34,516 bases of DNA from a virus. Below, in pieces: positions 1 to 34,516 of the stretch. How positions within the stretch are numbered: the stretch's first letter is position 1; every line of letters begins with the position of its first letter. The notes beneath the pieces were generated by a model. The model made no database searches, had not been told where the DNA came from, and was given only the letters and a program-made list of their open reading frames with translations. Made by a program: the position numbers and the translations under genes. Location: IMG/VR virus record IMGVR_UViG_3300030943_000099, positions 1 to 34,516 of that record. The stretch is one strand, 5' to 3'.

Positions 1-1
1 G

Positions 2-304
2 TCATAGAGAGAAGTCCTTAAACCGCTTCAGCAACTCAGTAATGGCATCCGTGGCTAAATACTCATCATAATGCCTTGGTAGCTGGTGGCTAGTAAGATG
101 ACTCGACCACTTCAAAGCATTTTCCACTTTCCAGACAAATGCCTCATTAGAGAGATAAGGTTCAATGAATTTGTCCTCATAGGAATTTATCTTAATGTTC
201 TGATAGATACACAGAGGGATAGGGGCTTGCTTAATCAGTTCCCTTATATCATCTCCTATGTGGCTGTCGAATTCTGTCACTGTTTTACTCACAAACTTAA
301 ACAT
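2..304 (-). CDS. hypothetical protein, 100 aa
   Basis: Unknown function. I set the start at the internal ATG at 304 rather than an in-frame ATG at 331, because a full AAGGAGG lies 6 nt upstream of it. The upstream ATG would lie further inside the neighbouring endonuclease gene. The protein is soluble, with no membrane segment or cysteine cluster, and has an aromatic/charged central part (FVWKVENALKW). It overlaps the end of the HNH/AP2 gene by 8 bp. It is the last gene of the leftward arm inside the window and ends with TGA at the window edge. No family recognised. Confidence 0.75.
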   Translation of the reverse strand: MFKFVSKTVTEFDSHIGDDIRELIKQAPIPLCIYQNIKINSYEDKFIEPYLSNEAFVWKVENALKWSSHLTSHQLPRHYDEYLATDAITELLKRFKDFSL

Positions 305-1064
305 TAGTAACCTCCTTATTATAAACACCATCTACGACACGCTCAGGGAAATTGAGCTTCGCCCCCAGACCTTTAAGCTCGAAGGCTTTGGCGTCATAAG
401 CAATAGCGGCGGCTTCGGCAGTAGGAAAGGATCCTAAGTATATGACTTTTCTATGGTCACATACATTAGCCTCATACCTAGTAGAATGCCGTTTCACCAC
501 ACCCCGATACATGCAGGTTGGAGTGTAGTGTCTAGCATTATACTCCTTTTCCACATCTACGTCAATATATAAACTCTTATCAAAATTTATACAACTAAAC
601 TCTCCAAAAAGATGTAAAGCAGTCACATCATATGCAAAGGCCGCTTCTTCTATAGAATCATAAGAACCCATGTCGTATGATTCCCTATTTTTCATTATAC
701 GAGCACACCATTTATCATTCTTCCACGAAACCCCTTTATACCCAGAGATGTTATTTCTGCCCTTTTTCTTATTCCACGCATTCTCTAGTATGGAACAAAC
801 TCTCAAATTGACTTTCTGGTTATTCAGTCCATTGTGGTCAATATGATCTATTACTGCTGAATTATTTCCTACCATGTTAGTAATAAATCTATGCAGAGAA
901 GTGGCTACTACTTTTCCACCAGTATACACCCATGTATACACCCATGTATAACAATACGGTGTATTTGCCTCTGGCACCCTAACATACCACTTTCTCTGCA
1001 AGACCCTTTCAGCATCGTCATCATCAATCTGTACTGCAAAGCCATTTAGTTGCATTTCTGTCAT
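297..1064 (-). CDS. HNH homing endonuclease with two AP2 DNA-binding domains
   Basis: A 255-aa free-standing homing endonuclease of the HNH_3/AP2 type. These nick or cut a phage allele lacking the gene and so spread it. Visible modules: an N-terminal segment (about residues 5-30, LNGFAVQIDDDDAERV) shared with the other HNH genes of this window; the HNH core, with LHR at 57-59 and DH at 73-74 followed by NN..NLR (about 81-88), all intact; then two AP2 domains at about 107-161 (SGYKGV...YDMGSYDS...) and 184-240 (MYRGV...YLGSFPTAEAA). Two AP2 copies are unusual here; the sister genes have one. The ATG at 1064 has AGGAG 8 nt upstream. It lies just downstream of the polymerase gene, the classic position for a gene that invades conserved replication genes. 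Confidence 0.93.
   Translation of the reverse strand: MTEMQLNGFAVQIDDDDAERVLQRKWYVRVPEANTPYCYTWVYTWVYTGGKVVATSLHRFITNMVGNNSAVIDHIDHNGLNNQKVNLRVCSILENAWNKKKGRNNISGYKGVSWKNDKWCARIMKNRESYDMGSYDSIEEAAFAYDVTALHLFGEFSCINFDKSLYIDVDVEKEYNARHYTPTCMYRGVVKRHSTRYEANVCDHRKVIYLGSFPTAEAAAIAYDAKAFELKGLGAKLNFPERVVDGVYNKEVTNV
923..950 (-). repeat. 12-bp tandem duplication inside the HNH/AP2 gene
   Basis: Two exact copies of TATACACCCATG (plus strand) followed by a partial third. In the protein this gives a duplicated WVYT just before the HNH core. The length keeps the reading frame, so the gene remains open. It looks like a recent slippage event. Confidence 0.85.
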
Positions 1065-1126
1065 TGTTTGGACTCCTAATATACAAACTTTACAGTCTTA
1101 TAGAAATAAACGCAATACCTCTCATA

Positions 1127-3700
1127 CTAGTTCCTAATATGCCCATTTTCATCCAAATAGCCCACTTCTTCCAGTGTACTCCAGTCTCCGTCAACCGCCC
1201 CGACCTCCTTAGCAATCTGCAGATTAACTGTGATCCATGGCCAATACTCCTTTACCTTCACTAAAAACCATTTAGATATAAGGGAATCCAATAATGCCTC
1301 TTCTTCGAGCGGGCATGCCCATTCTGCAGCGTCATGCACCTCTGCCCATGTATAGGCACCCATTCCCCGTTCTTCTACCTCTTCAACACATTTATTCATG
1401 GCCCATTGCATAACATGGTAGGCGTCACACTGCACAGAGCTATTAAAGGTGTTGTTACGTCGCATAGGAGCATAAAATCTAAATCCAGTGAATCCCTCAA
1501 GATACCCCCTCTTTTGATAGGATTTCCACTGCTCCTCTCGCCACGCTTGGTGCGTCTTAAATCGTTTATGCCAAAGAATATCATCTGCTACTCGTACACG
1601 CTCTTCAAATTGGGCAAATGTCTTTATACCCTGTTCAGCAAGATGGTCTATGAGTCCTTCTCTCTGTGCTAATTCCCAGCAGTCTGGAGCAGTTTGTTTA
1701 TAGTAAGATCCGTAAAAACTGGAAAAAACATAGGCACTCTTAATTCCAGAGCGAACTCTTTTTGTTACATCTTTTTCATCCAACATAAAGATATCTGCGG
1801 CGGATGATCGGTGCATGTCCTTTGTTGGGTCAGATGTAAACGTAATTAGATTTTTATCCCTACTATGACATGCATTTATCAAAACTTCCAAAGATTTGTA
1901 GTCATAGGCTAACAATTTATATCCCGGCTTTGGAAGAACTAGGGAGGTAATCATATTTTTAGCTTCCTCATCATGTTTAGGAAGATTATGTATATTAACG
2001 CTGCTACAACTACTTCTATATGTATCCGCACGATTCAGATAAAAGAAAGGGTGGATCATACCATCAATAGCCTCTACCTTGTACTGATGAATATACGTCC
2101 CAAGCAATTTCTTGTATTTACGCTGGGTAAGAATTAAATCTACCAGAGGACAATTCACTTTCTCCAATGCCTCTGCATCTACAGAAGGCTTTCCACTATC
2201 AGTGAGGAATGGAGGTTTGAGTTTAAGTACCCCATAAAGAAGATGACTAAGCTGGGGGCCAGAATTAAAGTTGAACACATCCTCGCCATCCCACTGTGCT
2301 ACTTCGGGGGAATTCTTGATAGCATCCTCTGCTGCTTTAATCTTACCTTCCATTTCTATAACTACTTCATTATACTTTTTCTCATTCAGGTAGAATCCAT
2401 TATGCTGAGTCTTGGTGAGGGTAACTGTACTTTCCATGAGAAATTCCATTCCCTTCATCTGGTGTTCAGAGAGATTCTGAATCTGACGGGGCACAAGGAG
2501 AGCTGTAAAGAGAGAGTCCATAGCATTATACAGGAGTAGTTCTTCTATAGGAGCCTCATTGATAGTATTAAAAGCATTATCCCCATATATCTCTACCTCT
2601 TCCTTAGTTCCCTTGAGGTATGGATCTGCAGAGGCGTCATATCCTATAATACCAAATTCCTTATATGTACACCATTTCAAACCAGTCGGACTCTGGTTAT
2701 AGACGCAATGCTGCCCCAACATAGTATCCCAATACCAATTATTCATCCAATAACCACAAAGCTCTCTTGTCCAAAGACCTTCATAGGCAATGTTATGGGC
2801 AATTTTCTTAACGTCAGAAAGCATAAGCCGCTTAAATGCTCGTCTAAATGTATCATCGCTAAAAAATGGGAAAGAATATGATACCTTACCATTAGACAGA
2901 GAAACACACTTAATAAACGCCCCTTTACGAAAGGCTTTTAGGCTGTTTGTTTCATAATCGAAGGACACTGATTCCCACGACATAGCTTCGTCTATCCAAT
3001 CAAGGGCTACATCTATATCCTGAGTAGTTTTACACATAGAGGCATAATCAACAATCTTAACGGGTTCAAGACCAAATGCCTGTGACATATCCTTCTTCCA
3101 GCGTTTGAATACCGCTTCATCTCTCTGGTAAAAAGGTTTTGAGAGTTTTCCATCTGAATAGGCATAAGCGTCAAGCATATCCTGCACAGACCATGTAGGT
3201 ACTAGCCACATACCAAGTTCCTGATCTGGCACACAGGTTCCGTAGAAATCTTTGGCTGGAGTCCCCGTCAACCGCCCTGAAATCCTCGGTGCTATCATAT
3301 AGTTAAACGGCACTTCCCCCAGCAGTACAACTGCATTGGGTTCTAGTCTTTCGATAATCCTGTCAAGTCTCTTCCTACAAGCCTTCAGCTCTGCCGTACC
3401 GGGCCTTCTGTCTCTTGGAGGGCGGCACCCACATACGACCGTGTAAAAACAATCCTCATAGAAGTCTAGCCCAATCTCCTCAAGAGCACTCTCAAGGAAC
3501 ACAGCCTCATCCCCATAGCCTAATTCGCCTTTGAGATCTTCCCGTGAGGTGGGCTGTGAACCAATAATGAGAACATTCTTTTTGCCCTTGCCTATGAACT
3601 TGAGCTTAGGAGATTTGCATACTGCTGACAGACCACAGGCTTCGCAGTCTGGCTCATTGGATTCAACTTTGGTGGTGTAGAACTTCTTGGATTTAGCCAT
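1127..3700 (-). CDS. family A DNA polymerase with N-terminal uracil-glycosylase-like domain
   Basis: The 857-aa replicative polymerase of the phage. Residues about 15-205 match family 4 uracil-DNA glycosylases: C19xxC22, then GCRPPRDRRP with C92 and C108, the four Fe-S cysteines with the expected C-x15-C spacing. The glycosylase motif GEAPG reads GSQPT, and the usual HP(S/A) motif reads PTWSVQ, so glycosylase activity is doubtful. A 3'-5' exonuclease follows (D248-Y-E250; AHNIAYE; YNAMD). Then comes the PolA domain: motif A (AYDYKSLEV), motif B (RSGIKSAYVFSSFYG) and motif C (EVHDAAEW, where the usual HDE reads HDA). A UDG-like domain at the N terminus of phage polymerase is known from SPO1. 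Start ATG overlaps the upstream stop (TAATG) with GAGGAAG before it. Confidence 0.95.
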   Translation of the reverse strand: MAKSKKFYTTKVESNEPDCEACGLSAVCKSPKLKFIGKGKKNVLIIGSQPTSREDLKGELGYGDEAVFLESALEEIGLDFYEDCFYTVVCGCRPPRDRRPGTAELKACRKRLDRIIERLEPNAVVLLGEVPFNYMIAPRISGRLTGTPAKDFYGTCVPDQELGMWLVPTWSVQDMLDAYAYSDGKLSKPFYQRDEAVFKRWKKDMSQAFGLEPVKIVDYASMCKTTQDIDVALDWIDEAMSWESVSFDYETNSLKAFRKGAFIKCVSLSNGKVSYSFPFFSDDTFRRAFKRLMLSDVKKIAHNIAYEGLWTRELCGYWMNNWYWDTMLGQHCVYNQSPTGLKWCTYKEFGIIGYDASADPYLKGTKEEVEIYGDNAFNTINEAPIEELLLYNAMDSLFTALLVPRQIQNLSEHQMKGMEFLMESTVTLTKTQHNGFYLNEKKYNEVVIEMEGKIKAAEDAIKNSPEVAQWDGEDVFNFNSGPQLSHLLYGVLKLKPPFLTDSGKPSVDAEALEKVNCPLVDLILTQRKYKKLLGTYIHQYKVEAIDGMIHPFFYLNRADTYRSSCSSVNIHNLPKHDEEAKNMITSLVLPKPGYKLLAYDYKSLEVLINACHSRDKNLITFTSDPTKDMHRSSAADIFMLDEKDVTKRVRSGIKSAYVFSSFYGSYYKQTAPDCWELAQREGLIDHLAEQGIKTFAQFEERVRVADDILWHKRFKTHQAWREEQWKSYQKRGYLEGFTGFRFYAPMRRNNTFNSSVQCDAYHVMQWAMNKCVEEVEERGMGAYTWAEVHDAAEWACPLEEEALLDSLISKWFLVKVKEYWPWITVNLQIAKEVGAVDGDWSTLEEVGYLDENGHIRN

Positions 3701-3873
3701 TATACTTCCTCTGATCCAATTATGGTAATATTTTCTTTCTTACACCAAGCCTCAAATGACATGATTCTAAGAGAGTAACCACAACAAACATAGTATTCCT
3801 CTGCCATCTCATTGGTCATCCAGTTCTCAAACGAAATAGGAATTCTGTCTAGTTCTATAATAGTCTTTATCAT
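3700..3873 (-). CDS. hypothetical protein, 57 aa
   Basis: Small protein directly upstream of and overlapping the polymerase start by 1 bp (TAATG), so the two are probably translationally coupled. The ATG at 3873 is preferred over 3900 because AAGGGGGG ends 7 nt before it. The sequence is mixed, with a CC pair and aromatic residues (EEYYVCCGY), and no recognisable domain. It is the first gene after the promoter at 3921-3949. Confidence 0.7.
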   Translation of the reverse strand: MIKTIIELDRIPISFENWMTNEMAEEYYVCCGYSLRIMSFEAWCKKENITIIGSEEV

Positions 3874-3920
3874 ATCAATGCCCCCCTTAAAAATAAACAC
3901 CCCATTTCTGGGATGCTTAT

Positions 3921-3949
3921 ATCATAACACAGATTAGAAACTTTGTCTA
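3921..3949 (-). promoter_or_regulatory. sigma70-type promoter, leftward, for the polymerase unit
   Basis: On the minus strand TAGACA, a 17-bp spacer and TATGAT, overlapping the 3' end of the gene ending at 3947. The expected transcript start is near 3914. Its leader contains CCCA-GAAA-TGGG, a short GNRA-capped hairpin, before the ribosome site of the 57-aa gene. Confidence 0.7.
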
Positions 3950-4258
3950 GTGGGTATGAAGTCCTCCGACTATATATGTAGAATCATCGTATTCCACTTT
4001 ATTTACAGTAAGAAACTTTTCTAGTTCACATAGTTTATCTGCTAACGCCGCTCTGTTTGGAACCTCACTCAAAACAATGGCGTACGTATAAGGATCTCCA
4101 CTGTAACCCTCATCCCCCCAGTAGGTAAATCCAAACGGAGTGTCCTTGAGTAGTTCATCTAAGAACTCTTCTATTTCATAATCCTCATCTCCGTTCCAAC
4201 TACAGGGAAATCTGACTTCATATCCTAACCCGAAGTTAGCATCGTAATCTACACCCAT
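3947..4258 (-). CDS. hypothetical protein, 103 aa
   Basis: Acidic protein with an aromatic/glycine-rich middle (FGFTYWGDEGYSGDPYTY) and a C-terminal VGGLHTH. No family recognised. The ATG at 4258 has GAGGAG 7 nt upstream, and that ribosome site lies over the stop of the preceding TTG-started gene. Confidence 0.75.
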   Translation of the reverse strand: MGVDYDANFGLGYEVRFPCSWNGDEDYEIEEFLDELLKDTPFGFTYWGDEGYSGDPYTYAIVLSEVPNRAALADKLCELEKFLTVNKVEYDDSTYIVGGLHTH

Positions 4259-4261
4259 CTT

Positions 4262-4435
4262 CTACTCCTCTGCCTTCACATAACCGTTTTCCTCAGCCCA
4301 TTCTGCAAGAGATTCTTTAGGGAAGACATCCTCAGCAGCCATATTACACTGAATCCAATCTATAGCACTGTCCAGAAGGTTGTCTACATCAATAATACCC
4401 TTCACAAATTTCTGGTTCTCATTACTACTAGGCAA
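4262..4435 (-). CDS. hypothetical protein, 57 aa, TTG start
   Basis: Short gene in the gap between the thioredoxin-like gene and the 103-aa gene. It begins with TTG, 6 nt after AAGGAG; that AAGGAG is itself the last codons of the thioredoxin-like gene (KE, stop). It reads MPSSNENQKFVKGIIDVDNL and ends ...WAEENGYVKAEE. The composition is acidic and soluble. The ribosome site, good spacing and exact fit between neighbours argue that it is real. Function unknown. Confidence 0.65.
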   Translation of the reverse strand: MPSSNENQKFVKGIIDVDNLLDSAIDWIQCNMAAEDVFPKESLAEWAEENGYVKAEE

Positions 4436-4438
4436 CTA

Positions 4439-4681
4439 CTACTCCTTCATAAAGGCTACTACATCAGCCCTGCTGTGTCCCCCAGCGATTCTGGCTACCT
4501 CATGACCGTCTTGGTACTTGATAATAACAGGAACCGACTGAATATTAAGCAGGATAAGTTCTTCTTCCCCGACCTCATCCAACAGAATAAACTCTGTATC
4601 TGGCGCTATTTCCTTCACCATAGGCTTCATGATCTTGCAGTTACCACACCAGCTCGTGCTGTAGAATTTGTATGTAGTCAC
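4439..4681 (-). CDS. thioredoxin/glutaredoxin-like protein, 80 aa
   Basis: A small thiol-disulfide oxidoreductase. Residues 1-30 give a beta strand (TTYKFYSTSW), then the active site WCGNC with a following IMKP. The cis-proline motif SVPVII and a GGHSRADV C-terminal helix complete a thioredoxin fold without the extra N-terminal helix. The length of 80 aa is typical of phage NrdH/glutaredoxin-size proteins. Such proteins reduce ribonucleotide reductase or serve as polymerase partners, but no ribonucleotide reductase is in the window, so the partner is unknown. The start overlaps the upstream stop (ATGA). Confidence 0.88.
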   Translation of the reverse strand: MTTYKFYSTSWCGNCKIMKPMVKEIAPDTEFILLDEVGEEELILLNIQSVPVIIKYQDGHEVARIAGGHSRADVVAFMKE

Positions 4682-5106
4682 TTAGACACCTTCTGGAATA
4701 TATCTTCTGCCCAATTTTCTGCATACTCGTCCACAAAATTATCATTGCCTTCTTTATAGATGCAAGTACCTGTCTTAGGGCTTACAAATCTAACTACAGT
4801 AGTTCCTCGCTCATCTTTAGCTACTCCAGTATAAGGATACTTCTTTTCCTCTACGGAAGTTTTCTCCTCATCACAGCCGTTGCATTCTGAGCAAACCAGA
4901 TCCTGATGAAATTCTTCAAGTACATCAACCATCTCTGCAGGGGTAGCAAAGAACTTATACCCAAGTCCCTGAAGCTGCTCCAGAAACACCTCTACAAGAT
5001 GAGGCCATGCTGTGTCTTCTGCAAAGGCTTCATCTGTAACAATACGAGTACTTACACCATGTTTGTCAACTACAGTAATAACAACTCGTTCGTTTTCTTC
5101 ATTCAT
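4678..5106 (-). CDS. hypothetical protein with C-x2-C-x2-C cluster, 142 aa
   Basis: The start is placed at the ATG at 5106, with AAGGAG 7 nt upstream. The longer reading frame upstream is only the shadow of the next gene. The protein is strongly acidic. A mid segment has CSECNGCDEEK (three closely spaced cysteines, possible metal site), followed by a beta-rich part (RGTTVVRFVSPKTGTCIYKEG). It overlaps the thioredoxin-like gene by 4 bp. No family recognised. Confidence 0.72.
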   Translation of the reverse strand: MNEENERVVITVVDKHGVSTRIVTDEAFAEDTAWPHLVEVFLEQLQGLGYKFFATPAEMVDVLEEFHQDLVCSECNGCDEEKTSVEEKKYPYTGVAKDERGTTVVRFVSPKTGTCIYKEGNDNFVDEYAENWAEDIFQKVSK

Positions 5107-5284
5107 CTTTTGTCTCCTTCTTTTCCAGTATCTTAATGCCACCATAGGTTTCTTTAGAGACGAAATCTGGTGACTCCCCAAACTCTTCCAGATAGCGACT
5201 CGCCGCTTCTTTAGCGTCTTCACAGACAGCATAAGCCTCCCGGTGGTCGTCGCTGTACATTCTCATACTGTAGATATTATTCAC
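5099..5284 (-). CDS. hypothetical protein, 61 aa, GTG start
   Basis: Starts with GTG, overlapping the upstream stop (GTGA), with AAGGA 6 nt before it; an ATG at codon 7 is the alternative. The sequence reads like a small alpha/beta protein (AYAVCEDAKEAASRYLEEFGESP). It overlaps the next start by 8 bp. No known family. Confidence 0.65.
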   Translation of the reverse strand: MNNIYSMRMYSDDHREAYAVCEDAKEAASRYLEEFGESPDFVSKETYGGIKILEKKETKDE

Positions 5285-5559
5285 TCTACGTCCTTCCCAC
5301 GGCAGACGAGCCGAACAATAGTAAGGGTATCATTAAGTGTGTCTACCTTACCTTCCTGCTCTTCCTTATACTCTTTGTATGCTTTCTTCAGAGATCCTAC
5401 AATCTCTTTCTGCTCACCCTTATCAGCAGACATAGATGACGCAAGCCGGTTAATTGCCTCTGTCTTAGCACTTGTATTCTCGCTGTTCATAGTATCGTAT
5501 TCAAGCATCAACTTAAATACATCCTTAATTTCCTTACCTCTCTGTTCGTCAATCTGCAT
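5281..5559 (-). CDS. hypothetical helical protein, 92 aa
   Basis: Almost entirely helical and charged, with a lysine/glutamate-rich C-terminal half (KKAYKEYKEEQEGKV) and an earlier NRLASSMSADKGEQK. The layout (a helix with RLA, then a flexible link, then K..YK..YK) loosely recalls small phage double-strand-DNA-binding proteins, but this is a weak guess. Strong ribosome site AAGGAGG, 7 nt from the ATG. Confidence 0.75.
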   Translation of the reverse strand: MQIDEQRGKEIKDVFKLMLEYDTMNSENTSAKTEAINRLASSMSADKGEQKEIVGSLKKAYKEYKEEQEGKVDTLNDTLTIVRLVCRGKDVE

Positions 5560-5589
5560 TCGTAGCCTCCTTAAAATATAATAAAAGGT

Positions 5590-5889
5590 CTATACGCCTT
5601 CTACTTCTTTACCCACACAAACAGTAGCACTTTTCTTAATAAATACAACAGCTTCTTCTACTGTAAGTTCAGGAAACTCTCTGATATCAAACCCACCAGA
5701 TACAAGCCAGAACTCATTATGGGAATCTTTATAACCTGTTTCTGTATCCCTTATGTCTCCGTCTCCCCAGCCTGTGAGCCTATTGAGAATAGTAATTCTG
5801 CCTAATTCTGTGTAGGCTGAGTATAGTCGATCCCCGCCTTCTTCTGTACCACTCAGACAGGTCTTAAATACCAAATCTTTTACTTGCAT
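5590..5889 (-). CDS. hypothetical protein, 99 aa
   Basis: Begins one base after the end of the helicase gene, with GGAGGGGG in the helicase's last codons as ribosome site. The sequence is alpha/beta, with an aromatic FWLVSGGFDIREFPELTVEEA segment. No recognised family. Co-transcription with the helicase is implied by the abutting ends. Confidence 0.72.
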   Translation of the reverse strand: MQVKDLVFKTCLSGTEEGGDRLYSAYTELGRITILNRLTGWGDGDIRDTETGYKDSHNEFWLVSGGFDIREFPELTVEEAVVFIKKSATVCVGKEVEGV

Positions 5890-5890
5890 A

Positions 5891-7309
5891 TTACACCCCC
5901 TCCACCCTACCAGCTAGTTTACTTGCCACATGAAACAAACCACAATCGAGACACTGTAGGACGACACACGATTCCCACGTTTCTGCCTTACTTCTTCCTA
6001 CGAGTCGCTTCATTTTTATATAGTCATTTTGCCTTTCGACATCAGATGCCCACATACCGACAAGAAGACTGACATGACTTTTCTTGCGCTGATCTTCTGA
6101 AATAGAGTCTAGTGTTATTTCTTTCCCTTCATTAGATCCGTCTTTAGAATTGCTCTGGGATACAGTGTGAATATGTATGTTTCTCTCAAGAGAAACCTTC
6201 CTCGCAAAACTCCAAATGTCATTCAAACGATGTCGAAATTCTGTTTCTTTACTCGCCATCAGATCTAAATAGTCAACAATCAGGACGCTAGGTTCAAAGC
6301 CATCAAAGTACCTAAGATTATCAAGAACTGACTCGATCTGAGGCCACCCAGTTGCATAGGCAGGCATAGAGATGAGCCTAATATCCCCTGTCTTGTAACG
6401 CATTCGCATAGTATTCATAAGAGAGGTTGTGTTTGTAAAGGACACCCCCTGCTTATTGACAATTTTATGATCTATACGATATGACACGTTAGCATCGTCT
6501 TCACTCTCTGTAAGCTCTTTATCAGGACGGAAGAATGGAACTGACACAGGGCCTGTTACAAAGGGGGCATTTATCAGACCACGCCAGTACCTCTGCTGCA
6601 ATTCAACGTCTCGCATTTCAAGATTTACGACTAATACTTTTTGTCCCGCTGCCATCGCACTTTCGGCAAAGAATTGGCACTCCCACGACTTACCTGCCTT
6701 GCTGGTGGACAAGGTAGCGGAAAGCTCCCCCCTGCATATATTGCCATATATTTTTCCTATGTCTCCCGGCATGGTAAACAAAGGCTCCAATACCTCGTCA
6801 GAGAAGGAAGACTCGAAGGTACTGAGATCATTCATCAGAGATACTCCCTGAGACTCAGGTATAGCCTTCTGAGTGAAATTTGCAATAAGGGATTCTGCCT
6901 TAGCCACATCCCCCGCTGCCCGAGCAGTCATAACCTTTTCCTGCAATACAGCAAGGTTATTGTCTCTGATGTATTTCTCGCAGTCCTTAATATGAAAGTC
7001 AATATTCTCGTAGTTACTCTCCGCACATTCCTCAGCTACGGATTCAAGGAGCTTGGAGATAGATGTTGTAACTTCCTCATCCCTAATCGAGGGTTTCTTC
7101 TGCTCGAATATCTCCTGTATGTTCCCCTGAGGTACATCAGCATAAGTTTCCCAATAAGTCTGAATCCAAGGCAGAATGATTCTGGCGTAATTTGTCTTTA
7201 CTCCATTCTTATCAAGAATAGGCAATAGTTTCTGCGCCGCTATCTTATTAGTAATGAGAAGAATCAGTAATTTTCGTTCAACTCCCAAGTCTACATTTTC
7301 AACCTTCAA
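5891..7309 (-). CDS. DnaB-like replicative helicase, TTG start
   Basis: A 472-aa hexameric helicase of the DnaB/RecA superfamily (SF4). The N-terminal helical part (1-160) fits the primase-interacting domain. The ATPase core has Walker A at about 201-208 (STSKAGKS, lacking the usual leading glycine), a glutamate-bearing strand VVNLEM near 228, Walker B SVLIVDYLDL (341-350) and the sensor SQSN (384-387). It unwinds the fork together with the polymerase and primase encoded in the same arm. The start is TTG at 7309, 7 nt after AAGGAG and 14 nt after the previous stop; no better start exists. Slightly longer than E. coli DnaB. Confidence 0.92.
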   Translation of the reverse strand: MKVENVDLGVERKLLILLITNKIAAQKLLPILDKNGVKTNYARIILPWIQTYWETYADVPQGNIQEIFEQKKPSIRDEEVTTSISKLLESVAEECAESNYENIDFHIKDCEKYIRDNNLAVLQEKVMTARAAGDVAKAESLIANFTQKAIPESQGVSLMNDLSTFESSFSDEVLEPLFTMPGDIGKIYGNICRGELSATLSTSKAGKSWECQFFAESAMAAGQKVLVVNLEMRDVELQQRYWRGLINAPFVTGPVSVPFFRPDKELTESEDDANVSYRIDHKIVNKQGVSFTNTTSLMNTMRMRYKTGDIRLISMPAYATGWPQIESVLDNLRYFDGFEPSVLIVDYLDLMASKETEFRHRLNDIWSFARKVSLERNIHIHTVSQSNSKDGSNEGKEITLDSISEDQRKKSHVSLLVGMWASDVERQNDYIKMKRLVGRSKAETWESCVVLQCLDCGLFHVASKLAGRVEGV

Positions 7310-7323
7310 CAGTATGCTCCTTT

Positions 7324-8964
7324 TTACTTCTTCAATATTTCAGATAACGTCTGCCCAAACAACTGGGCACCTGCGTTATTGTCCAATACGGACGACAACA
7401 TCCGTGCCCGTTGTTGCAGCACGTTTATACGCTTCTCTTCAAACGATCCCGCACCCACAGCATAGTAATATGAAAAATGCTTTTGGTCAAGCTCTGGCAG
7501 CCACAACCTGTTACTAGCCTGTTCCACTGCCCCACTATTAGCACTTCCCAACTCTGCAAACAATACACTATCAGCAGAAGCCAGACTAATGCCCTCTTTA
7601 ACACTAGCAATTTGCCCTATGAACAACTTTACTTTGGGATCTGTGTTAAAGGCATCTATATTTGCCTGTTTATCCTTTGTAGGAGTTTCACCGTTGACCA
7701 TTGTAGCCCACTTCTTAAACGCTGTCAAGAGATCATTGGATGTAGCCCTGAACCAAGTATAAACAACCAACTTATCGTTCAACTCTAAGAAGTCTTTAAT
7801 CCATAGTATAATTTGAGACCGTTTCGCTGTATAAGAAAGGGATGCAAACTTAGCCATACGTTCATCTATCTCTTCCTCAGAAAGATGCTTAGTTTGCATC
7901 TCCTTTTTAAGTTTTGCCATTTCCTTATCATACAAAGCTGTATCAATTTCCATAGGCAGAAACTCGTGGAACTCTTTGGGGAGCGTCTTGAATACATCAG
8001 TCTTAGTGCGCCTAAAAATATACGGAGTAGTTAGTTCCCTCAGCTCATCTACGTTCGTGGCACCTTCAAAAGTATGACCAAAATAAGTTTGTTGAGGATC
8101 ACAATACCTGTATAGGAACGGCCAACGGTTTGCAAATTTTTTATCAAATACTGCTAACTGAGTCTGTAACTGAGCCACTTTGGACGTAGCAGGAGTTCCT
8201 GACAGGAGAACTTTATGAGGAACCGATTTACAGATATTAGTAAAAGCCTCTGTGGTCTTTACTGGAATCTGCTTACCTTTTTCTTCTCCCTTCTCTTTCT
8301 TGTAGACAGAGTAGTTGCCACAGCGATGGCTCTCATCAACCACGAAGTAATTAAATCCAAATGACGATAAATACTGCTGCCAATCATAGAGAATATCAAA
8401 GTTAATTATAACAAACTTAAACTTACTGGGGATCTCATATGGCGCAGTGCCTTCAAGAATAATAGAGTTCTTGTTAAGGCACTTCTTTATCTCCCTCTGC
8501 CATATAATTTTAACAGAAGCAGGACATACGATAAGAACTGGTAGCATTTCAGGATGCAGGAGTGTCCCCGATAGAGCTATAACCGTTTTTCCTAATCTTG
8601 GAGATAGTGCCAGCAAACAGTTCCAGTTAGATGCTTCTGCAAATCGAGTAGCCTGAAACTGATAATCCCTGAGCTTGTAGGGCAGAGAAGCCAACTTACC
8701 CTCATCTATATCCTTCTGAGGCTCTTTACCACGCATAGCAATAAGTGTCGCTTTTACAGGCTGAATCTCTGCTGGTAGTTCAAACCCCAGCTCCTTGAGT
8801 CTAGCTATATTGCTGGGAGTATTCTGCACACGCCAAAATTTCTTCTCCTGTGTCCACCATGAACCAGTAAGGCTTTTTACGGCATTCTTGATAGGCTGAA
8901 ACTGGTCTGGCGCAACGGAGAAACGGACAGCTAGGCCATCAGTAAGTAGTTCCACTTTTTTCAA
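7324..8964 (-). CDS. SNF2-family (SF2) DNA helicase, SMARCAL1/HARP-like, TTG start
   Basis: A 546-aa ATP-dependent DNA translocase. The N-terminal part (about 30-62, WWTQEKKFWRV...LKELGF) resembles the HARP module of annealing helicases. Motif Q/I: LRDYQ at 98-102 and SPRLGKT (121-127). Motif II is DESH (210-213), motif III LSGTP (254-258). C-terminal motifs V/VI are GISLASAD and QASNRLWLPE. HARP proteins remodel forks and anneal RPA-coated strands; in phages such helicases accompany recombination-dependent replication or restart. The start is TTG with AAGGA 7 nt upstream. It lies between the DnaB-like helicase and the primase, consistent with a fork function. Confidence 0.92.
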   Translation of the reverse strand: MKKVELLTDGLAVRFSVAPDQFQPIKNAVKSLTGSWWTQEKKFWRVQNTPSNIARLKELGFELPAEIQPVKATLIAMRGKEPQKDIDEGKLASLPYKLRDYQFQATRFAEASNWNCLLALSPRLGKTVIALSGTLLHPEMLPVLIVCPASVKIIWQREIKKCLNKNSIILEGTAPYEIPSKFKFVIINFDILYDWQQYLSSFGFNYFVVDESHRCGNYSVYKKEKGEEKGKQIPVKTTEAFTNICKSVPHKVLLSGTPATSKVAQLQTQLAVFDKKFANRWPFLYRYCDPQQTYFGHTFEGATNVDELRELTTPYIFRRTKTDVFKTLPKEFHEFLPMEIDTALYDKEMAKLKKEMQTKHLSEEEIDERMAKFASLSYTAKRSQIILWIKDFLELNDKLVVYTWFRATSNDLLTAFKKWATMVNGETPTKDKQANIDAFNTDPKVKLFIGQIASVKEGISLASADSVLFAELGSANSGAVEQASNRLWLPELDQKHFSYYYAVGAGSFEEKRINVLQQRARMLSSVLDNNAGAQLFGQTLSEILKK

Positions 8965-8967
8965 TGG

Positions 8968-9129
8968 TTATTCCTTATATGTTATACAGTCCCAGTCCAA
9001 CAAAAGCTCTTTAATATCATCTATAGCATTGTAAAGAGCCGCCTGTCCCGATTCACCACATACTAAAGAATCCTGCATATTATTTACCACCTTACCAAAT
9101 TCATTACGAATCTCATCCAATGTCTTCAT
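8968..9129 (-). CDS. hypothetical protein, 53 aa
   Basis: Small acidic, helical protein filling the gap between primase and SNF2 helicase. It begins MKTLDEIRNEFGKVVNN and ends LLLDWDCITYKE. The ATG overlaps the primase stop (ATGA), with GGAG within the primase end. Its own last codons supply the AAGGA used by the SNF2 helicase gene, which supports co-translation. Confidence 0.7.
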   Translation of the reverse strand: MKTLDEIRNEFGKVVNNMQDSLVCGESGQAALYNAIDDIKELLLDWDCITYKE

Positions 9130-10004
9130 AACCCCAGTTCTCCTTTAATTTTGCTAACGGCATCGTAATCCATGCCACCTAAGTCTTTCTCTGTCTCCAA
9201 ATCAACCACTGCAACCTCTTTTACCCCAAGGGCACTAATCCTATCAGCCAACTTCCTAGCCCGTTGCTGAGCCGGGGCCTCTGAGTCAAAGATTATAACA
9301 ACTTTCTTGTACTCGGTCAAGAGCTGTACTTGTGCTTCTGTGACAGAGGTTCCTAGAGTGGCACAGCAATTATCGCCGAATTTTAATGCGTCGAACGGCC
9401 CCTCAACGCAGACTACATAGCTCTTATTGCAATTATTCAGGTTAAATAACATCTTCTTAGGATCTACCAGAGCCTTTTCTATAGCAAGGGTTTTATATCG
9501 TAAATCTTGTCCTGCGTAAGAACGTCCCTGCCACGAACAAATTCGCCCATCTGTATCTATGATAGGTATAATTACCCTGTAAGCCCAGTCTCCAACAAAC
9601 CCGCCATCTCGAAATTTATATTTAGAAGTGAGTTCGTTAACATTAAATCCCCGCTTTTCGAGGTAACGTCTGGCAACCTTCCCTAGAGGGGCAAAATTAT
9701 AATCAAGCTGAGTGGCATTTTCTCGTATCTTTAGTCTTTGGACGTAATCAAACTCTGTAGAGTATTCTTTGAGGAGCTTGTTGTAGGGCACATCAGGCAC
9801 AGCCCACTCAAGATATTCTTTAAGTGGGATTGCACCTAGAACCCAAGAATAGATTGAACCATTAGCAGGATTCCACGCCGCATGAAAATCTGTGTCACTC
9901 ATTCCCTTAGAAGGACAAGGCAAGCCTACACGATTCTTGGATACTATACCTGAATGTCCATATGGAATGCCATAATCCCGACATAGTGAAATAATATCGA
10001 GCAT
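9126..10004 (-). CDS. DnaG-like TOPRIM primase without zinc-finger domain
   Basis: A 292-aa primase-type protein that should synthesise RNA primers for the lagging strand with the DnaB-like helicase. The DnaG RNA-polymerase core is visible: RRYLEKRGF (112-120), a beta-rich YRVIIPIIDTDGRI (about 142-155), TOPRIM glutamate EGPFDAL (201-207) and the acidic strand FDSE (239-242; the usual DxD reads DxE). The canonical N-terminal CHC2 zinc finger is absent; the first 60 residues instead read GLPCPSKG...FHAAWNP, a degenerate remnant. The ATG at 10004 has only a weak, distant ribosome site inside the end of the HNH/AP2 gene, so insertion of that gene may have changed primase expression. Confidence 0.9.
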   Translation of the reverse strand: MLDIISLCRDYGIPYGHSGIVSKNRVGLPCPSKGMSDTDFHAAWNPANGSIYSWVLGAIPLKEYLEWAVPDVPYNKLLKEYSTEFDYVQRLKIRENATQLDYNFAPLGKVARRYLEKRGFNVNELTSKYKFRDGGFVGDWAYRVIIPIIDTDGRICSWQGRSYAGQDLRYKTLAIEKALVDPKKMLFNLNNCNKSYVVCVEGPFDALKFGDNCCATLGTSVTEAQVQLLTEYKKVVIIFDSEAPAQQRARKLADRISALGVKEVAVVDLETEKDLGGMDYDAVSKIKGELGL

Positions 10005-10006
10005 AT

Positions 10007-10492
10007 CTATGCTGTTCTTCCGAACTCACCGTGGTATTTCTTTGATGCTGTGCAATACGCCTCGTGGCCTTCTAAAGCCGTATTGAAATATCCTAAAAAT
10101 ATATTTTTACCTTTGTACTTTATAGAAGTCCCGAACTTATCTCTTTCTTTACTATAAAAGACACCTTTATACCCCGACTTATTAGATTTAGACAATCTTT
10201 GGTTTATTCCATTCTGCTTCTGTGTACATTTCCTAAGATTGCATTTTCTGTTATCAAGGGTATCTCCATTCGCATGGGCACATACCCATCCATCATTTAG
10301 TTCCAAACCTAGTATCATTCGATGTAGACTATGCTTATAGGATCTTCCTGAATTATCTTTATAAGAATGTATAAAATATATTTTACCACATCGTCTAAAG
10401 TCAGTTGATCTGACGTGCCACTTATACTGCCTAACCCTATCATAATCTTCTTCGTCTATCTGCACTTTATAACCACAAAGCTCTATTTCCAT
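10007..10492 (-). CDS. HNH/AP2 homing endonuclease with substituted metal-site Asp
   Basis: 161 aa. N-terminal shared module (LCGYKVQIDEEDYDRV), HNH core with SLHR (55-58) and ANGDTLDNRKCNLR, then one AP2 domain at about 105-157 (SGYKGVFY...NIFLGYFNTA). The usual VDH reads CAH at 71-73, so the aspartate next to the key histidine is alanine. In I-HmuI the equivalent Asp binds the catalytic metal, so cutting may be lost or weak. The ribosome site AGGAGG lies 11 nt from the ATG. The gene is wedged 2 nt upstream of the primase start, splitting the operon. Confidence 0.9.
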   Translation of the reverse strand: MEIELCGYKVQIDEEDYDRVRQYKWHVRSTDFRRCGKIYFIHSYKDNSGRSYKHSLHRMILGLELNDGWVCAHANGDTLDNRKCNLRKCTQKQNGINQRLSKSNKSGYKGVFYSKERDKFGTSIKYKGKNIFLGYFNTALEGHEAYCTASKKYHGEFGRTA

Positions 10493-10520
10493 TTTTACCT
10501 ATTCCTCCTAAAAAATAAAA

Positions 10521-10594
10521 AGCCCCCAGACAGAATTGAACTGCTGACCTTAACCTTACAACAGGTACGCTACTACCAACTGAGCTATAGGGGC
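10521..10594 (-). tRNA. tRNA-Thr (anticodon TGT)
   Basis: Minus strand, 74 nt. The 7-bp acceptor stem is GCCCCTA/TGGGGGC (one wobble). The D arm carries AGTTGGTAG, and the anticodon loop is GTTGTAA, with T33 and anticodon TGT. The variable loop is 5 nt and the T loop TTCAATT. Geometry is exact, but three stems carry mismatches (13-22, 29-41, 49-65). CCA is not encoded. Functional or slightly degenerate. Confidence 0.72.
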
Positions 10595-10599
10595 GAAAA

Positions 10600-10674
10600 A
10601 GGAAGTGGCAGGACTATTCTTACCTGCAATGAGCCTCTTTTAATCGAGGTGCGTCTATCTTTCGCCACACTTCC
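10600..10674 (-). tRNA. aberrant tRNA-Leu-like gene (anticodon TAA)
   Basis: Minus strand, 75 nt. It has a perfect 7-bp acceptor stem GGAAGTG/CACTTCC, a Leu-type D arm (TGGCG...GACGCAC) and an anticodon stem CCTC/GAGG closing ATTAAAA, typical of Leu-UAA. The long variable arm of tRNA-Leu is missing (6 nt only), the anticodon loop is 8 nt if only four pairs form, and the T arm is GCAGG/CCTGC with a 10-nt loop lacking TTCRA. It is either a decayed tRNA or a non-standard tRNA-like RNA. Confidence 0.45.
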
Positions 10675-10783
10675 TGTCCGTTTTCGTATTTTCCGCGAGC
10701 CTCACCTACGGACAAAAGGCTCAAATCCAGTTTTGGTAGGTCTGGCAACCGGGGGAGACCTGTCACGGCCTCATTATCATAAA
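10675..10783. other. gene-free stretch with several strong stem-loops
   Basis: Perfect inverted repeats are packed here: TGTCCGT/ACGGACA (7 bp), GAGCCT/AGGCTC (6 bp, interleaved with the former, so the two are mutually exclusive) and AGGTCT/AGACCT (6 bp). No canonical tRNA could be folded on either strand and no T run marks a terminator. It lies within the tRNA cluster and is probably part of the structured RNA region. Confidence 0.4.
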
Positions 10784-10865
10784 AGGAGTGGAGAGGGCTT
10801 GTTCTCTCTCATGCTCGTGCTAATTCCATCTGAGGCAAGTCACCCAAATGCGACCGATCACCCCT
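10784..10865 (-). ncRNA. tRNA-sized structured RNA, no clear anticodon
   Basis: Minus strand, 82 nt. The terminal stem is AGGGGTG/CACTCCT (7 bp, one wobble). A D-arm-like GGTC/GACT closes a loop containing TTTGGG. A T-arm-like GAGAG/CTCTC (5 bp) directly abuts the terminal stem. No good anticodon arm can be drawn, and the T loop lacks TTC. It is probably a decayed tRNA. Confidence 0.35.
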
Positions 10866-10874
10866 AATAAGATC

Positions 10875-11075
10875 CTAAGACTTAATTACTGCTACAACCT
10901 TCTTAGCCTTAGCTACGATAACTGCCCCAAATAGTCCTGCAATCAGCAGAGCCAGATCGAATACAGCACCAAGCACAGCAATGGCTGCTGAGGATGACAC
11001 CCCGCCAATAAACAGCAGTACACCCCCCGCTACAAGCAGGATTGTTCCTGCAATTTTTGCAAACTTTGAATTCAT
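10875..11075 (-). CDS. small membrane protein, 66 aa
   Basis: Short basic N terminus, then two hydrophobic segments (about residues 9-27, IAGTILLVAGGVLLFIGG, and 30-55, AIAVLGAVFDLALLIAGLFG) joined by a serine turn, and a lysine-rich tail. A two-helix inner-membrane protein; a holin or a membrane anchor are possibilities only. The ATG overlaps the upstream stop (ATGA), with AAGGAG 5 nt before it inside the KKKKEKK end of the previous gene. Confidence 0.75.
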   Translation of the reverse strand: MNSKFAKIAGTILLVAGGVLLFIGGVSSSAAIAVLGAVFDLALLIAGLFGAVIVAKAKKVVAVIKS

Positions 11076-11215
11076 TTTTTCTCCTTCTTTTTCTTTGACT
11101 TTCCAGCAACATTAAGCGCGATGGCTACACTTTGGGTTTGTGATTTTCCCTTACCCATCTCTTTCTTGATGTTAGCTGAAACTATCTTGTCTGACGATCC
11201 TTTTTTCAAAGGCAT
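11072..11215 (-). CDS. small basic phage protein, 47 aa
   Basis: Begins MPLKKGSSDKIVSANIKKEM and continues GKGKSQTQSVAIALNVAGKSKKKKEKK. This pattern (KKGSS..ISANI..E...GK...QAVAIAL..A.KSK) is a widely occurring family of small phage proteins of unknown role; I recall the label DUF6496-like but cannot verify it. Strong AGGAGG, 8 nt before the ATG. Translationally coupled to the following membrane protein by ATGA. Confidence 0.8.
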   Translation of the reverse strand: MPLKKGSSDKIVSANIKKEMGKGKSQTQSVAIALNVAGKSKKKKEKK

Positions 11216-11226
11216 TATAGTACCTC

Positions 11227-11466
11227 CTATTTATTTACTGTAGTAGTACTCTTAATGAGGAGTCCCGTAAGCCAAGTGAGACACACAGAAACCCACCACG
11301 ACAGTTTCCCTGCAATAGCTCCCGAAGCAACAGCTGCTGGGAACACGGCAGGAATGACTACAGGCCAAATCAGCCACACAATAGTTCCACTAACGACTGC
11401 ACAAAATCCAATGAGGACTACTGCAACAATACTTGCAGACAAACCAGTAATAAACTTTGTCACCAA
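11227..11466 (-). CDS. small membrane protein, 79 aa, TTG or GTG start
   Basis: Two hydrophobic stretches (about 8-44 and 55-72) rich in Ala/Val/Ile/Trp with a short KLSWW link; a predicted two- or three-helix membrane protein. The start is TTG at 11466 or the adjacent GTG at 11463, both served by AAGGAGG (6 or 9 nt). It lies in a pair with the 66-aa membrane protein, downstream of SSB; holin-like roles are possible but nothing specific shows it. Confidence 0.72.
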   Translation of the reverse strand: MVTKFITGLSASIVAVVLIGFCAVVSGTIVWLIWPVVIPAVFPAAVASGAIAGKLSWWVSVCLTWLTGLLIKSTTTVNK

Positions 11467-11477
11467 CCTTATCCTCC

Positions 11478-11801
11478 TTAACCGATCTCAATATAATCGA
11501 GAGCTATCTTATCGTACTCCAACGTCTTGACCTCTCCAGTCTCTACGTCCTTGTACACCAACTTCTGCGTCTGCAAATGCCCCCGTCCACTGACGTAAGC
11601 CCCGTTGATAATTTTTTCTCTGAAATCTTCAACCATCTTATTCCAGATTACGACGTTATGGTTGTATGTCTTTTTACTATACCCATTGTCTCGCATAGAC
11701 TCAATAGTGAAATTAAGGGCTACTTTGTCTCCACTTACACTCTTATATGGACTCCCTATCACAGTACCTTCAAGCAAAACAAAATCTTTATCTGAGACCA
11801 T
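11478..11801 (-). CDS. ssb: single-stranded DNA-binding protein (OB fold), 107 aa
   Basis: Matches the SSB OB-fold pattern: an N-terminal LLEGTVIGSPYKSVSGDKVALNFTI strand pair, then HNVVIWNKMVEDFREKIINGAYVSGRGHLQT, the conserved W..K.AE...G..V...G.L module, and a final beta strand. The acidic C-terminal tail with terminal Phe seen in bacterial SSB is missing (it ends DYIEIG), so it may not recruit host SSB partners. The start is the ATG at 11801, with AGGAGG 9 nt upstream; a TTG 6 nt earlier is too close to the site. It follows a consensus promoter, consistent with strong expression. Confidence 0.85.
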   Translation of the reverse strand: MVSDKDFVLLEGTVIGSPYKSVSGDKVALNFTIESMRDNGYSKKTYNHNVVIWNKMVEDFREKIINGAYVSGRGHLQTQKLVYKDVETGEVKTLEYDKIALDYIEIG

Positions 11802-11831
11802 TATCAATGTCCTCCTATTGATGTATGGAAG

Positions 11832-11860
11832 ATTGTATCACACTACTTTTTATTTGTCAA
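11832..11860 (-). promoter_or_regulatory. consensus promoter, leftward, for ssb
   Basis: Minus strand TTGACA, exactly 17 bp, TACAAT. The expected start is near 11825, giving a short leader that carries the AGGAGG of ssb. Bases 11861-12017 upstream hold no convincing gene. Confidence 0.85.
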
Positions 11861-12017
11861 GTGCTCTAATTTTACTGAACTGTCAAACACTGATAAACAT
11901 ATAGGGCAGTACCAAATGCTAGTTGTTATACATAGATCATGCACCATATCAATACTTACAAAAGCCTTCTCTTGAATATCACATGTCTCTTTTGTCCATT
12001 ACTGTCTAAATCACACA

Positions 12018-12173
12018 TTATTTTACCTCTCTCTGTTTACTAACATAATTATTTGCTGCCCATTGTGCATATACATGTATGCAACCTTTACGATGTCCAA
12101 AAACGTATCCTACAACAAACCCCAGTCCTACCACTGCTAGAACTGCCATACCACACACAATATATACAATCAT
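12018..12173 (-). CDS. single-pass membrane protein, 51 aa
   Basis: One N-terminal transmembrane segment (residues 2-25, IVYIVCGMAVLAVVGLGFVV), followed by a polar tail GHRKGCIHVYAQWAANNYVSK. The ATG overlaps the stop of the preceding gene (ATGA), with GGAGG 8 nt before. Function unknown. Confidence 0.7.
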   Translation of the reverse strand: MIVYIVCGMAVLAVVGLGFVVGYVFGHRKGCIHVYAQWAANNYVSKQREVK

Positions 12174-12346
12174 TTTGTAACCTCCTCCACTACATGAAAA
12201 TCACTAATACCCTCGATCTCCTTAAAGGATGTCTCATCCACCAGATAGACTGTGTTCTTAGGAAATATCCATAGGGTTTTAGTATTATTCTTAAACCACT
12301 GAACCACTCGGCAATGCTCCAGATGGGCTTCTTGTTCTGATGGCAT
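12170..12346 (-). CDS. hypothetical protein, 58 aa
   Basis: Starts at an ATG inside TGATG of the previous stop; the ribosome site is weak (GAGGA about 13 nt away), so coupling is likely. It reads MPSEQEAHLEHCRVVQWFK..., then LWIFPKNTVYLVDETSFKE, a small alpha/beta protein. The end overlaps the membrane-protein gene. Confidence 0.62.
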   Translation of the reverse strand: MPSEQEAHLEHCRVVQWFKNNTKTLWIFPKNTVYLVDETSFKEIEGISDFHVVEEVTK

Positions 12347-12504
12347 CAGTATTTAGCATCCTCAATAAGTTCATTTAGCATATTGCAACAATCTGTAATT
12401 GATTTCTTAGCTTTGTCACTGATGCTATTACTAAGGTCATCCCTAGTATTCACTAACTTCTCGATTACTTTATAAAGTTCTGTTTCTTCAAAATGACTTA
12501 ACAT
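12346..12504 (-). CDS. hypothetical helical protein, 52 aa
   Basis: Helical, charged: MLSHFEETELYKVIEKLVNT, later DKAKKSITDCCNMLNELIE. GAGGTG lies 5 nt before the ATG. It overlaps both neighbours by 1-7 bp, in one tightly packed unit. No family recognised. Confidence 0.62.
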   Translation of the reverse strand: MLSHFEETELYKVIEKLVNTRDDLSNSISDKAKKSITDCCNMLNELIEDAKY

Positions 12505-12686
12505 TCCTTCACCTCTGCATCGTCAGCTTGAAACCAAATTGTCTTATTACAAAATGGGCATATATTAAAGGGTACTCCTCTACCCTCACTAGCGAACCAA
12601 TGCTCACCACAAGAAGTAGAAAAACGCAATTTTCCATTAATCTTAAACACATCAGGTTTCCAGAAACAACTTCCTCCACCTATCAT
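12498..12686 (-). CDS. small zinc-binding-like protein, 62 aa
   Basis: Cysteines at C7, C26, and a CPFC knuckle (C43, C46) within FNICPFCNKTI give a possible zinc ribbon. An aromatic GEHWFASEG lies between. Many phages carry such single-ribbon proteins of unknown role. The ATG overlaps the previous stop (ATGA), with AAGGGGG upstream. Confidence 0.68.
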   Translation of the reverse strand: MIGGGSCFWKPDVFKINGKLRFSTSCGEHWFASEGRGVPFNICPFCNKTIWFQADDAEVKEC

Positions 12687-12874
12687 TTAATTAGCCCCCT
12701 TTTATACTTATCAGGCGTTTCGATATAGTCACCGATTTCGGCAACGTTTTCTAACACATATTCGTGAGAGTGACTGAACCCATCACCGTTAAAATACCAT
12801 GTTTCGTTTTTTAGGTATGCTATTTCCCATTCTGTTGTAGCGTCTACGCGAACCCAATAATAACCATCTTTCAT
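12683..12874 (-). CDS. hypothetical protein, 63 aa
   Basis: The start is placed at the ATG at 12874, with GGAGGAG 6 nt upstream; the frame extends further back to a TTG, but that stretch is better explained by the broken frame next to it. It reads MKDGYYWVRVDATTEWEIAY, with W and G in GYYWVR...WYFNGDG, a pattern common in small phage proteins of the type 'DGYYWVR...W.IA...W'. Function unknown. Confidence 0.72.
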   Translation of the reverse strand: MKDGYYWVRVDATTEWEIAYLKNETWYFNGDGFSHSHEYVLENVAEIGDYIETPDKYKRGLIK

Positions 12875-12875
12875 A

Positions 12876-12986
12876 TTATGCTCCTCCAAGTACAGCCACA
12901 AAGGCTTGCACAGATATAATTTCAGGATAGAAATAAAATCCTTCACCTGAAACTGTATAATACCACCTATTTCACTCTGCAACCAT
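12876..12986 (-). pseudogene. short reading frame interrupted by TGA at codon 5
   Basis: An ATG overlapping the stop of the 84-aa gene (TGATG), with GGGGG upstream, starts a frame that hits TGA at codon 5. It is then open for 31 codons (NRWYYTVSGEGFYFYPEII...VAVLGGA) until a TAA that abuts the next ribosome site. The fit between neighbours suggests a former small gene broken by a nonsense change. Confidence 0.4.
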
Positions 12987-13240
12987 CACTCTTTGTCCCC
13001 CTTAATATCAAACATCTCATACGTCGGTTTGAGAGCTTGTTCTTTCTCCCAATTATCACCAGAATAGTGATAATCATGCCAAGCCATATAAATAGTCTTC
13101 CACTCAGGGAAACACATATAAGCTTGCTCCAACTGCTCCTGTACCCGTTTCCCCGGAAGAGCTACACCAAAGTAGTCATCAGAGAAATCAAAGTACCAAT
13201 CGAAATTCTTACAACGGTCGAAGTATTGTTTTTTAGTCAT
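12986..13240 (-). CDS. hypothetical protein, 84 aa
   Basis: The start is placed at the ATG at 13240 just inside the end of the zinc-ribbon gene (8-bp overlap), with GGTGAAG close by; a longer frame exists but would run through that gene. Aromatic-rich (FDWYFDFSDDYFGVALPG, IYMAWHDYHYSGDNW). No family recognised. Confidence 0.68.
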   Translation of the reverse strand: MTKKQYFDRCKNFDWYFDFSDDYFGVALPGKRVQEQLEQAYMCFPEWKTIYMAWHDYHYSGDNWEKEQALKPTYEMFDIKGDKE

Positions 13241-13364
13241 CTTCACCAAGATCTTCTTCAACACAAGTATCCCCACAAGAGGGACATATTGCTTCATCTG
13301 CTTCACTATATTCTATAGCAGCATCACTCCAAACAGAATGACAGTTATCACATACCCATGCCAT
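13233..13364 (-). CDS. zinc-ribbon miniprotein, 43 aa
   Basis: Begins MAWVCDNCHSVW and contains a second knuckle, ICPSCGDTC, so CxxC-x(22)-CxxC forms a full zinc ribbon; the tail is acidic (EEDLGEDD). This is the smallest kind of stand-alone zinc ribbon, possibly a nucleic-acid or RNA-polymerase-binding adaptor. AGGAG lies 9 nt before the ATG, and it is the first gene behind the perfect promoter at 13389-13417. Confidence 0.75.
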   Translation of the reverse strand: MAWVCDNCHSVWSDAAIEYSEADEAICPSCGDTCVEEDLGEDD

Positions 13365-13388
13365 AATTTCTATCTCCTTAATAATCAT

Positions 13389-13417
13389 ATTATAGCATAT
13401 TATCTATGCCGTGTCAA
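13389..13417 (-). promoter_or_regulatory. perfect consensus promoter, leftward
   Basis: Minus strand TTGACA, 17-bp spacer, TATAAT: both hexamers perfect. It overlaps the 3' end of the gene ending at 13400 and drives the zinc-ribbon miniprotein unit. Confidence 0.88.
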
Positions 13418-13621
13418 CTCATAATTCTCTCTAATTTCCTGCATCACACTGTCATACTGCTCCGGGGTGCAATTCTGTGATCCGCACACTGAGCAGATGA
13501 ATCCTTTATCAGTGAACTCTACCATAACTCCGTTATAATTGAGGGCATCATCCTCTATATAAGGAACGTGATCTGTGGTCTTTTTGCACTGGATACAGTA
13601 CATCTTACTTGTTGGTTTCAT
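13400..13621 (-). CDS. zinc-ribbon protein, 73 aa
   Basis: From the ATG at 13621 (AGGAAAT just before it): MKPTSKMYCIQCKKTTDH, later FICSVCGSQNC. Two CxxC knuckles 42 residues apart make a zinc ribbon. A TTG-started extension to 13708 is open but lacks a ribosome site at proper spacing. The last bases contain the next promoter. Confidence 0.68.
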   Translation of the reverse strand: MKPTSKMYCIQCKKTTDHVPYIEDDALNYNGVMVEFTDKGFICSVCGSQNCTPEQYDSVMQEIRENYELTRHR

Positions 13622-13704
13622 ATTTCCTGATTTTCTCCAAGCATTTCTTGTTCTGATACAACTTTCGTTTATACCATAGCCATATCCTGCATATAAACAG
13701 TTTA

Positions 13705-13980
13705 TCAATTAGTTGCATCTGTTTTCCCCCTATCAGGAAACATTCTATTCATATGTTCTTCTGTAGCTTTTTCTGCTCGTTTGATAGCTCTAGGCAACAG
13801 AAAGTATTTACCTAATGGGTAAAAAATAGGATATGTTATTAAGATATTTATGCTTGTAATCAAACTAAACAAGCACACAATAAAATGCCCAATACTAGTA
13901 ATACATCCTATAGCAGATTCCCATATATCTCCTAGTACATGCAGAATACTGGCTCCTAACTTTACATCAGACACTTTCAT
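13705..13980 (-). CDS. membrane protein, 91 aa
   Basis: The central hydrophobic region, about residues 20-62 (SAIGCITSIGHFIVCLFSLI, SINILITYPIFYPLG), likely crosses the membrane twice. A basic C-terminal tail follows (RAIKRAEKATEEHMNRMFPDRG). AGGAG lies 9 nt before the ATG, within the end of the small-terminase-like gene (14-bp overlap). Function unknown. Confidence 0.72.
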   Translation of the reverse strand: MKVSDVKLGASILHVLGDIWESAIGCITSIGHFIVCLFSLITSINILITYPIFYPLGKYFLLPRAIKRAEKATEEHMNRMFPDRGKTDATN

Positions 13981-14599
13981 TCTTCTGCACTCCTATATTC
14001 CCAAAAATCTCGTTAATCTTAGCCTGAGCCTCGCCCATAGTATTTGTATCTTCCCTATTGCTACCAGTCTCAGCTCTAACCTTAATGAGGTCGAGCAGGG
14101 TCTTAGTTACAGAAGCTTTATTAGGAAGGTCAAACAGGATATACCGTTCACCTGTTTTTGAGTTTACCATGATGTTTATATTATTTATAAGTTTACGTTT
14201 ATCAGCAGGGATAGCATCAAGCATCTTGGCTTCACCATCTGCAGTATAATAGTCGAGGGGATCTATATTCCTAATAGCTTCAAGGTCTTGCAGGAGGGTA
14301 ATGGGAAGGATTTCTTGGGCGTGTTGCCATATTGCTTCTCTAAGCCTCTTACAAGCCTCTACAATATCTCTTTTTTTTGCCAGCTTAGAACCTTGAGCTA
14401 AACATTTTTTGTATTCTGAGACTCCGAAGGATAGTTTATATGCTTCTACATTGTCATTGGTTTCTACTAACTTAAATGCAAATAGGACTTCCTGCGGAGT
14501 CAGGGAAAGCCCTTCAAAGGTTTCATCTGTACTATCTGGGAGGATTTCTGCTATTTCACTCTGCACTTGTAGCTGTAGTTCTTTATCATCTGCGTCCAT
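13967..14599 (-). CDS. terminase small subunit-like protein, 210 aa
   Basis: From the ATG at 14599 (AAGGA 4-5 nt upstream). Residues about 33-90 (LTPQEVLFAFKLVETNDNVEAYKLSFG...AQGSKLAKKRDIVEACKRLREA) follow the small-terminase N-terminal pattern: an LTPxQ helix, a NaxxAY helix-turn-helix, then the ..GS.L....I...I helix. A helical middle and a C-terminal helix (KTLLDLIKVRAETG) follow, the layout used for oligomer formation and large-subunit contact. The protein would bind the packaging site. It is odd that it lies on the opposite arm, about 17.5 kb from the large subunit (32094-33512). A different DNA-binding role cannot be excluded. Confidence 0.62.
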   Translation of the reverse strand: MDADDKELQLQVQSEIAEILPDSTDETFEGLSLTPQEVLFAFKLVETNDNVEAYKLSFGVSEYKKCLAQGSKLAKKRDIVEACKRLREAIWQHAQEILPITLLQDLEAIRNIDPLDYYTADGEAKMLDAIPADKRKLINNINIMVNSKTGERYILFDLPNKASVTKTLLDLIKVRAETGSNREDTNTMGEAQAKINEIFGNIGVQKNESV

Positions 14600-14680
14600 A
14601 TAATCCTTTTGTAGCCATCCAGCCACACAAAAAAAGCAAAGCATTATTACATATGTACAAAATACAAATACCTCGTAATG

Positions 14681-15109
14681 TCATTTCACAATCCTGCCAT
14701 TGAATGCTTTTACGGCAGGCAGCTCTCGCGTTCGCTTAATATAATCATTAGTCATATTTATGATCTCCTGTATACTGTAAACCTTAGTCTTGCCTTCAGC
14801 AATAGACCTAAGCTCATCTATTTTCTCTTGCCCAAAAGTCTTCACATACCAATCCAGCACAGCAAGGGGGTGCCCCTCATAGTATTTATCTCGCTCCCTA
14901 CGACATAGGGTAACAGCATTGAACTCATTCCACCGAGTACTTGGGTACATAGTGCAGCCAAACAGATAAAAGATCGTCCCAGACTTCTTCTCACCAGAAA
15001 CAATGCAAGCATAGCCGTACTTCTTCTTGATGTAGTTTTGAAAGGCTTCATCTAAGCCTTCTTCTAGGTGCTTTCTCTGCGACTCAAGTGGTTTCAGTAA
15101 ATCCTGCAT
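14681..15109 (-). CDS. hypothetical protein, 142 aa
   Basis: Helical N terminus (KPLESQRKHLEEGLDEAFQNY), a beta part (YACIVSGEKKSGTIFYLFG), then helices around GHPLAVLDWYVKTFGQEKIDEL. No cysteine cluster or membrane segment; no family recognised. The ATG at 15109 has no AGGAG-like site. The upstream 60 nt hold two GTAC-centred repeats (GTACTTGTAC and GTACA), and expression may depend on them. Confidence 0.65.
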   Translation of the reverse strand: MQDLLKPLESQRKHLEEGLDEAFQNYIKKKYGYACIVSGEKKSGTIFYLFGCTMYPSTRWNEFNAVTLCRRERDKYYEGHPLAVLDWYVKTFGQEKIDELRSIAEGKTKVYSIQEIINMTNDYIKRTRELPAVKAFNGRIVK

Positions 15110-15166
15110 AGTCTGTAATGTGTACTAAATTATGATTTTGTACAAGTACCCTCATTCTAAATAAAA

Positions 15167-15286
15167 TTATACAATGTTTATCTGTCCCCCACAGCAATCA
15201 CAAAAGTCAATTTCTCTATTATCATTAGGTTCCCAGCCAATAACTTCTCTTGCACATGATGTGGTGTAGTTTTGTTCACCTGCAAT
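15167..15286 (-). pseudogene. zinc-finger remnant without normal start
   Basis: An open frame of 39 codons directly follows, in frame, the TAG TAA stops of the 65-aa gene. It reads IAGEQNYTTSCAREVIGWEP, then IDFCDCCGGQINIV. The pattern (QNYTTSC.R...GW.P.D...IDFC..CGG.I) is a common phage zinc-finger C terminus. No ATG/GTG/TTG lies in frame; the first codon is ATT, and there is no ribosome site. Most likely a gene that lost its 5' end. Confidence 0.45.
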
Positions 15287-15289
15287 TTA

Positions 15290-15487
15290 CTAATTGTCAG
15301 GTATAACCTGTTGTTGGATGATGGCGCGATCTTCAAACATTTTCAAAAGAGAATCTTTTGTTTGTTTTCCGTGTCCGCTTTTCTTTACACAAGCCGGACT
15401 ACAATAAAAAAATGTTTTCTCCCCAAAAATTGTCATAGTGACTTTTGCGCCCTGATCTGACTCTTTTCCGCAAACCGTACATTTCAT
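15290..15487 (-). CDS. small zinc-binding protein, 65 aa
   Basis: MKCTVCGKESDQGAKVTMTI, then FFYCSPACVKKSGHG: CxxC and CxxxC 23 residues apart, a TRASH/MYM-like treble-clef arrangement. A helical, charged C terminus follows. GAGGAGG precedes the ATG. It is transcribed from the promoter at 15591-15619 behind a structured leader. Confidence 0.75.
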   Translation of the reverse strand: MKCTVCGKESDQGAKVTMTIFGEKTFFYCSPACVKKSGHGKQTKDSLLKMFEDRAIIQQQVIPDN

Positions 15488-15531
15488 AGATTCCTCCTCG
15501 CGCCATCTAATGCATAAATTAGAAAGTTCCT

Positions 15532-15584
15532 TATAAGATCCTATCTAAAAAGAACAGTCTAAACCACATATAAAGCATCTTATA
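15532..15584 (-). promoter_or_regulatory. leader inverted repeat before the 65-aa gene
   Basis: TATAAGAT (15532-15539) and ATCTTATA (15577-15584) form a perfect 8-bp helix closing 37 nt. The 5' arm would lie at the very 5' end of the transcript from the adjacent promoter. A helix at the 5' end could protect the mRNA or form a switch; no known riboswitch signature seen. Confidence 0.45.
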
Positions 15585-15590
15585 CGGAAC

Positions 15591-15619
15591 ATTATAACAG
15601 AATTATTTGGATATGTCAA
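15591..15619 (-). promoter_or_regulatory. perfect consensus promoter, leftward
   Basis: Minus strand TTGACA, 17-bp spacer, TATAAT. It overlaps the end of the gene ending at 15603. Drives the 65-aa zinc protein and genes below. Confidence 0.88.
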
Positions 15620-16136
15620 GCCTCTGTTCTGCTTTCATCTTCCTAACCCATTCCAGTTGTCTCAGCACAGATTGCTCCATGCCATCCCAGTCTCGCACAA
15701 GCGGAGGTGGGGTTTCACCCCGTTCCCGCATTGCCTTTCTGGACTTGGCATAATACTCATCAATAGGGAACGGCCTAGCCAACTCCACTTTACCTTTGTA
15801 CTTTTGCTGGAATTTCCCTGCTTTTTGATGATAATTCATGTGATGCCTCAGCACAGGGATCCAGTTATTAGGACTTGTGTTCATAGACTTAGGCTTTCGC
15901 ATCTCTATGCGCCCTATATCCTGAATGGACACTTTCCTATTCTGCACCAACAGAAGATAGTTGATAACCCAAAAGAGCTTCTTGACTATCCTCTTGGTCT
16001 TCTTTATTGGGACATCCTGAACACAAAGGGCAACCATATTCTCAAGATCCCATATCTTGACGGTTTCCTCTGTGTTCATAAAGTTCATGTAGCCCTCTAG
16101 CTGAGGAACATATTCAGAGAAGTCTTCAGTTATCAT
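15603..16136 (-). CDS. hypothetical basic protein, 177 aa
   Basis: Acidic N terminus, then a basic helical region (KKTKRIVKKLFWVINYLLLVQNRKVSIQDI, about residues 45-74) that may be a small helix-turn-helix, and a basic C-terminal half (RHHMNYHQKAGKFQQKYKGK). No family recognised. The ATG overlaps the upstream stop (ATGA), and AAGGA directly abuts it, so translation is probably coupled to the DUF551-like gene. Confidence 0.72.
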   Translation of the reverse strand: MITEDFSEYVPQLEGYMNFMNTEETVKIWDLENMVALCVQDVPIKKTKRIVKKLFWVINYLLLVQNRKVSIQDIGRIEMRKPKSMNTSPNNWIPVLRHHMNYHQKAGKFQQKYKGKVELARPFPIDEYYAKSRKAMRERGETPPPLVRDWDGMEQSVLRQLEWVRKMKAEQRLDISK

Positions 16137-16345
16137 TCCTTAGGTGGCTCTGGCAAAAGCATCCAATGAGTAGCATATCTCCCACCCCTACTATTGGGTA
16201 CACTCATGTAGTAAGAATCTTCACTACCTATACAAGCATAGCCTTTCCTACCAATTCCTAGAAACATCCCACCTTTAGCCCCAATACCCAAAACCAATAA
16301 GCCATCTGGTGGCAGTTCTTTAGTTACACTAGTCCATCCTTGCAC
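16133..16345 (-). CDS. DUF551-family protein, 70 aa, GTG start
   Basis: Begins MQGWTSVTKELPPDGLLVLG and ends YATHWMLLPEPPKE, the characteristic W.SV...LP.DG..VL / THWM.LPEPP frame of DUF551, a common phage and prophage protein of unknown role. The start is GTG, 5 nt after AAGGAGG. Confidence 0.85.
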   Translation of the reverse strand: MQGWTSVTKELPPDGLLVLGIGAKGGMFLGIGRKGYACIGSEDSYYMSVPNSRGGRYATHWMLLPEPPKE

Positions 16346-16355
16346 ACTGCCCTCC

Positions 16356-16838
16356 TTACTGAAACTTAATCTCTTCTATGTTCTCTATGTACTCCACACC
16401 ATTCTGTGTGTTAAATACAATTCGCTTATTCCCAGATAGCACATTGATATACTTATCACTCTCTGTAAACTCTGCATCAACGCGCCTCAGCCACTTCTTC
16501 AACTTCAAGCGGTCAGACTTGTCTATAGACTGCGTTGGGGCTTGCCGTTTGGTGGTGAAGGGCTTCTGCGCCTCCATGAGGGACATTTTATCTGGGGGAA
16601 GTGCAATTGGACTACTGACCCAGAATAATAGATCTGATATTGGTGTTCTGATTAGATATGACCAGCTGTTACGCTCTGACATCTTAGGAGAAACCACCTC
16701 ACCAAATCCCATTTCGTTAGCATGAACAAGAGGGGGGACAGCACAGACTATATTTCCTGCTCTCTCTGAGATATAGTTGCGGGTATTTACACACCAGTAA
16801 ACTGGATCCCCAACTTCAAAAATCGCTTCTTCTATCAC
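16356..16838 (-). CDS. hypothetical protein, 160 aa, GTG start
   Basis: First gene behind the promoter at 16862-16890. The N-terminal half is beta-rich (FEVGDPVYWCVNTRNYISER), and a C-terminal helical/basic part has KSDRLKLKKWLRRVDAEF. The start is GTG, 6 nt after AAGGA. No family recognised. Confidence 0.72.
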   Translation of the reverse strand: MIEEAIFEVGDPVYWCVNTRNYISERAGNIVCAVPPLVHANEMGFGEVVSPKMSERNSWSYLIRTPISDLLFWVSSPIALPPDKMSLMEAQKPFTTKRQAPTQSIDKSDRLKLKKWLRRVDAEFTESDKYINVLSGNKRIVFNTQNGVEYIENIEEIKFQ

Positions 16839-16861
16839 TTGTTATCCTTTATAGTTTGATC

Positions 16862-16890
16862 ATCATACCCCATAACAGAAAATTTGTCAA
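16862..16890 (-). promoter_or_regulatory. promoter, leftward
   Basis: Minus strand TTGACA, 17-bp spacer, TATGAT; start expected near 16855, just ahead of AAGGA and the GTG start. Confidence 0.82.
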
Positions 16891-17064
16891 GTGGTTTTAA
16901 GACAAATTTTATAAAATAACACAGAACGCTATTATAGCGGTTTTAACGATGCCAAAGTAGTGCCTTGCATAGTTTTACAAAAAGCACTACAGACTTGTCA
17001 AATAATCAATAGTGATAGGAATTTGGCCCCAAAGTGACCTATTCTAGCCCTTATCTGGGAACCT
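16891..17064 (-). other. non-coding gap with two hairpins and a second TTGACA
   Basis: On the minus strand: GTAGTGC (16969-16990 region) pairs with GCACTAC over a 20-nt loop that itself can fold (TTTTGT/AAAAC), and CGCTAT-A-ATAGCG is a compact hairpin near 16935. A TTGACA followed 17 bp later by a poor -10 (GTAAAA) lies at the base of the first. This may be the end of the upstream unit and an attenuated extra promoter. Confidence 0.4.
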
Positions 17065-17502
17065 CTAGTTTAATCCCTTTTTAAGAGCGTCAATAATACA
17101 CCATGATAGGTTCTCTCCTGCATCAGGCAAGTCCTTTTCATAATCATGCTCCAGAATAGCCTGTTTCACCAAAGGATTGATAAAATGTTTATGTTCATTC
17201 ACTGCATTTTGTACTTCTACATAAGCAGGGCTATCTTCCTGACCCCAAGCATCTTTCTTACGGAAGATATGAAAATCTGACACTTTTGAGATCTGTTCTG
17301 TAGCCTTCTCCCTGATTGATAGCATCATTTCAGGGGTCAAAACAGAATCCAGAATGGCAAAAGCAGCGGAATAGGCCATATTACCCAAAATACGTTCTTC
17401 ATGATGGGCATCCCCACGCAAAGTTTCCTTTACATAATCAATGCAGAGTTGCTTTTTCTCATCATAGCTAAGATAATCGTCAATGTCTAGTTCAATAGTC
17501 AT
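17065..17502 (-). CDS. conserved phage-type hypothetical protein, 145 aa
   Basis: The ATG at 17502 has AAGGAGG 5 nt upstream and is preferred over an in-frame ATG at 17529. The protein is helical and acidic. The middle, ILGNMAYSAAFAILDSVLTPEMM...KVSDFHIFRKKDAWG, and the HKHFINPLVKQAI helix follow a pattern I associate with uncharacterised phage early proteins. No catalytic motif seen. Confidence 0.75.
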   Translation of the reverse strand: MTIELDIDDYLSYDEKKQLCIDYVKETLRGDAHHEERILGNMAYSAAFAILDSVLTPEMMLSIREKATEQISKVSDFHIFRKKDAWGQEDSPAYVEVQNAVNEHKHFINPLVKQAILEHDYEKDLPDAGENLSWCIIDALKKGLN

Positions 17503-17605
17503 AATAGCCTCCTTGTGTAGCTTCATCAAAACTCAATCTAAATCGCCCCTAGACCCCTTCTCGTGCGTCTGGAGAGGGGTTAAGCTCTGCATCTGTGATC
17601 TTTGT

Positions 17606-17725
17606 CTACAAATCACAAATCTCGTTAATATACATTCTGTCCCCAGAGAACCAATAACTACCTTTAAGGAGACATAGGGATTCGCTGATTATATTGAGTT
17701 CCTTTTCACTAAGTTCTACCTTCAT
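17606..17725 (-). CDS. hypothetical protein, 39 aa
   Basis: MKVELSEKELNIISESLCLL, then KGSYWFSGDRMYINEICDL. GGGGGGTG lies 4 nt before the ATG and the gene sits directly behind a good promoter, so it is probably the first gene of the leftward arm. Unknown function. Confidence 0.6.
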   Translation of the reverse strand: MKVELSEKELNIISESLCLLKGSYWFSGDRMYINEICDL

Positions 17726-17751
17726 AAAACACCCCCCATTAGAATAACCAG

Positions 17752-17780
17752 AGTATAGCACACCCGCGAAATCCTGTCAA
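17752..17780 (-). promoter_or_regulatory. promoter, first of the leftward arm
   Basis: Minus strand TTGACA, 17-bp spacer, TATACT. The expected start near 17745 gives a short leader for the 39-aa gene. Confidence 0.82.
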
Positions 17781-17789
17781 GGGCTGCTG

Positions 17790-17940
17790 GCGCGCCGAAA
17801 CCCTATTTTTTCGGAATTCTTCTCTTTCTTTATTTTCAGGTGGATATTAAAATTCTTAGAACAGAGGAACTCTGTATATTATGTAATAATATCTGTAGTA
17901 ATATAGTGTAGTATTCTAATGTAGTAATTTAATGTCTTAA
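17790..17940. other. AT-rich non-coding stretch at the divergent junction
   Basis: CCGAA/TTCGG flanks a T run (17797-17814); ACAGAG-GAA-CTCTGT forms a hairpin (about 17861-17875). Bases 17876-17936 are almost pure A/T with repeated TAGTAAT/TAGTATT words. No gene. AT-rich DNA next to repeats and a putative initiator gene fits an origin unwinding element, but this is inference. Confidence 0.5.
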
Positions 17941-17950
17941 GAAGCATTCT

Positions 17951-18034
17951 CCTTGAAGGCAAATCCAGAAGTTACTTCAAGGCATTTCTGATACTCCTTG
18001 AAGGCAAATTCAGTTATCCTTGAAGTAACTTCTG
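17951..18034. repeat. four CCTTGAAG operator-like repeats with a 17-bp inverted repeat
   Basis: CCTTGAAGGCAAAT(C/T)CAG occurs at 17951 and 17996 as direct repeats. CAGAAGTTACTTCAAGG (17966-17982) and CCTTGAAGTAACTTCTG (18018-18034) are perfect reverse complements. Four copies of the CCTTGAAG core thus lie just upstream of the rightward promoter, spaced about 20-24 bp. They look like binding sites for a regulator or an initiator. Confidence 0.75.
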
Positions 18035-18045
18035 AATAAGGGTAC

Positions 18046-18074
18046 TTGACAAAAGTATAAACCTCTGATACTAT
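18046..18074 (+). promoter_or_regulatory. rightward promoter of the plus-strand arm
   Basis: TTGACA, 17-bp spacer, TACTAT. Transcription from near 18081 runs through the structured leader into the winged-helix gene. It shares its DNA with a leftward promoter on the other strand. Confidence 0.8.
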
Positions 18075-18082
18075 TCTGTCAA
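18054..18082 (-). promoter_or_regulatory. leftward promoter overlapping the rightward one
   Basis: Minus strand TTGACA (18077-18082), 17-bp spacer, TATACT (18054-18059). It occupies the same 37 bp as the rightward promoter in opposite orientation and would transcribe leftward through the CCTTGAAG repeats. Confidence 0.7.
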
Positions 18083-18103
18083 CATCATAGATGTTCAGAA
18101 CAT

Positions 18104-18211
18104 ATACTCAAGACTAGCCACTTTGAGTATGCGTTTTGATAACGCAGAGAGCCTTTTGTATACATCCGTGGCTACCCGAAAGGGGGGTGTATACAAGAGG
18201 CTTCATTTTTT
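18104..18211 (+). ncRNA. structured leader RNA: three hairpins, bulge-loop kissing and U run
   Basis: Hairpin 1 is ATACTCAA/TTGAGTAT (18104-18130), with an 11-nt loop containing TAGCCAC. Hairpin 2 is GCGTT/AACGC (18131-18145). Hairpin 3 (18149-18203) is a long helix AGCCTTTTGTATACATCC / GGGTGTATACAAGAGGCT, capped by CCC-GAAA-GGG and interrupted only by a 7-nt one-sided bulge, GTGGCTA (18168-18174). That bulge is the exact complement of the hairpin 1 loop. TTTTTT (18206-18211) follows, directly before AGGAG of the next gene. It has the shape of an intrinsic terminator or attenuator whose folding can be tuned by the loop-bulge contact. No known riboswitch class recognised. Confidence 0.7.
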
Positions 18212-18222
18212 AGGAGTTCTTT

Positions 18223-19560
18223 ATGTCTACAGACAGTGCCATCGATTTACTACAGCCGCATGTCTACTACTACCAATTTGGTAATATTAGGATAGCATCA
18301 AAATCCTCTGATAAGTTCTATAGACTAGATGCTGCAGCCATAGTTCTGCTATCCCAGATAGTTTACTGGCATCCAAAGGCGCGAAAGCATGATTATTGGG
18401 TTTATAAGACACAGGAGGAGTTTTCTCAGGAAACAGCATTATCCTGTAAGCAAATAGCTAGGGCACGGGATGATTTAGTTGCTCTGGGGTTACTTAAGTA
18501 TGAGTTAAGGGGCTATCCACCAAAGGCATACTTTAAGCTGAATACCTGTATGTTTGATAAGTATGCAGAAGCTCTGGCAGATAGACAAGAGGAGAAAGAC
18601 CCTACTGTCTACATTAGTGTAGAGGAATTAGAAACCCTGTCAACACATACTGATGACACATCCTCTACGCCTTCCAGTGAAGGGGATTCAGAAATTCCGG
18701 AAGACTGGATGCCTATTTTTGCTAGAATAAGGGAGTGTGGGTTTTATCAAGATAAGGCCGAAAGGGATCCTAAAGGGGCTATCTATGGGTATAATCAGAA
18801 GCTATATACATACATTTCAGAGATTCTTGATGGTTCTTTCTATGAGAAGAGCGGGTACCACATTATAAAGAGGCACAACTTAGAAGGACTAACAAGAGAC
18901 AAAATTATTGATTGGTTGGTAGAGGCAAATAGACTTCCTGCTGGGAGAGAAGGCTATGCTAATAGGGCTATTCTATATCTGACCAAGACAGCTACCTATA
19001 GTCCTGTGCTAAATGCTCTTTGTGATGGGGCTAATGGATCTTCTAAGTCTGCAAAATTCCTCATCAAAGAAGAATCCTATGAACCTGGAAAGGATGCTAA
19101 TGATAAAAGGGGTGATCGACCACCAGAGTCCATCTGGTTTGGAGAAAATAATGGGTTCAATGAGCGCCCCGACAAGTATTACTCTGAGCTAACATTCAAT
19201 CATCCTCGTGTCTGGGGATTGTATCACTGCATTAAGGAGTATGCGGAATCTTGTAAAGGTGAGGATGGAATTTGGACTAAGCACAATAAACCGGGGACAA
19301 AGGTATCTGAAATAGATATTCTGTACTGGATACTCAAGGTATCTTCTGAGCATGGGGTTACTTCTGACGAGATATTTCAGAATATTATTATCGGGGATGA
19401 TCGTAATTATCTTTGGGCACTCGTGATGCAATTTATTTACAACAAGAATAGCTATAAACTGGCACGAGATGAGGTACAGAGTAAGTATTTATATTGTGGA
19501 GCGAAGGACTTAGATCCTTCTAAGTACACTAGAGCAGTTGGTAAAGGGGTAAAGAAATGA
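18223..19560 (+). CDS. winged-helix protein, probable replication initiator-like
   Basis: 445 aa, first gene of the rightward arm. Residues about 33-107 form a winged helix: YRLDAAAIVLLSQIVYWH, then WVYKTQEEFSQETALSCKQIARARDDLVALGLLKYELRGYPPKAYFKLN, the pattern found in phage replication proteins and plasmid/phage initiator N termini (an LLSQ.VYW helix, a recognition helix, the wing RG.P.KAYF). A serine/threonine-rich linker (about 140-160) follows, then a helical C-terminal region without a recognised domain. AGGAG lies 6 nt before the ATG. Repeats, AT-rich DNA and two opposed promoters lie directly upstream, so autoregulation or origin binding is plausible. A transcription regulator is the alternative. 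Confidence 0.68.
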   Translation: MSTDSAIDLLQPHVYYYQFGNIRIASKSSDKFYRLDAAAIVLLSQIVYWHPKARKHDYWVYKTQEEFSQETALSCKQIARARDDLVALGLLKYELRGYPPKAYFKLNTCMFDKYAEALADRQEEKDPTVYISVEELETLSTHTDDTSSTPSSEGDSEIPEDWMPIFARIRECGFYQDKAERDPKGAIYGYNQKLYTYISEILDGSFYEKSGYHIIKRHNLEGLTRDKIIDWLVEANRLPAGREGYANRAILYLTKTATYSPVLNALCDGANGSSKSAKFLIKEESYEPGKDANDKRGDRPPESIWFGENNGFNERPDKYYSELTFNHPRVWGLYHCIKEYAESCKGEDGIWTKHNKPGTKVSEIDILYWILKVSSEHGVTSDEIFQNIIIGDDRNYLWALVMQFIYNKNSYKLARDEVQSKYLYCGAKDLDPSKYTRAVGKGVKK

Positions 19561-19895
19561 TAACTATGCAACAGGCTATTGAAGTGAATCAGAATGCGAT
19601 GAGGATACGGGATCTATTACTTCCTGTTCGAGATGAGCAGGAAAGAGATAGACAGGCAAGGGCTGTGGTATTAGGTGAGGCATACAATACATGGTTCCAG
19701 CTACGAAATAACCAACCTGAAAATGTAAGGATATTGGAGGAAGCTAATGATAATGTACATTGGGCATATGTTGGATACAGCATGTCTACAGATAAATACA
19801 ATGCCATACAGGATAGTTTGATTTTGCTAAGCAGCATAGACTGTTTTATAGAGGATGCTTCTAAGACTATTGACAGCAAGGGAAATGAAGCATAA
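19557..19895 (+). CDS. hypothetical protein, 112 aa
   Basis: The ATG overlaps the upstream stop (ATGA); AAGGGG lies 8 nt before. Helical, charged: MRIRDLLLPVRDEQERDRQARAVVLGEAYNTW, then SKTIDSKGNEA. No family recognised. Confidence 0.7.
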   Translation: MITMQQAIEVNQNAMRIRDLLLPVRDEQERDRQARAVVLGEAYNTWFQLRNNQPENVRILEEANDNVHWAYVGYSMSTDKYNAIQDSLILLSSIDCFIEDASKTIDSKGNEA

Positions 19896-19986
19896 TCATA
19901 GTATTAAGATCCTTCCCGATGGGAAAGATTATAGTTATGTGTATGGCGATGGGACTTTGAATAGGTCTAAATATGAGAGTAGGTAG
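19885..19986 (+). CDS. hypothetical protein, 33 aa
   Basis: MKHNHSIKILPDGKDYSYVYGDGTLNRSKYESR. It overlaps the previous gene by 11 bp and ends 3 nt before the next ATG. AAGGG is close to the ATG. The tight fit supports it, but it is very short. Confidence 0.45.
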   Translation: MKHNHSIKILPDGKDYSYVYGDGTLNRSKYESR

Positions 19987-19989
19987 AGG

Positions 19990-20238
19990 ATGATAACAAA
20001 GCATGATGTGAAGTGGTTTGATTTGTGGCTACATGAATATTGTTTTCAAGCTCCCCCTAAAGAGGATTGGATGACTATGAAGGATTCTTACCTGGCTGGT
20101 ATTGAACGAGCTAAACAAGATTCCGCTCAGATTCAGTGTTCCTACTGCGATAGGAAGGTGCAATGTCATTTTCCAGAGTATTGTGAGAAATATAAAGCAA
20201 TTCTTGGACTTGACACATCTCCTGCGTCTGTGCTATAA
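19990..20238 (+). CDS. cysteine-containing small protein, 82 aa
   Basis: N-terminal KHDVKWFDLWLHEYCFQAPPKEDW, then CSYCDRKVQCHFPEYCEKY: five cysteines, with CxxC-x5-C-x5-C resembling a compact metal site. The 3' end overlaps the promoter for the repeat protein. Unknown function. Confidence 0.68.
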   Translation: MITKHDVKWFDLWLHEYCFQAPPKEDWMTMKDSYLAGIERAKQDSAQIQCSYCDRKVQCHFPEYCEKYKAILGLDTSPASVL

Positions 20239-20239
20239 T
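20210..20239 (+). promoter_or_regulatory. promoter for the repeat-protein gene
   Basis: TTGACA, 18-bp spacer, TATAAT, overlapping the stop of the preceding gene. Expected start near 20246. Confidence 0.82.
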
Positions 20240-20269
20240 GCTCTTAGGTTGATTATTAAGGAGGCTACT

Positions 20270-21088
20270 ATGAAAGCATACAAGGTATTTAATTCAGATT
20301 GGACTTGCAGAGGGTTTCAGTACGAAGTAGGTAAAACCTATACTCATGAAGGAAAAGAGGAGTGTTGCTCGGCTGGGTTTCACGCTTGCAAGAAAGTAAG
20401 TGATTGCTTTTCTTATTATTCCTTTGATCCTGCAAACAAGGTTGCAGAGGTAGAGCTGTCTGGAGTAGTCTTGGGAGAAGACCAAGATAAACAATGTTCT
20501 TCAGTTATTACTATCATGCGTGAGGTTTCTTGGGAAGAGATGCTTACTCTTGCAAACACAGGAGTGGGGAACTCTGGTAACATGAACTCTGGTAACATGA
20601 ACTCTGGTGACAGAAACTCTGGTAACATGAACTCTGGTGACAGAAACTCTGGTAACTGGAACTCTGGTAACGGGAACTCTGGTAACGGGAACTCTGGTGA
20701 CAGAAACTCTGGTAACTGGAACTCTGGTAACATGAACTCTGGTAACATGAACTCTGGTAACGGGAACTCTGGTATGTTTAATACCACTGAGCCATTTATT
20801 CGGTTATTCAATAAAGACACCAGTCTTACTAGAGATCGTCTTAATGTTCCTAGCTTCCTATATTTTAATCTCACTCAGTGGGTGTCCCACGATACTGCTA
20901 CAGAAGAAGAAAAAGCAGAGCATAAACAGGATATTGAAGCTTGTGGAGGATTCTTGAAGACTTTTACATATAAAGATGCTTTCAAACGAGCTTGGGTCAA
21001 TGCAAGCAACGAAGAGCGTCAGCAGGTGCAGAATCTGCCTAATTTCGATGCAGACATCTTCTTTGAGATCAGTGGTATTAGAGTTTAA
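20270..21088 (+). CDS. DUF7666-like protein with 14 NSGxx pentapeptide repeats
   Basis: 272 aa from the ATG at 20270 (AAGGAGG 6 nt upstream); an in-frame extension upstream is not used. The N-terminal domain MKAYKVFNSDWTCRGFQYEV...CCSAGFHACKKVSDCFSYY is the conserved part of a family of phage proteins I recall as DUF7666. Residues about 101-170 are 14 consecutive N-S-G-[N/D]-[M/R/W/G] units, expected to form a right-handed beta-helix-like rod. The C terminus (MFNTTEPFIRLFNKDTSL...FFEISGIRV) closes it. Role unknown; pentapeptide-type helices often mimic DNA. Confidence 0.8.
   Translation: MKAYKVFNSDWTCRGFQYEVGKTYTHEGKEECCSAGFHACKKVSDCFSYYSFDPANKVAEVELSGVVLGEDQDKQCSSVITIMREVSWEEMLTLANTGVGNSGNMNSGNMNSGDRNSGNMNSGDRNSGNWNSGNGNSGNGNSGDRNSGNWNSGNMNSGNMNSGNGNSGMFNTTEPFIRLFNKDTSLTRDRLNVPSFLYFNLTQWVSHDTATEEEKAEHKQDIEACGGFLKTFTYKDAFKRAWVNASNEERQQVQNLPNFDADIFFEISGIRV
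20570..20779 (+). repeat. 14 tandem 15-bp units encoding NSGxx
   Basis: AACTCTGGT is invariant in every unit; only the last two codons vary (AACATG, GACAGA, AACTGG, AACGGG, and ATGTTT in the final unit). Near identity at DNA level points to ongoing unit gain, loss and shuffling. Confidence 0.92.
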
Positions 21089-21099
21089 GGAGGCTAGAC

Positions 21100-21249
21100 A
21101 TGAGAACTGTTATTTTGATTAGTGGTATTCTTATTGCAGAGGCTATTAACCCGATTCACATGCAGTCAACAGAAGTTATGGTATTTATAACTGTATTGGT
21201 GGGGATTTCTATGGTCATGGATATTGTGGACTTTTTTAGTAAAAAATGA
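21100..21249 (+). CDS. small membrane protein, 49 aa
   Basis: MRTVILISGILIAEAINPIH, then VMVFITVLVGISMVMDIVDFF: two short hydrophobic helices. AAGGAGG lies 6 nt before the ATG. It ends in ATGA overlap with the next gene. Confidence 0.72.
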   Translation: MRTVILISGILIAEAINPIHMQSTEVMVFITVLVGISMVMDIVDFFSKK

Positions 21250-21491
21250 GCCGATCCAGAAAGAAGTGTGGTGTAATCAAGGATAACGGCAGAAGCAAGA
21301 AGTACGACAAGAGACTTGCCAATAAAGCCGTTCGTCATGCTGACCTTGCTTCTGGTTGCTCGTACAAGAAAGTCTATAACCAGTATGACATTTGTGATTA
21401 TTGGTGTAGTGATTTTAGGGAGCCACGGATTAAGTGGTGGGATGACGAGGAAGAGTATCAAGCATACCTGAGGAGGTTGTACAACAAATGA
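21246..21491 (+). CDS. conserved small basic phage protein, 81 aa
   Basis: Begins MSRSRKKCGVIKDNGRSKKYDKRLANKAVR and later YKKVYNQYDICDY. The pattern SRSRKK...KKYDKRLANK.VR...YKK....YDI.DY recurs in many phages; function not known. Basic N-terminal half suggests nucleic-acid contact. Confidence 0.78.
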   Translation: MSRSRKKCGVIKDNGRSKKYDKRLANKAVRHADLASGCSYKKVYNQYDICDYWCSDFREPRIKWWDDEEEYQAYLRRLYNK

Positions 21492-21649
21492 AAAAGCAGA
21501 TTGATATATGGGAAGGTGAAGTTAGAGACGGATCATCGTTCATTTATAGTGGGATGGCTGTAGGTGAAGATACTATTGATGAAATTATGGATTCCATTGT
21601 TGCTCTTGAAGGTCATAGGGTTAAGATTACCGTGGAGGTAATTGAATGA
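21488..21649 (+). CDS. hypothetical protein, 53 aa
   Basis: MKKQIDIWEGEVRDGSSFIY, then SGMAVGEDTIDEIMDSIV and a strand RVKITVEVIE. It overlaps both neighbours by 4 bp (ATGA junctions). Small alpha/beta protein of unknown role. Confidence 0.68.
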   Translation: MKKQIDIWEGEVRDGSSFIYSGMAVGEDTIDEIMDSIVALEGHRVKITVEVIE

Positions 21650-22110
21650 GTAAAATTGTAGTTTGTGGCCTTGATGGGACTGTTTCCAAGGTAGGCGACA
21701 GGATTAAGTATCTTGGACAGTCTCCGAAGGACTGGGATGCTTTCTATGGTGCTTGCGGGGAAGATAAACCTGTTGATTCAATCATTAAGATTGTTGAGGA
21801 TCTTGTGTTTGGTTCTGGCTATGATATTGTGCTTTGCTCTGGTCGTAGAAAATCATGTGAAGAAGCTACACGACAATGGCTTCAGTACAACACTCATTGG
21901 TTTATGTATGCATACGATATTCTTCTTCGTAAAGACGGAGACTTCCGTTCGGATACCATCGTTAAGAAAGAGCTTCTTGACAACTACCTCTCCGAGAATG
22001 ATTACACTAAAGACGATGTGGCTTTTATCCTTGAGGATAGGTCTTCTGTGGTCAAGATGTGGCGTGATGCTGGTTATACTTGCCTTCAGGTGGCAGAAGG
22101 AGACTTTTGA
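21646..22110 (+). CDS. HAD-superfamily phosphatase-like protein lacking the nucleophile
   Basis: 154 aa resembling the 3'-phosphatase (HAD) domain of T4 polynucleotide kinase. Motif I, normally DxDGT, reads G8-L-D10-G-T: the nucleophile aspartate is glycine (codon GGC). Motif II is CSGR (64-67), motif III a lysine near 107-108 (VKKELL). Motif IV reads LED131R with E in place of the first D, followed by SSVVKMWRDAGYTCLQVAEGDF, which is very characteristic of the PNK-type family. Without the nucleophile it should not catalyse phosphoryl transfer by the normal route; a binding role or a pseudoenzyme is likely. Confidence 0.82.
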   Translation: MSKIVVCGLDGTVSKVGDRIKYLGQSPKDWDAFYGACGEDKPVDSIIKIVEDLVFGSGYDIVLCSGRRKSCEEATRQWLQYNTHWFMYAYDILLRKDGDFRSDTIVKKELLDNYLSENDYTKDDVAFILEDRSSVVKMWRDAGYTCLQVAEGDF

Positions 22111-22307
22111 TGAATATTGCTGAAGCCCTAGCTACTGATGTAAGTATACGTGTGTCTTGTGGATACCGGTGGCTTATACGAGATAGTATGGGATATTATC
22201 ATGTTCTTGAACGCAAATATCGAGCACACTTTACTACTGAGTGTGTCACTACTCGTTTTGAAGATGAAGCAGTCAGGGTACTGATGTTGGGAGAAACAAA
22301 TGACTAA
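22110..22307 (+). CDS. hypothetical protein, 65 aa
   Basis: The ATG shares a base with the previous stop (TGATG); AAGGAG lies 7 nt upstream. It reads MNIAEALATDVSIRVSCGYR, then WLIRDSMGYYHVLERKYR: a strand-rich small protein of the 'WLIRD..GYYHVLERK' kind. Function unknown. Confidence 0.72.
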   Translation: MNIAEALATDVSIRVSCGYRWLIRDSMGYYHVLERKYRAHFTTECVTTRFEDEAVRVLMLGETND

Positions 22308-22578
22308 CTGGTACAAATACAGAGACACAGGCTTCCTCTGGTGTGAGATCGACGAGGGCAAGAAGATGTGGAGGAGGGAGCTTGACACAGGTAAGTATTA
22401 TGCTGTACTGTATGAGAAGGCTGTTCGTCCTATCGTCAACGGCACCGGTATCAGGTATTGTGTAGCATATCACGGCGGTAGCGAGCACTATTGGGAGTTC
22501 ACCACGCATGAGGCAGCCATGAAGCGTATGAGGGAACTTGTATATGGCGTTGCTAGGAAGTTGGATGGTGTGAAATGA
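22300..22578 (+). CDS. hypothetical protein, 92 aa
   Basis: Overlaps the previous gene by 8 bp. Aromatic, strand-rich: WYKYRDTGFLWCEIDEGKKM, then AYHGGSEHYWEFTTHEAAMK and a C-terminal helix. No family recognised. Confidence 0.7.
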   Translation: MTNWYKYRDTGFLWCEIDEGKKMWRRELDTGKYYAVLYEKAVRPIVNGTGIRYCVAYHGGSEHYWEFTTHEAAMKRMRELVYGVARKLDGVK

Positions 22579-22760
22579 GATCATATAATGAGCAGATGTT
22601 TAAGGATGCTTTGTTTGACGAGTACTGTAAGCTTACGGATTTACTCAAGCAGAAGGAAATTCTGGATGCAAAGATTGAGAAGTCCAAGCACACTCTTGAG
22701 AACATAGCTGAGAACTGGAAACATATGGACGAGTGGAAGGCGGGAAAGGTTAATGCTTAA
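22575..22760 (+). CDS. hypothetical coiled-coil-like protein, 61 aa
   Basis: Helical throughout, with heptad-like KLTDLLKQKEILDAKIEKSK followed by LENIAENWKHMDEW. It starts at an ATGA overlap and ends 8 bp inside the GNAT-like gene. Confidence 0.7.
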   Translation: MRSYNEQMFKDALFDEYCKLTDLLKQKEILDAKIEKSKHTLENIAENWKHMDEWKAGKVNA

Positions 22761-23244
22761 ACCAGCAATACTCTACAAAGAGGCTCTAGCAGAAAAGGCT
22801 AAGGTGGTTATTGATAAGCCAGAGAAATATCAGTTCATAGATTTATGTAACTATCTTTGTTATAATACGTTTGATGTTGACGAAGTGGACGAGTATGTTA
22901 GAGTAAAACGTGTATCCATAAATGCTAATGGAGATGTGTTAGGGTTTATGAAAGCTACTATATGTAGACAGGATAATTCTGTCTGCGAATTATTATTTGT
23001 TAATTTTGATTTAACCAAGCTCTCTATTACTTTTGTACGAGATATGGAAGCATTCTTGCAGTATCTATTGAAGAACTTCAGGAAGGTTTCTTTTCAGTGT
23101 GTGGTAGGGAATCCTGCAGAACGACTCTACGACAAGGTAATTGAGAAGTATCACGGTAGGGTTGTTGGTGTGAAGAAGCAGGAAGCGTTGTTACAAGATG
23201 GTCAGTTTTATGACCTGAAATTATATGAGATAGTAAAGGAGTAA
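22753..23244 (+). CDS. GNAT-like acetyltransferase fold protein, 163 aa
   Basis: A central strand pair NANGDVLGFMKATICRQDN, then a helix (MEAFLQYLLKNF), FQCVVGNPAERLYDKVIEKYHGRVVGVKKQ and DGQFYDLKLYEIV. The order (internal strand, helix, V.GN.A.RLYDK....G..VG, final strand ending YEI) matches phage GNAT-like proteins. The acetyl-CoA loop (Q/RxxGxG/A) is not evident, so the activity is uncertain. Confidence 0.62.
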   Translation: MLKPAILYKEALAEKAKVVIDKPEKYQFIDLCNYLCYNTFDVDEVDEYVRVKRVSINANGDVLGFMKATICRQDNSVCELLFVNFDLTKLSITFVRDMEAFLQYLLKNFRKVSFQCVVGNPAERLYDKVIEKYHGRVVGVKKQEALLQDGQFYDLKLYEIVKE

Positions 23245-23247
23245 AGC

Positions 23248-23388
23248 ATGGGATCCAAAGATAATCTGAGTTCTGCTGGTGCTGTATTAGGCAAAGCTGG
23301 CGGGGAAAAAAAGACGGCAAAACAGGCTAAGGCCCGTAGAGAGAATGGCAAGAAGGGTGGACGGCCTAAAGGTAATAGTAACCAATAG
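23248..23388 (+). CDS. small basic protein with AT-hook-like C terminus, 46 aa
   Basis: MGSKDNLSSAGAVLGKAGGE, then KARRENGKKGGRPKGNSNQ. ARRENGKKGGRP is a frequent small-protein motif in bacteria and phages; GRPK can contact the AT-rich minor groove. AAAGGAG precedes the ATG. Last gene of the overlapping run. Confidence 0.75.
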   Translation: MGSKDNLSSAGAVLGKAGGEKKTAKQAKARRENGKKGGRPKGNSNQ

Positions 23389-23518
23389 GAACCTAGGCGG
23401 TCAAGTATCCATATAGGATAACCAGAGCGCTCTGCTTTGCATATGCTACCTAAGAGAACCAGAGCGGCTTGCCTATTACTACCATTCCAGCGCAGCAGAC
23501 ATATAAGGAGGATCTATT
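23389..23518 (+). other. intergenic region with repeats and hairpins
   Basis: Contains AACCAGAGCG twice (about 23419 and 23457), TATCC-atata-GGATA, a self-complementary AGAGCGCTCT, and AATAGG/CCTATT at its two ends, so it can fold as one RNA. No T run for termination. Ends in AAGGAGG of the next gene. Confidence 0.45.
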
Positions 23519-23755
23519 ATGAAAGTTTATGTTGTACTAATGAGACGTTGGGGTGATACAGAAACTCACTCCTATATTCATGATGTCTATAGTACACTCG
23601 AAACTGCAATATGTGCAGCTAGAGCTGAAGAGGATGATCGTGGCGGTAAGTATATTGCATATATTGAGGAACGTGATGTGGATCCCCCACAGATGAAGAT
23701 AGGCCAAGATTATTTCATACAGGGAACTTTAAGGATTTCCCTAGAGAAGCTCTAG
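23519..23755 (+). CDS. hypothetical protein, 78 aa
   Basis: MKVYVVLMRRWGDTETHSYI, then HDVYSTLETAICAARAEEDDRGG and strands to the end. The pattern 'VYVV..RRWGD...H.Y.VG/VYST.E.A...A..E...RGGKY' resembles small phage proteins of unknown role. AAGGAGG precedes the ATG. Confidence 0.75.
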   Translation: MKVYVVLMRRWGDTETHSYIHDVYSTLETAICAARAEEDDRGGKYIAYIEERDVDPPQMKIGQDYFIQGTLRISLEKL

Positions 23756-23839
23756 TTTGGCAGCACGCTGATTTGCTTCGTCGGATGAATGGTGAAATAA
23801 ATACCAAATAATTCATTTAATTCCTGATTTATCGAAATT

Positions 23840-23890
23840 GCCCTCAGCCCTTTTCCAGCATAGCTTTGCTCGATGAGGGCTTTTATTTAT
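23840..23890 (+). terminator. rho-independent terminator
   Basis: GCCCTCA (23840-23846) pairs with TGAGGGC (23874-23880), with an inner AGCA/TGCT helix, followed by TTTTATTTATT. Ends the first rightward gene run. Confidence 0.85.
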
Positions 23891-24052
23891 TCTGAATAAT
23901 TCAAATTAAATAGGGGGTTCTGAGGGAGAATGCAGCGTGGTTTTGTCAGGAAAGGTGATAATTTTGCTGACATCCGCAATATGGTTGGCTCCAGTTGTAG
24001 TAAGGGTTTGTGGTTATTTTTGAATTAGTGGGTGTGTCTGGGTGCAGAAGTG

Positions 24053-24152
24053 CCAGTTGTACTGGTGACTCAACCCTGTAGTTGTACGGGAAAGCCAACC
24101 CTGCTAGTTGTACCGGCGTCCCGACCCTGTTGTTGTGCGGGTGCTTTGACCC
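24053..24152. repeat. iteron-like array of small hairpins, 25-26 bp period
   Basis: Units begin at 24074, 24099, 24125 and 24150 (truncated), each CCCTG(T/C)(T)AGTTGTACGGG-like and preceded by (A/G)A; an earlier variant CCAG-TTGTA-CTGG is at 24053. Each unit can form a short hairpin with loop GTTG or TTGTA, and stem bases change in pairs (CCAG/CTGG versus CCC.GTA/TAC.GGG). Confidence 0.7.
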
Positions 24153-24177
24153 TGTTCCCTGTAGTCTGAATAGATGG

Positions 24178-24195
24178 GTGTATCCTTTTGTATAC
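24178..24195 (+). repeat. 18-bp motif, exact copy at 33544-33561
   Basis: GTGTATCCTTTTGTATAC is identical to bases 33544-33561 directly before the portal gene. Its last 12 bases also form the 5' arm of hairpin 3 in the leader at 18152-18163. Probably a regulatory or recombination site. Confidence 0.75.
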
Positions 24196-24374
24196 GGTTG
24201 GTGTGTCAAAATGACTCAATTTGCTATTTTGTGAAGTTAAACTGTAGTAATTTAAGCTATTGTATAATTTCGTGTTGACCTCCTTTTAATTCATCCACAA
24301 GTAAACTGGATTATATCAGAAAATAGGCTAAAAGTCAAGGCGCCTGTGTATAACTTTCTTGATAAGTGGGTTTT

Positions 24375-24393
24375 GTCTATATACTATATAGAC
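24375..24393. promoter_or_regulatory. 19-nt perfect palindrome before an HNH gene
   Basis: GTCTATATA-C-TATATAGAC, 71 bp upstream of the HNH/AP2 start. TTGATA lies about 15-17 bp ahead of TATACT/TACTAT inside it, so it may be an operator on a weak promoter. Confidence 0.5.
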
Positions 24394-24463
24394 TTATGCC
24401 TGTGTGAAACTTGGGTATAATGAGGGGTATTTACAAAAATATTCTATAGTGTATGGTGTTATT

Positions 24464-25153
24464 ATGAAACAAACTAATATAACTATTGTCCAGAATTGTG
24501 GCACTTATTCCGAGATAGACATATCCGGGATAAGCGGTATCTATGTAGATAATGATGATATTGAAAGGATCATGAAATATCGGTGGTATCTTGATGCTAA
24601 AAAGGCTAAAGTAGATGGGTTATATTATTTTAAGGCTAATTTTGAAATAATATCTAAAAAGCCTTATAGATATAAAATGTTATCATTGCATCGTCTTATA
24701 ATGAATCAAATAGAATTTGATGGTGTTCATGTTGTGGATCATATAGACCAAAATTCTAAAAATAATCGTAAAGAAAATTTGCGTATATGTACTGCTAGTG
24801 AAAATCTACATAATTGCAGGAAGGATATAGACCGCCCTAAATTTCTACCTTATGATGTAACTGAGGAGTATTTTAATTCAAGGTTATATATTGCTAGTTC
24901 TGCATTCATAGGAAATTTACTTGTCACTAAACTAACGCATAACGATTGTACTTATATTATACAATCAGTAAAGTTTAAGGGAATGTCTACTAGGAATAAG
25001 CTAGGGTATCCCGGAATCGGATACAATGCAGAACGTAATAAATTTGAGGTATTTCATAAAGGTGTGAGGTGTGGTCTATATAATTCTATAGAAGATGCTT
25101 TACTTAAGGCATATAGTAAACATAAAATACCCTATGAAATATATAAATTATGA
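24464..25153 (+). CDS. HNH/AP2 homing endonuclease, 229 aa
   Basis: HNH_3 core intact: SLHR at about 74-77 and VVDHIDQNSKNNRKENLR (90-107). The N-terminal module ISGIYVDNDDIERIMKYRWY is shared with the other HNH genes. A variable middle follows, then an AP2-like domain at about 180-220 (GYPGIGYNAERNKFEVFHKG...GLYNSIEDA). I use the ATG at 24464; a GTG at 24404 would extend it by 20 residues, and neither start has a clear ribosome site. The gene is much more AT-rich than its neighbours and sits alone in non-coding DNA, consistent with mobility. Confidence 0.85.
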   Translation: MKQTNITIVQNCGTYSEIDISGISGIYVDNDDIERIMKYRWYLDAKKAKVDGLYYFKANFEIISKKPYRYKMLSLHRLIMNQIEFDGVHVVDHIDQNSKNNRKENLRICTASENLHNCRKDIDRPKFLPYDVTEEYFNSRLYIASSAFIGNLLVTKLTHNDCTYIIQSVKFKGMSTRNKLGYPGIGYNAERNKFEVFHKGVRCGLYNSIEDALLKAYSKHKIPYEIYKL

Positions 25154-25173
25154 CAATTTTTGTATTTTACCTA

Positions 25174-25203
25174 TTGCATATTTTTATAAGGGTATGATAC
25201 TAT
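25174..25203 (+). promoter_or_regulatory. candidate promoter for the interrupted 60-codon gene
   Basis: TTGCAT, 18-bp spacer, TACTAT. The leader that follows has CGGC-aagaaaa-GCCG just before AAAGGGG, like the leader at 25460-25500. Confidence 0.5.
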
Positions 25204-25242
25204 AAGGTAACACGGCAAGAAAAGCCGAAAGGGGAATTGACT

Positions 25243-25425
25243 ATGAGTATTGTAATGATTCTGAATGAATTACATGATACGGAATAGGTATCACTAACAA
25301 AAGAAAACAGTTGGTATATTGTAGCTCATTATGTTGGTAATGAATTAAAACGAAAATGCCGATACGATGATTTTTTTGAAGCTGTGGAGTGTCTGAAGGA
25401 ATGGCAATCATATTTTGAGGCTTGA
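25243..25425 (+). pseudogene. small gene interrupted by in-frame amber (TAG) at codon 15
   Basis: An ATG with AAAGGGG upstream opens MSIVMILNELHDTE, then TAG (25285-25287). The frame is then open for 45 more codons (VSLTKENSWYIVAHYVGNEL...EWQSYFEA) to TGA. Codon structure and protein-like sequence continue unchanged across the stop. It is either a recent nonsense mutation, with the 14-codon peptide left over, or suppression of amber. The TGA is embedded in the next promoter. Unknown family. Confidence 0.6.
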
Positions 25426-25451
25426 CAATTTTTCTTAAGATAGTTTATAAT
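25422..25451 (+). promoter_or_regulatory. promoter of the accessory cassette
   Basis: TTGACA, 18-bp spacer, TATAAT. The leader holds GCCGG/CCGGC right before AAGGGGTGAATT and the ATG at 25502. Confidence 0.8.
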
Positions 25452-25501
25452 TAGGTTATCAAGGCAAGCCGGACGCCTATAAAACCGGCAAGGGGTGAAT
25501 T

Positions 25502-25777
25502 ATGGCAGTAGAATTTAATGCAGAATTTGGAATGGCATCAATCGTGGTAAAGTTTATGGGGCCAACTAATTCAAGAGGCTTACGTTATAAAGCAATATGT
25601 CAAGCTGGATCAATTACCGTGAGCGCGGACTATAGCAAAAATCCTACCGAAAATGCTATTACAGTAGCAAAAATGCTCGCCGAAAAGCTTGATTGGCAGG
25701 GAAAATACCATCTCGGGTATCTCCCTAAGTCTGAAAAAAGTTATTGGGTATTTGTCCTTGAGGTGCAAGCAAAATGA
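25502..25777 (+). CDS. hypothetical protein, 91 aa
   Basis: Strand-rich N-terminal part (EFGMASIVVKFMGPTNSRG, YKAICQAGSITVSADYSK), then a helix ENAITVAKMLAEKLDW and YHLGYLPKSEKSYWVFVLEV. This size and pattern recalls small accessory phage proteins with no assigned function. Good AAGGGG site. First gene of a four-gene unit ending at the terminator 26324-26359. Confidence 0.75.
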   Translation: MAVEFNAEFGMASIVVKFMGPTNSRGLRYKAICQAGSITVSADYSKNPTENAITVAKMLAEKLDWQGKYHLGYLPKSEKSYWVFVLEVQAK

Positions 25778-25965
25778 AGTACACTTATAAAAAGGTATTA
25801 CAAGGTAATTATGGATATGGTTGGGATGATCTTTGTACATATGAAGCAAAAAGCAATGGCCTTGCAATAAGCCTGAAAGAAATAAAGGACGATTATAAAT
25901 CCTATCGGGAGAATGAAAAACAGTATTCACATAGGGTAATTTTCAGGAGGGCAAAAAATGCTTAA
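25774..25965 (+). CDS. small conserved phage-type protein, 63 aa
   Basis: MKYTYKKVLQGNYGYGWDDL, then DDYKSYRENEKQYSHRVIFRR. The pattern 'VLQGNYGYGWDD......YRENE..Y.HR.I.RR' is familiar from Gram-positive phages, where it is unassigned. ATGA overlap with the previous gene. Confidence 0.75.
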   Translation: MKYTYKKVLQGNYGYGWDDLCTYEAKSNGLAISLKEIKDDYKSYRENEKQYSHRVIFRRAKNA

Positions 25966-26215
25966 TACAAGAGGATTCACCGTCAACGGAAAAAAAATCA
26001 TTGTCGGGCATGATAGGGAAACCGGAAGACGATACTATATAAAAGAAAATCAACCTTACATAGAAGTGAAAAGCATTGAAATACATCTTTTCACTTCAGA
26101 AGAAAATTACATTTTTATAGTTGATTATTTTGGTAATGAGCATACTATTTTTTATGACGTCGAAAACCCTGAAAAAATAGTAGCAGAATTGAAAGCGATT
26201 TTTTGGATTGAATAG
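25958..26215 (+). CDS. hypothetical protein, 85 aa
   Basis: Strand-rich: MLNTRGFTVNGKKIIVGHDR, ETGRRYYIKENQPYIEVKSI, IHLFTSEENYIFIVDYFG, with a final helix KIVAELKAIFWIE. It overlaps the previous gene by 8 bp, with AGGAGG upstream. No family recognised. Confidence 0.72.
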   Translation: MLNTRGFTVNGKKIIVGHDRETGRRYYIKENQPYIEVKSIEIHLFTSEENYIFIVDYFGNEHTIFYDVENPEKIVAELKAIFWIE

Positions 26216-26226
26216 GAGGAATTTTT

Positions 26227-26316
26227 ATGAGTAATTTCGAGAAAATGCCAAAAAAGTCGGGTAAACCGTATGAGCTAAAAAGAGTTGACCCGAAACGGTC
26301 AAAACAAAGAAAATGA
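26227..26316 (+). CDS. very small basic protein, 29 aa
   Basis: MSNFEKMPKKSGKPYELKRV, then DPKRSKQRK: ten basic residues, disordered. Strong AGGAGG at good spacing and position just before the terminator support it. Confidence 0.62.
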   Translation: MSNFEKMPKKSGKPYELKRVDPKRSKQRK

Positions 26317-26323
26317 AGCCGTG

Positions 26324-26359
26324 AACCGCATGAAGTAAAAATCGTGCGGTTTTTTATTT
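26324..26359 (+). terminator. rho-independent terminator
   Basis: AACCGCA (26324-26330) pairs with TGCGGTT (26345-26351), followed by TTTTATTTATTTTT. Confidence 0.88.
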
Positions 26360-26375
26360 ATTTTTACTTTTTCTG

Positions 26376-26404
26376 TTGACAAGATTATTAGCATGGTCTA
26401 TAGT
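26376..26404 (+). promoter_or_regulatory. promoter, accessory unit 2
   Basis: TTGACA, 17-bp spacer, TATAGT, 24 nt before the ATG at 26428, directly after the terminator. Confidence 0.85.
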
Positions 26405-26427
26405 ATATATAGATAGGAGATACAAAT

Positions 26428-26616
26428 ATGACAGTAAACCAGATACAAGAAGCAACAGATAAGGCAAGATTGATAAATGCCTGCAATAATTTTGCACGTG
26501 CCATGAAAGCTAAAGAAGTGGAATATGTTGACCCTATCCTTGAACATAAAGGGAAAACCCTTTATCATATCAATAGAGAACATGCTAAAACTGTTAAAAT
26601 GACTGTAAACTACTAG
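26428..26616 (+). CDS. hypothetical protein, 62 aa
   Basis: Helical N-terminal half (MTVNQIQEATDKARLINACNNFARAMKAKE), then YVDPILEHKGKTLYHINR. AGGAG is close to the start. Immediately after the stop lies CTAGGC-TTTTTT-GCCTAG, a compact hairpin. Unknown role; a stand-alone gene with its own promoter. Confidence 0.72.
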   Translation: MTVNQIQEATDKARLINACNNFARAMKAKEVEYVDPILEHKGKTLYHINREHAKTVKMTVNY

Positions 26617-26655
26617 GCTTTTTTGCCTAGCATAGATATTTGAGAGGAGAATTTT

Positions 26656-26814
26656 ATGAAGAACATTATCAAGGGTATTTTGATTGGCATGGTGTGTTTT
26701 GTGATCGGTTTTGTGGTATGTTATCAGGTTATTGTACTTACTACAGAATTCACTGTTCATCCAGATAACACAATAACTCTGAATATTTTGGGTCAGGATA
26801 ACGATTATGAGTAA
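26656..26814 (+). CDS. single-pass membrane protein, 52 aa (paralogue of 27670-27822)
   Basis: MKNIIKGILIGMVCFVIGFV, then VCYQVIVLTTEFTVHPDNTI and LNILGQDNDYE. One N-terminal membrane helix, then an extracytoplasmic or cytoplasmic strand region. It shares the YQVIV-T-E...D..I.ILG....Y frame with the 50-aa gene at 27670. GAGAGGAG lies before the ATG. Confidence 0.75.
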   Translation: MKNIIKGILIGMVCFVIGFVVCYQVIVLTTEFTVHPDNTITLNILGQDNDYE

Positions 26815-27019
26815 ATTTAATATCAGTCAGTTTGAAAACGCCTTTTATTCCATGTTATACAAGGATTTTTCCCTTGACGTAACAGAATTTAACCGGAAAA
26901 TTTGTTATCGAGGCCGTGTAATGCGCGTCCGCATGGAAAATGCGCGGATTGTGTCTATTGTTGACCTTTCGGGCTTGCATCCTGTTCTTTTGTACAGTTT
27001 AGAGAAGGTTTCTGCTTGA
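26807..27019 (+). CDS. hypothetical protein, 70 aa
   Basis: MSKFNISQFENAFYSMLYKD, then FNRKICYRGRVMRVRMENAR and a strand VSIVDLSGLHPVLLYSLEKV. It overlaps the membrane-protein gene by 8 bp. Basic centre, unknown family. Its end carries the TTGACA of the next unit. Confidence 0.7.
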   Translation: MSKFNISQFENAFYSMLYKDFSLDVTEFNRKICYRGRVMRVRMENARIVSIVDLSGLHPVLLYSLEKVSA

Positions 27020-27043
27020 CACGATAGCAGATAAAATGATAAG
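27016..27043 (+). promoter_or_regulatory. candidate promoter, accessory unit 3
   Basis: TTGACA, 16-bp spacer, GATAAG; the -10 is imperfect. Placed 25 nt before the ATG at 27068, like the other units here. Confidence 0.5.
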
Positions 27044-27067
27044 GTTAATCAAGAGGAGAATTTGAAT

Positions 27068-27673
27068 ATGAAAAAGACTATTGAAGTGGAATTGAGGACT
27101 ATTGACACAATCAAGGAAGAAAGTCCCGAGCTTTACAAGAAGATCATAGAAAAGAATTATGATATTAATACGGAATTTGACTGGTATGATTCTGACTATG
27201 ATGATATTAAAACTATGCTTGGATTTTGTGGTTTTAATACCCCCGAAATTCATTTTTCAGGTTTTTCCAGTCAAGGAGATGGAGCAAACTTTACGGGTAA
27301 TTTTTCCAAAGCAGGTATAGATTTTGCAGGATTGGCAGCATATGCACCAAAGGAAGAGTTTTTTCTCTTGTTTGCTACACTTTTAACTGACTTGACGAAA
27401 CCTTTTGAAGATGCACGGTTCACACTTTATAAGTCAAGTAGTCACTATGAGCATGAATATACAGTATCAATCAAAGATGTTGAATTTGACAATGATATTC
27501 CATATTCCATTATTCCAGAATCTGAAATTCTGGATGCTTGCTGCAAAATTATGCAAGTCATTTACCGCAAACTGGAAAAACAATATGAGTACTTGACCAG
27601 CGAAGAAGCAATCTACGAAACATTAGAAGCCAATGAGTATTATTTTAACGATATGGGGGAAATTGTAGAATGA
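27068..27673 (+). CDS. phage protein with FSGFxSQGDGAxF motif, 201 aa
   Basis: The ATG at 27068 (GAGAGGAG upstream) is preferred to the TTG at 27062. An acidic helical N terminus (IKEESPELYKKIIEKNYDIN), then MLGFCGFNTPEIHFSGFSSQ and GDGANFTGNFSKAG, a motif that recurs in many uncharacterised phage/plasmid proteins. A helical, acidic C terminus follows. The strong acidity (long D/E runs) would fit DNA mimicry or anti-defence, but that is inference from composition and setting only. Confidence 0.78.
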   Translation: MKKTIEVELRTIDTIKEESPELYKKIIEKNYDINTEFDWYDSDYDDIKTMLGFCGFNTPEIHFSGFSSQGDGANFTGNFSKAGIDFAGLAAYAPKEEFFLLFATLLTDLTKPFEDARFTLYKSSSHYEHEYTVSIKDVEFDNDIPYSIIPESEILDACCKIMQVIYRKLEKQYEYLTSEEAIYETLEANEYYFNDMGEIVE

Positions 27674-27822
27674 AAAAGTCAACGGCTATTTTGGCAATCA
27701 TTGGCGCTTTTATTATGGGTTTTTATATATCATATCAAGTAATAGTGTCAACTATGGAAATTAGTGGATATGCAGATCATAGTGTAGATATAACGATTTT
27801 AGGTGAAACACATACATATTAA
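27670..27822 (+). CDS. single-pass membrane protein, 50 aa (paralogue of 26656-26814)
   Basis: MKKSTAILAIIGAFIMGFYI, then SYQVIVSTMEISGYADHSVD and ITILGETHTY. Same architecture and matching residues as the 52-aa gene 860 bp upstream; the two follow different partners. The ATG overlaps the previous stop (ATGA). Confidence 0.75.
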   Translation: MKKSTAILAIIGAFIMGFYISYQVIVSTMEISGYADHSVDITILGETHTY

Positions 27823-27843
27823 AGGATGAATAAATAAACCACT

Positions 27844-27871
27844 AAACCGGCCTAAAAAGCCGGTTTTTTAT
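27844..27871 (+). terminator. rho-independent terminator
   Basis: AACCG-GC/GC-CGGTT with loop ctaaaaa, followed by TTTTTTATTT. Confidence 0.85.
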
Positions 27872-27900
27872 TTGACAATGTTTTAACTATGGTGTATAGT
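27872..27900 (+). promoter_or_regulatory. promoter, accessory unit 4
   Basis: TTGACA, 17-bp spacer, TATAGT, abutting the terminator. Same -10 as the promoter at 26376. Confidence 0.85.
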
Positions 27901-27936
27901 AATTATATGGTTGAAACAAACCAAAGGGGAATTTAT

Positions 27937-28077
27937 ATGAGAACATTTATTGTAACAGGGAAAATGAACGGCGGCGAATTTAAGGTATCTGAGATCATGG
28001 CAACTAGCAGAGCCAATGCAAAAACGGCAGCATTACTTTCTGGTTATGCTAAAGTAGTTCAGGTAATATCTAAATGA
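27937..28077 (+). CDS. hypothetical protein, 46 aa
   Basis: From the ATG at 27937 (AAAGGGGAATT upstream, the cassette's usual site): MRTFIVTGKMNGGEFKVSEI, then MATSRANAKTAALLSGYAKV. It resembles small proteins of the form strand-strand-helix-strand. A longer frame upstream includes the promoter and is not used. Confidence 0.72.
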   Translation: MRTFIVTGKMNGGEFKVSEIMATSRANAKTAALLSGYAKVVQVISK

Positions 28078-28184
28078 AACGAGAAAATGGTGTATTTTAT
28101 GTCAAGTATTTAGGTATATGGCTTCCAGCAGGATGTGCACTCCATTCTGCTATGGAATATCTAGCACGTATAAAGGAGATATAA
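28074..28184 (+). CDS. hypothetical protein, 36 aa
   Basis: MKRENGVFYVKYLGIWLPAG, then CALHSAMEYLARIKEI. ATGA overlap with the previous gene, and its last codons hold AAGGAG for the next gene. Short but well framed. Confidence 0.58.
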   Translation: MKRENGVFYVKYLGIWLPAGCALHSAMEYLARIKEI

Positions 28185-28382
28185 ATGCAGTACCATATCG
28201 AGTACAGTAAAATGGGATTCTGGACTAATGCAGTAGGTACGTTTACAGATATAAGACAAGGGAGTTATGATACGTTAGGCATGGCACAAAAAGATATGTA
28301 TTTTGCAGCAAGCAATAACCCTTCCTATACTTTCCGTATAGTGACAATACACGAGTATAGGATCAATAAAGTATCCTGTTAA
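28185..28382 (+). CDS. hypothetical protein, 65 aa
   Basis: MQYHIEYSKMGFWTNAVGTF, then YDTLGMAQKDMYFAASNNPS and strands to the end: a small alpha/beta protein. AAGGAG precedes the ATG. Last gene before the terminator 28407-28436. Confidence 0.72.
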   Translation: MQYHIEYSKMGFWTNAVGTFTDIRQGSYDTLGMAQKDMYFAASNNPSYTFRIVTIHEYRINKVSC

Positions 28383-28406
28383 TAAACCCATAGTTCCTTG
28401 TCTAAG

Positions 28407-28436
28407 CCCTAGTACTCGCAATACTAGGGTATTTTT
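28407..28436 (+). terminator. rho-independent terminator
   Basis: CCCTAGTA/TACTAGGG, 8 bp, loop ctcgcaa, followed by TATTTTTATG. Confidence 0.83.
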
Positions 28437-29013
28437 ATGCCATATACATAATAAAGTAGCCTATATAAGATAATAGATATGTTATATTGTAGTATTGTCA
28501 TATAAGGCAGCATAGTATTAGTGTATTAGTTAGGTAGTACAGTATTTGAACTAGGCAGAAGTAATTAAGTTAAGATTGCAACTATCTGGTATACCCTAGA
28601 GTAAAGGGGAAGTGTGCCATTTTGACTCATATTAGTGTGTCATTTTGATACAGTGTGTGATATACAGTATAGTAAAATAACAGGTGTTATATATAGTGTT
28701 CTGCCCGTTGTGCAAACAATATCCCTTTCTTATAGTGTGCCTTGTCCATATGTAGCGCCTATGCATCATCATGCCTATGGTGTGGTTTACTGCGCATAAT
28801 GCACGTTCTGGGAACTAGAAGCCATTATACACTATAGGTAATGTTATAGATTATATAACATACTATTCAATAACATACCCATAATGATACCTATAGCGTA
28901 TGTAAACAAGGAAGCAGAGACTTTGTGGCTTGATGCTGACTTATGCACATATTAACAGGCATTATATATGGTGTAGTACACTTTAAGACTACAGTACCCA
29001 TAGCGCCAAAATT

Positions 29014-29040
29014 GACCCCCCCCGTATGGGTCTCTTTTTG
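29014..29040 (+). terminator. possible rho-independent terminator with C8 tract
   Basis: GACCC/GGGTC around a run of eight C, followed by TCTTTTTGG. It is placed before the HNH/AP2 promoter. Confidence 0.5.
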
Positions 29041-29099
29041 GTATATACTGTTAAGCAATTCTTGATGCAATTTTTTACTCCTTATAGGCAATTACCCTA

Positions 29100-29128
29100 T
29101 TGACGTTATGTTCTCTTTCTGATAACTT
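29100..29128 (+). promoter_or_regulatory. candidate promoter for the HNH/AP2 gene
   Basis: TTGACG, 17-bp spacer, TAACTT; start near 29135, with AAGGAG shortly after. Confidence 0.55.
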
Positions 29129-29149
29129 ATTTTTCATAAGGAGCTATAA

Positions 29150-29614
29150 ATGGCAGAAATACAAATTTCAGGTTACACAGTATTAGTCGATGACGAAGAT
29201 CTTGGGCGTATACAGGCGTTAGCATGGCATGTGGGCAGTTTAGGATCAGGCAGAGATCCCTATTTTGAACACTGCATATGGGAGCAACCTGTTATTCGAT
29301 TAAATAGGTTTATTATGGGCTGTACTTATAAGGATGGTAAAGTAGTAGACCATATTAACGGGGATACGTTAGATAACAGGAAACAGAATCTCAGGGTATG
29401 CACAAATGTAGAGAATTGTAGGAATGGGAGAACTAGAAAGAACAATAGTGGGTATAAGGGAGTAGTGTATGAGAAACGGGTGAACTTATACAGAGCCAGA
29501 ATAACCAAAGACTATAAAACCTATAGTGTGGGATATTTCCATACAGCAGAAGAAGCCTATGAAGCTCGTTGCAAGGCTCTGGAGGAGTTTCATGGCAAAT
29601 TTGCAAGACCTTAA
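29150..29614 (+). CDS. HNH/AP2 homing endonuclease, 154 aa
   Basis: N-terminal module ISGYTVLVDDEDLGRIQALAW, HNH core VVDHINGDTLDNRKQNLR (66-82, DH intact), one AP2 domain at about 99-152 (NSGYKGVVYEKR...SVGYFHTAEEAYEA). The usual LHR before the core reads LNR (51-53), so the first histidine of the family pattern is asparagine. AAGGAG lies 7 nt before the ATG. Stand-alone between non-coding DNA and the envelope module. Confidence 0.9.
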   Translation: MAEIQISGYTVLVDDEDLGRIQALAWHVGSLGSGRDPYFEHCIWEQPVIRLNRFIMGCTYKDGKVVDHINGDTLDNRKQNLRVCTNVENCRNGRTRKNNSGYKGVVYEKRVNLYRARITKDYKTYSVGYFHTAEEAYEARCKALEEFHGKFARP

Positions 29615-29660
29615 TTTTATAAAATTTCCAAAAATACCCTCTTATAGGCCAATTTGCTGC

Positions 29661-29690
29661 TTGACATACCTGCATCACCTATGCTATAAT
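29661..29690 (+). promoter_or_regulatory. promoter for the lipoprotein gene
   Basis: TTGACA, 18-bp spacer, TATAAT; start near 29697, AGGAGG in the short leader. Confidence 0.85.
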
Positions 29691-29715
29691 ATATTCATTA
29701 ATTAGGAGGCGAATT

Positions 29716-30183
29716 ATGAAGAACCTTATTGGTGTTATGTTTGTAGTGATAATCCTTACTGGTTGTCAGCAGATGGTGAATGAAGCATATGATACAAACT
29801 ACAGTGATAGGTACTGTGGATTTAATCTGTATTATGGGGATTTCTCATCAATACAAAATGAGAAAGACATTCCTTTGTGGATCAATTCCCATATCAGATA
29901 TCTAGCATCTGATAATATACAGTCTCTTTATGAGTGTGTTGTATCAGGGCATGGGGATTGTGAAGAAAAAGCTCTGATGTATCTTAACATTATGTACATT
30001 GTATTTCATAAAAAGGGAGAGCTTTGTCTGGTTGATACATCAGCTAGAACTATAGAATTCGGTGGGGAAGATATTAATCATGCTGTTGTCAGATACAATG
30101 GCGTGATTATAGAACCAGCTACAGGGAGATCTGTATATTATACGGTTTGTTACAGTTATGCTTTCAATCATATATTTAGATAA
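29716..30183 (+). CDS. lipoprotein with transglutaminase/cysteine-protease-like domain, 155 aa
   Basis: Signal peptide MKNLIGVMFVVIILTGC with lipobox ILTGC (C17), so it should be lipidated and envelope-anchored. The mature part has GHGDCEEKALMYLNIMY (C82), NHAVVRYNGV (H122) and IIEPATG (E133): the Cys-His-acid order of transglutaminase-like/BTLCP peptidases, in which GDCxxKA begins the catalytic helix. AGGAGG precedes the ATG, and it has its own promoter. Candidate roles are envelope remodelling during lysis or superinfection exclusion; neither is shown. Confidence 0.78.
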   Translation: MKNLIGVMFVVIILTGCQQMVNEAYDTNYSDRYCGFNLYYGDFSSIQNEKDIPLWINSHIRYLASDNIQSLYECVVSGHGDCEEKALMYLNIMYIVFHKKGELCLVDTSARTIEFGGEDINHAVVRYNGVIIEPATGRSVYYTVCYSYAFNHIFR

Positions 30184-30194
30184 GGAGATGTTTC

Positions 30195-30368
30195 ATGACT
30201 TCAGAAGAATATGACGAATACGTTCTTTTTGTAAGAGGCTGCGCCGATGAAGAACTTTACCTTGAATCAGAAGATCAGTTTGTGCAGATCGGAGATGAAG
30301 ATGGCGGTATACAATATGCTGTTTGTGTTGAGGAATTAAATAGGAGAACTAGAAACCATGGAAAATGA
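30195..30368 (+). CDS. acidic hypothetical protein, 57 aa
   Basis: MTSEEYDEYVLFVRGCADEE, then LYLESEDQFVQIGDEDGGIQ: about one residue in three is D or E. AAGGAG precedes the ATG. It overlaps the next start by 11 bp. Confidence 0.65.
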   Translation: MTSEEYDEYVLFVRGCADEELYLESEDQFVQIGDEDGGIQYAVCVEELNRRTRNHGK

Positions 30369-30567
30369 GTGGCTGAATGATGCTGTGCAGGGTTCCACAG
30401 GGAATATACCTTCTTATGAGGAATTTGAAATAACTCTATTTGATATATTTCAGAAATATAGAGATAATGGTTATCCTAATATGGTTATAGTATCTCTAAT
30501 TTGTGATGGAACCAAATTGCCTATGACTATTCCAGCTATGTTTGATAAGTGGAATAGTCAACAATGA
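30358..30567 (+). CDS. hypothetical protein, 69 aa
   Basis: MENEWLNDAVQGSTGNIPSY, then EEFEITLFDIFQKYRDNGYP and IPAMFDKWNSQQ. AGGAG upstream lies within the end of the previous gene. No family recognised. Confidence 0.68.
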   Translation: MENEWLNDAVQGSTGNIPSYEEFEITLFDIFQKYRDNGYPNMVIVSLICDGTKLPMTIPAMFDKWNSQQ

Positions 30568-30675
30568 TAGACCCCCCATAATAGATTACACCACCTGTTT
30601 GTGTCTGTTGCTTGTAGGTGGGTGGTACATTTTAACCCATTGGAAGGATATGTTCCCAAAATAATAGGAGATATA

Positions 30676-31188
30676 GTGAAAAAATGTATAGTATTTTTGT
30701 TTTGTTGCCTAAGTGCTTTATATGCAGAGTGTCCTAAAGACTGGGTAGAATCTGAGTATATTTATAATATTCTTACAATAGAGGGAAACGAAGCAGGGCT
30801 TCCTGTTGGGCTATCTCACTGTGTTGCCTATACTGAATCCCGTTTCAACCCTAAAGCTATGTCCAGAGTAGTCAATGGATATAGATCATGCGGGATAATG
30901 CAGATCTATCGTAGGTATATTATATCAGCCGCAGATAGATTTCATGATGGGTATTATAAAACTTTTAATTGGCAAGATCCAGAAGACAATGCTCAGGTGG
31001 GTTGTAGATATTTAGCATATCTCATTAAGGAATTTGATGGATCTGTATATCTTGGCGTACTTAGCTATACTTGGGGGGAGACAAATCTCCGTAATATGAA
31101 AAAATGGTCTGAAGTTCCTCCTAATTGTATTCAGTATGCCAATCAGATTATTAAGCTTTTAGATGAATATGATGAAGCTTGGCGTTGA
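30676..31188 (+). CDS. secreted lytic transglycosylase (SLT/goose-type fold), 170 aa, GTG start
   Basis: The start is the GTG at 30676, 5 nt after AGGAG. It opens a clean signal peptide MKKCIVFLFCCLSALYA cut before E18; an in-frame extension to 30601 lacks a ribosome site and would bury the signal. Catalytic glutamate E54 in YTESRFNPKAMS, then the SLT motif SCGIMQIY (72-78) and QVGCRYLAYLI...LSYTWGE, where the usual AYNAG reads SYTWG. It should cleave peptidoglycan from the periplasm or wall side, as lysin or entry enzyme. A 108-nt leader before it has a CCACCT/AGGTGG hairpin. Confidence 0.88.
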   Translation: MKKCIVFLFCCLSALYAECPKDWVESEYIYNILTIEGNEAGLPVGLSHCVAYTESRFNPKAMSRVVNGYRSCGIMQIYRRYIISAADRFHDGYYKTFNWQDPEDNAQVGCRYLAYLIKEFDGSVYLGVLSYTWGETNLRNMKKWSEVPPNCIQYANQIIKLLDEYDEAWR

Positions 31189-31213
31189 CAAAGACACTTA
31201 AATAAGTTATAAT
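31185..31213 (+). promoter_or_regulatory. perfect consensus promoter
   Basis: TTGACA, 17-bp spacer, TATAAT, overlapping the stop of the transglycosylase gene; AGGAGG and the ATG at 31243 follow. Confidence 0.88.
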
Positions 31214-31242
31214 AGTAAGTATGGATGTACAGGAGGTAGGAC

Positions 31243-31443
31243 ATGAAACAGGTAATGAATAAGTTTGAGATTTGGAAGGAATCTGTGTTGATTTTCTTTG
31301 ATAATGCTTATGCTTTTGGTAAGTCACCAGAGGATATTTTGGCAGAAGTCAAAGATATTGTTTCAGAGACGGAACTGGGTGATATGGGATGTACATTAGA
31401 ACAGCTTATAGCTGAATGGAAGGCTGATAAGGGGCTTATATGA
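31243..31443 (+). CDS. hypothetical helical protein, 66 aa
   Basis: MKQVMNKFEIWKESVLIFFD, then GKSPEDILAEVKDIVSETEL and EQLIAEWKADKGLI. Acidic, helical. Strong ribosome site; ATGA overlap with the next gene. Confidence 0.72.
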   Translation: MKQVMNKFEIWKESVLIFFDNAYAFGKSPEDILAEVKDIVSETELGDMGCTLEQLIAEWKADKGLI

Positions 31444-31637
31444 GAGTTCTAATTACTAACGAAAAACTTGGTTTTGCTAAAGGCGCTATTATTGAGGATG
31501 CAGAGGAATACTCCGATTGCTTCGGTGGCTATGTTGGACATTGTAATGGCGTTCGTGTAGTAGTATCATCTGAGGATGGGGCTATCATAGTGGAGGATGA
31601 TGATGATGATGCAGAAAGCTGTGCAGTGCTTGTGTGA
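31440..31637 (+). CDS. hypothetical protein with Asp run, 65 aa
   Basis: MRVLITNEKLGFAKGAIIED, strand-rich, then VVVSSEDGAIIVEDDDDDAE and a hydrophobic AVLV end. GATGATGATGATGAT encodes the aspartate run, a slippage-prone triplet repeat. Unknown function. Confidence 0.7.
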   Translation: MRVLITNEKLGFAKGAIIEDAEEYSDCFGGYVGHCNGVRVVVSSEDGAIIVEDDDDDAESCAVLV

Positions 31638-31751
31638 TGTTTGGAAGGCAATCTTTTGGGTTTTCTACTGCAGCAAGGATAAGTCTTTAGGAATGTGCTC
31701 AAATGGGGCTCAGGAAGACATAAAACAGGACAAAAATAAAAGAGATAGAGT

Positions 31752-31977
31752 ATGAAGAAAGCATTTTTGGTATTTTCTGCATTGGCTGTGGTGGCAGTAT
31801 TCACGGGATGTGGTAGTAACGCAAATCTTGTACCGCAGTGTTCTAAGGCAGTTGTCTCTGCAGATGCTGTAACCGGGGGAAATTGTATATAATGGGTATA
31901 GTTTCAGCATACAGCGGATTACCGTGAAGGGTGTCAACTATCTGGTGAATTCAAAAGGCGGAATAGTTAAAGAGTAA
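31752..31977 (+). pseudogene. small lipoprotein gene split by a frameshift at GGGGG
   Basis: MKKAFLVFSALAVVAVFTGC is a signal peptide with lipobox VFTGC (C20). The frame ends after 46 codons (31890-31892). One base less in the GGGGG tract at 31875-31879 would continue it as ...DAVTGEIVYNGYSFSIQRIT and VKGVNYLVNSKGGIVKE, stopping at 31975-31977, for a 74-aa lipoprotein. The downstream part is clearly protein-like. Sequencing error, mutation and phase variation are all possible. The setting after the transglycosylase and the small size make a spanin-like role conceivable, but nothing shows it. Confidence 0.68.
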
Positions 31978-32000
31978 TGTCTGTACATGTGCTGATTCTC

Positions 32001-32033
32001 GCCCTCTTTAATCAGGAGGGCTTTTTGTTTTTA
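32001..32033 (+). terminator. rho-independent terminator
   Basis: GCCCTC (32001-32006) pairs with GAGGGC (32016-32021), followed by TTTTTGTTTTT. Separates the envelope module from the packaging genes. Confidence 0.87.
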
Positions 32034-32042
32034 TGACCCCCA

Positions 32043-32070
32043 TTGACAAAATAGTAGTTTCTGTTAGGCT
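32043..32070 (+). promoter_or_regulatory. candidate promoter for the large terminase
   Basis: TTGACA, 16-bp spacer, TAGGCT; the -10 is poor and may need an activator. AGGAG follows. Confidence 0.4.
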
Positions 32071-32093
32071 ATTTCCATTATAGGAGATACCTA

Positions 32094-33512
32094 ATGTCAA
32101 GAAGCAGCCCATATACGTGGGCAATAGTAGAAGATATTATAAATAATCCAGTCAAACTTGGTTGGCTATGTGGCAAAACCCTTTTAACTGACATTCACAG
32201 TGATTGGATAAAATACATGCACCTTGCAAAGGAAGACACCCTCCTGCAAGCATCTCGTGGCTCATATAAAACTACAGCAGTTATAGAAATCGGGATTATA
32301 TACCGTCTTATGCGCGATAGAAATGCTACTATGGCTATTGTACGAAAAGGGTATACTGCAGCAGCGGAAGTAATAAAAGCAGTTTCTGAAATGATGGAGA
32401 TTCCCGCAGTTAAGGAACTTCTTACATTTGTGTGGTTCGCAGATAGAAACGGTAGAATTCCTGATAAAGCAGAATGGCACTTTACTACTAGGAAAGAGGG
32501 TAAGTTTAATCTATCAGTACGAACAGACCATACTCCAGAATCAACTCTTGAAGCATTGGGACTGGATTCACGAATAACTGGAAAGCACTTTTCCTCATGT
32601 ATTATGCTGGACGATATTACTGATATTCATGATCGTATATATAAATCAGAGCGGGAATTTACTAAGCTCATTGTATCAGAGATACGGGCTAACATTGCTT
32701 CTCCGGGGTGTGTTTGTTTATTTACAGGAACAAGTTGGGCTATAAACGACGGACTAGAAGAGCTGAAGGAGCAGGGTATCAGGCATCAAGTTTTCCCGTG
32801 GCAGTCTTTACCATTTATGTCTACAGAGAAAATAGAACAAGCCCGTAAGGCTAACGGCCCATTACTTTTTGCCTGTAACTATGAACTACGTTTTGACTCA
32901 GATGCCGATAGGATATTTGTACTTAATGATGAGCAGATTAAACCTTGGGATTTTGCTCATGCCAAGAATATTAAAGCGCATATTGATGCTGCTTACTCTT
33001 CCCCCGGCGATAAGGATAGAGACTATTGTGCCCTTACGATTATGTGTGAATTGCCTAATAATAAGATGGGCTGCATAGGCTGGGCTGAACAGACACATGC
33101 AAAAGACTGGATTCCTTTTATATTCGAGAAGATGAGTAAATATAAAGCCAAGGTACTTTATGCGGAGGATAATGGTGATAAGGGGTTTCTACTGGACTTA
33201 ATTGCAGGAGACCCTAGAGCACAATCTTTAGGTATATTTACTGAGCAGTATAATGAAAAACAGAATAAGCAGACTAAAATTGCCACTATAGGATATGCGG
33301 GATTTAAGAATACCGTCTTTGCTGAGGAGGGGGATCCTATGTATCTTGAGATGTTATTGGCGTGGAACGAGAAAGATAAAGATTGTGCAGATGATGTTGC
33401 TGATTCATATGCTTCTCTTTTGCGGGAAGGAGGTTATGTTTCTCTAACTAATTCCATGAATTTGTATGATAGTAGTATGTGGGCAGAGCAATATAAGGGG
33501 TTTAGGTTTTAA
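32094..33512 (+). CDS. terL: terminase large subunit, 472 aa
   Basis: The packaging motor. ATPase: Walker A-like QASRGSYKTT (52-61, with the deviant SRGSYKT typical of terminases), Walker B CIMLDD (169-174) and a following TGTSW coupling segment (211-215). RNase H-like nuclease: first acid D298 in AHIDAAYSS, then YAEDN (357-360) and DDVADS (433-438). Together these translocate and cut concatemeric DNA at the portal. AGGAG lies 8 nt before the ATG. Length is normal for the family. The small subunit is not next to it; the only candidate is on the opposite arm. Confidence 0.93.
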   Translation: MSRSSPYTWAIVEDIINNPVKLGWLCGKTLLTDIHSDWIKYMHLAKEDTLLQASRGSYKTTAVIEIGIIYRLMRDRNATMAIVRKGYTAAAEVIKAVSEMMEIPAVKELLTFVWFADRNGRIPDKAEWHFTTRKEGKFNLSVRTDHTPESTLEALGLDSRITGKHFSSCIMLDDITDIHDRIYKSEREFTKLIVSEIRANIASPGCVCLFTGTSWAINDGLEELKEQGIRHQVFPWQSLPFMSTEKIEQARKANGPLLFACNYELRFDSDADRIFVLNDEQIKPWDFAHAKNIKAHIDAAYSSPGDKDRDYCALTIMCELPNNKMGCIGWAEQTHAKDWIPFIFEKMSKYKAKVLYAEDNGDKGFLLDLIAGDPRAQSLGIFTEQYNEKQNKQTKIATIGYAGFKNTVFAEEGDPMYLEMLLAWNEKDKDCADDVADSYASLLREGGYVSLTNSMNLYDSSMWAEQYKGFRF

Positions 33513-33524
33513 CTATGAGGGGTG

Positions 33525-33552
33525 TTGACAAAATCATACAGTAGTGTATCCT
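33525..33552 (+). promoter_or_regulatory. promoter of the portal gene, probably leaderless
   Basis: TTGACA, 16-bp spacer, TATCCT. The -10 is part of GTGTATCCTTTTGTATAC (33544-33561), the exact 18-bp copy of 24178-24195. The expected start, 33559-33563, is at the ATG itself. Confidence 0.55.
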
Positions 33553-33562
33553 TTTGTATACA

Positions 33563-34516
33563 ATGCCAGAAACAGAAGTCAAGCGGGGTCGTGGACGGCC
33601 TCCTAAAGCTAAAATAGATCCCGTTGTAGAAAGTACTCCTCATGCTGATACTGCTCTTTATGATAGCCAAGCATGGTCTAACATGGCTACAGGTCTTGGT
33701 CAGAGGCAGGACAAGACTGCATGGACACATTATGGCAATGCAACCATTCTTAATGATGACGAACTCACTCAGCTTTGCCTTGGTGACGGACTTGCCTCCC
33801 GCATAGTCAATGCTGTCCCTCAGGATGCTACTCGGGAAGGTATTTGGATAGAAGATGAAGATACTAGGAAGAAGGTAGATAGGGAATTTGAGCGTCTTGG
33901 AGTAGAGGAAGCCCTTTTTACGGCGCTTTCATTTCAGAGGCAGTATCGTGGCTCTCTGATTATTATTGGAGCTATGGATGGTAGAACTGTAGATCAGCCA
34001 CTTAACGAGGGTGCTGTGCGCACAGTGGAATTCCTTAAGCCTATTGACGCCACCTGTGTAGACCTTCAGGACTCTGACTGGGATATGGATCCCATGTCTC
34101 CTACCTTTGGCAAAATTATTAGATATTCTGTTCAATATTACATTAAAGACACTTATGTATGTTATAAGATACATTATACGAGGGTGCTTGAATTTAAGAA
34201 TGATCCAGCGCCTACTTGTAATTATGCAGGACTTCTCCAGACTAATAAATATTGGGGACTGTCTAGCCTTCAGGCTATTTACACATCTCTATCTGCTTTG
34301 GGTTCCATTACTCAGAGTACAGTTAACATTATTTTGGATTTTGTTTCTGGTACTTATAAATTCAAAAACTTGGCATCCCTCCTTGCTGCAGGTGGGGAAA
34401 CGTCTCTTGCAAAACGGCTTCAGGCTATACAACTCTCCACCTCAGTTCTCAATGCGCGTGTTATAGATAGTGAAGAGTCCTTTTCTAAGGAATATGCCAC
34501 TGTTACAGGTATAGAT
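33563..34516 (+). CDS. portal protein, DUF1073-like, partial (runs off the window)
   Basis: 318 codons open to the window end without a stop. The N terminus is basic (MPETEVKRGRGRPPKAKIDP, AT-hook-like). Then NATILNDDELTQLCLGDGLA, SRIVNAVPQDATREGIWIED and LSFQRQYRGSLIIIGAMDGR follow the portal pattern of the DUF1073 (phage-portal-like) family: an internal 'IV...P.D..R.GI' helix and an 'A..R.YGGS.I' strand. Portals form the 12-mer gate through which terL pumps DNA, matching its position directly after terL. There is no AGGAG-like site before the ATG; a TTG 9 nt upstream is the only in-frame alternative. Confidence 0.87.
   Translation, partial: MPETEVKRGRGRPPKAKIDPVVESTPHADTALYDSQAWSNMATGLGQRQDKTAWTHYGNATILNDDELTQLCLGDGLASRIVNAVPQDATREGIWIEDEDTRKKVDREFERLGVEEALFTALSFQRQYRGSLIIIGAMDGRTVDQPLNEGAVRTVEFLKPIDATCVDLQDSDWDMDPMSPTFGKIIRYSVQYYIKDTYVCYKIHYTRVLEFKNDPAPTCNYAGLLQTNKYWGLSSLQAIYTSLSALGSITQSTVNIILDFVSGTYKFKNLASLLAAGGETSLAKRLQAIQLSTSVLNARVIDSEESFSKEYATVTGID

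Follow-up and report, generated by a model that had tools for sequence, protein, structure and literature searches.

The 34.5-kb phage record analysed here (the window, 34,516 nucleotides) is predicted to encode a structured leader RNA of about 130 nucleotides directly upstream of the gene for a replication initiator. Seven nucleotides in the loop of one hairpin are complementary to a bulge in a second, terminator-like hairpin, and in a related phage loop and bulge have changed together. By this comparison the structure is therefore real and selected, and the loop-bulge pairing is kept by compensatory change. The leader is a structured RNA so far undescribed, with clean comparative support, and the phages that carry it have no close relative in GenBank-derived collections. 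We class it as a new structured example of a kind already known, the replication-initiator leaders, and infer its function. The two phages have it in common but differ in the N-terminal part of the initiator and in the origin repeats.

Position of the leader in the phage genome

The genes of the window form two arms, which diverge at approximately 17530-18222. The left arm, on the minus strand, codes for SSB, primase, a SNF2-type helicase, a DnaB-like helicase and DNA polymerase A; the lysis genes and the terminase are located on the right arm, which has an O-like replication initiator as its first gene. Three features frame the leader:

17946-18037, no strand assigned: repeat cluster with direct and inverted copies of CCTTGAAGGCAAATYCAG, putative replication origin/iterons (sequence, self-match of the window, alignment with the relative G001)
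18046-18074, + strand: sigma70-type promoter, TTGACA-17-TACTAT (sequence, promoter scan; the same promoter is found in the relative, L015 10454-10482)
18223-19560, + strand: O-like replication initiator, 445 amino acids (PHROG 9773, E 5.2e-22)

The promoter upstream of the leader is predicted to be a strong one of the sigma70 type, with a start at 18081-18082, and the repeats look like an origin. An earlier note on this DNA had placed the leader at the start of a whole transcriptional arm. It does lie before the first right-arm gene, but its scope is probably narrower, with consensus promoters downstream of the initiator gene at 20210, 25422, 29661 and 31185. The relative also has a consensus promoter soon after its initiator gene (L015 12339). 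Because promoters restart soon after the initiator in both phages, the leader may govern mainly this gene, the target being initiator dosage.

Two further observations concern the region between the arms. In the window, a strong leftward promoter match (TTGACA-17-TATACT, 18082-18054, minus strand) and the rightward promoter overlap in nearly palindromic fashion; the leftward match has only a weak counterpart in the relative. Beside the left promoter, an intergenic stretch of ~190 bp (17735-17925) is ~91% identical between the two phages though non-coding, contains long identical runs such as CCGAAACCCTATTTTTTCGGAATTCTTCTC and is a possible shared regulatory site.

Predicted fold of the leader

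The predicted fold consists of the following elements, all on the plus strand:

18082-18094: HP0, 5′-terminal hairpin ACAUC-AUA-GAUGU (fold; kept in the relative)
18095-18139: HP1, extended hairpin of 17 bp, interrupted by a 1x1 internal loop and closed by a loop of 9 nt (fold and comparison)
18115-18121: UAGCCAC, loop strand of the kissing helix (sequence; UGACCAC in the relative)
18131-18145: "hairpin 2" of the earlier note (GCGUU/AACGC), alternative to the HP1 extension and 3.8-4.4 kcal/mol less stable
18140-18148: unpaired linker, UAACGCAGA in the window and UAGCGCAG in the relative, for the most part conserved (alignment, descriptor)
18149-18203: HP3, 22-bp hairpin with GAAA loop, terminator-like (fold; nine pairs with double changes in the relative)
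18168-18174: GUGGCUA, one-sided 7-nt bulge and bulge strand of the kissing helix (sequence; GUGGUCA in the relative)
18206-18211: U6 run (at 18203-18211 the 9-nt hybrid ranks in the weakest 0.4% of the 9-mers of the window)
18212-18216: Shine-Dalgarno (SD) sequence AGGAG, directly 3′ of the U run (sequence)

Most of what the earlier note had read from the letters stands. The loop sequence TAGCCAC is the perfect complement of the bulge GTGGCTA, T6 is followed by AGGAG, and HP3 is a nearly continuous 22-bp helix, laid out as 19 bp, the bulge on the 5′ strand only, 3 bp and the GAAA cap. The loop of HP1, given there as 11 nt, has this size if the closing G-U pair is open and 9 nt in the minimum free energy (MFE) fold. 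The proposed layout of three hairpins needs revision. In its extension HP1 pairs 18095-18101 with 18133-18139 across the 1x1 mismatch, over bases of hairpin 2, and is favoured by 4.4 kcal/mol in the window and 3.8 kcal/mol in the relative, so that hairpin 2 is probably replaced by the extended HP1 in both phages. HP0, a 5-bp hairpin that starts at the predicted first nucleotide of the transcript, had been overlooked.

For 18100-18225 the MFE is −45.1 kcal/mol, compared with −26.5 ± 3.5 kcal/mol in shuffled sequences, none of which was as stable (z −5.3). Thirteen promoter leaders of the window were tested, and that of the replication initiator is the only structured one (z −7.3 vs about −0.8 to +2.1). 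As the earlier note had argued, the complementarity is unlikely to be due to chance: for a 9-nt loop to match a 7-nt bulge perfectly over 7 bp, the chance p is about 2.4e-4, and a descriptor of the architecture matches only the window's leader and its homologue in 376 kb of phage DNA (both strands), with no match in 4.1 Mb of Markov-random sequence.

The modelled fold can be pictured as two long helices of similar length with the short linker below and the loop-bulge kiss above. In the window, HP1 is 18 layers tall and matches in length the 19 bp of HP3's lower stem; the values are 16 and 21 in the relative. A complete 7-bp kiss may be strained, since the bulge contains no linker nucleotides. 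According to fold prediction, the SD sequence is open in the window's leader, and the U tract and the SD sequence lie beyond the end of HP3 in the two phages alike.

Conservation and covariation in a related phage

The homologue of the leader was found in IMGVR_UViG_3300048599_000097 (G001), a phage reached via two gene-based searches for relatives. Left of the centre, its genes and those of the window are 84-93% identical, and the counterparts of two right-arm genes, 21646-22110 and 22753-23244, are 76% and 84% identical. The initiators share only ~24% identity, confined to the C-terminal part, and in the alignment the repeat cluster 17946-18037 is replaced by unrelated repeats. The leader is present at the same place.

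A covariance model was built from the window sequence alone, with nested pairs only and the kissing helix left out. In 304 kb it finds the leader of the relative with 74.6 bits (E 4.8e-15); the next match, with 23.7 bits, falls in the leader region of the window itself, on the other strand. All 51 pairs, those of the kissing helix included, are kept in the relative, and 13 of them are changed on both sides. Slid controls gave 0-2 such double changes and shuffles 6.3 ± 1.8, none of 500 reaching 13. In HP0 the stem is invariant and the loop differs (AUA vs GUAU); HP1 has two double changes and has lost one base pair, both arms together; in the linker between the two long helices UARCGCAG is conserved.

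The kissing helix is UAGCCAC/GUGGCUA in the window and UGACCAC/GUGGUCA in the relative, and its pairing is perfect in both. Two adjacent pairs are changed on both sides, and five of the seven are unchanged. Independent drift of bulge and loop, which the earlier note had named as evidence against its proposal, is thus not what the relative shows, and the compensating changes that it had suggested looking for with a covariance model are present. The covariation rests on two independent sequences; the one further window-like record spanning the leader is identical, and the contigs of other polymerase or terminase relatives stop before the divergent centre, so that the leader lies outside their span.

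Searches for further members returned the same pair of phages. Exact and gapped DNA patterns of bulge, tetraloop and loop in IMG/VR and GTDB genomes matched the window's own species and the relative; the nine other pattern matches were folded and turned out to be due to chance. Searches with neighbouring genes and intergenic sequences also led to the same two phages only. The O-like initiators of named phages lie inside operons without a leader, and the covariance model finds nothing there. No second copy of the leader was found at the left arm or at other promoters of the window.

The unrelated repeat clusters occupy the same place in the two phages (17946-18037 vs L015 10340-10440) and each adjoins a different initiator N-terminus. 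From the sequences it looks as if the origin was exchanged together with the matching DNA-binding domain.

The 3′ end of the leader resembles an intrinsic terminator

HP3 has a folding energy of −31.7 kcal/mol in the window and −36.8 kcal/mol in the relative. The U-rich tract ends ~8 nt past the base of its stem, immediately before the SD sequence of the initiator; the arrangement is that of a stable hairpin with the end of a U-rich tract within ~8-9 nt, upstream of a coding region. The terminal 9-nt RNA:DNA hybrids, TCATTTTTT / UCAUUUUUU in the window and TTTCTTTTT / UUUCUUUUU in the relative, rank, among all 9-mers of the window, in the weakest 0.4% and 0.09%, respectively, and are within the range of three clear right-arm terminators of the window phage. 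The window's leader has a modest U-tract score, 2.28 if counting starts at 18203 and 1.54 if it starts one base further on. This is below the 3.5-5.1 of the clear terminators because UCA separates the stem from U6; the relative scores 3.5. The stem of HP3 is much longer than that of a usual terminator.

The earlier note had suggested an attenuator or switch. Its first half agrees with the geometry of HP3 and U run in both phages. The switch is inferred only: folds of growing transcripts contained no alternative antiterminator pairing conserved in both phages, and the switching step is therefore conjecture.

Two other possible elements were considered and rejected. An upstream ORF starting at ATG 18092 has eight codons in the window, ending in the HP1 loop, and about 33 in the relative; it has no SD sequence and is not shared. 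In the window the 5′ end of the leader can also pair with the initiation region; in the relative this pairing is absent.

Proposed mechanism and alternative readings

The best mechanism, in which we have moderate confidence, is an intrinsic-terminator attenuator, or a terminated small RNA, that meters expression of the initiator. HP3 and the U tract would act as an intrinsic terminator, most transcripts would end at about 18211 as a compact RNA of ~130 nt, and a controlled fraction would continue into the initiator gene, so that replication initiation is metered. The contact between HP1 loop and bulge would form while the 5′ arm of HP3 emerges, ahead of its 3′ arm, and the kiss could tune the zipping of HP3 and hence termination. 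A trans-acting RNA or protein that competes for the loop or the bulge could set the level of read-through. Since the leader stays the same while the initiator N-terminus and the origin repeats differ, the DNA-binding part of the initiator is an unlikely reader of the RNA, which argues for something that both phages share, such as RNA polymerase, the ribosome or a common factor. The architecture predicts that breaking and then restoring two bases per side should alter initiator expression. More tentatively, the leader may belong to a novel class of regulatory RNAs in phages: a loop-bulge kiss in a long terminator hairpin would control read-through into the replication initiator, and would persist while the origin repeats and the DNA-binding part of the initiator are exchanged.

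It is rather unlikely that the leader acts on mRNA stability or translation instead, the 5′ hairpin and the kissing fold shielding the message of the initiator against decay from its 5′ end and the U-rich sequence beside the SD aiding ribosome binding, with no termination. The hairpin at the predicted +1 in both phages would suit such a role, as would the end of HP3 ~9 nt before the SD sequence, the open ribosome binding site in both folds and the lack of a conserved antiterminator. However, a simple protective hairpin would need no covarying loop-bulge pairing, a U run after a perfect stem is terminator geometry in both phages, and such a run is not the usual SD context in the window phage, where 3 of 75 SD-start candidates have a T5 run within 12 nt. 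Nor is it probable that the two long stem-loops act in cis as a put-like processive antiterminator and modify the polymerase to ignore the right-arm terminators. By location and overall shape, HK022 put RNA is the nearest known RNA. Its putL, of ~70 nt, is situated just past PL and forms two long stem-loops (PMC9378689), and like it the phage leader directly follows an early promoter and has two long stem-loops with bulges. The right arm of the window also has an excess of terminator-like sites (19 vs 7.7 ± 2.8 in shuffles), and the left arm shows no such excess (13 vs 10.6). The phage leader differs from put RNA in its length of 131 nt and in the 7-bp loop-bulge pairing. Against this reading, it itself ends in a terminator-like U tract, and the covariance model found no match up to E 10 in HK022 (NC_002166, cmsearch). 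At the downstream terminators 26323 and 27844, new consensus promoters come immediately afterwards, which leaves no obvious need for read-through.

The setting of an initiator gene beside origin repeats, together with a long-range loop pairing, recalls the translational copy control of IncI/IncB plasmids, in which the loop-bulge pairing would be an activating pseudoknot countered by an antisense RNA. Long-range loop pairing with an activating pseudoknot is a feature of the initiator-gene leaders of IncI, IncB and IncL/M plasmids (repZ/repA), and ColIb-P9 repZ uses a pseudoknot as translational switch (references in PMC10724649). We consider such a control highly improbable for the phage leader, which unlike the plasmid leaders shows no antisense RNA gene, leader peptide or sequestered SD sequence: a consensus scan over HP1 gave no notable antisense promoter (best 9/12 at 18111-18084, a different one in the relative), the SD sequence is unsequestered in either leader fold, and no leader ORF of similar length is common to both phages. 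The covariance model had no match in the ColIb-P9 replication region, or in phage P4. Least probable of all, and hardly to be expected, is that the terminated RNA is itself the product, a trans-acting small RNA that would for example dimerise or pair with a target, with read-through into the initiator incidental. The RNA does look self-contained, with its 5′ hairpin, compact fold and terminator-like 3′ end, and covariation cannot distinguish intramolecular from intermolecular pairing; yet in both phages, whose initiators differ, its place is immediately 5′ of the initiator SD, and other 7-mer complements in the window (51, 86, 901, 20025, 31525) are present in about the number expected by chance.

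Comparison with known RNAs

An attenuator that terminates at the U tract, our preferred mechanism, would resemble terminator-type attenuators and riboswitch-like leaders in being a structured leader with a terminal hairpin and a U tract just before the ribosome binding site. It differs from them in that no antiterminator is visible, the hairpin is very long, its bulge kisses an upstream loop, and no Rfam family matches. Phage leader RNAs that act on replication or antirepressor genes via premature termination and complementary segments are P4 CI RNA (seqA-seqC) and Gifsy-1 IsrK (PMC4825925), which share with the phage leader complementary segments and (proposed) premature termination. P4, however, uses a processed antisense RNA, whereas the segments of the phage leader are loop and bulge of the same RNA. 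Together with the pseudoknot-controlled IncI-type leaders, P4 CI RNA and IsrK are the nearest systems in presumed purpose (PMC4825925, PMC10724649 and its references). A loop-bulge kiss inside a terminator-like hairpin is absent from the compared systems as far as they are described in PMC9378689, PMC4825925 and PMC10724649.

The earlier note could not assign the RNA to a known class, and the searches agree. At gathering score, Rfam 15 (including riboswitch, C4 antisense, pRNA, epsC/EAR and pistol families) yielded only a tRNA in the whole window, and scans of both leaders at relaxed E-value gave chance-level matches far below the gathering scores. The Pistol ribozyme, too, has a hairpin loop that pairs with a downstream hairpin, on the 5′ strand of its interrupted stem. 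The likeness is one of topology alone; HP3 of the phage leader lacks the 3′-side internal loop for the cleavage site.

Other features of the window

DNA polymerase A (1127-3700, minus strand) carries a domain of the uracil-DNA-glycosylase superfamily (PF03167, residues 40-138, E 1.9e-12), which precedes its exonuclease and polymerase domains. The record L022 (IMGVR_UViG_3300031521_000408) has a polymerase 100% identical to that of the window and a DnaB-like helicase that is only 57% identical; the left arm is therefore mosaic. On the right arm, 20102-21088 (plus strand) codes for a protein of PHROG 14105 with a tandem repeat of the NSGN/NSGD/NSGM type, which DNA repeats of ~15 bp at 20567-20774 encode. 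A tRNA-Thr(TGT) is located just upstream of a probable HNH/AP2-type homing endonuclease gene (10007-10594, minus strand), and judged by sequence similar genes are present at 297-1064, 24404-25153 and 29150-29614.
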